A program made the position numbers and the translations under genes. Source: Erythrobacter sp. JK5 (GTDB lineage: Bacteria; Pseudomonadota; Alphaproteobacteria; Sphingomonadales; Sphingomonadaceae). Taken from it: a stretch of DNA of 64,000 nucleotides. The notes under the pieces were generated by a model, which was not told the DNA's origin, ran no database searches, and worked only from the letters and a program-made list of their open reading frames with translations. The stretch is from NCBI RefSeq assembly GCF_018205975.1, contig NZ_CP073577.1, positions 2,604,001 through 2,668,000 of the forward strand. Direction: 5' to 3'. Positions 1 to 64,000 of this stretch are shown in pieces (positions within the stretch are counted from its first letter, which is position 1; every line of letters starts with the position of its first letter).

Positions 1-488
1 CGGTGCAGCATCGGCCCGTGTTCTACGTCTCATCGAGCCCCTGGAACCTGTTTTCGTATCTGGTCGCGTTCAAGCGCCAGCGCGACCTGCCGATCGGCCC
101 GGTCATGCTGCGCGATTGGGGCTTCAATCGCGCGACCTTGGGGTCGGAAGGCCACGGGTCGCACAAGCGCGAGGCGATCGACCGGATCATCGACCAATAT
201 CCCGATCTGCGCTTCGTGCTGGTGGGCGACGACACGCAGAAGGACCTGATCGCTTTCGGCGGCGTCGTGGCCGACCTTCCCGGCAGGGTCGCGGCGGTGT
301 TCATCCGGGAAATTTCGCTCGCAGCGGCAAGCGAGGCGGAACTGGCAGCGCGATCGTCGATCGAGCAGGCCGGCGTGCCGTTCTGGATGGGAAGCGACTA
401 TTCGGACGCGCATGACTTGCTTGCGCAGATCGGTTTGGCAGAGGATCCCGCCGTCGAGGATATCATCCGCGCAGGCGAGGTGTCGTGA
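1..488 (+). CDS. App1-family phosphatase, C-terminal part (5' end outside window)
   Basis: Partial gene; the reading frame is open from the window edge, so the true start lies upstream and about 161 residues are visible. The fragment shows features of the App1 (DUF2183) phosphatidate phosphatase-like catalytic domain: FYVSSSPWNL near the start, a SHKREAID segment, and VGDDTQKD with paired aspartates, as in HAD-type phosphatases. Family knowledge suggests hydrolysis of a phosphate monoester, probably lipid-linked; the substrate in bacteria is unknown. Its TGA overlaps the GTG of the next hydrolase gene, so the two are probably co-transcribed. Recognition rests on motif memory alone. Confidence 0.75.
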   Translation, partial: VQHRPVFYVSSSPWNLFSYLVAFKRQRDLPIGPVMLRDWGFNRATLGSEGHGSHKREAIDRIIDQYPDLRFVLVGDDTQKDLIAFGGVVADLPGRVAAVFIREISLAAASEAELAARSSIEQAGVPFWMGSDYSDAHDLLAQIGLAEDPAVEDIIRAGEVS

Positions 489-1465
489 GCGGACCGGCCG
501 AACCGGAGCGCAGGCGGAAAGGAAAGCGGATGGTGTGGTGGACCTTCGGTATCATCGTGCTGCTCATCGCCGGCGGCGGCGCCGCGTTGCAGTTTGCCAT
601 CGCGCGCAACGGCCCGGCGGTGCTTTCCACGGTCGATCGGCTGGCGGGCGGCGATGCGGGTGGGAGGATGCAGGCCGCCATCTCGATCGGAGACCATCCG
701 GCGCAAAAACTGATCGTGTGGGGCCCGCAATCGCGCGATCCGTCTGGCGCCCCGCTCCCGGTGCTGCTGTTTGTCCATGGCGGCAGCTGGAACTCGGGCG
801 ATCCGGCCGATTATGGATTTTTCGCGCGTGCCTTTGTGCCAAAAGGGTTCGTGGTGGTGCTCGCGGGCTATCGCAAGCACCCCGACGCGGTCTATCCGGC
901 GATGCTCGAAGACACGGCGGTTGCCGTCGCCTGGACCCGCGCGGAAATCGCCGGCTATGGCGGCGATCCCGACCGTATCACTCTGGTCGGCCATTCGGCC
1001 GGGGCATACAACGTGGTGCAGGTTGCGCTCGAGCGGCAATGGCTCGGGCGGCGCGGCCTTGCGGCAGACGATCTGGCAGGCGTGGTGGGGCTCGCGGGTC
1101 CGTACGATTTCTACCCGTTCGACAGCGACAGCGCGATCGCATCGTTCGGGGACGCGGACGACCCCGCAGCGACCCAGCCGGTCAATCACGTGCGCGCCGA
1201 TGCGCCGCCACTGCTGCTGATCCACGGCGAGAAGGACACGCTGGTCAAACCGCGCAACACCCGCGAGCTGGCGAAGCGGATCGCGGCAGCGGGCGGCAGG
1301 GTGACCACCAGGTTCTACCCGGCGATGAACCACAACGACCCGCTGGTTTCGCTCGCTGCACCGTGGCGTTCGCGCCGCGACGTCGACGATCTGATCGCCG
1401 AATTCGCCCTCTCGGCGACCAGACGGGACGAAACTTCAGTTCCGGTTCAGGCCGAAACACGTTAG
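485..1465 (+). CDS. membrane-anchored alpha/beta hydrolase (esterase/carboxylesterase-like)
   Basis: 326-residue protein with a basic N-terminus and one hydrophobic segment at about residues 17-40, suggesting an inner-membrane anchor with the enzyme outside the cytoplasm. The alpha/beta hydrolase fold is shown by the oxyanion-hole HGGSW near residue 98, the nucleophile elbow GHSAG with Ser171, a late Asp in HGEKD and a His in NHNDP. The arrangement matches carboxylesterase or kynurenine-formamidase-like hydrolases; substrate unknown. The GTG start at 485 overlaps the preceding stop (GTGA). An in-frame ATG at 530, just before the hydrophobic segment and preceded by GGAAAG, is a credible alternative. 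Confidence 0.85.
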   Translation: MSGPAEPERRRKGKRMVWWTFGIIVLLIAGGGAALQFAIARNGPAVLSTVDRLAGGDAGGRMQAAISIGDHPAQKLIVWGPQSRDPSGAPLPVLLFVHGGSWNSGDPADYGFFARAFVPKGFVVVLAGYRKHPDAVYPAMLEDTAVAVAWTRAEIAGYGGDPDRITLVGHSAGAYNVVQVALERQWLGRRGLAADDLAGVVGLAGPYDFYPFDSDSAIASFGDADDPAATQPVNHVRADAPPLLLIHGEKDTLVKPRNTRELAKRIAAAGGRVTTRFYPAMNHNDPLVSLAAPWRSRRDVDDLIAEFALSATRRDETSVPVQAETR

Positions 1466-1469
1466 GCCG

Positions 1470-2843
1470 ATGGCGATGCGCCGCTTCCCAGCCCTTTTCG
1501 CGTATGCGTTCGCCCTCGTCGCGACCTGCCTGTGGGCGGTCCAGCCGGTGGCGGCGCAGTCGATCCTGCGCGATGCAGAAACCGAAGCGCTGCTGCGCGA
1601 CATGGCCGCGCCGCTGGTCGAGGCCTCCGAGCTCGAGCCCGAGAATGTCGAAATCGTCCTGATCAACGACACCTCGATCAACGCCTTCGTTGCGGGCGGG
1701 CAGGTCGTCTACGTTCACGCCGGCCTGATCAACGCGGCCGAAACCGCCAACGAAGTGCAGGGCGTGATCGCCCACGAACTGGGCCACATCACCGCCGGCC
1801 ATGTGGTGCGTTTCGACGAACGGGTGCGCAGCGCACAGGGCATCACGATCCTGTCGCTGCTGCTGGGCGTCGGCGCGGCGCTGGCCGGGGCGGGCGACGC
1901 GGCAATCGGCGCGATGATGGCCGGTCAGCAGGCTGCACTCGGCAGCTTCCTCGCCTTCAATCGCAACCAGGAGGCCGCGACCGATCTTGCCGGGGTACGC
2001 TATCTGTCGGGCGCGGGCATCTCCGGGCGCGGCATGATTTCGTTTTTCGAGAAGCTGCGCAATTTCGAAATTCGCCGCGGCTACAGCCAGGCCGACGAAG
2101 CCGCCTACGGCCGCACCCACCCGCTGTCGGGCGATCGCATCGCCACGCTGCGCGAAGTGCTGGAGAAAGACGCGGCGTGGGCAACGCCGGAAGATCCGGA
2201 GCTGCAAGCCCGGTTCGAGCGGGTGCAGGCCAAGCTCTACGGCTATCTCGCCGAGCCCCAGCGCACGCTTAATCTTTATCCCGAAAGCGACACCAGCGAT
2301 GCCGCGCGCTACGCCCGCGCCTACGCCTATCACAAGGATGCGCGGACGGACCGGGCGATAGCCGAAACCGATGCGCTGCTCGCGACCGCTCCCGACAACC
2401 CGTATTACCTCGAGCTCAAGGGCCAGGTGCTGCTCGAATCCGGGCGACCCGGAGAAGCGCTCGATCCGCTGCGGCGCGCCACGGAGCTGTCGCTGAGCGA
2501 GCCCCTGATCGCGTCGATGTTCGGTCACGCGCTGATCGCCACCGAGGATCAGGACAATTACGCCGAAGCGGAGCAAGTGCTGCGCGCGGCGGTGGCGCGC
2601 GATCGCTTCAATCCCTTCGCCTGGTACCAGCTCGGCGTGGTCTATGCCGCGCGCGGCGACATCCCCCGCGCGCGTCTTGCCAGCGCCGAACAGCAGGTGA
2701 TGGCGCAACGCTATCCCGAAGCGCTCCGCAACGCGCAGGCGGCCGAAGCCGGTCTGCCGGTGGGGTCGCCCGACTGGATCAGGGCGCAGGATGTCGCGCT
2801 GCAGGCCCGCTCCGAACTGGAACGGCTGCGCGACCGGCGCTAG
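1470..2843 (+). CDS. M48 family metalloprotease with TPR region (BepA-like)
   Basis: 457 residues. A signal peptide (about residues 1-30, ending PVAAQ) sends it to the periplasm. Residues 102-106 are HELGH, the M48 zinc site, and the third ligand is probably in the downstream NQEAATD segment. The C-terminal half is helical and TPR-like (repeats such as LLATAPDNPYYLELKGQVLL). This plan matches BepA/YfgC-type proteases, which cooperate with the BAM machinery and remove stalled outer-membrane proteins. It starts 4 nt after the hydrolase gene and is followed by a DsbA-like gene, consistent with envelope protein quality control. Family assignment is firm; the BepA role is inferred. Confidence 0.9.
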   Translation: MAMRRFPALFAYAFALVATCLWAVQPVAAQSILRDAETEALLRDMAAPLVEASELEPENVEIVLINDTSINAFVAGGQVVYVHAGLINAAETANEVQGVIAHELGHITAGHVVRFDERVRSAQGITILSLLLGVGAALAGAGDAAIGAMMAGQQAALGSFLAFNRNQEAATDLAGVRYLSGAGISGRGMISFFEKLRNFEIRRGYSQADEAAYGRTHPLSGDRIATLREVLEKDAAWATPEDPELQARFERVQAKLYGYLAEPQRTLNLYPESDTSDAARYARAYAYHKDARTDRAIAETDALLATAPDNPYYLELKGQVLLESGRPGEALDPLRRATELSLSEPLIASMFGHALIATEDQDNYAEAEQVLRAAVARDRFNPFAWYQLGVVYAARGDIPRARLASAEQQVMAQRYPEALRNAQAAEAGLPVGSPDWIRAQDVALQARSELERLRDRR

Positions 2844-2873
2844 GGTCGCCTCCTGCGCAACCGGATCGGCTTT

Positions 2874-3587
2874 ATGAAATCGACACTTCCCACCACCTTC
2901 GCGACCGCACTGATGGCGCTCGTATTCGGCTTTCTCGGCGCGGCGCTGTGGTCGTATAGCGGACTTGCGGACAACCGCACGCGCACCTTCCTGCTCGACA
3001 ATCCCGACATGCTGCCGCAGATGGCGCAGGCCTATCAGCAGCAGGAAGCGGGCAAGCGGCTCGCTTCGATCGGGAACGACGTTTACGCTCCGTTCGAAGG
3101 CGTCATTCTCGGCAATCCGCAAGGCGGCACTGTGCTGGTCGAGTTCACCGACTACAACTGCCCCTATTGCGAAGCGAGCCTCGCCGATGTCGACCGGCTG
3201 GTGGCGGACAACCCTGATCTCAAGGTCGTCGTGCGCGAATGGCCGATCTTCGAGGGCAGCGATGTCGCCGCCCGGATGGCGCTCGCAGCCGGAATGCAGG
3301 GCAAATACGAGGCGTTCCACGCCGCGATGTTCGAAAACGGCCCGGTCACGCCCGAATCGGTCGAACGGGCGGCGCGCGCCGCAGGGCTCGATCTCGATCG
3401 GGCACGGACCGACGCCGCCTCCGATGCGGTGACGGTCGAACTCGCGCGCAACGCGACGCTCGCCCAGTCGCTCGGCTTCGGAGGAACGCCGGCCTGGGTC
3501 ACCAGCGACGCCGCATTCGAAGGCGCGGTCGGCTTCGAAGGGCTGAAATCGGCGCTCGAAGGGTCCGGTCCGCAAACGGGCGGCTGA
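2874..3587 (+). CDS. DsbA family thiol:disulfide oxidoreductase
   Basis: 237 residues with an N-terminal hydrophobic segment (about 7-28) acting as signal or anchor, then a thioredoxin-like domain. The active site CPYC lies at residues 96-99 after VEFTDYN, and a cis-Pro-type segment GGTPAWV occurs near residue 203. It resembles the Com1/ScsC/DsbA-like group (Pfam DSBA or Thioredoxin_4) that handles disulfides in the periplasm. Its stop overlaps the start of the next M48 gene by one base (TGATG), and another M48 protease gene lies directly upstream, so the three probably form one envelope-maintenance operon. Confidence 0.9.
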   Translation: MKSTLPTTFATALMALVFGFLGAALWSYSGLADNRTRTFLLDNPDMLPQMAQAYQQQEAGKRLASIGNDVYAPFEGVILGNPQGGTVLVEFTDYNCPYCEASLADVDRLVADNPDLKVVVREWPIFEGSDVAARMALAAGMQGKYEAFHAAMFENGPVTPESVERAARAAGLDLDRARTDAASDAVTVELARNATLAQSLGFGGTPAWVTSDAAFEGAVGFEGLKSALEGSGPQTGG

Positions 3588-4594
3588 TGCGCCGCGTCGC
3601 GTTCTTTGTCGCAGCAATCGCGGCGCTGCCCGCCAGCGCCGCCAGCGCCGCACCCGATCCTGCCGCTATCGACCTCGCGACCGAGCGCACCGCGATCGGC
3701 CATTTCCAGGCGCTCGACCAGAAACTGCAGGATGTCGGGTGGAAACTGGTGCGCGGCAACGCGCCGTTTTGCCAGCGTCAGATCCGCTCGATCGGGCTGC
3801 AATTGCAGGACCTCGCGAGCTACGGTGCGCCCGACATCGCGCGCTTGGCGCTCGGCCTTTCGGGCGATTTCGCGGTCCAGACCGCTGCGCGCGGATCGCC
3901 GGCTGCGCTGTCCGGCGAATTCACTCCCAACCGTGAGATCACCCGGCTTGGCGATCGGGACCCCAACCTGTGGGAAGCGGGCGAGCGCCGCCATTGGCAA
4001 CGCCTGACCCGGGCGCACGACTGGATCGATTCCGCGCTCGCCGACGGGCGGAGCCTTGCGTTCGGTTTTGCCGATGGCGGGGAAGCGGCTCCCGAGCCGG
4101 TCGTCATATGTGCGACCCGCTTCGAACTGGCAGGCGAAGGCAAGCGCGCCGTCGCGACCGGAGACCGGGTGGTGATCGGGATGAATTTTGCCGGCTTTTC
4201 CTACGCCGAAGAAATCTTCGCCGGAGCGGTTGCGCACGAACTGGCGCATAATCTGCTGGGTCATCGCGCGTGGCTTTCAGAACACGGGCGCAAGCGCCGC
4301 AACGTGCGCCGCGCAGAGCGCGAGGCCGATCGGCTGATGCCATGGCTGATGGCCAATGCTGGATACGATCCGGCAGCCGCCTACCGCTTCATGACGACCT
4401 GGGGGCCGCGCCACGATGGCGGGCTGTTCCGGGCGCGCACGCACGACGGGTGGGACGAACGCGCCGAATTCATCGCGGCCGAACTGCCGGCGATCGCGGC
4501 ACTGATGGAGCGCGAGGGAAAAGCCGACTGGTCGCGCCATTTCACCCGCGATATCGACCCGAATTCCGACGAAAGGATCGCGAGCGGCGATTAG
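3587..4594 (+). CDS. M48-like periplasmic metallopeptidase
   Basis: 335 residues with an alanine-rich signal peptide (1-22). A zinc motif HELAHN at 217-222 and a downstream EREAD segment near residue 250 are typical of M48/Oma1-like peptidases; two Cys (about 62 and 175) could form a disulfide. The start at ATG 3587 was chosen because it overlaps the dsbA-like stop (TGATG) and begins a signal sequence; the frame is open further upstream but overlaps the previous gene. It shares little beyond the zinc motif with the M48 protein at 1470, so it is not a recent duplicate. Confidence 0.85.
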   Translation: MRRVAFFVAAIAALPASAASAAPDPAAIDLATERTAIGHFQALDQKLQDVGWKLVRGNAPFCQRQIRSIGLQLQDLASYGAPDIARLALGLSGDFAVQTAARGSPAALSGEFTPNREITRLGDRDPNLWEAGERRHWQRLTRAHDWIDSALADGRSLAFGFADGGEAAPEPVVICATRFELAGEGKRAVATGDRVVIGMNFAGFSYAEEIFAGAVAHELAHNLLGHRAWLSEHGRKRRNVRRAEREADRLMPWLMANAGYDPAAAYRFMTTWGPRHDGGLFRARTHDGWDERAEFIAAELPAIAALMEREGKADWSRHFTRDIDPNSDERIASGD

Positions 4595-4692
4595 GCGAGG
4601 CTTGCGCGGGCGCGACGGGAAGTGTCCGGCGAGCGCCCATTCCGCGCGAAAGCCCCTGCTAACCTGCGAAAAATGGTCTACATAGTCCGACG

Positions 4693-5955
4693 ATGGCGAT
4701 GATCCGGATCCAGCCTGCGCCGTTCTTTGCGAGCAAGAACCGGGCGTTTTGGAACCTGCAGCTGGCTGGCTGGGGAGGGGCGTTCCTGCTGCGCGCGCTT
4801 TCTGCGCTGGCCAACGGATTGCCGCTCGATCTGCTGGCGGTGATCCTCGTCAACACGCTCACCGGGTTTTCGATCACCCTGGTCCTGTCGGTAATCTATC
4901 GCCAGCTGATCAATCGCAAGCCGATCGTCACCTGGGGCGGCACCGCGCTGGTGCTGCTGGCCGCGGTCATCTTTCACGCCACGATCGATGCGTGGGTGCA
5001 GGGCATCTATTACGGCGGCAGCCGCGAGACGACCTTTGCCCAGCGCTTCATCGGCATCACCTACATCCCGCTCACGCTGCTCGGTGCGTGGAGCGCGCTG
5101 TATTTCGCGATCAACTACTTCCTGACGGTCGAACAGCAGGCCGACCGGCTGCAACGGCTCGAAGCGCAGACGACTGCGGCGCAGCTCGCGATGCTGCGCT
5201 ATCAGCTCAATCCGCACTTCCTGTTCAACACGCTGAATTCGATCAGCACGCTCGTGCTGCTCAAGCAGACCGGTCAGGCCAACGCGATGCTGACCCGCCT
5301 TTCGGGCTTCCTGCGCCACACGCTCATCGCCGAGCCGGGCAGCCAGGTGACGCTCGCGCAGGAGGTCGAGACGCTGCAGCTGTATCTCGAGATCGAGCGC
5401 ATGCGGTTCGAAGATCGGTTGCGCACGCACTTCGAGCTCGAAGAAGCCGCCTTGGAAGCCTGCCTCCCGTCGATGCTGCTGCAACCGCTGGTCGAAAACG
5501 CGATCAAGTATGCCGTCAGCCCACAGGAAGAAGGCGCGCGAATCTCCGTCACCGCGCGGGTCGTCGGCGAACGGCTGCGGGTCACGGTCGAGGATACCGG
5601 GCCGGGAGTCGACGGGCCGATCCACGAAAACCTGTTCGACAACGCCTCGACCACCCAGGGTCAGCCGGTGTCGACCGGCGTCGGGCTCGCCAACATCCGC
5701 AACCGGTTGATGCAGGCCTACGGCGAGGACCAGGTGTTCGAAACCCGCTCCGAACCGGGCGGCGGCTTCACCGTGCTGATCGAAATTCCTTACGAACGGG
5801 CGAGCGAAAGCGCGAGCGAGCCCGAACCCGGTCGCGAAGCGGCGGCACCCCCCGCTGCAGCCGCTTCCGACAATGCCGAACGGGCCGATCCGGCCGGGGC
5901 ATCGGCGACCGTCATCCCCCTGAACCCCCCGCGCACAATGGGATCATCTGCATGA
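4693..5955 (+). CDS. LytS/YehU-type sensor histidine kinase
   Basis: 420 residues. The N-terminal region (about 23-145) has four hydrophobic segments and no large extracytoplasmic domain. A His_kinase (LytS/YehU) domain follows: QLNPHFLFNTLN with phospho-acceptor His175, N-box LVENAIKYAV near 260, DTGPG near 303 and GVGLANIRNRL near 330. The last 60 residues are Ala/Pro/Glu-rich, low complexity and probably disordered. Its TGA overlaps the ATG of the LytTR regulator gene (ATGA), making a two-gene operon. The signal sensed is unknown. A paralogous pair lies at 45395-47378. Confidence 0.93.
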   Translation: MAMIRIQPAPFFASKNRAFWNLQLAGWGGAFLLRALSALANGLPLDLLAVILVNTLTGFSITLVLSVIYRQLINRKPIVTWGGTALVLLAAVIFHATIDAWVQGIYYGGSRETTFAQRFIGITYIPLTLLGAWSALYFAINYFLTVEQQADRLQRLEAQTTAAQLAMLRYQLNPHFLFNTLNSISTLVLLKQTGQANAMLTRLSGFLRHTLIAEPGSQVTLAQEVETLQLYLEIERMRFEDRLRTHFELEEAALEACLPSMLLQPLVENAIKYAVSPQEEGARISVTARVVGERLRVTVEDTGPGVDGPIHENLFDNASTTQGQPVSTGVGLANIRNRLMQAYGEDQVFETRSEPGGGFTVLIEIPYERASESASEPEPGREAAAPPAAAASDNAERADPAGASATVIPLNPPRTMGSSA

Positions 5956-6749
5956 CTATCCGTACTATCCTCGTCGATGACGAGAAACTCGCCATCCAGG
6001 GCCTCCAGGTCCGGCTCGAACCGTTCGAGGATATCGAGGTGATCGATACCTGCGCCAACGGGCGCGAAGCGATCCGCAAGATCAAGACCGAGAAGCCCGA
6101 TCTCGTCTTTCTCGACATCCAGATGCCGGGATTCGACGGATTCTCGGTCGTGAAGGGCGTGATGGAAATCGATCCGCCGCTGTTCGTGTTCGTCACCGCC
6201 TACGAGGAGCACGCGATCCGCGCGTTCGAGGCGAATGCGGTCAATTACCTGATGAAGCCGGTCGACGAGGACAAGCTAGCCGACACGATCGAACGCGTGC
6301 GCCAGCGCATCGCCGAGAAGAAATCGACCGAGGATGCGGAGCAATTGCTCGACGTGCTGGCCGAGGTCGCGCCCGATCGCGCGGCGCAGTTCAACGATGC
6401 CAGCGGCGAAAGCACCGAGCGCTTCGAGAAGCTCATCAACGTCAAGGACCGCGGGCAGATTTTCCGCGTCGAGGTCGATTCGATCGAGCATATCGACGCG
6501 GCGGGCGACTACATGATCATCTCGACCGGCGACAATTCGCTGGTTCTGCGCGAGACGATGAAGGATCTCGAACGCCGTCTCGATCCACGCAAGTTCCAGC
6601 GTGTACACCGCTCGACCATCGTCAATCTCGACCAGGTCCGGCAGGTCAAGCCGCACACGAACGGCGAATGCTTCCTGGTGCTGGACAGCGGCGCCGAGGT
6701 GAAGGTTTCAAGGTCGTACAGAGATGTGGTGGCGCGGTTCGTGCATTGA
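5952..6749 (+). CDS. LytTR-family response regulator
   Basis: 265 residues. The receiver domain (1-120) has acidic residues DDE at 9-11, phospho-acceptor Asp55 in FLDIQMPG, Thr in FVTAYEEHA and the Lys of YLMKPVD. A LytTR DNA-binding domain follows (about 160-265), with the characteristic HRSTIVNLDQV. It should be phosphorylated by the histidine kinase encoded immediately upstream and bind direct repeats in target promoters. Targets are not evident here. It is homologous to the regulator at 45395. Confidence 0.94.
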   Translation: MTIRTILVDDEKLAIQGLQVRLEPFEDIEVIDTCANGREAIRKIKTEKPDLVFLDIQMPGFDGFSVVKGVMEIDPPLFVFVTAYEEHAIRAFEANAVNYLMKPVDEDKLADTIERVRQRIAEKKSTEDAEQLLDVLAEVAPDRAAQFNDASGESTERFEKLINVKDRGQIFRVEVDSIEHIDAAGDYMIISTGDNSLVLRETMKDLERRLDPRKFQRVHRSTIVNLDQVRQVKPHTNGECFLVLDSGAEVKVSRSYRDVVARFVH

Positions 6750-6786
6750 TTTTCGCTCGCGGCGAGTGCGCGTTGCGCACCGCCTC

Positions 6787-6926
6787 CGCGGGGGCGGCCT
6801 GACCGGCCGACGCGCGGTCGCGCTCTGACTGCCGTGGCCAGAAACCAATCGGCTGCGAAGCAGTCGCAAGGCCGACCGGCCGCCCCCTTCGGCTAGCTGG
6901 CAAGCCAGCCGCTCAGGATAAACTAC
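6787..6926 (+). repeat. long-range inverted repeat in the lytTR-nadC gap
   Basis: GGGGGCGGCC near 6793-6802 is the exact reverse complement of GGCCGCCCCC near 6879-6888, and flanking CCGGCC/GGCCG stretches add partial pairing. The arms are separated by about 75 nt. A smaller hairpin (GGCT..GGC-AA-GCC..AGCC) follows near 6890-6912. The 265-bp gap thus has strong folding potential on both strands. No T-tract follows, so an intrinsic terminator is not supported. Function unknown. Confidence 0.4.
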
Positions 6927-6993
6927 GCGATGCGACCTTCAGGTCGCGTGAGCGAGGATATCGCGAGCGCGGATGCGCTTGCGGAAAACAAAC
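6927..6993 (+). repeat. structured two-hairpin intergenic repeat, copy 1
   Basis: In order: hairpin GCGACC-TTCA-GGTCGC (6932-6947), a conserved linker GTGAGCGAGGATATCGCG ending at 6965, hairpin AGCGC-GGAT-GCGCT (6966-6979), then TGCGGAAAACAAAC (6980-6993). A second copy lies on the minus strand at 38219-38284. The linker and the tail are identical or nearly so in both, while both hairpin stems differ in sequence but keep pairing. It sits 21 nt upstream of the nadC ATG. Function unknown: it could be a REP-like element, a cis-regulatory RNA or a mobile cassette. Confidence 0.55.
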
Positions 6994-7014
6994 GACTCCG
7001 TCAAACCGCGCTAC

Positions 7015-7890
7015 ATGACCACTTTCACCCTTCCCGGTTTCGATCTCGACGCTTTCGTCCAAGCAACTCTGGACGAGGATCTTGGGACAGGGCTCGAAGG
7101 TGGCGGAAAAGACGTCACCAGCGAAAGCGTGATCCCCGCCGATGCGCGGTTTTCCGGGGTGATGGACAGCCGCGATGCGATCGTGGTCGCGGGGCTGCCG
7201 CTGGCCGAGGCGTTCTTCAGGGCACTCGATCCCGACGTGCGGATCGAAACCCTGGTGCACGACGGCGACAAGGTGAGTGCGGGCACCGACCTGATGCGAC
7301 TCACCGGCAATGCCCGCGCCATGCTGACGGCTGAGCGGAGCGCGCTCAACATCGTGCAGCATCTGTCCGGCATCGCCACCATGGCGAACGCATACGTTAT
7401 CGCCATGCGCGGGCCGGGCGGCAATCCCTCCTGCACCTTGCTCGATACCCGCAAGACCCTGCCCGGCCTGCGCTTCCTCGAGAAATATGCGACGCGGCAG
7501 GGCGGCGCGCAGAACCATCGCATGGGCCTGTGGGATGCGGCGATGATCAAGGACAACCACGTCGCAGTCGCAGGCAGTGTCGGCGAAGCCGTGCGCCGCG
7601 CGCGCGATGCGGGCGTGAAGCACATCATCTGCGAGGTCGACCGGCTCGACCAGATCGAACCGGCTCTGGAGGCGGGGGCGCACCACCTGTTGCTCGACAA
7701 CATGTCCCCCGAAATGCTCAGGCAGGCAGTCGGGATGGTTGCGGGCCGCGTGCCGACGGAGGCCAGCGGCGGGGTCAATCTCGACACCATCGCGGCGAAA
7801 GCGGCGAGCGGGGTTGATTACGTCTCCGTGGGCCGGCTTACGCAAAGCGCTCCGGCAGCCGACATCGGCCTCGATTTCACCCCGCTGTGA
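7015..7890 (+). CDS. nadC: nicotinate-nucleotide pyrophosphorylase (carboxylating), quinolinate phosphoribosyltransferase
   Basis: 291 residues, the normal NadC length. It converts quinolinate and PRPP to nicotinate mononucleotide in de novo NAD synthesis. Visible signatures are LNIVQHLSGIAT, the DTRKTLPGLR segment with PRPP/quinolinate-binding Arg and Lys, MIKDNH, and the C-terminal glycine-rich EASGGVNLDTI. ATG 7015 was preferred because the protein then begins directly with the family N-terminus; a start at 6973 would fall inside the repeat element. No clear Shine-Dalgarno is seen. nadA and nadB are not adjacent. The next gene overlaps it (GTGA). Confidence 0.96.
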   Translation: MTTFTLPGFDLDAFVQATLDEDLGTGLEGGGKDVTSESVIPADARFSGVMDSRDAIVVAGLPLAEAFFRALDPDVRIETLVHDGDKVSAGTDLMRLTGNARAMLTAERSALNIVQHLSGIATMANAYVIAMRGPGGNPSCTLLDTRKTLPGLRFLEKYATRQGGAQNHRMGLWDAAMIKDNHVAVAGSVGEAVRRARDAGVKHIICEVDRLDQIEPALEAGAHHLLLDNMSPEMLRQAVGMVAGRVPTEASGGVNLDTIAAKAASGVDYVSVGRLTQSAPAADIGLDFTPL

Positions 7891-8333
7891 GGATTGCGAA
7901 GGGACCGCGCCCGCTTTCGGTGCGACTGTTCGCGCTCGCCTTTCTCATCGCCGCGCTAGCCGCATTCGCGGAGAACATCAGCGATCTCGAGCTTGCGCAG
8001 TTCAACTGGACGGTCCGCGCGCCGTGGTTCGCGTGGGATCGCGACTGGACGATCATCGCAAGCAGCGCCGAACTGTCGATCGCGATGATCCCCGTGTGCT
8101 GGATTTACGTGCTCGGCAGCGGCACCGCACGCTGGGTGGTGCTCGCCTTCGGACTGGTCAAGCTGCTGAGCTTCCAGCCCTTGCTCGAAGTGTGGCTGAT
8201 CGCCGGCCCGATCAATCCGCTGTGGGTGATCGAACCGGGGCTGATCCTGTTTGCGCTCGCCATGCTGTTCACGCCCGCCACCCGGAGCTGGCTGGACAGG
8301 CGCGACGAACCGGATGAAACGGTGTTCGAATGA
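7887..8333 (+). CDS. small integral membrane protein, hypothetical
   Basis: 148 residues with about four hydrophobic segments (near 11-30, 55-75, 82-100 and 110-128) and short charged loops rich in Trp. No family was recognised. It starts with GTG overlapping the nadC stop (GTGA), and its own stop overlaps the ATG of the RNase T2 gene (ATGA), so it is the middle gene of a tight operon. Its function cannot be read from the sequence. Confidence 0.75.
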   Translation: MRIAKGPRPLSVRLFALAFLIAALAAFAENISDLELAQFNWTVRAPWFAWDRDWTIIASSAELSIAMIPVCWIYVLGSGTARWVVLAFGLVKLLSFQPLLEVWLIAGPINPLWVIEPGLILFALAMLFTPATRSWLDRRDEPDETVFE

Positions 8334-9043
8334 TCCCGGTGCGCGCCCTTCACTGCATGATCGCCTGCGCGGCGCTTATGGTTCCGGCGGGTGCCACGGC
8401 GCAGGCCTATCAATGCCGCATGCCGCAAGTCTCCACCGTTCCGCAGGTCTCGCCCGACAGCCGCCCGCGAGTCCTTCCGGTCACCGGCTACACGCTGGCG
8501 CTGAGCTGGTCCCCGGCGTTTTGCCGCACCCGGCAGGATAGCCGGGCGCACAAGACGCAATGTTCGGGCGACAACGGGCGGTTCGGGTTGGTGGTGCACG
8601 GCCTGTGGCCGCAAGGCAGCCGCACCTGGCCGCAATGGTGCCCGGCCAAAGGCCGCCTGACCCCGGCGGAGGTGCGCCGCAACCTGTGCATGATGCCCTC
8701 CGCCCGGCTGGTGGCGCGGCAATGGGCCAAGCACGGCAGCTGCATGACGCAGCGGCCCGATACCTATTTCAAGGTGACGCGGATATTGTGGGACAGCCTG
8801 CGCATCCCCGATTACGACCGCATCAGCCGCGAGGACGGCCTCACCGCCGGTCGCATCCGGCAGGCCTTCGCCGACGCCAATGGCGGGTGGAGCGCCGACC
8901 AGATCGGCGTGAAACTCAACCGCGACGGCTGGCTGCAGGAAATCCGGCTTTGCTACAGCAAGCGCTTCCGCCCGACCCGCTGCGATGCCCGCCGCTATGG
9001 CGCGCGCGACGAGGTGCAGGCGAAAATCTGGCGAGGACTGTGA
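8330..9043 (+). CDS. ribonuclease T2 family protein, secreted
   Basis: 237 residues with a signal peptide (1-24, ending GATAQA). The two conserved active-site segments of RNase T2 are present: VHGLWPQ around residue 86 and WAKHGSCM around residue 135, each providing a catalytic His. Six or more Cys fit a disulfide-bonded periplasmic or secreted enzyme that cleaves RNA without base specificity through a 2',3'-cyclic phosphate. It overlaps the upstream membrane protein gene (ATGA) and is followed after only 4 nt by a SUKH-domain gene. It could be a scavenging RNase I-like enzyme or a secreted toxin. Confidence 0.93.
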   Translation: MIPVRALHCMIACAALMVPAGATAQAYQCRMPQVSTVPQVSPDSRPRVLPVTGYTLALSWSPAFCRTRQDSRAHKTQCSGDNGRFGLVVHGLWPQGSRTWPQWCPAKGRLTPAEVRRNLCMMPSARLVARQWAKHGSCMTQRPDTYFKVTRILWDSLRIPDYDRISREDGLTAGRIRQAFADANGGWSADQIGVKLNRDGWLQEIRLCYSKRFRPTRCDARRYGARDEVQAKIWRGL

Positions 9044-9047
9044 CGAG

Positions 9048-9638
9048 ATGGACGTAACGGCGACCAGAGAGAAACTGCGCGTACTTGGCGATCGCGAATG
9101 GCCCGAAGAATGGGGGTTCGAACAGGCCGGTGACGACTTCCTTGGCTGGAGCCATCGCTATCGCCTCGACACGCCGCTCGACACATCCGAGGTCGAAAGT
9201 TTCGAGCGGCAGCACGCAGTGGCGCTGCCGGCAGACTATCGGCAATTCCTGATCGAACTCGGTAATGGCGGTGCCGGCCCTGGCTACGGAATCTGGCCGC
9301 TCGGCGAAGGTGAGAACGGCCCGCTGCCCGACGAGATGCTCGCCAATCTATCGCAGCCATTCGCGCATACCGAGCCGTGGAACGAGAATGGCCTGCCGGA
9401 TGAGGAATATTATTCATATTCGGTGATTGCGGGCGCGTTGGAAATCGCCACCGATGGGGATGCGCTGTATTATTTTCTAGTCTTGAACGGGCCCGCCGCG
9501 GGGCAGGTCTGGTATGACCGCCGAACCGACGGCAAGGGCCTCGGACCGGTGCGCGATGCGGGCGGCGCCATCATGACGTTCGGGCCATGGTACGAAGCAT
9601 GGCTTGGGCTGGCGCTCGACAGGTTTGCCTCCGAATGA
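9048..9638 (+). CDS. SMI1/KNR4 (SUKH) family protein
   Basis: 196 residues, no signal peptide. The SUKH fold is suggested by LPADYRQFLIELGNGG around residue 60 and the YSYSVIAGALEIATDGDALYYF strand pattern near 130. SUKH proteins are often immunity factors that bind nuclease or deaminase toxins, though many are housekeeping or orphan. ATG 9048 was chosen because it sits 4 nt after the RNase T2 stop with GAGGAC upstream. Its TGA forms the first three bases of the palindromic operator at 9636. The pairing with a secreted RNase is notable; immunity is inference. Confidence 0.8.
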   Translation: MDVTATREKLRVLGDREWPEEWGFEQAGDDFLGWSHRYRLDTPLDTSEVESFERQHAVALPADYRQFLIELGNGGAGPGYGIWPLGEGENGPLPDEMLANLSQPFAHTEPWNENGLPDEEYYSYSVIAGALEIATDGDALYYFLVLNGPAAGQVWYDRRTDGKGLGPVRDAGGAIMTFGPWYEAWLGLALDRFASE

Positions 9639-9657
9639 TTTGATCGCGATCAAATCA
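9636..9657 (+). promoter_or_regulatory. FNR/FixK-type operator (22-bp perfect palindrome)
   Basis: The palindrome spans 9636-9657 and contains TTGATCGCGATCAA at 9640-9653, an exact fit to the FNR/FixK/Anr consensus TTGAT-N4-ATCAA, with symmetry extending four bases further on each side. Its centre (9646.5) is about 42 nt upstream of the ATG at 9689, so a class II site at -41.5 would place transcription initiation at or next to the start codon. The operator overlaps the stop codon of the SUKH gene. Direction towards the SpoIIAA-like gene is inferred from position. Confidence 0.75.
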
Positions 9658-9688
9658 CTACGGGCGCCCATGTGGCATATGAAGCTGC

Positions 9689-10480
9689 ATGATCGACATC
9701 GAACAAATCTCACCGACAGCCCACCGCATCGTCGTGATGGAAGAATTCCACCAGGCCGACGCTGAACAGCTGGTCGACTTCGCCAAGAAGCGCAACGCAG
9801 CGGGAGGCGGCGGAAACCTGTTGTTCGACGCCACGGCCGTGGCGGGCTTCACCTTCTCGGCGGTGACCGTCGAACTGGCGCATATTCCGACCCTCGTGAA
9901 ATGGATCTACGGGCTCGATCGAATCGCCATCGTTTCCGACGAGGAATGGATCCGCACCGGCTCGCGGATCGAAAGCGCGCTGCTGCCTGGCGTCTCCTAC
10001 GCGGTCTATGACAAGGACGAAGCCGAGGCTGCGCGCGCCTGGATCATGGAGGAGACGGAAGGCCCGCACACCGGCGCGTTCCACGAACTCGATATCGGGA
10101 AGCCGGGCATCGCCGCCTTCGAACTGACCGGGCGGTTGGACCGCGCAGAATCCGAACGCGGTGTCGCGATGGTGCGCGCTCGGCTGGAGGACCCCGACTG
10201 CTCGAAACTGCTGATCGTGATCAGGAGCTGGCACGGCTTCGATCTCGACGCGATGTTCAGCAGCGAAGTGGTGCGCGGGAAGCTCGACCTGATCGGCAAG
10301 CTCGATCGCTACGCCATCGTCGGCGGACCCGACTGGATCCACGGCATGGTCGGCCCGATCAACCTGCTGCTCAAACCCGACATCCGCGCCTTCGATCTCG
10401 ACGAACAGGACGAGGCGTTGGCGTGGCTGGAAGAAACCGCGGCGGCGAAGCAAGACCGCCCCGCGATGCTAAGCGACTAG
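9689..10480 (+). CDS. tandem SpoIIAA-like (STAS/DUF3478-type) protein
   Basis: 263 residues made of two similar halves of about 130 residues (near 1-125 and 135-260), each with the SpoIIAA-like alternation of strands and helices; compare YGLDRIAIVSDEEWI near 70 with IGKLDRYAIVGGPDWI near 203. Such proteins resemble STAS domains and often bind small or lipidic ligands; their roles are poorly known. The gene has its own FNR/FixK-type operator 35 nt upstream, so it may be induced at low oxygen. It is not overlapped by its neighbours. Confidence 0.8.
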   Translation: MIDIEQISPTAHRIVVMEEFHQADAEQLVDFAKKRNAAGGGGNLLFDATAVAGFTFSAVTVELAHIPTLVKWIYGLDRIAIVSDEEWIRTGSRIESALLPGVSYAVYDKDEAEAARAWIMEETEGPHTGAFHELDIGKPGIAAFELTGRLDRAESERGVAMVRARLEDPDCSKLLIVIRSWHGFDLDAMFSSEVVRGKLDLIGKLDRYAIVGGPDWIHGMVGPINLLLKPDIRAFDLDEQDEALAWLEETAAAKQDRPAMLSD

Positions 10481-10513
10481 CGCGCATCCGCCCCAATGCG
10501 GTAAGGCAGAGGC

Positions 10514-10915
10514 ATGGCGCCGCCGCAAGAACCGCAATCCGACACTGCCGAGTCTCCGGATCTCGTCGGTCGCGGGTTCGTGCTGGGCGAACGCCTGCTG
10601 TTGATCGTCGCGGCGATCATGACCTTCATCGCCGCCGGGGCCGAGATCGTTTCGATCTACCAGCGCGGCAGCATCGATCTCGCCGATATCCTGCTGATGT
10701 TCCTCTACACCGAGGTGATCGGGATGATCGCGGTGTTCTATACCGGCAAGGGATCGTTCTTCATCTACCCGATCTTTATCGCGATCACCGCGCTGGCGCG
10801 GCTGGTGGTGCTGCAGGGCAAGGACATGGCCCCGGAGAATGTGGCTTTCGAGGCCGGAGCGATCCTGTTGCTGGCGTTCGCGGCGCTGGTGCTGTCGCGG
10901 GTGCGGAGCGGTTAG
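10514..10915 (+). CDS. PsiE family (phosphate-starvation-inducible) membrane protein
   Basis: 133 residues with four hydrophobic segments (about 24-46, 58-76, 82-98 and 108-128). The segment FLYTEVIGMIAVFYTGKGSF near residue 65 is typical of PsiE, a small inner-membrane protein of unknown biochemical role first described as phosphate-starvation induced in E. coli. AGAGGC precedes the ATG. The last four bases overlap the convergent tadA gene. I see no pho box. Confidence 0.85.
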   Translation: MAPPQEPQSDTAESPDLVGRGFVLGERLLLIVAAIMTFIAAGAEIVSIYQRGSIDLADILLMFLYTEVIGMIAVFYTGKGSFFIYPIFIAITALARLVVLQGKDMAPENVAFEAGAILLLAFAALVLSRVRSG

Positions 10916-11379
10916 CGCCGCTCCCTGAAGAATCCGCGCAGCAGTTCCGCCGCTTCCGCTTCGCCCATGCCCGAATAGACTTCGGGCCGGTGCAGGCATT
11001 GCTCCTGCTCGAACACGCGCGCGCCGTATTCGACCGCCCCGCCCTTGGGGTCGCTCGCGGCGTAATACAGCCGCGCGATCCGGGCGTGGCTGATCGCGCC
11101 GGCGCACATCGCGCAGGGTTCCAGCGTCACGTAGAGATCGCAACCGGTCAGGCGCTCGTCGCCGAGTGTCTCGGCTGCCAGCCGCAGCGCGCGGATCTCG
11201 GCGTGGCCGGTCGGATCGGGCGGCGAGCGGGTGGCGTTGGCGGCGACGGCGATCACGTCCTCGCCCTTCACCACCGCTGCCCCCACAGGGACCTCACCCG
11301 CCTCGGCTGCCTCGCGTGCAGCATCGAGGGCCATTTGCATCGGTTGCGGGATCGGCCATCTGTTCCCTTGGCGGTTCAT
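10912..11379 (-). CDS. tadA: tRNA-specific adenosine deaminase
   Basis: 155 residues of the cytidine/deoxycytidylate deaminase fold. The zinc site is complete: GHAEIRAL (His and catalytic Glu) and EPCAMCAGA (PCxxC). TadA deaminates A34 of tRNA-Arg(ACG) to inosine, which is needed to read CGU/CGC/CGA codons and is essential in most bacteria. It is convergent with psiE (4-nt overlap) and divergent from rpmB. Confidence 0.95.
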   Translation of the reverse strand: MNRQGNRWPIPQPMQMALDAAREAAEAGEVPVGAAVVKGEDVIAVAANATRSPPDPTGHAEIRALRLAAETLGDERLTGCDLYVTLEPCAMCAGAISHARIARLYYAASDPKGGAVEYGARVFEQEQCLHRPEVYSGMGEAEAAELLRGFFRERR

Positions 11380-11419
11380 ACGTGGCCGCTAGCCGGGGCA
11401 TCGAGCGGGCGCAACTTGC

Positions 11420-11448
11420 TTGACGATTCGGCACCTCGCGGCTATGCG
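11420..11448 (+). promoter_or_regulatory. candidate housekeeping promoter for rpmB
   Basis: TTGACG at 11420-11425 and TATGCG at 11443-11448 are separated by 17 bp, a good -35/-10 arrangement for the sigma-70-type factor. It lies about 95 nt upstream of the rpmB ATG in the divergent tadA-rpmB gap. The -10 matches TATAAT only partly. Confidence 0.45.
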
Positions 11449-11542
11449 CGCCGCTTCCCGGGATAACCCGTCAAATTAACCCAAGTGTCTGGACCGCCGA
11501 ATCACTCGTGCGGACCGCCACTGTGAACGAACGAGAGATATC

Positions 11543-11830
11543 ATGTCGCGGATTTGCGAACTGACCGGCAAGGGCCGCCAGGTGGGCCACAATGTGAGCC
11601 ACGCCAACAACAAGACCAAGCGCGTGTTCCTGCCCAACCTGCAGAACGTCACGCTGCTGAGCGAGAAGCTCGATCGCAGCTTCAAGTTCCGCGTCTCCAC
11701 GCAGGGCCTGCGTTCGGTCGAGCACAACGGCGGACTCGACAACTGGCTGCTCAAGACCAGCGACGACAAGCTTTCGGCCAATGCGCTCAAGGTAAAGCGC
11801 GAGCTGAAGAAGGCGATGGCGGCAGCCTGA
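11543..11830 (+). CDS. rpmB: 50S ribosomal protein L28
   Basis: 95 residues, full length for the longer alphaproteobacterial L28. The N-terminus [11 protein letters not shown] and the [13 protein letters not shown] segment are diagnostic. It is a structural component of the large subunit. It is monocistronic here: the upstream gap holds a candidate promoter, GAGAGATATC precedes the ATG, and a strong terminator follows at 11868. No rpmG neighbour is present. Confidence 0.98.
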
Positions 11831-11867
11831 CCCCCCGGTCCGTTCGCGGGCCGGCCAGACAACAGCA

Positions 11868-11900
11868 GGGCGTGCAGGGCAGCTTGCACGCCCTTTGCTT
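11868..11900 (+). terminator. intrinsic terminator after rpmB
   Basis: Nine-base-pair perfect stem GGGCGTGCA (11868-11876) / TGCACGCCC (11885-11893) with an 8-nt loop, followed by TTTGCTTT. It separates rpmB from the convergent phytase-like gene. Confidence 0.8.
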
Positions 11901-11910
11901 TGCCGGTCGG

Positions 11911-12900
11911 CTATTTTCCGTCGCCGAAGGTTTCGGCGTCCGCCGCCGACGGATCGAATCGCAGCTTGACCAGCAGCGTGCGCTGCAGCGCCGCCAGATT
12001 GTCGTCCGACATCAGCCACACCGTCACCGACCCGTCCGCGCGGGGGCGCAATGCCAGCGCCTCGTAATTTTCGCGCGGGACAATCCCAGCGAGGTCGAGC
12101 GCAAGCGCGGGCGACCAGGGTTGTTCTTGTCCGGCGCGCGGCGGATCGCCGATCACCAGCTTGCTTTCGAACGGAGGCCAGCCGCCGATCCCGAAATCGA
12201 GATTGCGCATCAGCAGCAGCACCCGCCCGTCGGGCAGCTGCGCCATGTCGGTGACCGCAAAACCCGGCGCGGGATTGCGGAAGGCGAAGCTTTCGGCCTC
12301 GGCGCCTTCTACCGGATCGGTTGCGAATACCAGGCCTTCGGCAGCACCTTCGGGCAGTATCACGAACCGGCCATCGGCGAGCCGTACCATCGCCTCCGCA
12401 CCCGAATTGACCTTCCAGTCGACCTCGCGATCGAGATCGCGCAGGCCGTGGGCATCGCTGGCGATGGTAAAGCGGTGCACGGTGTGAACATTCTCGAATC
12501 CGAGCCAGTAATTGCCGGTCACCGGGTCGCGGGTGGCGGATTCGATGTCCCACAGATCGTGGCCGCGCCCCGTTTCGACCGGTTGACGCGCAATCGTGCG
12601 CACCCTGCTAGCACGATCGGGCTCGGTGAAGGTGAAGCGCGTCCCGCGATCGGAAAAGGCGCGCAAGGTGTCTTCGCCCAGCGGCAGCATCGCCGAATAG
12701 CCGCCGAACATCAGCCCCTCCCCGTCGATGTGCCAGATGCCTTCGAGCGACCACCCGCTTGCGGAAAGCTCGCGTGAACCGGAAAGCTGCTCGAGCGTGA
12801 TTGCATTCGGGGGACCTGACCGGACTTCGCTACGCAACCACGCCGTGGGCGCACACAGCGCGGCGACCAAGGCCGTCGCAACCAAGCGGCGGGTGCGCAT
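11911..12900 (-). CDS. esterase-like activity of phytase family protein
   Basis: 329 residues with an N-terminal signal or anchor sequence (about 1-22). The composition, many GxDxR and WxxxxP strand repeats and conserved FSDRG near residue 82 fit the Phytase-like (PF13449) beta-propeller family, seen in periplasmic proteins of Sphingomonadales. Enzymatic substrates are not established for these relatives; true phytase activity should not be assumed. It lies 4 nt downstream of the M23 peptidase gene on the same strand and is probably co-transcribed with it. Confidence 0.8.
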   Translation of the reverse strand: MRTRRLVATALVAALCAPTAWLRSEVRSGPPNAITLEQLSGSRELSASGWSLEGIWHIDGEGLMFGGYSAMLPLGEDTLRAFSDRGTRFTFTEPDRASRVRTIARQPVETGRGHDLWDIESATRDPVTGNYWLGFENVHTVHRFTIASDAHGLRDLDREVDWKVNSGAEAMVRLADGRFVILPEGAAEGLVFATDPVEGAEAESFAFRNPAPGFAVTDMAQLPDGRVLLLMRNLDFGIGGWPPFESKLVIGDPPRAGQEQPWSPALALDLAGIVPRENYEALALRPRADGSVTVWLMSDDNLAALQRTLLVKLRFDPSAADAETFGDGK

Positions 12901-12904
12901 CGGA

Positions 12905-13855
12905 TCAGTTCATCGGGCCGACGAAGAGCAGCGGATCGAGCCGGGTATCGTTCCACTTGAGGCCCCAGTGCAGGTGCGGGCCCGTGGCGCGTCCGGTCGC
13001 GCCGACATTGCCGATATACTGGCCCTGCCGAACTGTCTGGCCTTCCTCCACTGCGACCTTGGACGCGTGGAGGAAGGCGCTGTTGAGGCCCATCCCGTGA
13101 TCGATGATGATGAGCCCGCCTTCGAGGCTGAACCCGGTCCGCGCGAGCACGACCACCCCGTCCGCCGGAGCGACGAAAGGCTCGCCATCGCCCGGCGCGA
13201 TATCGATTCCGGAATGGTAGCTGCCCGGCTCGCCGGCATAGATGCGTTGCCGCCCGAACCGCCCGGAGATCCGGCCTTTCACCGGCCAGATGAATTGCTG
13301 TTTCCACCCGACCGCGCCGGTGGCCTTCGCCCGCGCTGCGTTGATCGCGTTGTACTCGGGCTCGCGAACCTTCCAGTAGGCTTCAAGATTGCGCCCCGGT
13401 CGGCGCGCGACATTGACCCGCTCGATCTGCCATGCGCGCGGCGCGATCGTCAGGTCCTCGCGCACCACCTGGCCGCTCGCCACGGTGGCGCTGAGCGTCA
13501 GCGAGTCGTCGCTGTCGCGATCGAAGGCGGCGAAGAACGATCCGTCGTCGGCAAGATCGAGGACGCGTTCGCCGAGCGTCGCGCGCACCGTGCCGTCCGG
13601 AACGACACCGCGGATGAAGCCGCCCTGCGTAAGCTCCCCCGAATAGGAAAAGCGGGTGTTTTGAACGGCCTGCCGGTTTGGCGGCGGTGCTTCCGGTATG
13701 GGACGCGCATCATCGATCGTTGCGGTGTAGGCCTGTTCGGGCGCAGGCGCGGCGCTTTCGGGAGCCGCCGCTTCGCTGCCGGTGCAGCTGATCAGCGCGG
13801 CAAGGCCGAGCGTCGCCGCGAACAGCGGAGCGAGATGTGCAGGCCGCGCCTTCAT
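12905..13855 (-). CDS. M23 family metallopeptidase, lipoprotein
   Basis: 316 residues. The N-terminus has a type II signal with lipobox LISC, so Cys is the predicted lipidation site. The C-terminal half is an M23/LytM domain with HSGIDIA, a central HGMGLNS and GPHLHWGL, keeping the zinc-binding His and Asp residues expected of an active peptidoglycan endopeptidase. ATG 13855 was chosen because it overlaps the DUF2093 stop (ATGA) and begins the lipoprotein signal; the longer frame upstream has no signal. It likely acts in the periplasm on cell-wall crosslinks. Confidence 0.9.
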   Translation of the reverse strand: MKARPAHLAPLFAATLGLAALISCTGSEAAAPESAAPAPEQAYTATIDDARPIPEAPPPNRQAVQNTRFSYSGELTQGGFIRGVVPDGTVRATLGERVLDLADDGSFFAAFDRDSDDSLTLSATVASGQVVREDLTIAPRAWQIERVNVARRPGRNLEAYWKVREPEYNAINAARAKATGAVGWKQQFIWPVKGRISGRFGRQRIYAGEPGSYHSGIDIAPGDGEPFVAPADGVVVLARTGFSLEGGLIIIDHGMGLNSAFLHASKVAVEEGQTVRQGQYIGNVGATGRATGPHLHWGLKWNDTRLDPLLFVGPMN

Positions 13856-14055
13856 CCCTGCCCGAGCAGGCGCCGCGTCGCGATTTCGGGCGAGGCATAG
13901 GCTTCCTGATGCTCGGCGCTCCAGTAGCGCAGCTCCTCGAGCGGGATGGCCTCGCCGGTCACCGCGCACAGCACGTGCTGCCCGGGCCTCAAGACGCGGA
14001 AGGAAGCGGGTCCGTAATAGAGCTTGGCGGCCTTGTCGCCGGTCGACATCAACAT
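13852..14055 (-). CDS. DUF2093 family protein
   Basis: 67 residues, matching DUF2093, a small alphaproteobacterial family of unknown function. The CAVTGEAIPLEELRYWS segment is the recognisable core. A start two codons later (ATG 14049) is equally possible. Its stop overlaps the start of the M23 lipoprotein gene, and xseA lies 24 nt upstream on the same strand, so all three may be one transcript. Confidence 0.8.
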   Translation of the reverse strand: MLMSTGDKAAKLYYGPASFRVLRPGQHVLCAVTGEAIPLEELRYWSAEHQEAYASPEIATRRLLGQG

Positions 14056-14079
14056 GATCTGCCTTCTAGCATTGCAGGC

Positions 14080-15567
14080 TTAACCGAACAAATCCTCTTG
14101 TTCAGGATTGGATGACGGCGGCTTGCGGCGCTTCGAGGGCTTGCCGGCAGGTGCAGCGGGGGCCGGTTTGCCGACCGCAACGCCAAGCATCCCGTCGCGA
14201 AACTGCAGCGACAGCGCCGCTTCCTTTTCCGCCTGCGCCTTGCCGGTGAGCGCCCTGCCTTCCGGATCGCGCACGATCGCATAGCCGCGCTCGAGCGGCT
14301 TTTCGGGATGCAGCTGGCTGGCCAGCCGCGCGAGCGCCGCCAGCCGGTCCTGCCCCGATTTCAACGGACGTTGGACCAGCGCCGGAATCAGCCGCGCGCG
14401 TTCGAGTCGGCGCTGCGCCTCCGCATGCGCGCGGGTCAGCACCGGCGGCGATAGCCGCGCGCCGACCCCCGCCAGCCGTTCGCGCCCCTGCACCGCGCGG
14501 TCGGCCAGCCCGCGCCTGAGCCGCTCGGACAGCTCGTCGAGCCGCTGCGCCTGCGGTTGCAACAGCGTTTCGGCGCGCGGCATGCGGCGCACCCGCGCTT
14601 CGAGCCGCTCGCGCCCGAGCTCGACCGGGCGATGGACCGCGCGACGCTGGCGCGTGGCAAAATCGGCCAGCGTGGCTTCGAGGTCGATTCGCACCGGAAC
14701 CGCCATTTCCGCCGCTGCGGTGGGGGTCGGCGCGCGGCAATCGGCAGCATGATCGGCGAGCGTGGTGTCGGTCTCGTGCCCGATCGCCGAAATAACCGGT
14801 ATGGTACATTCTGCAATGGCACGAACCACGGATTCTTCGTTGAAACTCCACAAATCCTCGATCGAACCGCCCCCGCGCGCGACGATCAGCAGATCGGGGC
14901 GCGGCACACCTCCGCCCGGTTCGAGCGCCGAAAACCCCCGAATTGCGGTCGACACCTGCTCGGCCGCGCCCTGACCCTGCACCAGCACCGGCCACACCAC
15001 CACATGACTCGGAAAACGATCCGCCAGGCGGTGCAGAATGTCGCGAATAACCGATCCGGTTGGCGACGTGACCACGCCGATCGTGCGCGGCAGGAACGGC
15101 AACGGCCGCTTGCGCTCGCGGGCAAACAACCCCTCGGCTTCGAGCCGCGCGCGCGTTTTCTCGAGCAGCGCCAGCAGCGCCCCCTCGCCCGCCAGCTCCA
15201 GCTGCTCGATCACGATCTGGTATTTGGAGCGCCCGGCGTAGGTGGTGAGCTTGCCGGTCGCGATCACTTCCAGCCCGTCTTCCGGGTTGAACGCCAGCCG
15301 CCCGGTGCTGCCGCGCCACATCACCCCGTCGAGCACCGCCTTCTCGTCCTTGAGCGCGCAATAGAGGTGCCCCGACGCCGCGCGCTTCACGCCCGACAGC
15401 TCGCCGCGCAGCCGCACATGGCCGAACCGGTCCTCGACTGCGCGCTTGAGCAGGTTCGAAATCTCGGTGATCGACAGCGGCTGCGCGTTGTCGCCCTGCC
15501 GCTCGCGCGCTACCAGCCCTGCTGGATCGTCGGATCGGGAATGACCAGAGGAGGGAGCGCGCGCCAT
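14080..15567 (-). CDS. xseA: exodeoxyribonuclease VII large subunit
   Basis: 495 residues. The OB-fold domain (about 25-120, [18 protein letters not shown] then VRLRGELSG) is followed by the catalytic region with [29 protein letters not shown] and [17 protein letters not shown], all diagnostic. ExoVII degrades single-stranded DNA in both directions with the small subunit XseB, which is not in this window. The only available ATG (15567) forms a shared CATG with the divergent purD ATG, leaving no intergenic space. The region after residue 330 is Arg-rich and coiled-coil like, as usual. Confidence 0.95.
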
Positions 15568-16842
15568 GAATGTCCTGTTGCTGGGTGCGGGAGGCCGCGA
15601 ACATGCGCTGGCGTGGAAGCTCGCGCAATCCCCGAGCCTGACGCGGCTCTACGCTGCCCCCGGAAATCCCGGCATGGCCGAGCACGCCGAACTGGTGCCG
15701 CTCGATGCCGGCGATCACGGTTCGGTCACCCATTTCTGCGCCACCAACGACATCGGGCTGGTCGTGATCGGGCCCGAGGCACCGCTGGTGGACGGGCTTG
15801 CCGACAGCCTGCGCGCCAAGGGATTCGCGGTGTTCGGCCCGTCGCAGGCGGCCGCGCAACTCGAAGGGTCGAAGGGCTTCACCAAGGACCTGTGCGCGCG
15901 CGCAGGTATCCCCACCGGGGCTTACGTGCGCACGAAGTCGCTTGCAGAGGCCGATCGCGCGCTCGCCCGGTTCGCCGCACCCTATGTGCTCAAGGCCGAT
16001 GGCCTCGCGGCGGGCAAGGGTGTGGTGATCGCCGAGGGCATCGAGCAGGCTGAGATCGCGCTCGCCGACATGTTCGGCGGCGGGTTCGGGGAAGCGGGCG
16101 CGGAGGTGGTGATCGAGGAATTTCTCGAGGGCGAGGAAGCGAGCTTCTTCGCGCTGACCGATGGTCAAGCCATTCTCCCTTTCGGCACCGCGCAGGATCA
16201 CAAGCGCGTTGGCGAAGGCGATACTGGCCCCAACACCGGCGGGATGGGTGCTTATTCGCCCGCCCCGGTGCTGACACCGGCCATGCAGACCCGCGTGATC
16301 GAGGAAATCATCCGACCCACGGTCGAAACCATGCGCGGCGAGGGCATGCCCTATTCGGGGTGCTCTATGCCGGGCTGATGCTGACGGCGGACGGCCCGAG
16401 GCTGATCGAATACAATTGCCGGTTCGGAGATCCCGAATGCCAGGTGCTGATGATGCGCTTCAAGGGCGATCTGGTGGCGGTGATGCTGGCCTGCGCGAAA
16501 GGCGAGTTGGCGGGTGTGAAGGCGAAATTCGCCGAAGACACCGCGCTGACGGTGGTGATGGCGGCCAGGGGATACCCCGGCACCCCGGAAAGGGGCGGCG
16601 CGATCGATCTCGGATCGTCGGAAAGGGAGGGCGCAAAGGTCTTCCACGCAGGAACGGCGGTGGAGGATGGCCAGCTGGTCGCGAGTGGCGGCAGGGTGCT
16701 GAACGTCACCGCGATGGGCACGAACGTGACCGAAGCGCAGGCCGCAGCGTATCGCGCGGTCGATGCAGTGCAGTTCGAGAGCGGGTTCTGTCGCAGGGAC
16801 ATCGGATGGCGAGAAATAGAGCGGGAAGCAGAATCAGGCTGA
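15566..16842 (+). pseudogene. purD: phosphoribosylamine--glycine ligase, single-base frameshift
   Basis: GARS catalyses the second step of purine synthesis. Two pieces together make a normal-length (about 425-residue) enzyme: 15566-16378 carries [17 protein letters not shown] and the ATP-grasp core up to GMPYSG, and the other frame from about 16360 continues [11 protein letters not shown] and EYNCRFGDPECQ to a normal C-terminus. The join is the G-run at 16357-16360: four Gs where five would give the family sequence SGVLYAGLM. With four, translation ends after SGCSMPG, deleting the last third. A sequencing or assembly undercall is the simplest reading; a real mutation is possible. Confidence 0.9.
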
Positions 16843-16900
16843 ACGGGCTGGAAATGATCTTGATCAATCCATGTTTCATCAAAAGGTGTATGATGGGCGC

Positions 16901-17257
16901 ATGAAACAGCGCGCTCTTGCCCTTGCATTCGTCGCCATGTCGCTGGCTGCGTGCCAGACGACCGGTCCTGCAACCGAGGATGTGACCGCCGCGCCCGACC
17001 CGCCCGCGTTCGTCGAAGCGGCGTGCGGGGGCTGCCACGCGGTGCAGCCGCCGTTCCTTTCGCCCAATCCGCAAGCGCCGACATTCGAGGCGATCGCCAA
17101 CCGCGATGGACTGTCGGAAGATACGCTCGCCGAATGGCTGGCAGACGCGCACAATTATCCCGAGGTGATGGATTTCGACCTCGAGCCCGGCCAGATCGAC
17201 GCGGTCGCGGAGTACATGATCACCCTGCGTCGCGGGGACTACCGGGTCGTGAAGTAA
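16901..17257 (+). CDS. c-type cytochrome, predicted lipoprotein
   Basis: 118 residues. A type II signal ends in lipobox LAAC. One haem-binding motif CGGCH follows near residue 46, and a Met in PEVMDF or AEYM could be the distal ligand, as in small class I cytochromes c. ATG 16901 was chosen since it begins the signal; an in-frame start at 16871 would add a non-hydrophobic leader. TATGAT at 16890-16895, just before the ATG, resembles a -10 element. It likely carries electrons at the periplasmic face of the membrane; its partner is unknown. Confidence 0.85.
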   Translation: MKQRALALAFVAMSLAACQTTGPATEDVTAAPDPPAFVEAACGGCHAVQPPFLSPNPQAPTFEAIANRDGLSEDTLAEWLADAHNYPEVMDFDLEPGQIDAVAEYMITLRRGDYRVVK

Positions 17258-17261
17258 CGGT

Positions 17262-18266
17262 TCACAACCGCTCCAGCATCAGCGCCTGCATGTCCGTTTC
17301 CGGACGCGGGCCGTAATGCGAAATCACTTCCGAGGCCGCGATCGCGCCGCGCTTGAGGCACTTGGTCAGCGGTTCGCCCTTGGCGAAGCCCGACAGGAAC
17401 CCGGCGGCGAACTGGTCGCCCGCGCCGGTCGTGTCGACCACCCTGGTCACCGGCACCGCCGCGACTTCGGCGCGGGTACCGTGCGCGATCGCCACCGCAC
17501 CCTTTTCGCTGCGGGTTGCAACCAGCACCGGAACCTTGTCCTTCACCGCTGCAATCCCGGCCTCGAAATCGTCTTCGCCCGTCAGCGTCGCCAGCTCGCT
17601 TTCGTTGACGAACAGGATATCGATCACCCCGTCATCGATCATGGCGCGGAAATCGCCGCCGTGGCGGTCGATCACGAAGCTTTCGGAGGCAGTGAAGGCG
17701 ATCTTGCGGCCCGCCTCACGCGCGACCTTGATCGCGCGGCGCATTGCCCGGCGCGGCTCTTCCGGATCCCACAGATAGCCCTCGAGATAGAGGATCGCGC
17801 CGCTTGCGATCAGCTCTTCGTCGAGCGCGGCGGCAGGCAGGTACTGGCCCGCGCCGAGGAAGGTGTTCATCGTCCGCTCGCCATCGGGAGTGACGAAGAT
17901 CAGCACCCGCCCGGTTGCCGGTTCGCCATCCCGCGCCGGAGTGTCGAAATCGATCCCGGTGGCGCGCATGTCGTGGCGGAACACCTTGCCGAGCTGGTCG
18001 TCGGCAACCTGGCCGATGAAAGCGCATTGCAGCCCGAGCGTCGATAGCCCCGCCAGCGTGTTCGCCGCCGATCCGCCGGAAACCTCGCGCGCGGGCGGCA
18101 TCGCGGCGTAGAGCTCTTCGGCACGGGCCTCGTCGATCAGGGTCATGCCGCCGCGGTTGAGCTGGAGCTCGTCGATCAGCTCCTCCTGGCACGAGGCAAT
18201 CACGTCGACCACGGCATTGCCGATGGCGATCACGTCATAACGCGGCGCGGCTGCGGAATCTGGCAC
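17262..18266 (-). CDS. PfkB-family carbohydrate kinase (adenosine kinase-like)
   Basis: 334 residues of the ribokinase fold. The N-terminus YDVIAIGNAVVDVI, GGSAANTLAGLSTLG near 64 and the C-terminal signature DTTGAGDQFAAGFL (catalytic Asp in the GAGD anion hole) are all present. Alphaproteobacterial members of this form are usually annotated adenosine kinase; ribokinase-like sugar kinases cannot be excluded from motifs alone. Start is GTG 18266. It is convergent with the cytochrome gene, with only 4 bp between the stops. Confidence 0.9.
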   Translation of the reverse strand: MPDSAAAPRYDVIAIGNAVVDVIASCQEELIDELQLNRGGMTLIDEARAEELYAAMPPAREVSGGSAANTLAGLSTLGLQCAFIGQVADDQLGKVFRHDMRATGIDFDTPARDGEPATGRVLIFVTPDGERTMNTFLGAGQYLPAAALDEELIASGAILYLEGYLWDPEEPRRAMRRAIKVAREAGRKIAFTASESFVIDRHGGDFRAMIDDGVIDILFVNESELATLTGEDDFEAGIAAVKDKVPVLVATRSEKGAVAIAHGTRAEVAAVPVTRVVDTTGAGDQFAAGFLSGFAKGEPLTKCLKRGAIAASEVISHYGPRPETDMQALMLERL

Positions 18267-18422
18267 TTGAAATCACCTGTCTGCTTGAAAGTCCGGGAGG
18301 TGGCGCTCCGCATAGGGATGAGACCTGCAACCTGCAATGGTCGAGATCGCTCGCACGCCGTTGCGGATCACCACCGATCGGGGTTTGACTTGACGCGGGA
18401 AGCTGGCGCATCTGCCTCGGTC

Positions 18423-19130
18423 GTGAATTCCGTGATCGCCTCGCTGCTTAAGGCCATACGCCAGCTCGCCGATCCGGCGGTAGTGAGAGTTGCCGCGAAG
18501 AGCATCGCGATCACCGTCCTGATCTTCGTGCTGGCCGGGTTCGTCCTGTATTACGCGCTGGTCCTGGGACTCGCGCGGGTCGGCCTCGACGGCGGAGGAT
18601 TGGCGGGGGCGACCGCGGCCGTGCTGATCGCTCTGGTCGCCTTCTGGTTCCTGTTTCGCGTCGTGGCGCTAGGGGTGCTGCAGTTCTTTGCCGACGAGAT
18701 CGTGGCAGCGGTCGAGGCGCGGCATTATCCCGATGCGGCAAAGCGGGCCACGCCGCTGCCGTTCCGCCGCGACCTCGCCAACTCTTTGCGTGGGATCGGG
18801 CGCGCGCTGCTGTTCAACCTGATCGCGCTGCCCATCGCGATCCTGCTGGTGTTCACCGCGATCGGTCCGGCAATCGTGTTCCTGCTGGTCAACGCGGTGC
18901 TGCTGGGGCGCGAGCTGACCGACATGGCATGGTTGCGGCATTGCGGCGATCCGCCCGGGCCGACGCCGGTGTCGGGGATTCAGCGGTTTGCGCTCGGCGG
19001 TGCGATCGCCGCCATGATGCTGGTGCCGTTCGCCGGGCTGCTCGCCCCGATCATCGGTGCGGCGGCGGGGACCCATGTCACACTCGGCGCGATGGGCCGC
19101 CGCGCACCGGAGGATCCGGCGCATGCGTAG
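18423..19130 (+). CDS. EI24-type multi-pass membrane protein
   Basis: About 235 residues with five or so long hydrophobic segments, resembling the EI24/CysZ-like family of bacterial membrane proteins. The open frame extends back to 18267, but residues encoded before 18423 look non-coding, so the GTG at 18423 (VNSVIASLLKAI) is the preferred start; GTG 18435 is also possible. The last 8 bases overlap the next lipoprotein gene. Substrate or role unknown. Confidence 0.75.
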   Translation: MNSVIASLLKAIRQLADPAVVRVAAKSIAITVLIFVLAGFVLYYALVLGLARVGLDGGGLAGATAAVLIALVAFWFLFRVVALGVLQFFADEIVAAVEARHYPDAAKRATPLPFRRDLANSLRGIGRALLFNLIALPIAILLVFTAIGPAIVFLLVNAVLLGRELTDMAWLRHCGDPPGPTPVSGIQRFALGGAIAAMMLVPFAGLLAPIIGAAAGTHVTLGAMGRRAPEDPAHA

Positions 19131-19527
19131 CCTCGTGGCAGTTGCGGTACTGTTCGCGGTGTCGGCCTGCGCCGGGGGATCGGCGAGGGTGCCGACCCGA
19201 CCCTCCGCAGCGCCCGCCCCGGTCGCAGCCGCACCGCCTGCGGGAGCATTCAAGGCCCCGCAAGTGCTACGCGGGCGCGGGCTCGACGGGATCATCGGCG
19301 CCCGCGCAACCACCCTTACGGCACGGTTCGGAAGCGCCCGGATCGACCTGACCGAAGGCGACGCGCGCAAGCTGCAGTTCGCCAGCGATCGCTGCGTGCT
19401 CGACGTGTTCCTCTACCCGCTCGAGGCCGGGGCGGAACCGGTCGCCACCCATGTCGAAACACGCTGGCGGGCAGGCGGAGCCGAAGCCGACCGTGCGGAC
19501 TGCATCGCGGAGATAGATCGCGGCTGA
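19123..19527 (+). CDS. small lipoprotein, hypothetical
   Basis: 134 residues. Lipobox VSAC near residue 16 marks a lipoprotein, followed by a Pro/Ala-rich spacer (about 20-45) and a compact domain with two conserved-looking Cys (in DRCVLDVFLYPLE and RADCIAEI) that could pair. No family was recognised. ATG 19123 overlaps the EI24-type gene by 8 bases, so the two are translationally coupled. Confidence 0.8.
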   Translation: MRSLVAVAVLFAVSACAGGSARVPTRPSAAPAPVAAAPPAGAFKAPQVLRGRGLDGIIGARATTLTARFGSARIDLTEGDARKLQFASDRCVLDVFLYPLEAGAEPVATHVETRWRAGGAEADRADCIAEIDRG

Positions 19528-19602
19528 AGCGGCTTGGTAACTCCGTCTTAAGCGTGTTCGTGCCATAGCGCCTCGCAAAGCTATGAGGGGTTGAACCGGC
19601 TT

Positions 19603-20556
19603 ATGACGACGCATTTCAAAGAGCTCGCACAGCGCGTTGCGGCCGATGGACAGGTAACGGCAGACGAGGTGCTGGCGCTGCGCCGCCAGGGCTGGGGCGA
19701 CGGTGCCATCTATCAGGACGAGGCCGAGGCCCTGTTTGCGATCAACAACGTGCTCAAAGAGCGCGACAGCGAATGGTGCGACTTCTTCGTCGAGGCGATC
19801 GGCGAATTCGTGCTCAACGGCACACCGCCGCGCCTGCAATGCAACGACAGCGAAGCCCAATGGCTGATCGCGCAAGTCGATCACGACGGCATCGTCGAAA
19901 GCCTCGTCGAGCTCGAAACCATCGTTCGCATCATCGAACGCGCCGAAAACGTTCCGGTGCGGCTCAAGAACTACGTGCTCGAACAGGTCGAGCGCGAAGT
20001 GCTGACGGGCGTCGGCCCGACCCGCTGCGGCGGGGAGCTTTCGGCCACGCATATCAGCTCGGCCGAATGCCGCATCCTGCGCCGGGTGATCTTTGCCAGC
20101 GGAGGCTACGGCCCCGCGGCGGTCAGCCGGTTCGATGCCGAGTTGCTGTTTCGCCTGAAGGACGCGACGCTCGAAGACGAAAACGCGCCGGAATGGGCCG
20201 ACCTGTTCGTCGACGGGGTAGCCAATTTCCTGCGCGGCTTCACGCTCGACAACGCGCAGCTGAGCCACGAGCGCAAGCTCGAACTGGTGAAGTTCGTCGA
20301 GAGCGAGAGCAAGGGCCATGCGGCCTTCATCGCGGCAATGATGCAGAGCCGCGCCGGGATCGGCGAGCGGATCGGCTGGGCGGTCGAGCATCTGCGCGGC
20401 ACCGATGGTCCGCAGAACGACTATCTCGGCGATCTCGCTGCGGGCGACGAAGTCACCGACACCGAGCAGAGCTGGGTCGATGCGCAGATTGCGGGCGATG
20501 GACAGGTGGACGACCTCGAACGTCGCCTGATTGCGCGACTGCTCGAAGAGGATTGA
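19603..20556 (+). CDS. hypothetical cytoplasmic protein with DGxVxxxE-type helical repeats
   Basis: About 317 residues, acidic, without signal or membrane segments. Two stretches of the form ADGQVTADEV (near residue 17) and GDGQVDDLER (near 303) resemble the acidic turn seen in TerB-like helical proteins, and the intervening sequence is helical. No firm family assignment. ATG 19603 is preferred over TTG 19591 because AGGGG lies upstream at ribosome-binding distance. Its end faces the convergent gene at 20561, 4 nt away. Confidence 0.7.
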   Translation: MTTHFKELAQRVAADGQVTADEVLALRRQGWGDGAIYQDEAEALFAINNVLKERDSEWCDFFVEAIGEFVLNGTPPRLQCNDSEAQWLIAQVDHDGIVESLVELETIVRIIERAENVPVRLKNYVLEQVEREVLTGVGPTRCGGELSATHISSAECRILRRVIFASGGYGPAAVSRFDAELLFRLKDATLEDENAPEWADLFVDGVANFLRGFTLDNAQLSHERKLELVKFVESESKGHAAFIAAMMQSRAGIGERIGWAVEHLRGTDGPQNDYLGDLAAGDEVTDTEQSWVDAQIAGDGQVDDLERRLIARLLEED

Positions 20557-20560
20557 GGCG

Positions 20561-21124
20561 CTACTCGGTTTCGAAGTCGAGCGGCGCTTCCGCCCCGCCT
20601 TCCTTCGGTAGCGGGCCGCGTGGTGGTACGGCAGGCACCGGGATACCCGCTTCGGGAGGCCTGCGGCGTTTCGGCATTGTAGCCTCAAGGATCGAGAGCA
20701 GGATCGCCCGGTGCGGACCATCCAGCGCCGACAATACGCGCTGCACTCGCGAATTGGTAACCCGGTCGGACTTGCGCCGATTGCCTTCGTCGAATGAACC
20801 CGCTCCTGGGCGGCGGTCTGACCTCAGGCTCTGCATCACCGCTTCGAAATGGGCGATCTCGGCTTTTATCAGAATGCGCTCTTCCTGATCGTGCGTTCCG
20901 GCGAGTTTGGCCTTCAGCTTGAGCACTTCGCTGTCGAGAACGGCAATCACATGCAACAATGAATGAGGTCGCGGGGGAGAGCGTCGCTTTTCAAGGCGGG
21001 CCCTTGCCTCCTTGCTGCGCAACAGGCTTTCGAGCGTCCGACGAGCGGCATAGCGGCGATGCTCGTCCGCATGCCGCATCAGCTCTTCGTAGCGCTTCCT
21101 GTAGTCGCGTCTCGGCTCGTTCAT
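20561..21124 (-). CDS. hypothetical protein, charged and helical
   Basis: 187 residues rich in Arg, Lys and Glu, with probable long helices at about 8-50 and 62-105 and a Pro-rich tail. No signal peptide or recognised domain. The coding frame is clean, and the gene sits 65 bp downstream of the suf operon on the same strand, so it could be read through from it, though nothing links it to Fe-S assembly. Function unknown. Confidence 0.6.
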   Translation of the reverse strand: MNEPRRDYRKRYEELMRHADEHRRYAARRTLESLLRSKEARARLEKRRSPPRPHSLLHVIAVLDSEVLKLKAKLAGTHDQEERILIKAEIAHFEAVMQSLRSDRRPGAGSFDEGNRRKSDRVTNSRVQRVLSALDGPHRAILLSILEATMPKRRRPPEAGIPVPAVPPRGPLPKEGGAEAPLDFETE

Positions 21125-21189
21125 GCGAGGTGTCTTATCACACCAACACGGCCCGCGCCATATGGCTTGCGCATCCTAAATGCTGCGCA

Positions 21190-21582
21190 TCACACCATGA
21201 AGCTTTCGCCGCAGCCGCATGCGCCCTTGGCGTTGGGATTGTCGAACACGAAACCGGCGGTGAAATCATCCTCGACCCAGTCCATGGTCGAGCCGACGAG
21301 ATAGAGCACGCTCGCGCCGTCAATGTAGAAGGTGCCGCCGGGGGTTTCGATCTTCTCGTCGAACCTGGTTTCCTCGGTGACGTAATCGACCGAATAGGCA
21401 AGTCCCGAGCACCCGCGGCGCGGGGTCGACAGCTTGACCCCGATCGCGCCCTCGGGGGCCTGGCTCATCAGGTGCGCGATCCGGTCTTCGGCGCCCTTGG
21501 TCAGGATCACGGCGGCGGGTGCTTCGAGCCGCCGCTTCGACAAGCTCAGCGGCTCCTCAGTATGGGCGGGTTTATCGGTCAT
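21190..21582 (-). CDS. sufA: A-type Fe-S cluster carrier (SufA/IscA family)
   Basis: 130 residues. The three invariant cysteines of A-type carriers are present: GCSG around residue 79 and the C-terminal CGCGESF. These proteins receive clusters from the SufBCD scaffold and pass them to apo-targets. ATG 21582 was chosen since it overlaps the sufT-like stop by one base (TGATG). It is the last gene of the suf operon here. A second, shorter homologue occurs at 55278. Confidence 0.93.
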   Translation of the reverse strand: MTDKPAHTEEPLSLSKRRLEAPAAVILTKGAEDRIAHLMSQAPEGAIGVKLSTPRRGCSGLAYSVDYVTEETRFDEKIETPGGTFYIDGASVLYLVGSTMDWVEDDFTAGFVFDNPNAKGACGCGESFMV

Positions 21583-22079
21583 CACAGCATCCCCAGTTCG
21601 AGCCGCGCTTCGTCGGACATCTTCTCCGGCGACCATGGCGGATCCCACACCAGATTGACCTCGGCATCGCGAATCCCCGGCACCGAGGAAGCACGCAGCT
21701 CGACTTCGCCCGGCATCGTTTCGGCAACCGGGCAGTGCGGCGTGGTCAGCGTCATGGTGATCGTCGCATCGGCCTCGTCATCGACCTCGACGCCGTAGAT
21801 CAGCCCCAGATCGTAGATATTGACCGGAATTTCCGGGTCGTAGATTTCCTTGAGCGCCTCGACCACTGCCGCCTGCAAGTCGCTCCCGGGACCGCCCGCC
21901 GCGCCTGCCTCGGGCTGCTTGTTCAAGAACCCTTCGAGGTAATCGCGCTCGCGCTTTGGTGCGGCCGTCGCGTCGTCGCCATCGACCGCGTCGGAGACTC
22001 GCGCGCGCGGCGGCTTTGCCACCTCGTCGTTGGGGGCCGGAGCGGCCACGAAATCCTTTTCGTCCTGCGGCTTGTTCAT
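21582..22079 (-). CDS. sufT: SUF system protein SufT-like (MIP18/DUF59)
   Basis: 165 residues: a variable, acidic N-terminal extension (about 1-60) then a MIP18/DUF59 domain with EIYDPEIPVNIYDLGLIYG and the TLTTPHCPVAE segment holding the conserved Cys. DUF59 proteins in suf operons act as auxiliary Fe-S maturation factors. ATG 22079 lies 4 nt after the sufS stop. Symbol is given by operon position and domain. Confidence 0.9.
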   Translation of the reverse strand: MNKPQDEKDFVAAPAPNDEVAKPPRARVSDAVDGDDATAAPKRERDYLEGFLNKQPEAGAAGGPGSDLQAAVVEALKEIYDPEIPVNIYDLGLIYGVEVDDEADATITMTLTTPHCPVAETMPGEVELRASSVPGIRDAEVNLVWDPPWSPEKMSDEARLELGML

Positions 22080-22083
22080 GGCG

Positions 22084-23310
22084 TCATGCCTTTCCAAAAA
22101 TCCGGCGGGTGCGGGCGATGCCTTCGAGCAGCGCGTCGATATCGGCGTCGGTCGAATAGAGCCCGAAGCTGGCGCGCGCGGTCGCCGGGACACCGAGATA
22201 ATCCATCAACGGCTGCGCGCAATGGTGCCCGGCGCGGATCGCGACATTGGCCTCGTCAAGGATGGTGCCGAGATCGTGCGGGTGGATGCCGTCTATCGCG
22301 AAGCTGACGATACCGGCGCTGTCGGCGGGGCCGAACACGGTGACATCGTTCATCGCGGCGAGTTCGCGGCGCAGACGCGCGACCAGACCTGTTTCGGCGG
22401 CATGGATACGGTCGAGCCCGATTGTGCTGACGTAATCCGCAGCGGCAGCGAAGGCGATCGCCTCGGCAATCGCGGGGGTCCCCGCTTCGAAGCGCTGCGG
22501 TGGCGGAGCGTAGGTGGTCTTTTCGAACGTCACGCGGTCGATCATCGCGCCGCCGCCTTCCCACGGGGGCATGGCGTCGAGAATGTCCGCTTTCGCCCAC
22601 AGCGCGCCGATCCCGGTCGGTCCGTAGAGCTTGTGCGCGGAAAAGACGTAGAAATCGCAGCCAAGCGCCGCGACATCGACCGGCATGTGCGGCGCGCTCT
22701 GGCAGCCGTCGAGCAGCAGCTTGGCACCGACCTTGTGCGCCATCGCCGCCGCGCGCGGCGCATCGAGCACGCTGCCCAGCACATTGGAGACATGCCCGAA
22801 GGCCACCAGTTTGTGCTGATCTGTGAGCATGGCCCCGGCGGCGTCGAGATCGATCCGGTGATCGTCGGTCAGCGGGCAAACGTCGATCACGGCACCGGTC
22901 GCTTGCGCGACCATCTGCCACGGCACGATGTTGGAGTGATGCTCGAGCCGAGAGAGCAGGATGCGGTCGCCGGACTTCAGGTTTGCCCGGCCCCAGCTGT
23001 TGGCCACGAGGTTGATCGCCTCGGTCGCGCCTCGCGTAAAGACGATCTCGTCCTCCGCACCGCCAAGCAACGTGGCAATCCGCCGCCGCGCCGCTTCATA
23101 GGCGAGCGTCATCTCCGCCGAGCGTGCATAGACCCCGCGATGGACCGTGGCATAATCCTCCCCCAGCGCGCGTGCCATCGTCTCGATCACCGCACGCGGC
23201 TTTTGCGCCGTCGCGGCGGTGTCGAGATAATGCCACGGCGCGCCGTCGCGGGTCACGAGGCCCGGAAAGTCGGCGCGCAGGTCGCGCGTCATGGCGGCCG
23301 GCGCGTTCAC
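22084..23310 (-). CDS. sufS: SufS-type cysteine desulfurase
   Basis: About 408 residues, PLP-dependent, fold type I. Visible: HRGVYARSAEMT near the N-terminus, SRLEHHSNIVPW, VFSAHKLYGPTGIG with the Schiff-base Lys, and the catalytic-loop Cys in IRAGHHCAQPLM. It removes sulfur from cysteine for transfer to SufBCD; a SufE partner is not in this window. GTG 23310 was chosen because it overlaps the sufD stop (GTGA); ATG 23292, six codons later, is a plausible alternative. Confidence 0.95.
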   Translation of the reverse strand: MNAPAAMTRDLRADFPGLVTRDGAPWHYLDTAATAQKPRAVIETMARALGEDYATVHRGVYARSAEMTLAYEAARRRIATLLGGAEDEIVFTRGATEAINLVANSWGRANLKSGDRILLSRLEHHSNIVPWQMVAQATGAVIDVCPLTDDHRIDLDAAGAMLTDQHKLVAFGHVSNVLGSVLDAPRAAAMAHKVGAKLLLDGCQSAPHMPVDVAALGCDFYVFSAHKLYGPTGIGALWAKADILDAMPPWEGGGAMIDRVTFEKTTYAPPPQRFEAGTPAIAEAIAFAAAADYVSTIGLDRIHAAETGLVARLRRELAAMNDVTVFGPADSAGIVSFAIDGIHPHDLGTILDEANVAIRAGHHCAQPLMDYLGVPATARASFGLYSTDADIDALLEGIARTRRIFGKA

Positions 23311-24065
23311 AGCGTCGCACCTTCCAGAACTTCGAGTGCCGCTTCGAGCAGTCGCTCGCGTTCCGCCTCGTCCTCCAATTCGACGAAGGCATCGCCGAGA
23401 AAGGCCTGCACCAGCAGCCGCTGCCCCAGCTCCGGCGGAATGCCGCGCGCAGCCATGTAATAGCGCGCCGCTTCGTCGAGCTCGCCCACGGTCGCGCCGT
23501 GCGCGCATTTCACATCGTCGGCGAAAATTTCGAGCTGCGGCACCGCGTTGGCGCTGGCTCCGGCCTCTAGCAGCAAGCCCTTGAAATCCTGCGCAGCGTC
23601 GGTCTTCTGCGCGCGCCGGGCGACCTTGATCTCGCCGAGGAAGTTGCCGGTGGCCTTGCCCCAATGGACGCTGCGCACGGTCTGGTTGCTGGTGGCCTCC
23701 GGTTCGGCATGAACGGTGGTGGTGACGAATTCGCGCACTGCATCGCCGCCGCCGATCGTCACGCCGCCGAACTCGAAATGCGCGCCTTTGCCCAGGGTCA
23801 CTTCCACTTCGACGCGGGTGTAATCCGTGCCCAAAATCGTGACGAACATCTCCGCGCGCGCGCCTTCGCCGAGCGTCAGGCGGATGCGGTGCAGTTCGGG
23901 CCGGTCGCTGCCGACCACCATGCAGTGCCGCTGCGTCTCGCCATCCGCGAGCGCGATCTCCTGCCACGCATCGAGCGCGTCCGCGCCGAGCCGCTCGAGC
24001 GCGGAGATGTCCGCGTAGCGCCAGGCTTCGTCGCGTCGGGAGGGCAGGGTCGCCGCCTCAGGCAT
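23307..24065 (-). CDS. sufD: Fe-S cluster assembly protein SufD
   Basis: 252 residues, shorter than enterobacterial SufD (about 420) because the N-terminal region is reduced, as is common in this group. The right-handed beta-helix core is recognisable from the HAEPEATSNQTVRSV, KTDAAQDFKGLLL and DDVKCAHGATVGELDE segments shared with SufB. SufD is a scaffold subunit of the SufBC2D complex. It overlaps sufC by 8 nt upstream and sufS by 4 nt downstream. Confidence 0.93.
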   Translation of the reverse strand: MPEAATLPSRRDEAWRYADISALERLGADALDAWQEIALADGETQRHCMVVGSDRPELHRIRLTLGEGARAEMFVTILGTDYTRVEVEVTLGKGAHFEFGGVTIGGGDAVREFVTTTVHAEPEATSNQTVRSVHWGKATGNFLGEIKVARRAQKTDAAQDFKGLLLEAGASANAVPQLEIFADDVKCAHGATVGELDEAARYYMAARGIPPELGQRLLVQAFLGDAFVELEDEAERERLLEAALEVLEGATL

Positions 24066-24807
24066 CGGCCATCACCGCGTCGTAGCCTTCCTCTTCGAGC
24101 CGCAGCGCGAGTTCGGGTCCGCCGGTTGCAACGATGCGCCCACCGGCGAGCACGCTGACCTTGTCGGGCTTCACCACGTCGAGCAGGCGCTGGTAGTGGG
24201 TGATCAGCAGCACGCCCTTGTCCGGCTGGCGCATGATCGCGTTGATCCCGTCGCCGACCACGCGCAACGCGTCGATATCGAGGCCGCTGTCGGTTTCGTC
24301 GAGCACCGCGAAGGCGGGATCGAGAATGCCCATCTGCACCATCTCGGCGCGCTTTTTCTCACCGCCAGAAAAGCCGACATTGACCTGCCGCTTGAGCATT
24401 TCCATGTCCATTTTCAGCAGCGCGGCCTTGTCCCTGGCGAGCTTCAGGAACTCGCCACCCGACAGCGGTTCCTCCCCGCGATACTTGCGCTGCGCATTGA
24501 GCGCCTCGCGCAGGAACTGGACATTGGAGACGCCGGGGATTTCGACCGGATACTGGAAGCCCAGGAACAGTCCGGCACCCGCGCGCTCGTGCGGATCGAG
24601 GTCGAACAGGTCCTGGCCGCGGAACGTCACCGTACCTTCGGTAACCTCGTAGCCCGGCTTGCCGCCCAGCACATGCGCCAGCGTCGATTTGCCCGCACCG
24701 TTGGGGCCCATTATTGCGTGGATCTCACCCGCTGCCACCTCGAGCGTCAGGCCGCGCAGAATTTCCTTGCCGTCGATCTCGGCGCGAAGGTTATCAATTC
24801 TGAGCAT
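24058..24807 (-). CDS. sufC: Fe-S cluster assembly ATPase SufC
   Basis: 249 residues, ABC-type ATPase. Walker A GPNGAGKSTL near residue 34, the FSGGEKKRAEM signature near 145, Walker B FAVLDETDSGLD and the H-loop LLITHYQR are present. SufC powers structural changes in SufBC2D that drive cluster assembly. The start overlaps the preceding hypothetical gene by 14 nt. Confidence 0.96.
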   Translation of the reverse strand: MLRIDNLRAEIDGKEILRGLTLEVAAGEIHAIMGPNGAGKSTLAHVLGGKPGYEVTEGTVTFRGQDLFDLDPHERAGAGLFLGFQYPVEIPGVSNVQFLREALNAQRKYRGEEPLSGGEFLKLARDKAALLKMDMEMLKRQVNVGFSGGEKKRAEMVQMGILDPAFAVLDETDSGLDIDALRVVGDGINAIMRQPDKGVLLITHYQRLLDVVKPDKVSVLAGGRIVATGGPELALRLEEEGYDAVMADA

Positions 24808-25288
24808 CGAGCGGTTCGCTTTCCTGGACGGGTTCCTGCACAGGACGGTTGAGCAGGAGCCCGTCGCCCTGATTCTCGCGATATTCGACCTGCCGCGCCT
24901 CCGCGCGCTGAAGCCGCTGGGTGAACTGGTTGTCGAGATCGCGCCCGCGCGCGATGTGGATCATGCCGATATTGCCGAACAGCCGGTCGACCTCTTCGGG
25001 CGTCAGCTTCGTCTTGGCCCCGATCATGGCCGCGTTCGATCGCGTGATCGCCTGCGCCGCGATGTCGGCGCATCGCGGAATGTCAGAGCGGTGCTGCATC
25101 TCGAAATCGGCCACCCCGCGCACGATCCTGTTCGAGCTGCCGAGGCAGTTGCGATATTGCACCACGAACGGGCGAATGATGCGCGGATATTCGACCGTCC
25201 AGGTTTCCGGCTCATCGTTCTTGATGGCGACCGCGGTTTCGGTCGCTCCCTGAAGGCTCATCGCCAGTGCAAGTGCGGTAGAGATCAT
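24794..25288 (-). CDS. secreted hypothetical protein within the suf operon
   Basis: About 164 residues, beginning with a probable signal peptide (MISTALALAMSLQGA). Two Cys (in YRNCLGS and IPRCADI) may form a disulfide; the C-terminal 35 residues are polar and low in order. No family recognised. ATG 25288 was chosen because it begins the signal; the frame upstream overlaps the DUF559 gene. Its 14-nt overlap with sufC and its place between sufB and sufC indicate co-expression with the suf genes, but a periplasmic protein has no obvious job in Fe-S assembly. Confidence 0.7.
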   Translation of the reverse strand: MISTALALAMSLQGATETAVAIKNDEPETWTVEYPRIIRPFVVQYRNCLGSSNRIVRGVADFEMQHRSDIPRCADIAAQAITRSNAAMIGAKTKLTPEEVDRLFGNIGMIHIARGRDLDNQFTQRLQRAEARQVEYRENQGDGLLLNRPVQEPVQESEPLDAQN

Positions 25289-25292
25289 GGTG

Positions 25293-25805
25293 TCAGTCCT
25301 GGCTTTCCGTTTCATCGATGGGTGAATGGCTGCGATCGCCATGGTCGCGCGCCCGGCGACTGGATCGCTTTTCCTCGATCCGCTGGCGCATTCCCGCAGT
25401 GATCCGCGCGAGCACACCGTCCATGTTCTCGAGCACTTCGCTGGCCTTGACCCGCATCACCTTTATCCCGACCGCTTCGAGGCTCTTGTCGCGGCGGGTC
25501 GCGAGCGCTTCGTTGTCGCCTTCCTCGAAGATATCGACCGCCATGCCGAGCGAGTGGCAGTTGAAATCGACGATCGCGCTGCCAACCACGGCGTGGCGTT
25601 TGAAGGTGTGACGACCGAGATTGGCAGAGGCGAAGCGCTTGGCGAGCGCCTTGTGCGCGTCGGACGAAAACCGCCGCCGCTCGCGCGCCTGGCTGTGCAG
25701 CTCATCGAGCCGCGATTCCGAAATCTTCCAACCGCGCCCCTTCTTGTTGAGATTGGGCGCGGTTTCGGAGGTGTCCTTGAGGCCTAAAGTCTTGCGGGTG
25801 GTCAT
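25293..25805 (-). CDS. DUF559-type (Vsr/PDEXK-like) protein within the suf operon
   Basis: 170 residues. The central part (RRFSSDAHKALAKRFA, VGSAIVDFNCHSLGMAVDI, LEAVGIKVMRVKASEVLEN) fits the DUF559 family, which is related to very-short-patch endonucleases. The PD-(D/E)XK acidic residues appear partly kept (VDFN, AVDIFEEGDN), but activity cannot be judged. It lies between sufB and sufC, with its start overlapping the preceding small membrane protein gene (ATGA). Confidence 0.75.
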   Translation of the reverse strand: MTTRKTLGLKDTSETAPNLNKKGRGWKISESRLDELHSQARERRRFSSDAHKALAKRFASANLGRHTFKRHAVVGSAIVDFNCHSLGMAVDIFEEGDNEALATRRDKSLEAVGIKVMRVKASEVLENMDGVLARITAGMRQRIEEKRSSRRARDHGDRSHSPIDETESQD

Positions 25806-26067
25806 TGGGCAGGACTTACCGCGCCAGAGTACGCGCTTCCTAAGGCGCCAAGTAAAGCCTCAATCGCCAATATTGCCAGTAGAATGCCCGTATTGAAGGC
25901 CGGGACCACCATTATCCAGAATTGGACTGGGCGGCACGATCGATCAGTAGCGACCCCAGATTGTGAAGGCTTGCCCGATAGGTTGCCTGTCTGAAACCAA
26001 AGCCTCGCGACCCCAATGAAGAGGAAGGCCAGAAAAGCGAAAAAGGCAAAGGCGACCAGAGATGTAA

Positions 26068-26071
<4 letters not shown>
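25802..26071 (-). CDS. small two-segment membrane protein within the suf operon
   Basis: 89 residues with two hydrophobic segments (about 3-27 and 51-75). The GTG start overlaps the sufB stop (GTGA) and the end overlaps the DUF559 gene start (ATGA), which argues that it is a real gene despite having no recognised family. The local sequence is visibly richer in A/T than the suf genes around it, so it may be a recent insertion. Function unknown. Confidence 0.6.
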
Positions 26072-27551
<1,480 letters not shown>

Positions 27552-27555
<4 letters not shown>

Positions 27556-27980
27556 GCCGCGTGCTCTTTGGGCTGAATTGCAGGGGCGGCGCGCAATTGG
27601 TCGAGCGTAACCTCGGCCAGCGCGCTGCGGAGTTTCCGGTTGATGATCGGCCAGTGCGGCTTCATCGTGCAGCCGGTCTCGAAATCGCACTCGCCGTGCT
27701 CGATACAGGCGGTGAGCGTGATCGGACCCTCCACCGCTTCGACGATGTCGGCAACCGTGATCGCTGCCGCCGGGCGACCGAGCTGCAGACCGCCGCCCGC
27801 GCCGCGCACGGACCGCAGCAGACCCGCCGCCGTGAGCTTGGAGACGAGCCGCTGCACCGTCGGCACCGGAAGCCCCGTCTCGCTCGCCAGCTCCGCCGCA
27901 CTCACCCGCCCGTCACCGCAATGCGTCGCCGCCTGAACCATCGTGATGACGGCATAATCGGCGAGGTTGGACAGGCGCAT
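27552..27980 (-). CDS. Rrf2-family Fe-S-responsive regulator (IscR/SufR-like)
   Basis: 142 residues. The winged helix-turn-helix (about 1-80) includes [13 protein letters not shown] and [14 protein letters not shown]. Three Cys at about 104, 110 and 117 in [13 protein letters not shown] match the cluster-ligating cysteines of IscR-type proteins. It heads the suf operon and overlaps sufB (ATGA), so it probably represses the operon when clusters are plentiful. A palindrome closely matching the IscR type-1 consensus lies 38 nt upstream of its start. Confidence 0.93.
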
Positions 27981-28017
27981 GGTGAGGCTCGTAATCCGCT
28001 AGTTGCGAGTGGTTCTT

Positions 28018-28042
28018 AAATCCGACTGATTCGGTCGGATTT
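28018..28042 (-). promoter_or_regulatory. IscR type-1-like operator in front of the Rrf2-suf operon
   Basis: AAATCCGAC (28018-28026) and GTCGGATTT (28034-28042) form a perfect 9-bp inverted repeat. The centre CCGACTGATTCGGTCGG matches the core of the E. coli IscR type-1 consensus (YYGACTRWWWYAGTCRR) at all but one position. On the minus strand a TTGAAA hexamer lies directly next to it and another 25 bp further upstream, both possible -35 elements, so the operator probably covers the promoter. This supports autoregulation by the Rrf2 protein. Confidence 0.7.
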
Positions 28043-28092
28043 CAAATACGCACGGATCGCTCCGATTTCAAGCACAGCGCCCTGGGCCATGG

Positions 28093-28962
28093 CTACTCGA
28101 TGGCGCGAAACTGCGCGAGCCGGTCGAAATTCTTGAGCCGGATCATGGTGTGAAAGATCGGGTCCGCCGGTCCCCCCAGGCGCGACGGTGTATAGCCGCA
28201 GAAGCGCCTGATTTCGCGGATCATGTGCGGCTGATCGTAGAATGCGGCGGCGATCTCGGCCTCGGCCTCGTCGCCGAGGTCCTCCTGCGAAAGCAACGCC
28301 GCTGCCCTGACCGCACGGAATTTGCGCGCGAGCGCCGCCGGTGGCAGCCCGAAATACCGTTCGATCAGGCGTTCGCCCTGTCGCCGCGAATAGGTGAGCC
28401 GCGCGAACAGGTCCTCCATCTCGGGGTTGAGCGACGACCCCAGCCAGCAAATCGTGGTTTCGATCAGCCGCTCATGCGAAGGGGCGATTTTCCCGAGCCG
28501 CCGCCCGATCCAGTCGGCCAGTTCGTGGCAGGCCGCTTCCCCGCTGGTCGTGCCGGTATTGTAGCGCGCAATCAAGCTGTCGCCGAAAACGTCGATATCG
28601 TGGCCGAGAAACTCCCGGGCCGGCACCAGGCGATCGATATGCGTGTTTGCGGGCTGTCCGGTCAGCGCCGCCCAGCCCAGCGGGGAAAGCGACGCGCCGA
28701 TCGAATGCCACGGCCCCCGCATCCGGAACCCCATCGCCGCACTGAAACCGCAGAACATATAGGCGCCGGGCGAGACGGGTTGCACCCCCCCGGGCAGATC
28801 CGCCTCGCCTTCGCCGCGCGGGAACAGCACCACCTGGCCCAGCCCGCCAGGATGCCGATCTTCGATCTCGACCTGCTCGGTCGAAAAGAAGAAAGTCGTC
28901 AGAATATGGCGATTTAGCTCAGGCGGCGGGTCAAAGTATGCTAGGGAAAAATGGGACGGCAT
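28093..28962 (-). CDS. AraC-family transcriptional regulator, paralogue 1
   Basis: About 289 residues. The C-terminal part holds two helix-turn-helix units (around TYSRRQGERLIERYFGLPP and YDQPHMIREIRRFCGYTPSRL) typical of AraC/XylS regulators. The N-terminal sensing domain resembles those of small-molecule-responsive members, but the ligand is unknown. ATG 28962 is preferred; an in-frame Met at 29034 would add 24 residues. It is strongly similar to the AraC protein at 31038, including GWAALTG, WLGSSL and the whole DNA-binding part. Confidence 0.88.
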   Translation of the reverse strand: MPSHFSLAYFDPPPELNRHILTTFFFSTEQVEIEDRHPGGLGQVVLFPRGEGEADLPGGVQPVSPGAYMFCGFSAAMGFRMRGPWHSIGASLSPLGWAALTGQPANTHIDRLVPAREFLGHDIDVFGDSLIARYNTGTTSGEAACHELADWIGRRLGKIAPSHERLIETTICWLGSSLNPEMEDLFARLTYSRRQGERLIERYFGLPPAALARKFRAVRAAALLSQEDLGDEAEAEIAAAFYDQPHMIREIRRFCGYTPSRLGGPADPIFHTMIRLKNFDRLAQFRAIE

Positions 28963-29132
28963 GATAGCCTGGAGCGACCCTCTATCGTGCCGTCCCACAA
29001 CCCTTTGAAGGCAAGCTTCGAATGCTTGCTTCAACCGGCTTGAGGAAAAGCTGTAAAGGGGCGGCGCTGTGTCTCATTGTATCTCAGCGACATTCAGACC
29101 GATGGAGTTGAGATCGGCAAGTCACTACAGTG

Positions 29133-30965
29133 CTAGTTGGCTTGCTTTGAGGCGATCCACACCTCGACGTTCTCTTCGAGGATGGAGAGCGGAACCGGTC
29201 CGCTGGTCAGCACGGCATCGTGGAATTCGCGTATGTCGAAATCGTCGCCCAGTTCGGCCTGCGCCCGCGCTCGCAATTGCATGATCTCGAGCTTGCCAAT
29301 CATGTAGGCCGTCGCCTGGCCGGGCGTGGTGATGTAGCGCTCGATCGCCTTGACGATGTCGCCTTCGGGATTGGGGGTGTTGTCCTTCAGATATTGGATC
29401 GCCTGTTCCCGCGTCCACCTCTTCGAATGGATCCCGGTGTCGACCACCAGTCGGCACGCGCGCCACAGCTCCATCCCGAGCCGTCCAAAATCGGAATACG
29501 GGTCCTGGTAGAAGCCCATGTCCTTGCCGAGCTCCTCGGTGTAGAGGCCCCATCCCTCGGTATAGGCCGTGACACCCCCGAACCGCCGGAACGGCGGAAG
29601 GTCGCCCAGTTCGGTTTGCAGCGCGCGCTGCAGATGGTGGCCCGGGAACCCTTCGTGATAGGCGAGCGCTTCAAGCTCGTTTCTCGACATGTCGCGCAAG
29701 TTGTAGAGGTTCACGTAATAGGTGCCGGGCCGCGATCCGTCGGGCGCGGGGCTCTGGTAGAAGGCCTTGCCCGCGCTCTTTTCGCGGAACGCCTCGACCG
29801 GCTTGATGATCATCGGCGCCTCGGGCAGGCGGCCGAAAAATTCCGGCAGCTTCGCTTCCATTGCGTCGAGCCTGGCCTGCGCTTCGGCGAGGTAATCCTC
29901 GCGGCTGGTATGGAAGAACCGGTCGTCGGTCCGTGTGAATTCGAAGAAGTCCTGCAACGATCCCTCAAATCCGACCTGGTCCATGATCGCGCGCATTTCG
30001 CGATGGATCCGATCGACTTCGCGCAGGCCGATGTCATGGATTTCGTCCGCGGTCAGATCGGTGGTGGTGTAGCTGCCCAGCAGCGCCGCGTAATACTTGT
30101 CGCCATCGGGCAGGCGCCAGATCCCGTCATCGGTCGGCGCGATCGCCTGCTGGCGCTTCATTTCGGCAAGCAGCCTTGTGTAGGCGGGCAGTGCCGATTC
30201 CATCCAGGCCAGCTCCGCCGCGCCAAGCAAGGCAACCGCAGCGCCAGCCATCTTGAGCACTTCGCCTTCCGGTACGGGCAGTGCCATGACCTTTGTCTCG
30301 AAATCTCTCAGCACCGCATTGTCTTTCCCGGCGGCGATCAGCGCTTCGAGATCGGCTATGACATAGGGATAGACCCAGTCGGGCGGCATGACGCCGGAAT
30401 CGGCACGCGCCCGGCTTTCGGCGGTCAGCGCATCGAGATTGGGGCCGATCCCCGCTATTCGCGCGACATAGGCCTCGGCGTGTTCCACCGAGTCGACGCG
30501 GTGGATGTTGATCAGAAACGCCGGAATGCTCGTATGTGCCCCGCGGCGGTGATCGAACAGGAATCCGTATTCGCGGTAAGGATGCAGCGACGCACGCCGC
30601 TCCGCCAGTTGATCGAACAGCCGGTACGACAGCGCATCCGGCTGCGGCAGCGATTCGAGATCATAGTCGGCGCGCATGGTTGCCGCCGTGTCCTGCAACA
30701 GCCGGAATTCGCGCTCTGCCGCCGCGTCCGAGGGGTCGTCCCACCGGCCGTAATCGTCATCGCGGATACCGCGATAGGCCTTGGTTTCAGGCGACATGGC
30801 CAGCTGTGCCGCATCGTATCCATCGAACAGCGCGGACAAGGCGACGGGCGTGGCAGGAGCGCTCTCGATCGTCGGCGGCGCGGATTCGGCCAGCGGGGCT
30901 TGCGGATAAGTCGCGCAGCCTGCCAGCGAGAAAGTCGAAACGGCGAATAAGGCAATACGAACCAT
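29133..30965 (-). CDS. DUF885 family lipoprotein (putative metallopeptidase)
   Basis: 610 residues. Lipobox LAGC near residue 15 predicts a lipoprotein. The DUF885 domain covers most of the chain, with the putative metal site YHEGFPGHHLQ near residue 455 and a conserved TEGWGLYTEELG. DUF885 proteins are M32/gluzincin-related and act as peptidases or hydrolases in some bacteria. ATG 30965 was chosen since it begins the lipoprotein signal; the frame upstream is not signal-like. It lies between two AraC paralogues on the same strand. Confidence 0.9.
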   Translation of the reverse strand: MVRIALFAVSTFSLAGCATYPQAPLAESAPPTIESAPATPVALSALFDGYDAAQLAMSPETKAYRGIRDDDYGRWDDPSDAAAEREFRLLQDTAATMRADYDLESLPQPDALSYRLFDQLAERRASLHPYREYGFLFDHRRGAHTSIPAFLINIHRVDSVEHAEAYVARIAGIGPNLDALTAESRARADSGVMPPDWVYPYVIADLEALIAAGKDNAVLRDFETKVMALPVPEGEVLKMAGAAVALLGAAELAWMESALPAYTRLLAEMKRQQAIAPTDDGIWRLPDGDKYYAALLGSYTTTDLTADEIHDIGLREVDRIHREMRAIMDQVGFEGSLQDFFEFTRTDDRFFHTSREDYLAEAQARLDAMEAKLPEFFGRLPEAPMIIKPVEAFREKSAGKAFYQSPAPDGSRPGTYYVNLYNLRDMSRNELEALAYHEGFPGHHLQRALQTELGDLPPFRRFGGVTAYTEGWGLYTEELGKDMGFYQDPYSDFGRLGMELWRACRLVVDTGIHSKRWTREQAIQYLKDNTPNPEGDIVKAIERYITTPGQATAYMIGKLEIMQLRARAQAELGDDFDIREFHDAVLTSGPVPLSILEENVEVWIASKQAN

Positions 30966-31037
30966 GGGGCCTCTGCGAGAATGCTTCTGGGTGGATAACG
31001 GCGCAGACGCGATTCGGTGCCGGAGCACCGCCACGGC

Positions 31038-31961
31038 CTAGCCGAGTTCGCGAAAATTCTTGGGATCGATCATTTCGCTCAGGAATGGACTGTCCTTGTC
31101 GGCCAGCCGCTTCGGCGTGCGACCGGCAAAGCGGGTGATTTCGCGAATCATGTGCGACTGATCGAAGAACGCCGCGCCGAGTTCGGCCTCGAATTCCGGA
31201 GTCAGCTGCGGGAAGGACAGCAGCGCCGCCGCGCGCAGGGCGCGATATTTGCGCGCGAGGGCCTGCGGCGGCAGCCCGAAATAGCGTTCCACCAGGCGCT
31301 GCACCTGGCGATCCGAATAGGCGGCCTTGGCCATCAACGCGCCGATGTCGGGACTGAGCGACGATCCGAGCCAGCCATTGACCAGCCGAATCAGCTCGGC
31401 ATGGCGCGGATTGATCGGCTTCGCCTTGCGGGCGATATATTCGCCGATCGCCAGCGCGCAGTCCCGGCCGCTCCTGCTGCCCGCACGGTATTCGGCGATG
31501 AGCTGTTCGCCGAGCGGTACGACGTCGTCGCCCAGGATCTCGCGCGCTTCGCGCAGCCGGTCGCGGTTCTGGCCGGCATGCAGTCCGGTGAGTGCCGCCC
31601 AGCCCAGCGGTGTCAGCGCAGCCCCGATGGCGTGAAACGGGCCATTGACCACGATCGGAGTCGCGGTCGACAGCGGCGTCATCACGGCGATTTCGGGATT
31701 GGGATCGCAGCGCCCGTCGCCGAACTGCATTTCCCCCTTGCCGTACGGAAACAGCGCCAGATGACCCACCGATGCGGGCTGAACATCGCGAATCAGCTGT
31801 TCGTCGCAACGGAAGTGATACAGCGTGGTGACGTAGTCGCTGACGGCGGCGGGCGGCGCGATGTAGTCTACCGAGATGAGCGAAGCAGCGGTAAGCTCGG
31901 GATCGACCTTGCCGTGATCTTCCGAGTCCCGGCTCGGGTCTGCATTTTCGGAATCGTACAT
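31038..31961 (-). CDS. AraC-family transcriptional regulator, paralogue 2
   Basis: About 307 residues. The same architecture as the protein at 28093: sensing domain with GAALTPLGWAALTG, then helix-turn-helix units around YSDRQVQRLVERYFGLPP and FDQSHMIREITRFAGRTP. ATG 31961 is preceded by GGGGC; ATG 31985 (8 residues longer) is also possible. A strong minus-strand terminator lies upstream at 32012-32043, so its promoter must be within the 50 or so bases after that, or transcription must read through the terminator (attenuation). Confidence 0.87.
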   Translation of the reverse strand: MYDSENADPSRDSEDHGKVDPELTAASLISVDYIAPPAAVSDYVTTLYHFRCDEQLIRDVQPASVGHLALFPYGKGEMQFGDGRCDPNPEIAVMTPLSTATPIVVNGPFHAIGAALTPLGWAALTGLHAGQNRDRLREAREILGDDVVPLGEQLIAEYRAGSRSGRDCALAIGEYIARKAKPINPRHAELIRLVNGWLGSSLSPDIGALMAKAAYSDRQVQRLVERYFGLPPQALARKYRALRAAALLSFPQLTPEFEAELGAAFFDQSHMIREITRFAGRTPKRLADKDSPFLSEMIDPKNFRELG

Positions 31962-32011
31962 CGAATTTGCCCCAACGCGCGACATGTAGCGGCTTTTCAA
32001 TGAATTGGCAC

Positions 32012-32043
32012 AAAAAAAGGGCGGCTCCATGATGGAGCCGCCC
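32012..32043 (-). terminator. strong intrinsic terminator (minus strand)
   Basis: A 12-bp perfect inverted repeat, GGGCGGCTCCAT (32019-32030) and ATGGAGCCGCCC (32032-32043), is followed on the minus strand by seven U (complement of A 32012-32018). No annotated minus-strand gene ends here: the next upstream gene, pyrD, runs on the plus strand. It must end an unannotated transcript, such as a small RNA, or act as an attenuator for the AraC gene beyond it. Confidence 0.85.
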
Positions 32044-32193
32044 ATTTGAGTTGAGGAACTCTTCGCATTGCTGCTCCGAGCCCTTCGGGTCGCAGGGCAG
32101 TATGTAAACCCACTTGAGCGCGAAGAATTGTATGCAAACGACAAGGTTGGCGATGAGTTCGCTGGAAACTCCGGAATATTCAGACATATTCAT
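32044..32193 (-). ncRNA. candidate small RNA ending in the 32012 terminator
   Basis: The 314-bp space between the second AraC gene and pyrD contains this less GC-rich stretch. On the minus strand it holds a perfect hairpin GAGTT-CCTC-AACTC (32048-32061) directly before the terminator, a TACAAT hexamer within TTTGCATACAATTC that could serve as a -10, and a GAATATTC palindrome. An open frame beginning MNMSEYSG exists but runs through the terminator without a stop, so protein coding is doubtful. The 5' end is a guess. Confidence 0.3.
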
Positions 32194-32299
32194 GTCGGCG
32201 GTCTGCAGATGGGTGCCGCGAATCGCTGTGCCGGGTGCGACTGCAGGTTTTCGGCGCGGCATCTCGACAGGCCCGCGAAAATCGGCATAGCCGCGCGCG

Positions 32300-33346
32300 A
32301 TGCTGTTCCGCTTGTTCAAACCCGCGCTGTTCGCTCTCGATTCCGAGGCGGGGCATAGGCTGGCGATCGCCGCGCTCAGGAAGCTGCCGATCCGAGGCCC
32401 CCAGAGCGCGGAATCCGGCCCGCTCGCGATCGACGTCGCAGGGCTCGGCTTTCCCAATCCGGTTGGAGTCGCCGCGGGGTTCGACAAGGATGCCGAGGTG
32501 CCCGACGCGCTGCTCGGCCTCGGCTTCGGCTTTACCGAGGTCGGATCGATAACCCCGCGGCCGCAAGCCGGCAATCCCCGGCCACGCCTGTTCCGGCTGG
32601 TCGAGGACGACGCGGTCATCAACCGGATGGGCTTCAACAATGCCGGGGCTGCGGCCGCGCTGGCGCGACTCGAACGGCGCGCCGGGAGGCCGGGCATCGT
32701 CGGCATCAATATCGGCGCGAACAAGGATTCGTCCGATCGCATCGCCGACTATGCCGCGATGACGCGGGCGATGACGCCCTATGCGAGCTATCTGGCCGTC
32801 AACGTGTCGAGCCCCAACACGCCCGGCCTGCGCGCGCTGCAGGACGAAGCGGCGCTTTCCGCACTGATCGACGCGGTGATCGCAGCGCGGGCGGAGGCGG
32901 GGTCGATCTCTCCGCCTCCGATATTCCTCAAGGTCGCACCCGATCTCGAACCGGCCGATATCGATGCGATCGCGCGAATCGCGCTGGACAAGCGGCTGGG
33001 CGCGCTGATCGTTTCGAACACCACCATTGCGCGCCCCGCCCTTCGCTCGCACCATGCAGGGGAAACAGGCGGGCTCTCGGGTGCACCCCTGCGCCCGCTT
33101 GCGCTCGAGCGGCTGCGCGATTTTCGCAAGGCGACAGAGGGTGCGATCCCCCTGGTCGGGGTCGGCGGCATTGCCAGCGCCGAACACGCGTGGGAACGGA
33201 TCCGCGCCGGTGCCAGCCTGGTCCAGCTCTATTCGGCGATGGTCTACGAAGGACCGGGGCTGGGCAAGCGGATCGTGCGCGGGCTCGACCGGCTGATGCG
33301 GCGCGACGGATTTTCCAGCATTGCCGAAGCGGTGGGAAGCGAATAG
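32300..33346 (+). CDS. pyrD: quinone-dependent dihydroorotate dehydrogenase (class 2)
   Basis: 348 residues. Class 2 features: N-terminal membrane-associating helix (MLFRLFKPALFALD), GFDKDAEV near 62, GSITPRPQAGNPRPRLFRL, NRMGFNNAG, VNVSSPNTPGLR with the catalytic Ser, FLKVAPDL, and the C-terminal FMN phosphate site GVGGI and GASLVQLYSAMVYEGP. It oxidises dihydroorotate to orotate in pyrimidine synthesis and passes electrons to quinone. No clear Shine-Dalgarno precedes the ATG. Confidence 0.97.
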   Translation: MLFRLFKPALFALDSEAGHRLAIAALRKLPIRGPQSAESGPLAIDVAGLGFPNPVGVAAGFDKDAEVPDALLGLGFGFTEVGSITPRPQAGNPRPRLFRLVEDDAVINRMGFNNAGAAAALARLERRAGRPGIVGINIGANKDSSDRIADYAAMTRAMTPYASYLAVNVSSPNTPGLRALQDEAALSALIDAVIAARAEAGSISPPPIFLKVAPDLEPADIDAIARIALDKRLGALIVSNTTIARPALRSHHAGETGGLSGAPLRPLALERLRDFRKATEGAIPLVGVGGIASAEHAWERIRAGASLVQLYSAMVYEGPGLGKRIVRGLDRLMRRDGFSSIAEAVGSE

Positions 33347-33359
33347 CGCCGCATTTGTC

Positions 33360-35078
33360 ATGAAGCACACCTATCTGATCGGCCTCGCGCTCGCCCTCTC
33401 GCTCGCTGGCTGCAAGGCCTATGGCGCCCCCGACGGCGCCCCGCCCTCCCCATCGCAAGCGACCTCGATCGGCGCGGTCAGCAGCGCCGATCCGCGCGCG
33501 ACCGCCGCAGGCGAGGCAATCCTCGCCAAGGGTGGGTCGGCGACCGACGCGGCGATCGCGGTGATGCTGGCGCTGACGGTGGTCGAGCCGCAGAGCTCGG
33601 GCATCGGCGGGGGCGGTTTCATGGTGCGCTCCGACGGCGACAGCATCGTGACGATAGACGGGCGCGAGACCGCTCCGGCGGCGGCGACCGGTACGCGTTT
33701 CCTCGATGGCAAGGGCGAGCGTCTGCCGCGCGAGATCAGCGTCACGTCCGGCCTCAGCGTCGGGGTCCCGGGCAACATCGCGCTCGCCGCCAAGGCCCAT
33801 GACCGGTACGGCAAACTCGAATGGTCGGAACTGTTCGAACCGGCCATCGGGCTGGCGCGCGACGGGTTCGTGATGAACCGCCGGCTGCACGAATCGCTGT
33901 CCGACCAGAAAGGCCGCGCCGACCGCAGCGCGGAAGCGCGCCGGATCTTCTTCGGCCCGGATGGCAATGCGCTGCCGGTCGGTGCGCTGGTCCGCAACCC
34001 CGAATTCGCCGACACGCTCGCGGACCTCGCCGAAAGCGGCCCGCAGGCCATGTACGATCGCAATGCCGCCAGCCTCGCGCGCTATATCGCCGAAGAGACG
34101 CCGCAGGGCGGGCGGATGAGCGCCACCGACATCACCGGCTATACCGCCAAGGATCGCGATCCGGTGTGCGTACGTTACCGTGTCTACAAGGTGTGCGGCA
34201 TGGGGCCGCCATCGTCGGGCGGCGTCGCCGTGGGCCAGATGCTCGCCCAGCTCGAGCGCTTCGACCTCGCCGCGCTCGGGCCGGACAGCGCCGAATTCTG
34301 GCACCTGTTTCTCGAATCGCAGCGCATCGCTTACGCCGACCGCGAGCTCTACCTCGCCGATGACGATTTCGTGACCGTGCCGGTCGCCGGACTGCTCGAT
34401 CCGGACTATCTTGCGAGCCGCAGCGTGCTGATCGATCCAGCCACAGCGCTGGCGGAGGCAACGCCCGGCACGCCGCCCGGAGCGCCGCTGGCGCTGGCCG
34501 ATGGCGACGAACCGCAGGAAAGCGGCACCACGCATTTCTCGGTCGTCGATGCCGAAGGCAACGCGGTGAGTTACACCTCCACGATCGAGGGTGCATTCGG
34601 TTCGGGGCTGTTCTTCGGCGGGTTCTACCTCAACAACGAGCTGACCGATTTCAGTTTCAGCCCCGACGCCCAAGGCAGTCCGGTCGCCAACCGGGTCGAG
34701 GGCGGAAAGCGCCCGCGCAGCTCGATGGCGCCCACCATCGTGTTCGACGAGCAGGGAGAGATCGTCCTCGTAATCGGGGCAGCGGGCGGACCGACGATCC
34801 CGGTTCAGGTCGCGCGCTCGATCATCGGTGTGCTCGATTTCGGCATGGGTGCGCAGGAGGCGCTCGGATTGCCGTTCATCATGGCTTTCGGCCCGACCGT
34901 GGTGATCGAGCAGGGCACCGCTCTCGAGGCGATGCAGCCGCAGCTCCAGGCGCTGGGCCATGAGCGGATCCGTCCATCCTCCCCGCCGCTCAAGGCCAAC
35001 GCGCTGCTGCGCAAGCCGGACGGAAGCTGGGAAGTGGCGACCGATCCGCGCATCGCGCCGCTGCTCGTCTACGAGTAA
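33360..35078 (+). CDS. ggt: gamma-glutamyltransferase, lipoprotein
   Basis: 572 residues. Lipobox LAGC near residue 18 suggests a lipid anchor. The precursor is cleaved autocatalytically before Thr390 in the ESGTTHFSVVD segment, giving large and small subunits; downstream conserved segments are YTSTIEGAFGSG, NNELTDFSF and RPRSSMAPTIV. It hydrolyses or transfers the gamma-glutamyl group of glutathione in the periplasm. ATG 33360 was chosen as the start of the signal; it is 13 nt after pyrD. Confidence 0.95.
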   Translation: MKHTYLIGLALALSLAGCKAYGAPDGAPPSPSQATSIGAVSSADPRATAAGEAILAKGGSATDAAIAVMLALTVVEPQSSGIGGGGFMVRSDGDSIVTIDGRETAPAAATGTRFLDGKGERLPREISVTSGLSVGVPGNIALAAKAHDRYGKLEWSELFEPAIGLARDGFVMNRRLHESLSDQKGRADRSAEARRIFFGPDGNALPVGALVRNPEFADTLADLAESGPQAMYDRNAASLARYIAEETPQGGRMSATDITGYTAKDRDPVCVRYRVYKVCGMGPPSSGGVAVGQMLAQLERFDLAALGPDSAEFWHLFLESQRIAYADRELYLADDDFVTVPVAGLLDPDYLASRSVLIDPATALAEATPGTPPGAPLALADGDEPQESGTTHFSVVDAEGNAVSYTSTIEGAFGSGLFFGGFYLNNELTDFSFSPDAQGSPVANRVEGGKRPRSSMAPTIVFDEQGEIVLVIGAAGGPTIPVQVARSIIGVLDFGMGAQEALGLPFIMAFGPTVVIEQGTALEAMQPQLQALGHERIRPSSPPLKANALLRKPDGSWEVATDPRIAPLLVYE

Positions 35079-35255
35079 GCGTCCGAAATCCATCGCGATT
35101 CGCCGAACGTCGCCCTCAGGGGCTGCCAGCCGAAGCTTGCCGCTACGGCAATCCCGCCCTAATCCAGCCGCACAAGTCGATAGAGTCTCGCGTGTGCCGC
35201 CCCGGTTCCGGGTAGACGGCCCGGGGAGAGGAGGAGCCCTCAGGGGCACAGGAGA

Positions 35256-37115
35256 ATGTCAGTGCACGCGCCAGCCACGCCGTCGACCGCCATGCCGGTG
35301 GTCAACCCCGCCGACGACCCGCACCTGCAGGACATCGACGCCGCCAACAACCTCATCGAACTGTTCCTGAAGCGCGCCGACGAAAAGGGCGAGACGCCGT
35401 TTCTGGGCCGCAAGCAAGACGGCGAGTGGCGCACCCAGAGCTGGCGCGAGGTCGCCGACCAGGTGTGCCTGCTGGCGGAAAGCCTGCGCCGCATCGGCCT
35501 CAAGGATGGCGAGCGAGTCGCGCTCGTGTCCGAAAATCGCCCGGAATGGTGCATTGCCGATCTCGCGATCATGGCGGCGGGGTGCATCTCCGTGCCGACC
35601 TACACCACCAATACCCAGCGCGATCACGCGCACATCCTCGACAATTCGGGCGCGCGCGCGGTGATCGTCTCGAACGAGAAACTGCTCGGCCCGCTGGTCG
35701 GCGCGATCGGGCAGACGGGAATCGTCGATCACGTGATCGGGATCGAAGACCTGCACCGCAAACAGGCCGGGAGCTTCGAGTATCACGGGTGGGACGCGTT
35801 GATCCAGGGCGACGCTGCGGCAGCGCGCAAGGCGGTCGACGAGCGAATCTCGCATATCTCCCGCGACGACACCGCCTGCCTGATCTACACCAGCGGCACC
35901 GGCGGCGCGCCGCGCGGGGTCAAGCAGCATCACGGATCGATCCTGTGCAATGTCGCGGGCGCAGCGGAAATCCTCATTACCGATTTCGGAATTACCGACG
36001 AACGTTTCCTGTCGTTCCTGCCGCTCTCTCACGCTTACGAACACACCGGCGGGCAATATCTGCCGATCTCGGTCGGGGCGGAGATTTACTACTCCGAAGG
36101 TCTCGAAAAGCTCGCCTCGAACATCGAGGAAGTCCGCCCGACCATCATGGTCGTCGTCCCGCGCCTGTTCGAGGTGCTGCGCACCCGGATCATGAAGCAA
36201 GTCGAAAAACAGGGCAAAGTCGCCAACTTCCTGATGGACAAGGCGCTGAAGATCGCAGATCACGCAACCGAGGGCAAGACCCGCACCCGACACAAGCCTC
36301 TGAATTTCCTGGTCGAAAAGACCCTCCGCCCGAAAATCCGGCAGAAATTCGGCGGACGGGTGAAGGCAATGGTTTCGGGCGGCGCGCCGCTCAACCCCGA
36401 AGTCGGCAATTTCTTCGAGGCGATGGGGCTGACGATGCTGCAGGGTTACGGCCAGACCGAGGCCGGGCCGGTGATCAGCTGCAACCGCCCGCGCGTCGGC
36501 CTCAAGATGGACACGGTCGGCCCGCCGATGCGCGGCGTGGAAATCAGGATCGCCGAGGATGGCGAAATCCTGTGCCGCGGCGAGCTGGTGATGCACGGCT
36601 ACTGGCGCAACGACGCCGAAACCGCGCGCACGATCCAGGACGGCTGGCTCCATACCGGCGATATCGGGCACCTCGACGACAAGGGCCGGATCGTCATCAC
36701 CGATCGCAAGAAGGACATGATCGTCAACGACAAGGGCGACAATGTCGCACCGCAGAAGATCGAGGGGATGCTGACGCTGCAGCCCGAGGTCGCGCAGGCG
36801 ATGGTGAGCGGCGACAAGCGGCCCTACGTGGTCGGGCTGATCGTGCCGGATGCCGAGTGGGCGCTCGAATGGTCTCGCGCCAATGGCGAGAAGTTCGACA
36901 TGAAGGCGCTGCAGGATCTGCCCGCCTTCAAGAAGGCGGTGCGCGAAGCGGTCGACCGCACCAACACCGACCTGTCGGTGATCGAAAAGGTCCGCAAGTT
37001 CGAATTCGCGGACGAGGCCTTCACGATCGAGAACGAGGAAATGACGCCGAGCATGAAGATTCGGCGGCACAAGATCCGCGATCGCTATCGGGAGCGGATC
37101 GACGGGATGTATTGA
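35256..37115 (+). CDS. AMP-dependent long-chain acyl-CoA synthetase
   Basis: 619 residues of the adenylate-forming superfamily, close to the FadD15/long-chain (FAA1-like) type. Motifs: YTSGTGGAPRGVK (P-loop, near 207), YGQTEAGPV near 400, GWLHTGDIGHLD near 465, and the C-terminal hinge RKKDMIV followed by the catalytic-Lys region. The second Gly of the usual TSGTTG is present but the following residue is Gly rather than Thr, a conservative change. It activates fatty acids to acyl-CoA for beta-oxidation or lipid synthesis. CAGGAGA precedes the ATG. Confidence 0.93.
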   Translation: MSVHAPATPSTAMPVVNPADDPHLQDIDAANNLIELFLKRADEKGETPFLGRKQDGEWRTQSWREVADQVCLLAESLRRIGLKDGERVALVSENRPEWCIADLAIMAAGCISVPTYTTNTQRDHAHILDNSGARAVIVSNEKLLGPLVGAIGQTGIVDHVIGIEDLHRKQAGSFEYHGWDALIQGDAAAARKAVDERISHISRDDTACLIYTSGTGGAPRGVKQHHGSILCNVAGAAEILITDFGITDERFLSFLPLSHAYEHTGGQYLPISVGAEIYYSEGLEKLASNIEEVRPTIMVVVPRLFEVLRTRIMKQVEKQGKVANFLMDKALKIADHATEGKTRTRHKPLNFLVEKTLRPKIRQKFGGRVKAMVSGGAPLNPEVGNFFEAMGLTMLQGYGQTEAGPVISCNRPRVGLKMDTVGPPMRGVEIRIAEDGEILCRGELVMHGYWRNDAETARTIQDGWLHTGDIGHLDDKGRIVITDRKKDMIVNDKGDNVAPQKIEGMLTLQPEVAQAMVSGDKRPYVVGLIVPDAEWALEWSRANGEKFDMKALQDLPAFKKAVREAVDRTNTDLSVIEKVRKFEFADEAFTIENEEMTPSMKIRRHKIRDRYRERIDGMY

Positions 37116-37118
37116 GGA

Positions 37119-37592
37119 CTAGGGCGATAGAGATTTCAGCTCGATCAATGTTGCTTCGAGCTCTTTCCTTTCGGAAATGATCGCAGCGAGAAGCGCCTCT
37201 GCCTCTATGTTGGTAATTGGCACCCGATTGGTGACAGAGAATCCTTTCCTGACTTCGGTAGTTTCATTGACCAGCCTCCAACGGCCAGTCCCGTTGGGTT
37301 TGACAGTGAAACAGCCGTGGACAAGGTGGTTTCGCTGCTTTTCCCTGAGACTCCAATTTTCCAACTGCGCCACCGCTTTATTTGCGCTGGGATTGTTCGG
37401 CCAACTCCGACGCAACGCTTGAGCAAGGTTTCTTGTCCGATGGGCGGCCGTCTCGTGTAGTTTGGGCGGAGCTTCGAGGCTTGCGAAAACTTCGAACGCG
37501 AAGGCGGAAATGATCGCTTTCTCGGCGCGAGCAAAGTTGTCGAGACACTGGCCTCGCCAATGGTTGACTGCGGTTATTGCATCATTCCCCAT
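37119..37592 (-). CDS. HEPN-like hypothetical protein
   Basis: 157 residues, mainly helical, no signal. Residues near 87-92 read RNHLVHG, an Rx4H motif typical of HEPN-domain RNases, set at the end of a helix as in that superfamily (KQRNHLVHGCF). The gene is clearly less GC-rich than its neighbours, hinting at recent acquisition. It follows the gene at 37626 by 33 nt on the same strand. HEPN proteins act in toxin-antitoxin and defence systems, but no MNT-type partner is recognised here, so the role is open. Confidence 0.65.
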   Translation of the reverse strand: MGNDAITAVNHWRGQCLDNFARAEKAIISAFAFEVFASLEAPPKLHETAAHRTRNLAQALRRSWPNNPSANKAVAQLENWSLREKQRNHLVHGCFTVKPNGTGRWRLVNETTEVRKGFSVTNRVPITNIEAEALLAAIISERKELEATLIELKSLSP

Positions 37593-37625
37593 CTGGGTGC
37601 GGTTTTCGCAAACCGACAGGCGAAA

Positions 37626-38156
37626 TCAAGCCGCTTCAACGTCTTCGACGTATTCGGGATAAAAACTCGGCGCGCGGTCCGACCAGCCCGGTGCGGTCGC
37701 GGCGGCTTCGCTCAGCGATTGCAGCAACATCTTGCGGCGTTCGGGGCGGATTTGCGGGAGAGCGGAGGCGGCGCAGAAGGCTGCGGGCAAGAAGGGCCGC
37801 GATTCGGCTCCCAGCAGGCGCTCGTAGAGGAAGCGAAAGGCAGAGAAGCTCGCAATCCGCTCCTGTTCGAGGTCGAACGTCACCATCCTCACCAGCTTGC
37901 CGATGAAGCGCTCGACTTCGCCGATCGTCCCTTCGCACGGGACCAGTTCGCGCAGCGCCTTGAGGTCCTGATAGGCAACATACTGCCGGCGGATCGCGGT
38001 GTTTTCGTGCTCGGTCCGGCCCCACAGCTTGAAGGCATCGCAGCGCGCCAGGCCGATATCGAGGCTGCGCTTGATATAACGCTGCTCGCACGGTTCGAAG
38101 CTCGCGAACTCGCGCATTTCGCTGATCGCCATCGTGGCAGTGCCGGCAAGGGCCAT
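37626..38156 (-). CDS. hypothetical protein upstream of the HEPN-like gene
   Basis: 176 residues, helical, no signal or transmembrane segment, ending in an acidic tail (PEYVEDVEAA). No family recognised. GGGAGG lies at ribosome-binding distance before the ATG; internal Met codons near residues 9 and 14 are alternative starts. The second copy of the structured intergenic repeat lies 62 nt upstream on the same strand. It may form a two-gene unit with the HEPN-like gene. Confidence 0.65.
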   Translation of the reverse strand: MALAGTATMAISEMREFASFEPCEQRYIKRSLDIGLARCDAFKLWGRTEHENTAIRRQYVAYQDLKALRELVPCEGTIGEVERFIGKLVRMVTFDLEQERIASFSAFRFLYERLLGAESRPFLPAAFCAASALPQIRPERRKMLLQSLSEAAATAPGWSDRAPSFYPEYVEDVEAA

Positions 38157-38218
38157 GTGATCGCCTCCCTGTTGGAAGACGGTTGTCGGCTAACTTGGTT
38201 AATACGTCGTAAGGATGG

Positions 38219-38284
38219 GTTTGTTTTTTCCGCACCCCATTCGGGGCGCGATATCCTCGCTCACGCGATCAAAGATCGCTTCGC
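38219..38284 (-). repeat. structured two-hairpin intergenic repeat, copy 2
   Basis: Read on the minus strand: hairpin GCGATC-TTT-GATCGC, linker GTGAGCGAGGATATCGCG, hairpin CCCC-GAAT-GGGG, then TGCGGAAAAAACAAAC. The linker is identical to copy 1 (6927-6993), while both stems differ from copy 1 by paired changes that keep the fold. A further shared segment (GCAAGG-CGACCG-CCGCCC, allowing single changes) precedes both copies. It lies between thiSG and the 37626 gene. The A-run follows the hairpin on the minus strand, so it is not an intrinsic terminator. Confidence 0.55.
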
Positions 38285-38326
38285 TGCGGGCGGGCGGTCG
38301 CCCTTGCGGCCCTTCGGGCCGATTCA

Positions 38327-39318
38327 TCAGATCAAACCAGCGAGGGGGCTGCTTGGATCGGCATATTTGCGGCGCCCCATGCGGCCCGCAAGATAGGCCT
38401 CGCGCCCGGCCTCCACCGCGAGTTTCATCGCGCGCGCCATGCGGATCGGGTCTTTCGCTTCGGCAATTGCGGTGTTCATCAGGATGCCGTCGCAGCCGAG
38501 CTCCATACCGACCGCGGCATCGGAGGCGGTGCCGACACCCGCATCGACCAGCACCGGCACATTCGCGCCTTCGACGATCAGGCGGATCGTCACCTGGTTC
38601 TGGATGCCCAGCCCCGACCCGATCGGCGCGCCGAGCGGCATGATCGCCACCGCGCCCGCATCCTCGAGCTGCTTCGCCGCGATCGGATCGTCGACGCAAT
38701 AGACCATCGGGAGGAATCCCTCCTTGGCCAAGACCTCGGTCGCCTTGAGCGTTTCGCGCATGTCGGGATAGAGCGTGCGCGCCTCGCCCAGCACTTCGAG
38801 CTTCACGAGATCCCAGCCGCCCGCCTCGCGTGCCAGCCTGAGGGTGCGCACCGCGTCCTCGCCGGTAAAGCATCCGGCGGTGTTGGGAAGGTAGGTGATC
38901 TTCCTGGGATCGATATAGTCGGTCAGCATCGGTGCCTTGGGATCGCTGACATTCACCCGGCGCACCGCCACGGTGACGATCTCCGCGCCGCTTGCCTCGA
39001 CCGCGGCGGCGTTCTGCTCGAAATCCTTGTACTTGCCGGTGCCGACGATCAGCCGCGAGGTGAAGGTGCGCCCGGCGACGGTCCACGTGTCGGCAGCCGA
39101 ACCCTGGTGATCCCCGCCCCGACAAAGTGGACGATTTCGAGCATGTCGCCCGATGCGAGCGCCGCCTCCTCCAGCGTCGAGCGCGGCACGATTTCCCCGT
39201 TGCGCTCGACCGCGACCTTTTGCGGGGCTAGTTCGAGTTCGCGCACGAGGTCCGCAATCGTCGCTGCCGCCGTCTGGCGCGGTTCGCCATTGAGGGTGAT
39301 GGTCTTGGTCTCGCTCAT
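38327..39318 (-). pseudogene. thiSG: ThiS-ThiG fusion (sulfur carrier / thiazole synthase), single-base frameshift
   Basis: The ThiS part starts at ATG 39318 ([11 protein letters not shown]) and runs to EIVHFVG; the ThiG part in another frame reads [25 protein letters not shown], then a complete thiazole synthase to residue LAGLI. No start codon exists in the ThiG frame before GTG 38971, which would lose the first 50 or so residues. One extra G in the run read as CCCC at 39117-39120 (plus strand) restores [16 protein letters not shown], a continuous 330-residue fusion. ThiG makes the thiazole phosphate of thiamine using ThiS thiocarboxylate. Sequencing error or real lesion. Confidence 0.85.
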
Positions 39319-39379
39319 GCGCACCGAAATAGGCGGATCAGCCGCCTGCGCAACCGCGAGTTTTCGGGTAAGCGCCTGC

Positions 39380-39757
39380 TCAGCGCGGGGCGCGCAGGTT
39401 GAGCAGGTGTCCCGCCGCGACCAGCGAGACGCCGATCAGCGTCAGCACGAACTCCTTCGGGCCGTGCGGTACCGCGAGCGCGCCGCCCATGAAGGTAAGG
39501 CCCATCATGGCGGTGACGAACGGCATGCGGCGACGATGCTTGATCGCCCCCCACCCGATCGCCACGGCGGCGACGAACAGCGCGAGCGCCAGCCCGATCC
39601 GGTGGATCAGCGGGTCGGCCAGGAAATGCCCGCCCAGCCCCAGCGCCGATACTATCAGCACCGTCACCAGGCAGTGCAGCGCGCACATCCCCGCCAGGCC
39701 GATCCCGACCTGGTCGAGTCGACGGCGAATCGTGGGAGAGGGCGTAAATTGTTCCAT
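39380..39757 (-). CDS. MerC-domain membrane protein
   Basis: 125 residues with four hydrophobic segments (about 15-35, 45-66, 80-95 and 100-117). The N-terminal CALHCL in the first segment is the MerC metal-binding Cys pair. MerC proteins import Hg(II) in mer operons, but no other mer gene is present, and many MerC-like proteins occur alone. A strong Zur-like palindrome lies 14 nt upstream of its ATG, suggesting zinc-linked control and possibly a zinc-related function. Divergent from ctaA. Confidence 0.85.
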
Positions 39758-39770
39758 CGCTGGCTGGCGA

Positions 39771-39793
39771 CATATGTAACATTATCACATTTC
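39771..39793 (-). promoter_or_regulatory. Zur-like operator upstream of the MerC-domain gene
   Basis: On the minus strand this 23-mer begins GAAATGT and contains ATGTGATAATGTTACAT. Against the gammaproteobacterial Zur consensus (GAAATGTTATAN, then TATAACATTTC) it agrees at 17 of 22 informative positions by eye. It is only 14 nt before the start codon, so it probably overlaps the transcription start. Fur-type boxes are a less good fit. Confidence 0.6.
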
Positions 39794-39898
39794 GCAAGGC
39801 CATTTGCGAGGAATCCGCCCGCGATTGCGATCGCTGCATCGTCGATTGCGGCAATCAGGCTTGCAACCGGGTGCGGCGCAGCACAATGAGGCGACACC

Positions 39899-40975
39899 AT
39901 GGCCACGACCGCCCAATCACCCGTTTCGCTCGATCGCCAGCGGGAATCGCCCGCCCGCCCGCTTGCGCTAGCGCGATGGCTTGAATTGGTAGCGCTGATG
40001 ATCGTTGTGATCGTAGCGGTCGGCGGGATCACGCGGCTGACCGAAAGCGGTCTGTCGATCACGCAGTGGCAGCCGGTGACCGGGATCCTTCCGCCGCTCG
40101 ACCAGGCCGCATGGGAGGTCGAATTCGCAGAATACCGCGCGACTCCCGAATACCGCTTCGAAGCGAGCGCGGGCGGCATGACGCTGGCCGAGTTCAAGTT
40201 CATCTACTTCTGGGAATGGTTCCACCGGGTCATCGGTCGCCTGATCGGTCTCGCCTACGCCCTGCCGCTGGCGTGGTTCTGGATGAAGGGCGCTATACCT
40301 AGGGGCTACAAGCCGCGGCTCTTCGCGCTGCTGGGCCTCGGAGCGCTGCAAGGCACAATTGGCTGGCTGATGGTGCGCAGCGGGCTTTCCGGACAAATGA
40401 CCGATGTGAGCCATTTCTGGCTCTCGGTGCATCTGCTCACCGCCCTGTTCACGCTCGGCGGCCTGGTCTGGACCGCGCTCGACCTGCGCCGGCTGGCGCG
40501 CGACCCTGCGGCGCGGCCAGCGTCGCTCACGGCTGCCTCGCTGGCAGTCGCCATCGTCGTGTTCATGCAACTGCTGCTCGGCGCATGGGTCGCCGGGCTC
40601 AATGCCGGTCATGCCGCCTACGATTGGCCGCTGATGAACGGGCGTCTGGTGCCGGAAATCGACTGGTCGGGCGGGTTCTGGTGGACTCTCACCCACGATC
40701 CGTTCCTGCTGCATTTCCTCCACCGCTGGTGGGCCTGGATTGCGGTCGCCGCGCTGGTGTGGATCGCCCGCCGCGTGCGCAAGGCGGAGCGCCGCGCCTC
40801 GATTGCGGTGCACAGCGCGTTCGGAACGATGGTAATCCTCGGCATCGCCACGGTCATGAGCGGCGTGTCCTTGTGGATCGCGGTGGCGCACCAGCTCACC
40901 GGCGCGTTGCTCGTCGCCAGCCTCGCCTGGGCCATGCATGCCGATGGCGTCCGGCAGCGGGCCACTGCCGACTGA
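39899..40975 (+). CDS. ctaA: heme A synthase (COX15/CtaA)
   Basis: 358 residues with about eight membrane segments. Diagnostic features: VGGITRLTESGLSITQWQPVTGILPP, EYRATPEYRF, FKFIYFWEWFHRVIGRLIG with haem-ligand His, and the second His pair near FLHRWWAWI and VAHQLTGALL. It oxidises haem O to haem A for aa3-type cytochrome oxidase. It matches the type without the extra Cys pairs. No oxidase genes are adjacent. Confidence 0.96.
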   Translation: MATTAQSPVSLDRQRESPARPLALARWLELVALMIVVIVAVGGITRLTESGLSITQWQPVTGILPPLDQAAWEVEFAEYRATPEYRFEASAGGMTLAEFKFIYFWEWFHRVIGRLIGLAYALPLAWFWMKGAIPRGYKPRLFALLGLGALQGTIGWLMVRSGLSGQMTDVSHFWLSVHLLTALFTLGGLVWTALDLRRLARDPAARPASLTAASLAVAIVVFMQLLLGAWVAGLNAGHAAYDWPLMNGRLVPEIDWSGGFWWTLTHDPFLLHFLHRWWAWIAVAALVWIARRVRKAERRASIAVHSAFGTMVILGIATVMSGVSLWIAVAHQLTGALLVASLAWAMHADGVRQRATAD

Positions 40976-40984
40976 CGAAACGCG

Positions 40985-41320
40985 ATGACCGAAACCCTCG
41001 CCGCTCTCGCCTGGTGCCCCTTCCCCGACCGCGAAACCGCACGCGCGATCGCGGCGTCGTTGCTAGACGAAAAGCTGATCGCCTGCGCCAACATCATCGG
41101 CGATGTCGAGGCGCTGTACGAATGGAACGGCGAACGCGGATCGGGCTGCGAAACGGCCGTTTTGTTCAAGACCAACAGTGCGATGCTCGATCGGCTGGTC
41201 GAACGCTTGGGCGAACTGCACCCCTATGATACACCCGCGATCCTCGCCTGGTGCTGCGATGTCGCGCATCCGGCGACTGTGGATTGGTTGGGGGCAATCG
41301 GGGGCGCTAAACGGCAATGA
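40985..41320 (+). CDS. cutA: divalent-cation tolerance protein CutA
   Basis: 111 residues, standard length. The CutA1 signature is clear: LIACANIIGDVEALYEWNG and the C-terminal HPYDTPAIL, with a trimeric ferredoxin-like fold. Its role in copper tolerance is uncertain in most bacteria. It follows ctaA by 9 nt and overlaps the next gene (ATGA). Confidence 0.94.
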   Translation: MTETLAALAWCPFPDRETARAIAASLLDEKLIACANIIGDVEALYEWNGERGSGCETAVLFKTNSAMLDRLVERLGELHPYDTPAILAWCCDVAHPATVDWLGAIGGAKRQ

Positions 41321-42042
41321 ACGGGTTTTCGCGTCGCGCGGCCTTGAGTGCTGCGTTGGCTGGTGCTTGCGGGGGGCTGTCTCTCGCGCACGGACAGGTC
41401 TACGCGGCTGCACAGCTGAATATCCCGAAGCGGCCGATGCTGCTGTCGCGGCGGATCGAGCGCGGGTTGCACGACGGGGCATCGATCGCGGTGGAGCGCG
41501 CGTGGCAGATCGATTTCTCGAACCAGGGCAACGGATACGCGGTTACCGGCAGGCAGGTTTCCGCCCGGGTCGAGGCACCGGCAGCCCTGTCCGCTCTCGC
41601 GCGGATCGAGGAATCGCGCTCGACCGACGGCATGTTCCCGATCCTGCTGTCTGCTTCGGGCCTCGTCGTCGCGGCCGGCCGCTACACCCGCGACCACGAC
41701 ATCGACGCGGCGGTTCGGGAGGCCAAGAGCGTGATCGGCGGCTGGGCGATTCCGGCCGATGCCAAGCTTATGCAGCTGCAATATCTCGCGCAGTTGCAGC
41801 GCTCGGCCGGAAGCATGCTCGAAAAGTTGCCCGCTGACCTGTTTTTTCCCGGCCCGGCTCCGGCGCGCTCGGTCCAGACGGTCGATCTGCCCGAGGGGCT
41901 GAAGGGTGAATTCGAGGTGACCTACGAAGCGCGCCGCGCCCCCGGCGGGGCGTGGCTGGAACATGCCGTGCGCCGCGTCATCACGCGGATCGGGGAGAGC
42001 GAACGGCGCTCGAGCGAGGTCTGGACGATGGGCGAGTTCTAG
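41317..42042 (+). CDS. secreted hypothetical protein (possible Tat substrate)
   Basis: 241 residues. The N-terminus FSRRAALSAALAGA has a twin-arginine-like motif followed by a hydrophobic stretch, so it may use the Tat pathway. The mature region is mainly beta-strand and polar; no family recognised. It overlaps cutA (ATGA) and is the last gene of the ctaA-cutA run. Confidence 0.75.
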   Translation: MNGFSRRAALSAALAGACGGLSLAHGQVYAAAQLNIPKRPMLLSRRIERGLHDGASIAVERAWQIDFSNQGNGYAVTGRQVSARVEAPAALSALARIEESRSTDGMFPILLSASGLVVAAGRYTRDHDIDAAVREAKSVIGGWAIPADAKLMQLQYLAQLQRSAGSMLEKLPADLFFPGPAPARSVQTVDLPEGLKGEFEVTYEARRAPGGAWLEHAVRRVITRIGESERRSSEVWTMGEF

Positions 42043-42106
42043 CGCTTGCGGCAGACCCGCTCGTTCTGCGGTATTATTTTACCTCTCCCGAATCGCCCGG
42101 TTTTGC

Positions 42107-42135
42107 TTGACTTCCGCGCCCTCCCGGCACAAATG
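42107..42135 (+). promoter_or_regulatory. candidate promoter for rplM-rpsI
   Basis: TTGACT at 42107-42112 and CAAATG at 42130-42135 are separated by 17 bp. The -35 is good, the -10 weak. It lies about 80 nt upstream of rplM, leaving a leader that could bind a ribosomal-protein regulator, though none is proven. Confidence 0.35.
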
Positions 42136-42214
42136 CGCGCCACTTCGCGAGCATCACCGGCCCTCGGTCGCGTCGCGACGATAACCAGCCAATTTGGGTT
42201 AAGGACATTCAGCC

Positions 42215-42694
42215 ATGAAGGCTCTGAGCAAGCAGACCCGGTCGATCAAACCGGCCGAGGTCGAAAAGAACTGGCACCTGATCGATGCCGAAGGCCTCGT
42301 CGTGGGTCGGGTCGCTACGATCATCGCCAATATCCTGCGCGGCAAGCACAAGCCGAGCTTCACCCCGCATGTCGATTGCGGCGATCACGTGGTCGTGATC
42401 AACGCCGACAAGGTGCAGTTCACCGGCAAGAAGGCGACCGACAAGGTCTATTACAAGCACACCGGCCACCCCGGCGGGATCAAGGAGACTACTCCTGCCA
42501 AGGTGCTCGAAGGGCGTTTCCCCGAGCGCGTGCTTGAAAAGGCGGTCGAGCGCATGATTCCGCGCGGTCCGCTGGGCCGGCAGCAGATGAAGGCGCTGCA
42601 CCTCTACAACGGGACCGAGCATCCGCACGACGGGCAGAACCCGCAGGTGCTCGACGTCGCTTCGATGAATCGCAAGAACAAGGTCACTGCGTAA
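42215..42694 (+). CDS. rplM: 50S ribosomal protein L13
   Basis: 159 residues, full length. [38 protein letters not shown] and [12 protein letters not shown] (here split for brevity by position, near residues 19-55 and 84-95) are diagnostic. A structural large-subunit protein. AAGGAC precedes the ATG. Its TAA overlaps the rpsI ATG by one base (TAATG). Confidence 0.97.
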
Positions 42695-43227
42695 TGGCTG
42701 ACGAAAAGACAACCACGAACTCCGGCGAAACCGTGTCCGACCTGTCGGATCTGAAGGACATCGCCGGCGATGCACCCGAAGCCGATGCCGCCGCGATCGC
42801 GGTCAGCACCGCGCCGCTGCGCGAGCAGGAGCTCGACGCACAGGGCCGGGCCTACGCCACCGGTCGCCGCAAGGACGCGAAGGCCCGCGTCTGGGTCAAG
42901 CCCGGAACCGGCAAGGTCACCGTCAACGGCAAGGACCAGGAAGTCTACTTCGCCCGTCCGACGCTGCGCCTCATCATCGACCAGCCGTTCGCGATCACCG
43001 ATCGGCAGGGCCAGTACGATGTCGTCGCCACCGTCAAGGGCGGCGGTCTTTCGGGTCAGGCCGGTGCGGTCAAGCACGGCATCAGCCAGGCGCTGACCAA
43101 GTACGAGCCGGAGCTGCGCGCCACCGTTAAGGCGGCCGGCTTCCTCACCCGCGACAGCCGCGTGGTCGAGCGCAAGAAGTACGGCCGCGCCAAGGCACGT
43201 CGCAGCTTCCAGTTCTCGAAGCGCTAA
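42694..43227 (+). CDS. rpsI: 30S ribosomal protein S9
   Basis: 177 residues. The S9 core (about 50-177) is complete, with [14 protein letters not shown] near 50, [15 protein letters not shown] near 112 and the conserved C-terminus RRSFQFSKR, which reaches the P-site tRNA. An acidic N-terminal extension of about 45 residues is longer than in E. coli S9; such extensions occur in alphaproteobacteria. Co-transcribed with rplM. Confidence 0.97.
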
Positions 43228-43255
43228 GCGCCTCGAGCACGCAAATTGCAGAAAA

Positions 43256-43288
43256 GGGCGGCTTCCTCGGCGGGAGCCGCCCTTTTTT
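43256..43288 (+). terminator. intrinsic terminator after rpsI
   Basis: GGGCGGCT (43256-43263) pairs with AGCCGCCC (43275-43282), followed by six T. Four A precede the stem, so it can also serve the convergent minus-strand gene that ends at 43312. Confidence 0.9.
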
Positions 43289-43311
43289 CGATGATCCTGC
43301 GAATCGGCGCG

Positions 43312-43509
43312 CTAGCGCTGCAGCAGGATCAATCCCCACGACAGGCCGGTGGCCGACAGGAACAGTGGCCAAGACCAGTACATCTTGAAATCCACTATGT
43401 GCATCGAGTGGACTGCCAGTGACCCGCCGCTCGACCCCTGCGAACCGACCACCAGCGCGATGGCCCAGGTCAGGACCGCCGCGAGAGTCATCGCCTTCAA
43501 AACGCCCAT
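43312..43509 (-). CDS. small membrane protein, hypothetical
   Basis: 65 residues with two hydrophobic segments (about 5-22 and 42-62). ATG 43509 is preceded by AAGGAG at ideal spacing, which strongly supports it over an upstream TTG. Monocistronic, ending before the rpsI terminator. No family recognised. Confidence 0.65.
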   Translation of the reverse strand: MGVLKAMTLAAVLTWAIALVVGSQGSSGGSLAVHSMHIVDFKMYWSWPLFLSATGLSWGLILLQR

Positions 43510-43639
43510 GACGCGCTCCTTTCCAAACAAGGTGTCTTTTCAGACACATATCCGGCCTGGCCGCACCGTCGAATCCGCGCGCGAACAAAGCCTAGGTAGT
43601 TTCACCAAGGAATCGTTACCGCGAATGCGATAAAAAAGG

Positions 43640-44413
43640 TTAAACCCGCAGTTGGGTTTTCTGCACCGGGGCCGGGCCGAACCGCCTGAGATCGACCGAA
43701 ACCGTGCCGCCGCGCTCGCAGGTAAGCACCTGATAGGAGGGCGGCTCGCCGTGCCGCAGCCTGGTCGACAGGGTGCCGGCCCCAATCATCCGCGCCGAGT
43801 GTCCGTCGCGTGTGCGCACCTCGTCGATCGGACGATGGATATGCCCCGACATCACGATATCCGCGCCCGCCCCCGCAATCGCGGCAAAGGCGCGGTCGCC
43901 GCCGATTGTGGGATTATCGCCCCCGTCGCGGGGCGCGAGCAGCGGGTGGTGCGCGGTTACGATGATCGTGCGCGGATCACCCTCCAGCTCGCACAGCCGC
44001 GCCAGCGTGCGTTGCAACGCGTCGCGCATCACCACCCCGTCGGACCACGGAAAGCGCGGCTGCGCGCGCACGGTGGTCTTGAGCGGGACCAGCACGACAT
44101 CGTCCGATTCGAACCCGGCGCCGACCTGATCGTCGAGCCGGCGGTAGCGCCGATACGGGTCGGTAAATCGCTCCCACGGACTGTAATAGGGCATGTCGTG
44201 ATTGCCCGGATCGAGCCAGACCGGGACCCCGAGCGATGCGAACCACTGCGCTGCGGCGCGGTATTCGCGGTGCTTGGCACGCTGGGTCAGGTCGCCGGTG
44301 CAGATCACCGCATCGGGCCGTTCGCGTTCGACCGCTTCGGCGACGCGGGCCAGTGCGGCGCGGTCCTCGATTCCGAAATGGATGTCGCTGGTGTGGAACA
44401 GGCGGGTTGTCAT
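43640..44413 (-). CDS. calcineurin-like metallophosphoesterase
   Basis: 257 residues. Dimetal motifs in order: HTSDIHFG, CTGDLTQ, PGNHD, AHHPLL and SGHIHRP. These are the five conserved blocks of the superfamily (3',5'-cyclic nucleotide or other phosphodiesters). Substrate not predictable. It is divergent from no close promoter and stands alone. Confidence 0.92.
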   Translation of the reverse strand: MTTRLFHTSDIHFGIEDRAALARVAEAVERERPDAVICTGDLTQRAKHREYRAAAQWFASLGVPVWLDPGNHDMPYYSPWERFTDPYRRYRRLDDQVGAGFESDDVVLVPLKTTVRAQPRFPWSDGVVMRDALQRTLARLCELEGDPRTIIVTAHHPLLAPRDGGDNPTIGGDRAFAAIAGAGADIVMSGHIHRPIDEVRTRDGHSARMIGAGTLSTRLRHGEPPSYQVLTCERGGTVSVDLRRFGPAPVQKTQLRV

Positions 44414-44486
44414 GCTGTGGATCTCAAAGCGCGAATGGCGAGCCGGCGCAATGGCATTGTCGCGCGGCGCAACTCTTGCCGCCCGA

Positions 44487-44759
44487 TCACACCCTGCCCG
44501 TCAGGATCAGCCATGCGGCTCCGGCGTTGAGCGCGGTGTAGGCGAGATAGGCCCAGGCCAGCGCGGGCCAGCCATTCGCGGCGAGCAGCAGCGCGGCGAG
44601 CAGCACGACAAATTCGGCCACGATCGTCAGCCGCCCTCCCACGCTCCTGACGAATCCCGGCATCTGCCCGACCAGCGGATGTCCGCTTTCGAGCACCGCC
44701 CGATGGATGGCGAAATTGCCGATCCCGAGCAGGAAGATGATGGCGACCGCGATCCACAT
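44487..44759 (-). CDS. small membrane protein, hypothetical
   Basis: 90 residues with three hydrophobic segments (about 2-18, 45-62 and 66-86). ATG 44759 begins the first segment; the frame upstream is not protein-like. It lies 73 nt upstream of the metallophosphoesterase gene on the same strand. No family recognised. Confidence 0.7.
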   Translation of the reverse strand: MWIAVAIIFLLGIGNFAIHRAVLESGHPLVGQMPGFVRSVGGRLTIVAEFVVLLAALLLAANGWPALAWAYLAYTALNAGAAWLILTGRV

Positions 44760-44988
44760 GCATGACAGTATGACGCAAACCCCGGTCGGCTGGAAACACC
44801 CATTTGTCGGTCGATCTGCAGCATCGGTCAGGCGGGCGCTGCGCCAATCGATTCGCGTTCGCGGACGATCGATCGGCGCGTGAAGGCGCGCGTGCAGGGC
44901 GGTATCCCGATCTTCGACACGGCGCCCCACCAACCCCCGGGTTCGAACCCCCGCTCGAACCGAGGCGTCCTGTCAGGAGGAGAGACCG

Positions 44989-45297
44989 ATGAAGACATTG
45001 ACCCTTGCCGCCGCCGCGTTCGGCGTTGCCGCCACCGCCGTCCCTGCCATTGCCGGGCAGTCCCCGCAGCCGACCACCGTGGTCAGCACTGCGGGGCTCG
45101 ATCTGGCGACGCCCGAAGGCCAGAAGATGCTCGACAAGCGCGTCAACGCCGCAGCGCGCAGGATCTGCCAGACCGACCGCGCTCCCACCGGATCGCGGCT
45201 GCGTACGCTCGAAAGCCGCAGCTGCTACGCCAAGGCGCGCGCGAGCGCAAAGCGCCAGGTGGCGTCAGCCATCGCCGATCAGCAACGCGGCGGCTAG
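44989..45297 (+). CDS. UrcA family protein
   Basis: 102 residues with a signal peptide (1-22, ending AIAG). The AARRICQTDRAP and SRSCYAKARASA segments carry the Cys pair of the UrcA family, a small secreted alphaproteobacterial family of unknown function. AGGAGGAGAG before the ATG is a strong ribosome-binding site. Followed by a terminator-like hairpin. Confidence 0.9.
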   Translation: MKTLTLAAAAFGVAATAVPAIAGQSPQPTTVVSTAGLDLATPEGQKMLDKRVNAAARRICQTDRAPTGSRLRTLESRSCYAKARASAKRQVASAIADQQRGG

Positions 45298-45332
45298 CTT
45301 GCCGCCGACGTGCGCCCCGCGGTGCACCCATG

Positions 45333-45367
45333 GCGGCCCGGCCCTCCAGTCCCGGGGGCCGGGCCGC
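45333..45367 (+). terminator. GC-rich hairpin after the UrcA gene
   Basis: A 12-bp perfect stem GCGGCCCGGCCC (45333-45344) / GGGCCGGGCCGC (45356-45367) with an 11-nt loop lies between the convergent UrcA and LytTR genes. Only TT follows, so termination strength is uncertain. Confidence 0.6.
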
Positions 45368-45394
45368 TTCATGTTGGGAGACAATGTGGCCAGC

Positions 45395-46150
45395 TCAACG
45401 CCCGGCCATCGCCTTCACCTTCGACAGGAATGTCCGACCGATCCTGAGCGCATCGCCGTTCTGCAGCTCTGCCGACCATACGCCGAGACCGTCATGACGG
45501 AGCCCGCGAATATTGTCGCGCCGCAGGATGGTCGACCGGTGGATGCGGATGAATTCGTCCGGATCGAGCCGCGCTTCGAGGCCGGCAATGGTCTGGAGCA
45601 ACAGATAGGAATGCGCCTTTTCGCCTTCGCCGACATGCAGGCGCACGTAATCGCGCTCGGCATCGATCCGGTGAACCTCACTGACTGCGATGCGCAGCAA
45701 TTCCGAGCGATGCGGCACCCACAGCTCCTCGAGCCACCGGCTCCCCTTTTCCTTGCGCGATCCGCGTCGGGCGATTGCCCGCTCGATCGCGCGCTCGAGC
45801 CGGTCGGCGGCGACGGGTTTCAAAACGTAATCGATCGCTTCCAGGTCGAACGCTTCGACCGCGAAATGATCGTGCGCGGTAACGAAGATGACCGCAGGCG
45901 GATTGTCCAGATCGGCAAGCTTGCGCGCCACCCCCAGCCCGTCGAGCTCGGGCATGGTCATGTCGAGCAGCACCAGATCGGGAGCGAGCTTGTCGATCAG
46001 CCGCAGCGCCGCCGCACCGTCGCTGGCGGTGCCTGCAACGCTGATCGCGTCGATCTCTGCGCAGATGACCTGGATCCGTTCCACCGCCAGCGGTTCGTCG
46101 TCGACGATCAGGGTGCGCAGCGCGCTCTGTTCGGTTGCAGCATCAGCCAT
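45395..46150 (-). CDS. LytTR-family response regulator, second pair
   Basis: 251 residues. Receiver domain with DDE at 17-19, phospho-acceptor Asp63 in LLDMTMPELDG and YVLKPVA; LytTR DNA-binding domain (about 145-250) with IRIHRSTILRRDNI. It overlaps the upstream histidine kinase gene by 8 nt, so the pair is co-expressed. It is a paralogue of the regulator at 5952. Confidence 0.93.
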   Translation of the reverse strand: MADAATEQSALRTLIVDDEPLAVERIQVICAEIDAISVAGTASDGAAALRLIDKLAPDLVLLDMTMPELDGLGVARKLADLDNPPAVIFVTAHDHFAVEAFDLEAIDYVLKPVAADRLERAIERAIARRGSRKEKGSRWLEELWVPHRSELLRIAVSEVHRIDAERDYVRLHVGEGEKAHSYLLLQTIAGLEARLDPDEFIRIHRSTILRRDNIRGLRHDGLGVWSAELQNGDALRIGRTFLSKVKAMAGR

Positions 46151-47378
46151 GGCAGGTCAGCGGAATGCGAATCTCGGTCTGGTATCCTCCGGGAATCGGG
46201 CCCGAGGTCAAGCCGATATCGGGTCCGAACCGGGCTTCGAGCCGGTCGCGGACATTGGCAAGGCCGATACCGAAGCCATGTTTCACGCCTTCGGGTACGC
46301 CCGGACCATCATCGCTGACGGTCAGCACCAGCCGGTCGAATTCCTCGCGCGCGGCAACCGTTATGGTGATCTGGCGGTTGACCGTCGACACCGCGTACTT
46401 GACCGAATTTTCGACCAGCGGCTGTAGGATCATGCCCGGCACCCTTGCATCGACGAGGTCGTCTGGCAGATCGAACACGCAATTCAGCCGCTCGGGAAAG
46501 CGCACCGCCTCGATATCGAGATACAGCCTTTGCAGGTCGAATTCGTCGTTCAGCGGCACGTCCGATGTCGGGTCTTCGGCGAGGCTGTGGCGGTAGAAGC
46601 GACTGATCGTCTGGATCATGCGCTCGGCGCGATCCGGCTTGCCGGTGATGACCAGCGCCGACAGCGAATTCAAGGTGTTGAACAGGAAATGCGGGTTGAC
46701 CTGATAGCGCAGCGATCGCAGCTCGGCCGCCTTCGCGGCAGACCGGAACTGCTGTTCGCGCCGTTCGGCAGCGCGGGCCTGCGAGATCGCCAGCAGCGCG
46801 AGATACAGCGCCGCCCAGGTCAGCAGGATATAGTACCGGCTCAGCGCGGAATCGACCAGCGGCAGCCATTGCTCGCCCTTGTCGCCCGCTTCCTGCAAGG
46901 TAACGGTGATGGTCGCTGGGTTGTCGGGATCTTCGTCCTCTGGCGGAGCATAGTCCCAGCCTGACGGGCGCGGGATTTCCGCGAAAAGATTGCCCGCCTC
47001 GTCGCGGCGCAGGCTGATTCCGCGCTCCTGGGCGAATTTCTGCTCCATCTTCTCCTGGATCGGGGCGAACAACATCTGATTGACCTGTGCCACCAGAACC
47101 GCGCCGGGGAGAGCGGCGATCAGCGCCACGCACATCATGATCCAGCGACTGCGCGCCTGGAACAATCTGAGGATGAACCACAGGACCAGCGTCACCAGCA
47201 CACCGGTCGCGCACACCGTGCCGCGCCGCCACAACAGATCGGTATCGAGATCCATCCCGATCAGCGAGCCGCGGGCCGTGATCAGCAGGAAATACACAGC
47301 CCACAACACCACCGCCGAAATAAGGACGGTGCGAACCGAAACGGTCGGCGGACTGTCGATGATCTCAGGTCTGTGCAT
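46143..47378 (-). CDS. LytS/YehU-type sensor histidine kinase, second pair
   Basis: 411 residues. Hydrophobic segments near 18-36, 55-72, 82-100 and 182-200, with a periplasmic loop of about 80 residues between the third and fourth that is absent from the kinase at 4693. Catalytic part: QVNPHFLFNTLNSL with His230, LVENSVKYAV, DDGPGVP and GIGLANVRDRL. Signal unknown; the loop is the likely sensor. Confidence 0.92.
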   Translation of the reverse strand: MHRPEIIDSPPTVSVRTVLISAVVLWAVYFLLITARGSLIGMDLDTDLLWRRGTVCATGVLVTLVLWFILRLFQARSRWIMMCVALIAALPGAVLVAQVNQMLFAPIQEKMEQKFAQERGISLRRDEAGNLFAEIPRPSGWDYAPPEDEDPDNPATITVTLQEAGDKGEQWLPLVDSALSRYYILLTWAALYLALLAISQARAAERREQQFRSAAKAAELRSLRYQVNPHFLFNTLNSLSALVITGKPDRAERMIQTISRFYRHSLAEDPTSDVPLNDEFDLQRLYLDIEAVRFPERLNCVFDLPDDLVDARVPGMILQPLVENSVKYAVSTVNRQITITVAAREEFDRLVLTVSDDGPGVPEGVKHGFGIGLANVRDRLEARFGPDIGLTSGPIPGGYQTEIRIPLTCHG

Positions 47379-47495
47379 TGACGGGCCGAGAGATAGACCC
47401 TGACCGCGCCGCTCGCCAAGGTCGCGGAGAGTGGATCATCGGATCAGGTCGGGCCTTGGTCGAATGGCGGCCGGGTTAAGGGGCTGAATCCGGCT

Positions 47496-48929
47496 TCAGG
47501 CCCGCGGCTTGATCATATCCGCCGGTACAACCCATTTGGAAAACTGCTCTCCGGTAAGCAGATCGAGCGCCAGCGCCGCCTCTTGCAGGGTTGTACCCTC
47601 GGCGTGCGCCTTCTTGGCGATCTTTGCCGCATTGTCGTAGCCGATATGCGGGTTGAGCGCAGTCACCAGCATCAGGCTCTCGTTGAGCAGCTTTTCGATC
47701 CGCGCTTCGTTGGCTTCGATCCCGGTGACGCAGTGATCGGTAAAGCTGCGCGCCGAATCGCTCAGCAGCCGGATCGATTGAAGCACTCCGTAGATCATCA
47801 CCGGCTTGAACACGTTGAGCTCGAGATGCCCGTTCGATCCGGCGATGCTGACGGTCGTGTGATTGCCCATCACCTGCGCGCACACCATGGTCAGCGCCTC
47901 GCACTGGGTCGGGTTGACCTTGCCCGGCATGATCGAGGAGCCCGGCTCGTTGGCGGGCAGCGCGATCTCGCCGAGGCCGCAGCGCGGGCCCGAACCGAGC
48001 AGACGGATATCGTTGGCGATCTTCATCAGGCTGACCGCGACCGAATTGAGCGCGCCCGACAGCTCGACCAGCGCATCGTGCGCGGCGAGTGCCTCGAACT
48101 TGTTGGCGGCACTGACGAAATCGTGCCCGGTCGCGGCGGCGACCTGCGCGGCGAATGTCTCGGCGAACCCGGCCTTCGAATTGATCCCGGTGCCCACCGC
48201 GGTGCCGCCCTGCGCCAGTTCCAGCACGCGCGGCAGTGCGTTTTCGAGCCGCACGATCGCATATTCGACCTGCTTGGCATAGCCCGAGAATTCCTGACCC
48301 AGCGTCAGCGGGGTCGCGTCCTGAAGGTGCGTGCGACCGATCTTGACGATGTCGGCAAAGGCTTTCGCTTTGCCATCGAGCGCGCCGTGGAGATGGTGCA
48401 GCGCCGGAATCAGCTGCTCGATCGTCTCGCTTGCCGCGGCGATGTGCATCGCCGTCGGAAACGTGTCGTTCGAACTTTGTCCCATGTTGCAGTGATCGTT
48501 GGGGTGCACCGGCTCCTTGCCGCCATGCTGTCCTGTAAGGATCTGGTTCGCGCGGCTGGCGATCACCTCGTTGGCATTCATGTTCGATTGCGTGCCCGAA
48601 CCGGTCTGCCACACGCTGAGGGGAAACTGGCTCGCCAGCGTGCCGTCGATCACTTCTCCCGCCGCCTTGACGATAGCTTCGCCCAGATCGCTGGCGAGCA
48701 CGCCTAGCTCCATGTTCGCCTTCGCCGCCGCGCGCTTCTGGATTCCCAGGGCCTTGACCAGCGGCGCCGGCATGGTTTCGGTCCCGATCGCAAAATTCGC
48801 CAGGCTTCGCTGAGTCTGCGCGCCCCAGTGCGCATCGGCCGGCACAGCCACCTCGCCGAGCGAATCGCTTTCGATCCGGACGTTGCCCGTCGCCCCGAAA
48901 ATCTGTCCGTCGTTGCGTATGTCACTCAT
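47496..48929 (-). CDS. fumC: class II fumarate hydratase
   Basis: 477 residues. The fumarase/aspartase signature [16 protein letters not shown] with the catalytic Ser loop is present, as is [14 protein letters not shown] and the [15 protein letters not shown] block. This type needs no Fe-S cluster and is oxygen-stable; it converts fumarate to malate in the TCA cycle. ATG 48929 (MSDIRNDGQ) is the family start. Extra N-terminal residues (about 15) precede the usual beginning. Confidence 0.96.
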
Positions 48930-49030
48930 CGAAGCTTTCCTTATGCCGGTCGATTGCGGGGTCCCATAAGCATCGCCGAGCGGGCACGTCAAAGCTCTTG
49001 GAAGTGACGCCCGCGAAGTATAGGAGGGGG

Positions 49031-49058
49031 TTGACGCGCTGTATTGCTCGGATAATAC
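49031..49058 (+). promoter_or_regulatory. candidate promoter for the PCMT-like/tolC genes
   Basis: TTGACG at 49031-49036 and TAATAC at 49053-49058, 16 bp apart, lie just before the PCMT-like gene in the gap divergent to fumC. GGAGGG follows as ribosome-binding site. Confidence 0.4.
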
Positions 49059-49075
49059 AGCTATCCGGAGGGCAA

Positions 49076-49681
49076 ATGACCGATATCGCCGCATCTTTTG
49101 ACACTTCTGCCGCCCGCCGGGCGATGATCGACAGCCAGCTGCGCACCAGCGGCGTGAACGAAGAGTTTGCGCTCGCCCGGATGCTCGCAGTGCCGCGCGA
49201 AGACTTCCTGCCCGACCACAAGGCGCCGCTCGCCTATATCGACCGTGCCGTCCCGCTGGGCGATGATGGCCATCTCGCTGCGCCGCTGTTTTACGGCAAG
49301 TTGCTGATCGAGGCTGCGCCGATGCCGGGAGACCGGGTGCTCGTGGTCGAAGGCGGCACCGGCTATCTGACCGAGCTCCTGCGGCCGCTGGTCGCAGAAA
49401 CCGACACGATGTCCGCCGCACAAGCCGCTGAGGCTCCGGAGCAGTCGGGCAAATCCTACTCGCTGGTTCTGATCGATGGCGCGATCGAGCAGCTGCCTGA
49501 AGGGCTGGCCGCTCGTGTCGAGGAGGACGGGCGCCTCGTTTCAGGCCTGTTGCTGCGGCAGGTCACCAGGCTCGCTTCGGGGCGGAAGGTTTCGGGCAGG
49601 ATCGCGCTGCTGCCGATCGAGGACCTCGGCATCCCGGTGCTTCATGCCTTCGACAAGCCGAAAAGCTGGTCGTTTTCGTGA
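49076..49681 (+). CDS. degenerate PCMT-like (protein-L-isoaspartate O-methyltransferase family) protein
   Basis: 201 residues. The N-terminal half follows PCMT ([30 protein letters not shown] region). The SAM-binding strand reads [15 protein letters not shown], with Glu-Gly-Gly in place of the usual xGxGSGY, and about 20 residues after it are replaced by a short acidic linker ([16 protein letters not shown]), removing part of the SAM pocket. It is probably not an active methyltransferase. ATG 49076 has GGAGGG upstream. Its stop overlaps tolC (GTGA). Confidence 0.8.
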
Positions 49682-51150
49682 CTTTCGCTTCACTCCGACG
49701 GGCAGCGGCGCTCGGTACCGCATGTGCCACATGTGCCGTCGCGGCACCGGCTCAGGCAGATACGCTGCGCGAGGCGTTGGTGCATGCCTACAACACCAAC
49801 CCGACGCTGCAGGGCGCGCGCGCCAACCAGCGCGCGACCGACGAGGAAGTCCCGATAAACCGCGCACAGGGCCTGCCTTCGGTTGACGTGGTTGCCAACC
49901 ACATCGAATTCCTGAAGGTTTCGCCCAACTCGTTCACCGCGCCCGCGCGCCGTCTTCAGATCGGACCGGATCTTGCGGTCCCAATCTATTCGGGCGGAGC
50001 GGTCAAGAACGCGATACGCGGAGCAAAGGAGCGCGTCTCCGCCGGCCGCGCCGATCTGCGCGCGACCGAAAGCGCGATCTTCAGCCGCACGGTCGCCGCC
50101 TATATGGACGTGCTGCGCACCGAGGCGCTGGCGTCGCTGGCCGCAAACCAGGTCGAAGTGTTGCGGGTGAATCTCGAAGCGACCAGCGACCGGTTCGAGA
50201 TCGGCGACCTGACCCGCACCGATGTGGCGCAGTCGCAATCGCGCCTGGCGGTGGCCGAAGGCGACCTGCAGACCGCCTATGGCAATTTGATTGCCGCACG
50301 CGAAACATATCTCCAGCTGGTGGGCAAGGCACCCACCGATCTCGAAGCGCCCCCGCCGCTGCCCGGCTTGCCTGCTACGGTCGGCATGGCGGAGGTCGCC
50401 GCGCTCGAGAACAATCCCGATCTGATTGCCGCGAAGGAGCGCGCCGACGCGGCGCGGTTCGACACCAAGGCCGCAGGTGCCGGACGGCTTCCGACCGTAA
50501 GCGGCTTCGCGAATTACGATTACACCGACTATTTCGGCACGCTCGGCGGCCCGATCTCGTCCGATTTCACCCAGTCCGAGACCACCGCCAATGTCGGCGT
50601 GCAGATCAACATCCCGATTTTCCAGGGCGGGTTGACCGCCGCCCGGCAACGCCAGGCCGGGGCCCGCGAAACCGCGGCGCTGGAGCAGGTCATCGCCACC
50701 GAACGCGACGTGATCGCGCAGACGCGATCGGCCTATTCGAGCTGGCAGGCCGCCAACGCCGTGATCGAAAGCTCGAAATCCGCCGTCGAGGCGGCGGAAG
50801 TGAGCCTCGAAGGTGTGCGCGCCGAAAATTCGATCGGCAATCGCACGATCCTCGACGTGCTCAATGCCGAGCAGGAATTGCTGCAGGCGCGTGCGCAACT
50901 CGTGACGGCGCGGCGCAACGCCTATGTCGCGGGATTCACGCTGCTCGCGGCGATGGGGCGGGCCGAGGCGCGCGATCTCAACCTCGATACCGGGGGTCCA
51001 CTCTACGATCCGCAGGTCAATTACGACCGGGTCCGCGGACGGCTGTGGGACTGGGACCGCGATCCCGCACCCGCCGCCAATTCGACCAGAACCGTTGACA
51101 TTCCCGCTGCCGACGCAACAATCGGCCCACAGCTGGAACCCGGCGAGTAG
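49678..51150 (+). CDS. tolC: TolC family outer-membrane protein
   Basis: 490 residues with a signal peptide (1-27). The TolC/OEP fold is shown by two repeats of long amphipathic helices and the conserved N- and C-terminal LREALVHAYNTNPTLQGARA and NAEQELLQARAQLVTARRNAYVAGFTLLAAMG. It forms the trimeric outer-membrane channel for tripartite efflux or type I secretion. GTG 49678 overlaps the PCMT-like gene (GTGA). No inner-membrane partner is adjacent. Confidence 0.93.
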   Translation: MTFASLRRAAALGTACATCAVAAPAQADTLREALVHAYNTNPTLQGARANQRATDEEVPINRAQGLPSVDVVANHIEFLKVSPNSFTAPARRLQIGPDLAVPIYSGGAVKNAIRGAKERVSAGRADLRATESAIFSRTVAAYMDVLRTEALASLAANQVEVLRVNLEATSDRFEIGDLTRTDVAQSQSRLAVAEGDLQTAYGNLIAARETYLQLVGKAPTDLEAPPPLPGLPATVGMAEVAALENNPDLIAAKERADAARFDTKAAGAGRLPTVSGFANYDYTDYFGTLGGPISSDFTQSETTANVGVQINIPIFQGGLTAARQRQAGARETAALEQVIATERDVIAQTRSAYSSWQAANAVIESSKSAVEAAEVSLEGVRAENSIGNRTILDVLNAEQELLQARAQLVTARRNAYVAGFTLLAAMGRAEARDLNLDTGGPLYDPQVNYDRVRGRLWDWDRDPAPAANSTRTVDIPAADATIGPQLEPGE

Positions 51151-51189
51151 CGTCGGGATCCTTCGAAACTTGCAACGTCGGGGCAATTG

Positions 51190-51708
51190 ATGGCGCAGAA
51201 TAACGAAGCTTCGGTCGAAGAAATCCTCGAATCGATCAAACGCGTCATCGCGCGTGACAACCGCGACGAGGCGATGGAAGCGCGCCGTCGGCGCGTGGCC
51301 GAGGCGGACGACGCGGCCGAACGGCCCCTTGCCACGGATAGCGACGGTCCCCAATCTGCCGAGGCCGAAGCGGAGGAAGACGCCGAGGAGATCCTCGACT
51401 TGGCGGATATGCAGTTCCCGCACGATTTCGCTGAGTCGGCCGGAGACGATGAGCTCGACGACAGCGACGGGCCGCTGATTGCCGAGAACGTGCGCGGCGC
51501 GATGCAGGAAAATCTCGCCGCTCTCGCGATGCTCGCCGAACCGGGCGCAAAACCGCAGATCGTGCGCTCGGGCGAGACGTCGCTCGAAGGACTGACTCGC
51601 GAATTGCTGCGTCCGATGCTGGCCGAATGGCTCGACAGGAACCTGCCGACCATGGTCGAAAAGCTGGTCCGCGCCGAGATTTCCCGGATCGCGGGCAAAA
51701 AGGGCTGA
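51190..51708 (+). CDS. PopZ-like DUF2497 polar organising protein
   Basis: 172 residues. An N-terminal helix (ASVEEILESIKRVIARDN), an acidic and disordered middle (about 30-110, many Asp and Glu), and a helical C-terminus (LEGLTRELLRPMLAEWLDRNLP) match the architecture of PopZ, the scaffold that anchors the chromosome origin at the cell pole in Caulobacter. In Sphingomonadales the role is inferred. ATG 51190 (or TTG 51187). It follows tolC by 39 nt. Confidence 0.85.
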   Translation: MAQNNEASVEEILESIKRVIARDNRDEAMEARRRRVAEADDAAERPLATDSDGPQSAEAEAEEDAEEILDLADMQFPHDFAESAGDDELDDSDGPLIAENVRGAMQENLAALAMLAEPGAKPQIVRSGETSLEGLTRELLRPMLAEWLDRNLPTMVEKLVRAEISRIAGKKG

Positions 51709-51782
51709 TCGCACCCGATCGGCTTGGTGATACTCCGCAGCGCGGTTTTGCTGGCCTCGGCTCCGCCTACGGGCTAGTTGCG

Positions 51783-53948
51783 ATGCTCATGAAGAGAATG
51801 CCGACACTGGCCGTCGCTCTGGCGGCCGCCTCGTTCGTTTCAGCCCCGCTTGCGGCAGATGATCACACAGCCCCCTCGACCGAGGCGGTTGCCGGGGTGA
51901 CTGCGCCGCCGATGACGGCGCAAGACCTGATCACGATGCCACGCCTGGGTGCGCCAACGGTCACGCCGTTCGGTCGATACGCGGTCTATTCGGTGACCGA
52001 AACCGATCCCGAAACCTACGAGCGCGCGGCGAAGCATTACGTGCTCGATCTCTCCCGGCCCGGGGCCCGGCCGGTGGCGTTCGATCTCGGCATCAAGGCG
52101 GGCTCGCTGGCCTTCGGTCCCGACAATTTCCTGTATTTCCTGAGTTCGGAACACACCGACGAGGATGCGGAAAAACGCTCGCGCGTCTGGCGCGCCGCGC
52201 TTGAAGGAAACGGCAATGTCACCGGGCCGATGGTGGTGGCCGACATTGCCGGCGCCGATATCGCCGGGTTCAAGCTTGCACCCGGCGGCGACAAGATCGC
52301 GCTATGGTCGCAAATCGATCGCGACTGTCCGCGGTTCGGATGCGAGCCAGAGGCCACGCCGGTCGGTAGCGGGCGACTGTACGAAGGCGATGCCGGGTTT
52401 GTCCGGCACTGGGACCGCTGGATTGAGCCGGGCCGTTTCAACCGCGTGTTCGTGTTCGGCCTCCAAGACGGTGTGGTGATCGGAGACGGAGTGCCGCTCG
52501 ACGGGGCCGATCCGGCGACCGGGATCACCGGCAACACCCCCACAATGCCGTTCGGTGGCGGCGAAGACATCGCCTGGGCTCCTGATGGCAATGGGCTCTA
52601 TTTCGTTTTGCGGGAGTCCGGATCGGGCGAGCCGATGTCGACCGATCTCGACATCTACTATGCCGATGCGCTCTCGGGCTTTCGCACCGCTCTGACATTC
52701 GAGAACGAGGCGACCGATACCGCCCCCACGCCGTCGCCCGATGGCAGGTTTCTCGCCTATCTCGCCATGTCGCGTCCCGGCTACGAAGCCGATCGCCTCG
52801 TTGTGCAGTTGCGCGATCTGGAAACCGGGGAAACGCGCGCGCTGACGCAGGACGTCGATCTCTCCTTCGGCAGCCTGACCTGGGACGCCGACGGTCGCTA
52901 CCTGCTCGCCACCGCCAGCGAGGTGCTCGATACGCCGGTGTTCCGCATCGATCCGCGCAGCGGGGAGACGACCAGGCTCGACCTCATGGCGGGGAACGAG
53001 GCGCATATCGGCAATCTCGCCGCGCTGCCCGGCGACCGGCTGCTGTTCACCCGCGATTCGATCGGGGCGCCGGGCGAACTCTACCTGTCCACCGGGCTGA
53101 AACAGGCCCGTCCGCTGACCGATATCGTCACCTCCCGGATGGGAACGATGGCGAGCACCGTGACCACGCGGTTCAGCTTCGCCGGAGCGGAAGGCAACAC
53201 CGTGTGGGGCCAGATCACCCGGCTCGAGGATCAGCAGGGCCCGATCCCCGCAATTCTCTACATCCATGGCGGCCCGCAGGGATCGTTTTCCGACAGCTGG
53301 TCATCGCGCTGGAATCCGCGCGTCGTCGCAAGCCAGGGGTACGCGGTGATCTCGGTCGATTTCCATGGCAGCGCGGGATACGGGCAGGATTTCATGGACG
53401 CGATCAACCGCGACTGGGGCGGCAAGCCGCTGGTCGATCTCCAGCGCGGGCTCGAGGCCGCACTCGAGCGAGACAGCCAGATCGACGGCACCCGCGCCTG
53501 CGCAATGGGCGCGAGCTATGGCGGCTACATGGTCAACTGGATCGCCGGCAATTGGCCCGACCGGTTCGATTGCCTCGTCCAGCACGATGGCCTGTTCGAC
53601 CTGCGCAGCTTCTACTATTCGACCGAGGAACTGTGGTTTCCGCGCTGGGATTTCGGCGGATCGTACAGCGAAGCGCGCGATACCTACGAGCGCTGGAACC
53701 CGGTCAACCACGTCGACAAGTGGCAAACCCCCATGCTGGTGATCACAGGCGAGCAGGATTTCCGCGTGCCCTACACGCAGGGCCTGCAAAGTTTCACCGC
53801 GCTGCAGGAGCGCGGCATTCCTTCGCAATTGCTGGTCTTCCCGGATGAAAACCACTGGGTGTTGGGCGCGAAGAACTCGCTGCAATGGCACACCACCGTG
53901 TTCGACTGGCTGGCGCGCCACCTCAAGGACGATGCGGCAGGCGAATGA
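51783..53948 (+). CDS. S9 family (prolyl oligopeptidase-like) peptidase, secreted
   Basis: 721 residues. Signal peptide (about 1-25). N-terminal beta-propeller (about 40-450) and C-terminal alpha/beta hydrolase domain with nucleophile in GASYGGYMV near 585, Asp in GEQDFRVPY near 660 and His in NHWVLGAKN. Fits the dipeptidyl/acylaminoacyl-peptidase branch of S9. ATG 51783 or 51789 are both possible. Overlaps the next gene (ATGA). Confidence 0.93.
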
Positions 53949-54376
53949 GCGATAGCGACCTGCTGGCGGCGCAGACCGCGCTGGCGAAGAAGTATGGCAG
54001 CGCGAAGCAGGCTGATGGGCCGGGAGACGGCATCGCGCGGCACATCTTTTTGTGCGCGCTGTCCGAAAAGCAGAAATGCTGCTCGCGCGAAGAAGGCGAA
54101 ATCGCGTGGCAGTTCCTCAAGGATCGGCTCAAGGAACGCGGCCTGGCGGGGCCGAAACGCACCGCCGACAGCCCGCGCGGGCCGGGCGGCGGGATCCAGC
54201 GCACCAAGGCCGATTGTCTCCAGATCTGCGCCTCGGGCCCGATCGCGGTCGTTTGGCCCGACGGCGTGTGGTACCACTCGTGCAGCCCGGACGTGCTCGA
54301 ACGGATCATCGAGGAGCATCTGGTCGGCGGAGTCCCGGTCGAGGAATTCCGCCTGAGTGGGCCGACTGTAGGCTAG
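53945..54376 (+). CDS. (2Fe-2S) ferredoxin-domain protein
   Basis: 143 residues. Cysteines [10 protein letters not shown] near the middle, [17 protein letters not shown] and YHSCSPD match the thioredoxin-like 2Fe-2S family (TrxLp ferredoxins), which binds a cluster through four of these Cys. An electron carrier or regulator; partner unknown. ATG 53945 overlaps the S9 peptidase stop (ATGA). Confidence 0.88.
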
Positions 54377-54792
54377 TCCTCGTCCTTGCGCGACCAGAGC
54401 TCGTCGCTGCGCGGCAGCCGGTTGTCGACCGAGTCGTCGTGTCCGGTGCCGTTGGAGAGGAACACCAGCCCCATCAAGGCGCCGCCGAGCAGCATCGTAA
54501 ACGCGATGCCGAGCGCGACCGCGATGTAGAAATGCACCGAAACTGCGCCATTGAAGGCGTAGAGCAATCCGATCGCCAGCAGCACCGTGGCGATCGTCAC
54601 CGCCAGAAGCAGTCGCATGATCTGGCGGTAGCGAGCCCAGGCGTGGGCCGCATTCTCGGGGTCGTCGAGGGGGACTTGTTGACCATGGCGGCCCACATGG
54701 GCTGCACCGCATGGCTTTGCAATCGATTCGAGCCAACCGGTACCCGGGACACTGCGGATTCGCTTTTTCGCGGCGGAAATGGCATTTTCCAT
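54373..54792 (-). CDS. membrane protein, hypothetical
   Basis: About 139 residues with two hydrophobic segments (near 60-80 and 88-110) after a polar N-terminus. ATG 54792 was chosen; the first 55 residues are low confidence, and a start nearer the membrane segment (Met around residue 58) is plausible. Convergent with the ferredoxin gene (4-nt overlap) and divergent from the CBS gene. No family recognised. Confidence 0.6.
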
Positions 54793-54814
54793 GGTGAAGG
54801 AGAGAATTGCCGAC

Positions 54815-55246
54815 ATGACCATAGCCAACATCATTGCCGGCCGGTCCGCCGATAGCATCATATCGTGCGATGCCGCGACATCGGTCGCCGAGGTGGTCGA
54901 GCTGCTCGCGGGCAAGCGCATCGGGGCGCTTCCGGTGCTGCGCGACGGCAAGATCGCCGGAATCGTGTCCGAGCGCGACGTGATCTACAAGCTCGCGGAA
55001 ATCGGCCGTAGCGCGCTCGACCAGCCCGTCGAGACGATCATGACCTCGCCGCCCGTCACCGTCGAGCCCAGCACCAAGGTCAACGACGCACTCGCGCTGA
55101 TGACCCGGCGACGGTTCCGGCACTTTCCGGTGGTGGAGAACGGCGAGCTGGTGGCGTTCATTTCGATCGGCGATCTGGTGAAGACCAAGATCGACGAGAT
55201 CGAACACGAAGCCGAAGCGCTGCGCAGCTATATCCAGACCGCTTGA
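54815..55246 (+). CDS. CBS-domain protein
   Basis: 143 residues made of two CBS domains (about 10-65 and 75-130), with LPVLRDGKIAGIVSERDV and FPVVENGELVAFISIGDL. CBS pairs bind adenosyl nucleotides and regulate partner proteins. ATG 54815 has AAGGAGAG 12-14 nt upstream; ATG 54791 in the same frame overlaps the divergent gene. Widespread in alphaproteobacteria as a stand-alone protein. Confidence 0.88.
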   Translation: MTIANIIAGRSADSIISCDAATSVAEVVELLAGKRIGALPVLRDGKIAGIVSERDVIYKLAEIGRSALDQPVETIMTSPPVTVEPSTKVNDALALMTRRRFRHFPVVENGELVAFISIGDLVKTKIDEIEHEAEALRSYIQTA

Positions 55247-55277
55247 GGAACGCACCCGCGCTCCCTAGATTGGTACC

Positions 55278-55607
55278 ATGGCCGAAACGCTCACCCTCAC
55301 GCCCGCCGCCGCCAAGCGTGTGGCGCTGATCGCGCAGAAACAGACGCGGCCCGCAATCCTGCGGCTTTCGGTCGAAGGCGGGGGCTGTTCCGGGTTTCAA
55401 TACAGGTTCGACCTCGCCGATGCACCGGATGCAGACGATTCGGTCAGCGAAACCGACGGCGTGATACTGGTGGTCGATCCGGTCAGCCTCGACCTGGTCG
55501 GCGGAAGCATCGTCGATTTCGTCGAATCGCTCGGTGGCGCCGCATTCCGGGTGGAAAATCCCAACGCCGCGGCCGGCTGCGGTTGCGGGTCGAGCTTCGG
55601 GATTTAG
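55278..55607 (+). CDS. A-type Fe-S carrier (ErpA/IscA-like), stand-alone
   Basis: 109 residues. Cys in GGGCSGFQY near 36 and the C-terminal AGCGCGSSFGI provide the three ligands of A-type carriers. ErpA-type proteins deliver clusters to isoprenoid and respiratory enzymes. It is separate from the suf operon copy at 21190. Starts 31 nt after the CBS gene. Confidence 0.92.
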   Translation: MAETLTLTPAAAKRVALIAQKQTRPAILRLSVEGGGCSGFQYRFDLADAPDADDSVSETDGVILVVDPVSLDLVGGSIVDFVESLGGAAFRVENPNAAAGCGCGSSFGI

Positions 55608-55645
55608 GTTAGACCCGGGCGGCGAGTTGGGGCAGTAGTGCCCGC

Positions 55646-56458
55646 ATGAAGATCGCCACATTCAACATCAACGGGATCAAGGCGCGGCTGCCGCGCCTCA
55701 AGGAATGGCTTGCGGAAACGCGGCCTGCGGTCGCGTGCCTGCAGGAAATCAAGAGCGTCGACGAGAACTTTCCGGCGAGCGAGCTGGAGGAGCTGGGTTA
55801 CCACGTGCTCGTTCACGGTCAGAAAGCCTTCAACGGCGTCGCAATCCTGACCGATGGCGAAGCCGGATACGAACCGCCGAAGGAAGTTCAACGTGGGCTG
55901 GGGATCGATGGCCCGAAAGATGGCGAGGGCGAACAGGCGAGGTATCTGGAAGTCGATGTTGCGAAGTCCGACGGCGCTGCGACGCGGATCGTGTGCATCT
56001 ACCTGCCGAACGGCAACCCGCATCCGGGGCCGAAGTTCGACTACAAGCTCGCCTGGATGGACAGACTGCGCGCGCGCATGGGCGCGATCTGGGCGGCCGA
56101 AGTGCCTGCGGCGGTGCTGGGCGATTTCAACGTCATTCCCGAGGATGACGACACCTTTTCGGTCAAGGCGATGGTGTCCGACGCGCTGATGCAGCCCGAA
56201 TCGCGCGCAGCCTATGCCCGGCTCCTGGCGGACGGCTGGACCGATGCATTGCGGACCCTCAATCCGCGCGGGGGGGTGTGGACCTACTGGGATTATCAGG
56301 CCGGCGCGTGGCAACGCGACCACGGGTTCCGGATCGACCACGTCCTGCTGTCTCCCGAGCTTGCCGATCGGTTGCTTGCCGTCGGAGTCGATCGCGAACA
56401 TCGCGGACGCGAAAAGGCCAGCGATCACGCGCCGGTCTGGGCGACGCTCAAGGACTAG
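55646..56458 (+). CDS. xthA: exodeoxyribonuclease III
   Basis: 270 residues. Motifs: MKIATFNINGIKAR, LQEIKSVDENFP with the metal-binding Glu, YLPNGNP, GDFNVIP and the C-terminal FRIDHVLLS and SDHAPVWA. An apurinic/apyrimidinic endonuclease and 3' exonuclease of base excision repair. It ends before a palindromic hairpin shared with the convergent hydrolase gene. Confidence 0.96.
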   Translation: MKIATFNINGIKARLPRLKEWLAETRPAVACLQEIKSVDENFPASELEELGYHVLVHGQKAFNGVAILTDGEAGYEPPKEVQRGLGIDGPKDGEGEQARYLEVDVAKSDGAATRIVCIYLPNGNPHPGPKFDYKLAWMDRLRARMGAIWAAEVPAAVLGDFNVIPEDDDTFSVKAMVSDALMQPESRAAYARLLADGWTDALRTLNPRGGVWTYWDYQAGAWQRDHGFRIDHVLLSPELADRLLAVGVDREHRGREKASDHAPVWATLKD

Positions 56459-56473
56459 ATCGAACCGAAGCGG

Positions 56474-56491
56474 CTCCCGCCTTGGCGGGAG
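56474..56491 (+). terminator. bidirectional hairpin between xthA and the SleB-like gene
   Basis: CTCCCGCC (56474-56481) and GGCGGGAG (56484-56491) form a perfect 8-bp stem with a 2-nt centre. The T-tract is poor on both strands, so its role as a terminator is moderate. Confidence 0.55.
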
Positions 56492-56501
56492 CGCTCTTCG
56501 A

Positions 56502-57173
56502 TTACCGGTAGAAGATGTGTGTATCGATCTGAGCGGTGCGCGTCTTGCGGCGGCTCCAGCTCGGACGGACATACTTGGCGTGGAAGTACACCGCGTCGCC
56601 GGCTTCCGAATCCCACAGGTCTTCGTGCGCGATTCGGGCGATCGCCTTGGCGCGGTCCCAAGCGGCGGAGCCGGTCCTGATCCGAGGCATCCGTCCGTTC
56701 TTCACGAACGAGAACTGCGCCCGCTGATACACGACCCCACAATAACTCGCGGGAAAACGGCGGTCTTCCGAGCGATTGATCACGACATGCGCGACCGCAA
56801 GCTGCCCGGCGAGCGGCTCGCCACGCGATTCGAAATAGACCGCCCCCGCAAGGCAACGCATCTGTTCGCTCATCTGCGTGTCCGTATCGACCCGGCGAAC
56901 CAGGTCGCGAAGCGACGAGGCCTGTTGCTCGATCGGTGCTGCGGTCGTCTCTGGGAGAGGCTGAACGACTTCTGCGGAGACGAAAACTGGCTGTTCGGGA
57001 ACGATTTCGATCGTTTCTGCAGCGGTCTGGTCGAATTCGGCAGACGCGGAGGGAGCGACGGCCTCGGAATCGATTTCCTGGGCGATCGCCCCGGCACCAT
57101 CGGCACTGGAGAAACTCAACCCGGCAATGGCTGCGACAGTCACAGCACTCAATGAATAAGTCTTTCGACCCAT
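56502..57173 (-). CDS. cell-wall hydrolase, SleB-like (Hydrolase_2)
   Basis: 223 residues. A signal peptide (1-30), a Glu/Val-rich spacer (about 30-95) and a SleB domain with LAGAVYFESRGEPLAGQLAVAHVV (catalytic Glu region) and RFPASYCGVVYQ. These are lytic transglycosylase-like enzymes, first known from spore cortex lysis but common in alphaproteobacteria without spores. Probably remodels peptidoglycan. Upstream gap (57174-57380) is a candidate promoter region with an imperfect hairpin near 57222-57244 that I cannot interpret. Confidence 0.9.
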   Translation of the reverse strand: MGRKTYSLSAVTVAAIAGLSFSSADGAGAIAQEIDSEAVAPSASAEFDQTAAETIEIVPEQPVFVSAEVVQPLPETTAAPIEQQASSLRDLVRRVDTDTQMSEQMRCLAGAVYFESRGEPLAGQLAVAHVVINRSEDRRFPASYCGVVYQRAQFSFVKNGRMPRIRTGSAAWDRAKAIARIAHEDLWDSEAGDAVYFHAKYVRPSWSRRKTRTAQIDTHIFYR

Positions 57174-57380
57174 TGTCTCTTCATTCTGGGCGGTGAGCGA
57201 GCGCTGTCGCAGGCGAGAACCTGTGCGATTTTTCGCAGGTCGTTATGGAGGTTCAAAAAAAATGCCTGCCGGCCGCTCCCCGTCTGCGTGCCGGAAGGAC
57301 GACCGAATTGCCGCACCCGCCAGCCAGCGCACCTGGAAGCTGTGGCGCGACATAGTCTCAAATGAAACCAAGTCAAACGA

Positions 57381-57713
57381 TCAGGGCAGAAGCGCGACGA
57401 ACCGTGCCGGATCGGAGACGTCCGCCTCAATAATCCAGATATCGCGGTCCTGGTTTCTGCGGCGATCGAGATAATCCGAAAATTCCATCGGATTTTCAAC
57501 ATCTTGAGATTTCGTACGCACGAATACACGCGATCCGTCGAGTTGCGGCATTCTTTCGTAAAGTTCTGCACTTTCGCCGCGACACATGATTACAACCAGT
57601 ATCGTGCCCGCATCGCGTTCGCCCTTGGCGAGCACCATCGCGTTCCCTCCTTCGGCTTCGGCCAGCCGGATCAACGCGCCCGCTTCGAGATGGGCGGGAA
57701 GGCGCGCGGTCAT
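57381..57713 (-). CDS. DUF1491 family protein
   Basis: 110 residues. MTARLPAHLEAGALIRLAEAEG and DIWIIEADVSDPARF are characteristic of DUF1491, an alphaproteobacterial family of unknown function. ATG 57713 lies 1 nt after the stop of the thioesterase gene. The longer frame upstream is not conserved. Confidence 0.85.
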   Translation of the reverse strand: MTARLPAHLEAGALIRLAEAEGGNAMVLAKGERDAGTILVVIMCRGESAELYERMPQLDGSRVFVRTKSQDVENPMEFSDYLDRRRNQDRDIWIIEADVSDPARFVALLP

Positions 57714-57714
57714 G

Positions 57715-58221
57715 TCACTTGCTCGCGCTGGCAGGGGGAGGGGCGTAGCCTGGCAGGCTCGAAAGCGCGATGCGTGACCGCATGAATGTTCCGGTGCCGC
57801 GCCCGATCTCGTCGCCCTCGGCATCGATCAGCCGCGATTCGGCGACGAACACGCGTCGTTTGCCGCTGACCCAGCGCCCTTCGGCGACGACCTCGCCCAA
57901 GCGCACCGGCTTGGTGAAGTGCAGGTTGAAGCTGGTAGTCAACAGGAAGCGATCTGTCGCCAGCGTGTTCGCGGCGTAGAAGGCGGCATCGTCAAGCATT
58001 TTGAAATAGATCGTACCGTGCGCCGCGCCTGCGGCGTGATAGACCTCCTCGTCGATTGTGAACGTCAGGCGCGACCGCCCCTGTCCGGTGATTTCCAGCC
58101 TCGAGGCGAATTTTCGATTGATGGGCGCGGACGCATAGAGCCGCTCGAGCGCGCGATGGTGCAGATCGGCACCCGCCGAATTGGCAGGTTCGGCCCCGTC
58201 CTTCTTGTCGTCAGGCAGCAT
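57715..58221 (-). CDS. PaaI-type hotdog-fold thioesterase
   Basis: 168 residues. The hotdog fold is shown by AAGAAHGTIYFKMLDDAAFYAA near 65, with the helix-start residues used for catalysis in PaaI-like enzymes, and FNLHFTKPVRLGEVVAEG near 98. It probably hydrolyses acyl- or aryl-CoA. ATG 58221 overlaps the ptsN gene by 11 nt (a GTG at 58224 is possible). Confidence 0.88.
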   Translation of the reverse strand: MLPDDKKDGAEPANSAGADLHHRALERLYASAPINRKFASRLEITGQGRSRLTFTIDEEVYHAAGAAHGTIYFKMLDDAAFYAANTLATDRFLLTTSFNLHFTKPVRLGEVVAEGRWVSGKRRVFVAESRLIDAEGDEIGRGTGTFMRSRIALSSLPGYAPPPASASK

Positions 58222-58672
58222 CACGCAGGAACTGGTTGGTCAACACCGCGTAGAGCGCATCGCGATCGGGGGCGTCGAGCAACAATTGCAACATCGCCTC
58301 GTCGCGGGTCGGACGCGAAATGGCCGCCAGCGCATGCAGGTGGGTCGCGCCGGCATCTTCGGGTGAAACCAGCCCGAATACAAGCGAAACAGGCATCGCA
58401 TCAGCGGCGGCGAAATCAACCGGGTGTTCGAGCTTGAGCAGCGCAACCGTGGGTCGCTGCACAGCGCAGCTGCGGCAATGCGGGATCGCGATCCCGCGTC
58501 CAAACCCGGTGCTGCCGAGCGCCTCGCGCTGTTCGAGCCCATCCAACACGGCGGCCTCATCCAGCCCGTACACGTCTGAAAATAGCCGCGAGAGGCGATC
58601 AAGCACCTGCCGCTTGGTTGCCATATCGGCGATCGCGACCGCATCGGGCAGCATTCCAAAATTCACGTCCAT
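58211..58672 (-). CDS. ptsN: nitrogen PTS EIIA component (PtsN)
   Basis: 153 residues. The active-site His is in GIAIPHCRS near 65, with the EIIA-Ntr fold around it (LSRLFSDVYGLDEAAVLDGLEQRE). Phosphorylated by the PTS-Ntr chain, it regulates potassium uptake and other systems. Lies downstream of hpf, as in many Proteobacteria, but no rpoN is present. Confidence 0.93.
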   Translation of the reverse strand: MDVNFGMLPDAVAIADMATKRQVLDRLSRLFSDVYGLDEAAVLDGLEQREALGSTGFGRGIAIPHCRSCAVQRPTVALLKLEHPVDFAAADAMPVSLVFGLVSPEDAGATHLHALAAISRPTRDEAMLQLLLDAPDRDALYAVLTNQFLRDAA

Positions 58673-58822
58673 GGTAAATTCGAGATTCCGTTATTCCAAT
58701 TGCATGCTTTGCCACGGCAAAGTGGGCACCGCGGGAGGGGCAATGCAGCACCGCTTGTGATTCCCAGAACCGGATCCGCACCACTACCGATCCGCCTTCC
58801 GCCATTCGGTCGGGGCCTGATC

Positions 58823-59386
58823 CTAGCGCGGTTCGACCCAACCGATCGATCCGTCCGCGCGGCGATAGACCATATTATGCCTGCCGGTTCCAGCATTTTT
58901 GAAGAACAGGGCCGGCGTGTCGCGCAGATCGAGCATCATCACCGCGTCCGCGACGCTGCTGGTCGGAATGTTGACGCTGGTTTCGGCGATAATCGGCGGC
59001 GCTTCGGTGAGGACTTCGTCTTCCGGCTCTTCCGCCGCGAAGATGGTGTAGGCGGCTTCCTCCTCGGCGCGCGCATGATCGGCCTGGGCATGTCGGTCCT
59101 TGAGCCGCCGCTTGTAGCGCCGCAGCTGCTTCTCGATCTTGCCTGCCGCTTCGTCGAGCGCGACGTGGGCATCCTGCGCGCTACCCTGCGCCTTGAGGAT
59201 CAGGCCGTGCATCACGTGGGACACGATGTCGCAGGTGAACGTTCCCGCCGCCCCCTTGCCGAAGGTCACATGGGAGGTGAGCGCGCGGTCGAAATACTTT
59301 TCGACTATTCCTTCCAGCCGATCGGCCGCGTGTTCCTGAAGCGCTGCACCGGTTTCAACCTGGTGCCCCGAAACCCGAATATCCAT
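58823..59386 (-). CDS. hpf: ribosome hibernation-promoting factor, long form
   Basis: 187 residues. N-terminal S30AE domain (about 1-100, MDIRVSGHQVETGAALQEHAADRLEGI) and a C-terminal domain (about 130-187) ending VYRRADGSIGWVEPR, which dimerises 70S ribosomes to 100S in long HPF proteins. The 150-bp gap to ptsN (58673-58822) contains a CTTTGCC-AC-GGCAAAG hairpin. Confidence 0.93.
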   Translation of the reverse strand: MDIRVSGHQVETGAALQEHAADRLEGIVEKYFDRALTSHVTFGKGAAGTFTCDIVSHVMHGLILKAQGSAQDAHVALDEAAGKIEKQLRRYKRRLKDRHAQADHARAEEEAAYTIFAAEEPEDEVLTEAPPIIAETSVNIPTSSVADAVMMLDLRDTPALFFKNAGTGRHNMVYRRADGSIGWVEPR

Positions 59387-59431
59387 CGTCGTCCGGTCTC
59401 CTTCGTTTGTCGTTCCGTTCCCGTCCCGGTT

Positions 59432-60136
59432 TCAGCGGGCCCAGATCGGGTTCTCGATCCCCGCCATGAATTCGCGGTGACGGGCGAGTTCTTCGGGACT
59501 GGCGGCATGGGGGCGCGGTTCGCGGAGGATACGGCTCGATCCTGCCGCCACCGTCATCGCGCCGGACTGGTCTCTCACTTCGATAGCGGCTGCGGTTTCC
59601 TCGGCCGCCAGTTCGAGCCCGATCTGTCGTCCGCCGGTCAGTTCGACATACACCTGCGCGAGCAGCTCGGCGTCGAGCAGCGCGCCGTGCTTCACCCGGT
59701 GGCTGCGATCGATACCGTAGCGGGTGCACAGGGCATCGAGCGACAGCTTCGCGCCGGGATGCTTCCGGCGCGCGATCGCGACGGTATCGACCATACGATC
59801 GAGCGAAACCGGCTCGCGCCCGATCCGTTCCAGCTCGGCGTTGAGAAACCCGAAATCGAAGCCCGCATTGTGCGCGACCAGTGGCGCGTCGCCGAGAAAT
59901 GCGAGCAATTCGACCGCGGTTTCGGAGAACAGCGGCTTGGCGGCGAGGAACGCCGAGGACAGTCCATGCACCGCTTCGGCGGCGGCGGGCATGTCGCGCT
60001 GGGGATTGTAGTAAGCGTGGTAGGTGCTGCCGGTCTCGACCCGGTCGATCATTTCGATGCACCCGATCTCGACCATCCGATCCCCCGTCTTCGGGTCGAG
60101 CCCGGTGGTCTCGGTGTCGAAAACAATTTCCCGCAT
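59432..60136 (-). CDS. dnaQ: DNA polymerase III epsilon subunit
   Basis: 234 residues. Exonuclease motifs: EIVFDTETTGLDP (ExoI), VAHNAGFDFGFLN (ExoII) and KHGALLDAELLAQVY (ExoIII), with the catalytic acidic residues. Provides 3'-5' proofreading for the replicative polymerase. ATG 60136 begins at the first motif; the family N-terminus is there. Part of the conserved origin-proximal cluster. Confidence 0.96.
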   Translation of the reverse strand: MREIVFDTETTGLDPKTGDRMVEIGCIEMIDRVETGSTYHAYYNPQRDMPAAAEAVHGLSSAFLAAKPLFSETAVELLAFLGDAPLVAHNAGFDFGFLNAELERIGREPVSLDRMVDTVAIARRKHPGAKLSLDALCTRYGIDRSHRVKHGALLDAELLAQVYVELTGGRQIGLELAAEETAAAIEVRDQSGAMTVAAGSSRILREPRPHAASPEELARHREFMAGIENPIWAR

Positions 60137-60195
60137 TCTTGGCACTATCGGCGCAACATCGGTGAATCGCAAGAGGGGGAAATGCGGGTGTCCGG

Positions 60196-60819
60196 TTAGG
60201 CTGTTCGCTGTGCCAGCTCATCGACGATCAGGCGCACCTGCGCTTCGGTTTCCGCGAGCGATACGCCGGTGTCGATCACATGCGTTGCGCGCGCGCGCTT
60301 TTCGACATCGGGCACCTGCAGTTGCAGGATATGCTCGAACTTTTCCTGGGTCATCCCGGCTCGGGCGAGCACCCGCTCCCGCTGGACCTGCGCCGGCGCG
60401 GACACGACCACCACAGCGTCGAATGCCGCTTCCCCGCCGCGTTCGAACAGCAGCGGGATGTCGAACACCAGCATCCTTGCACCGGCGTTGTCGGCCAGAA
60501 ATTGCGCGCGTTTTTCCGCAACTGCCGGGTGGACGATCGCTTCAAGCCTTTGCAGCGCATCCTTGTCGCCGAACACGAGCTGTCCGAGCCGGTCGCGATC
60601 GACGCCGCCGGGTCCGGTCGATCCGGGAAAGGCGGCCTCGATGGCGGGCAGCAATGCGCCGTTCGTGCCTTGCATCGCGCGAACTTCGGCATCGGCGTCG
60701 AACACCGGAACTCCGGCCCGCTCGAACATGGCCGCGACGGTCGACTTGCCCATGCCGATCGAGCCGGTGAGGCCGATCATCAGCGGCTTGCGTTGCGGGG
60801 ACCCCGTCGCGCCGCTCAT
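60196..60819 (-). CDS. coaE: dephospho-CoA kinase
   Basis: 207 residues. P-loop GSIGMGKST near 18, FDADAEVRAM, and the lid HVIDTGVSL region complete a CoaE. It phosphorylates dephospho-CoA in the last step of CoA synthesis. Its start overlaps the aroE stop by 4 nt (ATGA). Confidence 0.95.
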   Translation of the reverse strand: MSGATGSPQRKPLMIGLTGSIGMGKSTVAAMFERAGVPVFDADAEVRAMQGTNGALLPAIEAAFPGSTGPGGVDRDRLGQLVFGDKDALQRLEAIVHPAVAEKRAQFLADNAGARMLVFDIPLLFERGGEAAFDAVVVVSAPAQVQRERVLARAGMTQEKFEHILQLQVPDVEKRARATHVIDTGVSLAETEAQVRLIVDELAQRTA

Positions 60820-61670
60820 TCCTGCAGCCTTTCCAGCAGTTCGGCATCGAATTCGCGAGGAGGCGACATCCCGAAGAACCTCTCGAACGCGGTCGCCGCC
60901 TGCCCGATCAGCATCGCCAGCCCGCCGATCGTCCGCAAGCCGGAGGCGCGCGCACCGGCCAGAAACGCGGTTTCGACCGGGTCGGTGACGATATCATAGG
61001 CGATGCTGCCCGGCGGTGCGTGGGTCCAGTCGAACGCAAGAGACGGCTGCCCGCGCATGCCAAGCGGAGAGGCGTTGATCACCAGGTCGAAACATTGCTC
61101 GCGGTCGTCGAATGCGAAATCGGTGGGGCCGGCGAAGTGTTCGATCGGCACGGCGTAGTGCTCGCCATCAGGCGCGAGTTCGTCGAGCAGCGCGCGCGCC
61201 TTGTCGGGGTTGCGTGCGGCGACGACGAGGGTGAAGCGATGCTGCGCAAGCGCGGTGATGATCGCGCGGGCAGCTCCGCCGCTGCCGATGATCCGCGCCA
61301 TGCGGAACAGATGGTCCTGATCCAGAAACGGCTGCAATGGTTCGATAAAACCGTCGGCATCGGTGTTGTATCCGACCAGCTCTCGGCCTTCGCGCACAGC
61401 GGTGTTCACCGCGCCGATCCGCGCGGCAATCGGATCGAGCCGGTCGAGCATCGGAATGATCGCCTGCTTGTGCGGCATGGTGACGTTGCAGCCGCGCCAG
61501 TCCGCATTCCCGACACGGTCCGCGATATAGGCAGCCAATCCCCCGGAGGTCACATGCACGGCATCGTACGCCGCATCGAGCCCCAGTTTCTCGAGCCAGA
61601 AACCGTGGATCAGCGGCGATTTAGACTGCGCGATCGGATCGCCGATCACTTGGGCATACGGCGCGCTCAC
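60816..61670 (-). CDS. aroE: shikimate dehydrogenase
   Basis: 284 residues. N-terminal shikimate domain with IGDPIAQSKSPLIHGFWL and the Lys and Asp of VTMPHKQA and YNTDADGF; the NADP Rossmann motif GSGGAARAI near 130; and NASPLGM near 205. Reduces 3-dehydroshikimate. Overlaps coaE downstream and maf upstream by 4 nt each. Confidence 0.95.
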   Translation of the reverse strand: MSAPYAQVIGDPIAQSKSPLIHGFWLEKLGLDAAYDAVHVTSGGLAAYIADRVGNADWRGCNVTMPHKQAIIPMLDRLDPIAARIGAVNTAVREGRELVGYNTDADGFIEPLQPFLDQDHLFRMARIIGSGGAARAIITALAQHRFTLVVAARNPDKARALLDELAPDGEHYAVPIEHFAGPTDFAFDDREQCFDLVINASPLGMRGQPSLAFDWTHAPPGSIAYDIVTDPVETAFLAGARASGLRTIGGLAMLIGQAATAFERFFGMSPPREFDAELLERLQE

Positions 61671-62269
61671 GAGCGCAGGACCCCATGTTCACGCAGGGCG
61701 CCGAGCACCGGGAGGAGCGGCATGCCGAGCACGGTGAACTGGTCGCCTTCGATAGTTTCAAACAATTGCACGCCCATCGCTTCAATCCGGAAGCAACCCA
61801 CTGTGAAACCCACTTCGGGCCATTCGTGGTCGAGGTAATGCTCGATGAAATCGTCCGACATCTCGCGCACGTGCAGCCGCGCGACATCGGAATGACTCCA
61901 CTCGCAGGTGTGGTCGCGCACAAGCGCCGCGCCGCTGTGCAGTTCCATCACCTTGCCCGAGAAAAACCGCAGATGCTCGGCGGCGTTGCCGCGCGAGGTC
62001 GGCTTGTCGAACCTTTCGTTCTCGACCACGACCAGCGAATCGCTGCCCAGCACGATCGCGTCCGTGTACTCGGACGCCAGCGCAGCCGCCTTGGCAACGC
62101 TCAGCGCCTGGGCGATTTGCGCAGGGGAAGCATCGGTCAGCCCCGCTTCGATCCGGCGCTCGTCGATCTCAGCAGGAATCGCTTCGTAGCGAACTCCCGC
62201 CGCATCGAGCATCGCCCGGCGCGACGCCGATTTCGACGCGAGGATCAGCCGCGGGCGCTCATTGCTCAT
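61667..62269 (-). CDS. maf: Maf-family nucleotide pyrophosphatase
   Basis: 200 residues. ILASKSASRRAML with the phosphate-binding Arg/Ser, and GSDSLVVVENE in the middle are the Maf signatures. Maf proteins hydrolyse nonstandard or canonical NTPs to monophosphates. It overlaps the next gene of the cluster (ATGA). Confidence 0.93.
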   Translation of the reverse strand: MSNERPRLILASKSASRRAMLDAAGVRYEAIPAEIDERRIEAGLTDASPAQIAQALSVAKAAALASEYTDAIVLGSDSLVVVENERFDKPTSRGNAAEHLRFFSGKVMELHSGAALVRDHTCEWSHSDVARLHVREMSDDFIEHYLDHEWPEVGFTVGCFRIEAMGVQLFETIEGDQFTVLGMPLLPVLGALREHGVLRS

Positions 62270-63111
62270 ATCGGCTTGGATACCCCGTCGACCGGTTTTT
62301 CGCGGCGTTTGCGCTCCTGCACCAGGCGGATGATCGCCGCCGCGCTCTCTTCGATCGAACGTCGGGTTACGTCGATCACCGGCCAGCCATTGTCGGCAAA
62401 CATCCGCCGCGCGAACTGGATTTCGGCCTTCACCCGCTCGTTGTCGACATAGGATGTCTCGGTCGCTTCGTTGAGCGAGAGCAGGCGGTTGCGCCGGATC
62501 TGCACCAGCCGCTCGGGCGCGGTGGTAAGGCCGACGACCAGCGGATTGCGCAAGCGGAACAGGCTGTCGGGCGGCGGGCTTTCGACCACCAGCGGGATGT
62601 TCGCCGTCTTGTAGCCGCGATTGGCAAGGTAGATGCTGGTCGGCGTCTTCGAGCTGCGCGACACGCCGGCGAGCACGATGTCGGCTTCTTCCCAGTCGTC
62701 GTGCCCGATCCCGTCATCGTGCGCGATCGTGTACTGGATCGCATCGACGCGGCGGAAATAGTCGGCATCCATCAGGTGCTGGCGGCCAGGGCGGCCGTGC
62801 GCCTCTTGCCCGAGCTGCGCTTCGAGCGCGGCAGTCACTTGATCGAGCACCGGAACCGCAGGCAGACCCAGCGTGCGACAATGATCTTCGAGCCGTGTGC
62901 GGGTATCGGGGTTGACCAGGGTGAACAGCACCAGCCCCGGATTGTCGGCGAGATCGGGGACGATCCGGTCGAGGTGCTGGAGCGATCGCACCATCGGCCA
63001 GAAATGGCGGCTGACGTCGGGTCCGTCGAATTGCGCCAGCGCTGCCTTGGCGATCATTTCGAGCGTCTCGCCGGTCGAATCCGAGACGAGGTGCAGGTTG
63101 AGACGAGGCAT
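62266..63111 (-). CDS. pyruvate, water dikinase / PPDK regulatory protein (DUF299, PpsR-like)
   Basis: 281 residues. P-loop GVSRSSKTPTSIYLA near 163 and the N-terminal HLVSDSTGETLE are typical of this bifunctional kinase/pyrophosphorylase. It controls PEP synthase or PPDK by ADP-dependent phosphorylation. Known as RP001 in the Caulobacter origin context. ATG 63111 begins the family sequence; a start at 63153 would add a non-conserved leader. Confidence 0.93.
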   Translation of the reverse strand: MPRLNLHLVSDSTGETLEMIAKAALAQFDGPDVSRHFWPMVRSLQHLDRIVPDLADNPGLVLFTLVNPDTRTRLEDHCRTLGLPAVPVLDQVTAALEAQLGQEAHGRPGRQHLMDADYFRRVDAIQYTIAHDDGIGHDDWEEADIVLAGVSRSSKTPTSIYLANRGYKTANIPLVVESPPPDSLFRLRNPLVVGLTTAPERLVQIRRNRLLSLNEATETSYVDNERVKAEIQFARRMFADNGWPVIDVTRRSIEESAAAIIRLVQERKRREKPVDGVSKPI

Positions 63112-63442
63112 AGGGGTGATTCGGCGGCCCGGTTGCGGCTTGTGGATACGCGTGGGCATAAACCACGGGACAGGATCGTCGACAAGCGGGGTATGGATTT
63201 TCCTGCGCGCTGCCGGCGATTCCGCGAGCGCGTTTCTCGACACGAAGCAGAAGAATTCGACAGGCTGGGGACAGTGGGGATAGATCGTGCTTGACCGCGC
63301 AATCGCTCGGATTCGCATCGGTCGGCTGGGGGTGTTCGGGACGGGAGAAATCGGGCAGGAGCCGGGAATTCCCGCTATCCACAGGGCCAACAGACTCCTT
63401 CAACCCATTTATAAATAATTATTAATTGTTTAGAGGAACGCA
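63112..63442 (+). other. putative chromosomal origin of replication (oriC)
   Basis: The 331-bp gap between the DUF299 gene and hemE is the position of the Caulobacter and Rickettsia origins. Imperfect DnaA boxes (consensus TTATNCACA) lie at 63141-63149 and 63153-63161 (minus, one mismatch each), 63375-63383 (plus, CTATCCACA, one mismatch) and 63275-63283 (minus, two mismatches). An AT-only stretch at 63407-63432 is a likely unwinding element. No perfect box and no clear CtrA site (TTAA-N7-TTAA) were found. Confidence 0.75.
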
Positions 63443-64000
63443 ATGCCCGGTCCGCTGCTCGATACATTGAAGGGTGCGAAGCCCGATATCGCCCCCGTCT
63501 GGCTCATGCGCCAAGCGGGGCGATACCTGCCGGAATATCGCGAACTGCGCGCGGAAAAGGGCGGGTTTCTCGAACTGGTCTATGACAGCGAAGCCGCGGC
63601 CGAAATCACCGTCCAGCCGATCCGGCGGTTCGGGTTCGATGGCGCGATCCTGTTTTCCGATATCCTGATCGTCCCGCATGCGATGGGGCAAGGGCTTGCG
63701 TTTCTCGCCGGAGAGGGGCCGAAGCTGAGCCCGACCCTGCTCGAAGCGGAACTGAACGATTTCACCGCCACCCCCGCGAGGTTCGATCCGATCTACGAGA
63801 CGGTGCGGCTCACCCGCCGGCAGATCGGCGACGCGGTGACGATGCTCGGCTTTGCAGGATCGCCCTGGACGGTCGCAACCTACATGATCGCGGGCGAAGG
63901 TTCGAAGGATCAGGGCCCCGCGCGGCTGCTCGCCTACCGCGATCCGGCCCGCATGCAGGCAATCCTCGATGCGATCATCGAGGTGTCGGTTACCTATCTG
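63443..64000 (+). CDS. hemE: uroporphyrinogen decarboxylase (3' end outside window)
   Basis: Partial: the first 186 residues are visible and the frame is open at the window end. PVWLMRQAGRYLPEYRELR (residues 18-36) and LFSDILIVPHAMG with the catalytic Asp are diagnostic of HemE, followed by GFAGSPWTVATYMIAG. It decarboxylates uroporphyrinogen III to coproporphyrinogen III in haem synthesis. AGAGGAAC precedes the ATG. It stands next to the putative origin, as in other alphaproteobacteria. Confidence 0.97.
   Translation, partial: MPGPLLDTLKGAKPDIAPVWLMRQAGRYLPEYRELRAEKGGFLELVYDSEAAAEITVQPIRRFGFDGAILFSDILIVPHAMGQGLAFLAGEGPKLSPTLLEAELNDFTATPARFDPIYETVRLTRRQIGDAVTMLGFAGSPWTVATYMIAGEGSKDQGPARLLAYRDPARMQAILDAIIEVSVTYL

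Follow-up and report, generated by a model that had tools for sequence, protein, structure and literature searches.

Two intergenic sequences, at 6927-6993 (+ strand) and 38219-38284 (- strand) of the stretch analysed here, raise the question of what kind of element they belong to and whether hairpin stems that change on both sides while still pairing must be read as the trace of a selected RNA. The whole stretch, 64,000 nucleotides long (G000:C1:2604001-2668000 in a one-contig, 3.34-Mb genome), is referred to below as the window. A sequence-only reading had presented the two sequences as copies of a conserved, structured element and had taken their covariation as a sign that an RNA or cruciform structure is under selection.

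Both sequences were present as that reading gave them. The 18-nt linker GTGAGCGAGGATATCGCG was identical in the two copies (6948-6965, + strand, and 38247-38264, - strand), and the window held two matches to it at ≤ 3 mismatches, compared with a mean of 0.14 in 100 shuffles. The stems of the two hairpins (C and D below) differed between the copies yet paired in each, and the tails were similar (GAAAACAAAC and GAAAAAACAAAC). The 67 bases originally described were found to be only the 3′ half of an element of ~110 nt with four hairpins (A-D); two further hairpins, A and B, together with their linker GCAAG, precede that half on its 5′ side (A-B at 6850-6881 in copy 1 and at 38292-38321 in copy 2). 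Copy 1 (A to tail, 6850-6998) is located between a different repeat that follows a LytTR response regulator gene and nadC, and the A end of copy 2 points to thiG. The features of both sites are as follows:

6747-6749, + strand: stop codon of the LytTR response regulator gene (5952-6749)
6750-6823, - strand: type 2 multi-hairpin repeat, recognised from its sequence as related but different, head-to-head with copy 1 and directly after the LytTR stop codon
6850-6866, + strand: copy 1, hairpin A
6866-6870, + strand: copy 1, linker GCAAG
6870-6881, + strand: copy 1, hairpin B, GGCC-GACC-GGCC
6885-6926, + strand: copy 1, insert of 42 nt that separates B from C
6930-6949, + strand: copy 1, hairpin C, GCGACC-TTCA-GGTCGC plus two flanking pairs
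6948-6965, + strand: copy 1, conserved 18-nt linker
6962-6983, + strand: copy 1, hairpin D with a GGAT loop
6984-6998, + strand: copy 1, tail GAAAACAAACGACTC
7015-7890, + strand: nadC, the next gene after copy 1 (Pfam QRPTase_N and QRPTase_C; start codon picked by eye)
38307-38321, - strand: copy 2, hairpin A, starting 5 nt past the thiG stop codon (38327-38329)
38292-38303, - strand: copy 2, hairpin B, GGGC-GACC-GCCC
38263-38280, - strand: copy 2, hairpin C, GCGATC-TTT-GATCGC
38247-38264, - strand: copy 2, conserved 18-nt linker
38231-38250, - strand: copy 2, hairpin D with a GAAT loop
38219-38230, - strand: copy 2, tail

The 42-nt insert of copy 1 was absent from all compared loci except those of the same site, apart from one 13-nt match at chance level. 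The type 2 repeat was recovered by blastn at two further genomic places, one of these being partial.

Alignment of 47 sequences gave a consensus of four hairpins on conserved linkers, with stems that vary freely and mostly pair. Hairpin A (about 6 bp, variable in sequence) is followed by GCAAG; hairpin B (4 bp, mostly G-S-S-C, with a loop that is often GACC) by GCCCGCAGCGAY; hairpin C (6 bp plus flanking pairs) by RTGAGCGAGGATAT; and hairpin D (CGC-variable-GGAT-variable-GCG) by a tail near GGAAAACAAAGACTC. Some matches in the genome of the window retain A, B, GAGGA, and D with a different C region.

Searches were performed with a covariance model built from 18 copies, the E-values of which are rough. 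At least 40 copies were found in the own genome at E < 1e-3, a lower bound given that 150 of 5501 candidates were scored; the 38 with genes called on both sides sit in gaps, a few of them overlapping the end of a called gene. With stricter filters, the model matched 62 of 149 sampled Sphingomonadaceae genomes, belonging to 45 of 96 genera. Of these carriers, 18 had ten or more listed matches and 21 had a single match, some near threshold. In other families of the order, one of 60 genomes matched (at 8e-5), compared with 9 of 20 within the family in the same search. By blastn, copy 1 and its flanks (window 6900-7010) matched 34 of 61 genomes, all of the same genus (34 of 37, own included). Judged by eye in a named collection, the recognisable element occurred in Erythrobacter, Porphyrobacter, Altererythrobacter, other Sphingomonadales or Erythrobacteraceae records, and one MAG labelled only Proteobacteria, while records of other groups held the exact 18-mer without the remaining element. 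In this genome sample, then, the element hardly occurs outside Sphingomonadaceae. Further copies and conservation in relatives, the lack of which had been named as grounds for abandoning the original reading, were both found, and its description of the element as conserved and structured held, now as a multi-copy one.

The element was compared with known families. Rfam gave no window match at gathering score, only single weak matches below it, so a known Rfam family was rejected. One of the weak matches, to the Twister-sister ribozyme (RF02681), spans 6859-6925 and covers the GCAAG/B region of copy 1 together with its private insert; this candidate was dropped, being seen in copy 1 only, at 19.2 bits versus a gathering score of 34 (E 0.05-0.1) and with non-standard pairs. 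Two other copies, each scanned alone (L089 1485-1625 and L127 4600-4880), gave no Twister-sister match at E ≤ 5. Elsewhere, L092 1767-1931 (- strand), near an element copy, held a sub-threshold match to the Caulobacter sRNA family CC2171 (49.2 bits versus 75, E 2.8e-7). A kink-turn reading of hairpin C was dropped by eye because its pairing was shifted by one. An intrinsic terminator is unlikely, as judged by eye: on the + strand D is followed by an A-rich tail, and on the opposite strand a T-rich stretch precedes the hairpin. Single 112-nt queries gave no blastn match in the plasmid collection or in the phage collection, which is weak evidence. Literature searches of open-licence papers (titles and starts of abstracts), using the exact linker words and repeats of Erythrobacter or sphingomonads, returned no description of the element family. 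On the Rfam scan and this literature search, the family is apparently new, its two unusual traits being cassette-like change of stems and oriented docking behind stop codons.

Copies were gained or lost at orthologous sites between related species. Behind thiG, the element was present in 6 of 29 readable loci (30 in total; L128, L137, L142, L143, L148, and L154), and L138 had a weak match on the opposite strand (E 0.0013). Several other loci held other repeats at this place, and many had short, element-free gaps. In L144 and L152 the post-thiG site is occupied by other, unrelated-looking repeats (CGCCAAGT... and CACAAAGGCACAAAG...). Behind coq7, 25 of 30 loci were readable and 6 of the 30 had a model match. 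In the coq7/wecC gap (wecC in relatives being recognised by eye from its C-terminus), the own copy has its D end at wecC, the G009 copy points the opposite way, its D end being at coq7, and in G019 the gap is 21 nt long and element-free. At another place in the G019 genome (G019:C1:2374892-2375732), four same-strand matches lie within about 840 bases, three of them nearly gapless in tandem.

Genes were called using a codon-usage script trained on the window, rather than a standard gene caller, with calls covering 90% of the window. Positions relative to genes were determined for copies with called genes on both sides (38 of 40 own and 54 of 59 related copies), with the end of the D stem taken as the end of the model match minus 10 nt. 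The related set excluded own-genome rows (already in the own set), two matches that were cut off (L045 7914-8000 and L086 1-101), and two that were weak (L045 6049-6127 and L138 2177-2264). The null expectation was obtained from 5000 simulations in which the copies were put back into their gaps at random positions and in random orientation. A copy was counted as docked when 0-15 nt separated its D stem from the stop codon of a gene on the opposite strand. This held for 24 of the 38 own copies and 29 of the 54 related ones (7.8 expected in each set), and no simulation reached either count. Tandem gaps were docked in 9 of 13 own (1.2 expected) and 21 of 35 related cases (4.7 expected; 0/5000 each), and convergent gaps in 15 of 19 own (6.6 expected; 0/5000) and 8 of 13 related cases (3.1 expected; 7/5000), the last being the weakest signal. 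In tandem gaps where D faces the stop codon, the distance was 4-14 nt in 9 of 9 own and 2-15 nt in 21 of 23 related copies, whereas A-side distances ranged from 4 to 933. Because the related copies partly share sites (five are at the thiG site, and in several other cases sister species carry a copy behind the same gene), their n overstates independence. The commonest position of the element is just behind a gene's stop codon and not in a 5′ leader, and docking is lacking in 39 of 92 copies, some two in five.

Read from the docked gene, the layout is stop codon, short T-rich spacer, D′, C′, B′, and A′. TGA, TAG, and TAA stops are all docked, and the docked tails reach or enter the stop codon, the C-termini being ordinary-looking by eye. 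The sequence-only reading had placed both window copies upstream of a gene on the same strand, and this is true of each (nadC for copy 1, an ORF without a Pfam match for copy 2). It does not extend to a general rule, since a start codon lies ahead of the D end in only 10 of the 38 own copies and 18 of the 54 related ones, all others having a stop codon there. In the two window copies, unlike in the majority, the D end is not within 15 nt of a stop codon; facing the start of the next gene, it has the minority orientation. A regulatory effect on the genes downstream is thus possible but unsupported, and neither nadC nor the gene that follows thiG needs to be under the control of these copies.

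Covariation was quantified over 78 distinct copies from 89 matches, in an alignment that was fitted to the model and includes the 18 building copies; its cells are not independent events. Pairing was found in 94.6% of 1765 cells versus 72.3% after shuffling, two-sided changes in 339 cells versus 95 expected (sd 7), and 22 of 25 pairs changed on both sides. None of 500 shuffles attained any of five covariation measures, and slid partners paired at 31-54%. The changes are modular. In 37 parsed copies, distances for modules A, B, C, and D were uncorrelated (Spearman -0.017 to 0.063); in 51 copies the stem of C was associated with its loop, GCGATC occurring with TTT in 10 of 12 and GCGACC with TTCA or GTCA in 11 of 15. 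At the thiG site, L142 and L154 are near-identical in A, B, D, and the linkers and have hairpin C replaced, their thiG genes being 86.5% identical over 600 nt. A further pair, L154 and L143, has the same A and D stems but not the same B (four paired changes, GGCC to GCGC) or C region. Outside columns 106-190 and 214-268, G-T plus T-G made up 21 and A-C plus C-A 30 of 1627 cells, giving no wobble excess for either strand; in those two columns G-T filled 33 and 10 cells and A-C 0 and 1, favouring the + strand. The covariation that had been reported was borne out overwhelmingly, but the inference drawn from it is not secured: with unlinked modules, whole-hairpin replacement, and no G-U excess outside two columns, covariation alone does not show selection on RNA. 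Template switching can yield a multi-base compensatory change in one event, according to the part of Monttinen and Loytynoja 2022 drawn on here (PMC8794818), and the hairpins made in this way in RNA genes resemble the present changes. That work, in the same part, concerns the histories of RNA genes and not a dispersed repeat, for which conversion from another copy is an alternative. Either route can account for the whole-hairpin changes of stems, and cassette exchange or template switching at the DNA level explains the covariation as well as RNA selection does.

These results bear on several explanations. Chance similarity of two GC-rich intergenic palindromes had nothing in its favour beyond the original two-copy basis and is refuted by the copy numbers in the own genome and the family and by the shuffled alignments; its probability is close to nil. 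A cis-acting RNA under selection (a regulatory leader, a 3′-UTR element, or an sRNA), with its structure kept by compensatory mutation, would fit the excess of two-sided changes, the + sense wobble in two columns, and the docking near stop codons. Folding z-scores also point this way, being -3.1 for copy 2 and -4.5 for the C-D part of copy 1 on the + strand versus -1.9 and -2.2 for the complements. When both strands of all 78 copies were folded, however, the + strand was the more stable in 45 versus 32, which is not significant (p 0.11). The wobble balance elsewhere in the alignment, the appearance and disappearance of copies between species of one genus, and the replacement of hairpins as wholes argue against this explanation too, and we consider it unlikely.

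A transposon-like element, in which the proximity to stop codons would reflect the target choice of an enzyme not known and not a function, is doubtful but deserves some weight. The own genome contains four tight head-to-head pairs with 24-25 nt between model ends, and comparable pairs in G074, G204, and G250 are spaced by about 21-24 nt, so that a pair of ~250 nt could, for example, be a MITE with ~110-nt inverted repeats. Both orientations in the coq7/wecC gap and the ending of docked tails at or in the stop codon are also consistent with it. On the other hand, stems are too diverged for recent copying, docking at all three stop codons is hard to reconcile with a sequence-specific enzyme, and no mobilising enzyme was found in a search for the REP transposase domain Y1_Tnp (PF01797). 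The own genome gave no match at E ≤ 1, although the same search returned the domain in 10 of 14 control genomes. In a family sample of the same size as the element survey and, by the handles shown, of the same genomes, PF01797 was present in 24 of 149: 9 of 62 carriers versus 15 of 87 non-carriers (Fisher p 0.82), and two of the 18 high-copy carriers (G093 and G175). A RAYT-driven REP is rejected on the own-genome absence and on this lack of association.

The explanation that we favour, and consider somewhat probable, is an interspersed intergenic mosaic element of the REP/BIME/RIME kind, with a function suggested by its position. Like the REP/BIME repeats of enterobacteria and pseudomonads, it is extragenic, palindromic, present in many copies (at least 40 own matches, with the four inverted pairs among 40 matches), and in part located ≤ 15 nt from stop codons. 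It differs in having four distinct hairpins on conserved linkers, freely varying stems, and no Y1/RAYT match in the genome, and since that transposase is lacking it is not filed as a REP member. REP/BIME repeats have a GTRG head beside the palindrome, and the REPs of E. coli may protect the 3′ end of an mRNA. The 15-nt rule, a REP within 15 nt of a stop codon, covers 446 of 4,072 predicted E. coli REPs in the part of PMC12306157 used here; palindromes are counted there in Erythrobacter cryptus, the element family not being described in that part, and copies may therefore have been counted unnamed. By description and without sequence comparison, the element is also likened to other alphaproteobacterial intergenic repeats, RIME and the A/B and C palindromes of Sinorhizobium. 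These repeats are characterised, in the relevant part of PMC2573895, by conserved sequence and secondary structure, dozens of copies per genome, and no known function.

For such a mosaic element, copies would have spread by a mechanism other than the known RAYT, and stems would be replaced by conversion between copies via the conserved linkers, new stems perhaps arising by template switching during replication. In the mRNA of a docked gene, the first hairpin, 2-15 nt past the stop codon, may slow the terminating ribosome and/or protect the 3′ end in the manner of E. coli REPs; it is the position of the hairpin that suggests a REP-like action on termination. A more far-reaching version, which we put forward tentatively and think improbable, is a mobile element that docks at stop codons and whose hairpins are exchangeable DNA cassettes, with stems made by template switching and spread by linker conversion. 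Its covariation would then involve little or no selection on RNA, and an enzyme not yet described would set the D end at the end of an ORF.

If the favoured explanation is right, Sphingomonadaceae carry a large, apparently unnamed repeat family, which would be a clean natural case of strong covariation that is not directly readable as RNA function and would bear on the calling of non-coding RNAs from alignments. Its many natural copies, present or absent at the same site, would provide material for the effect of a hairpin stack behind a stop codon.
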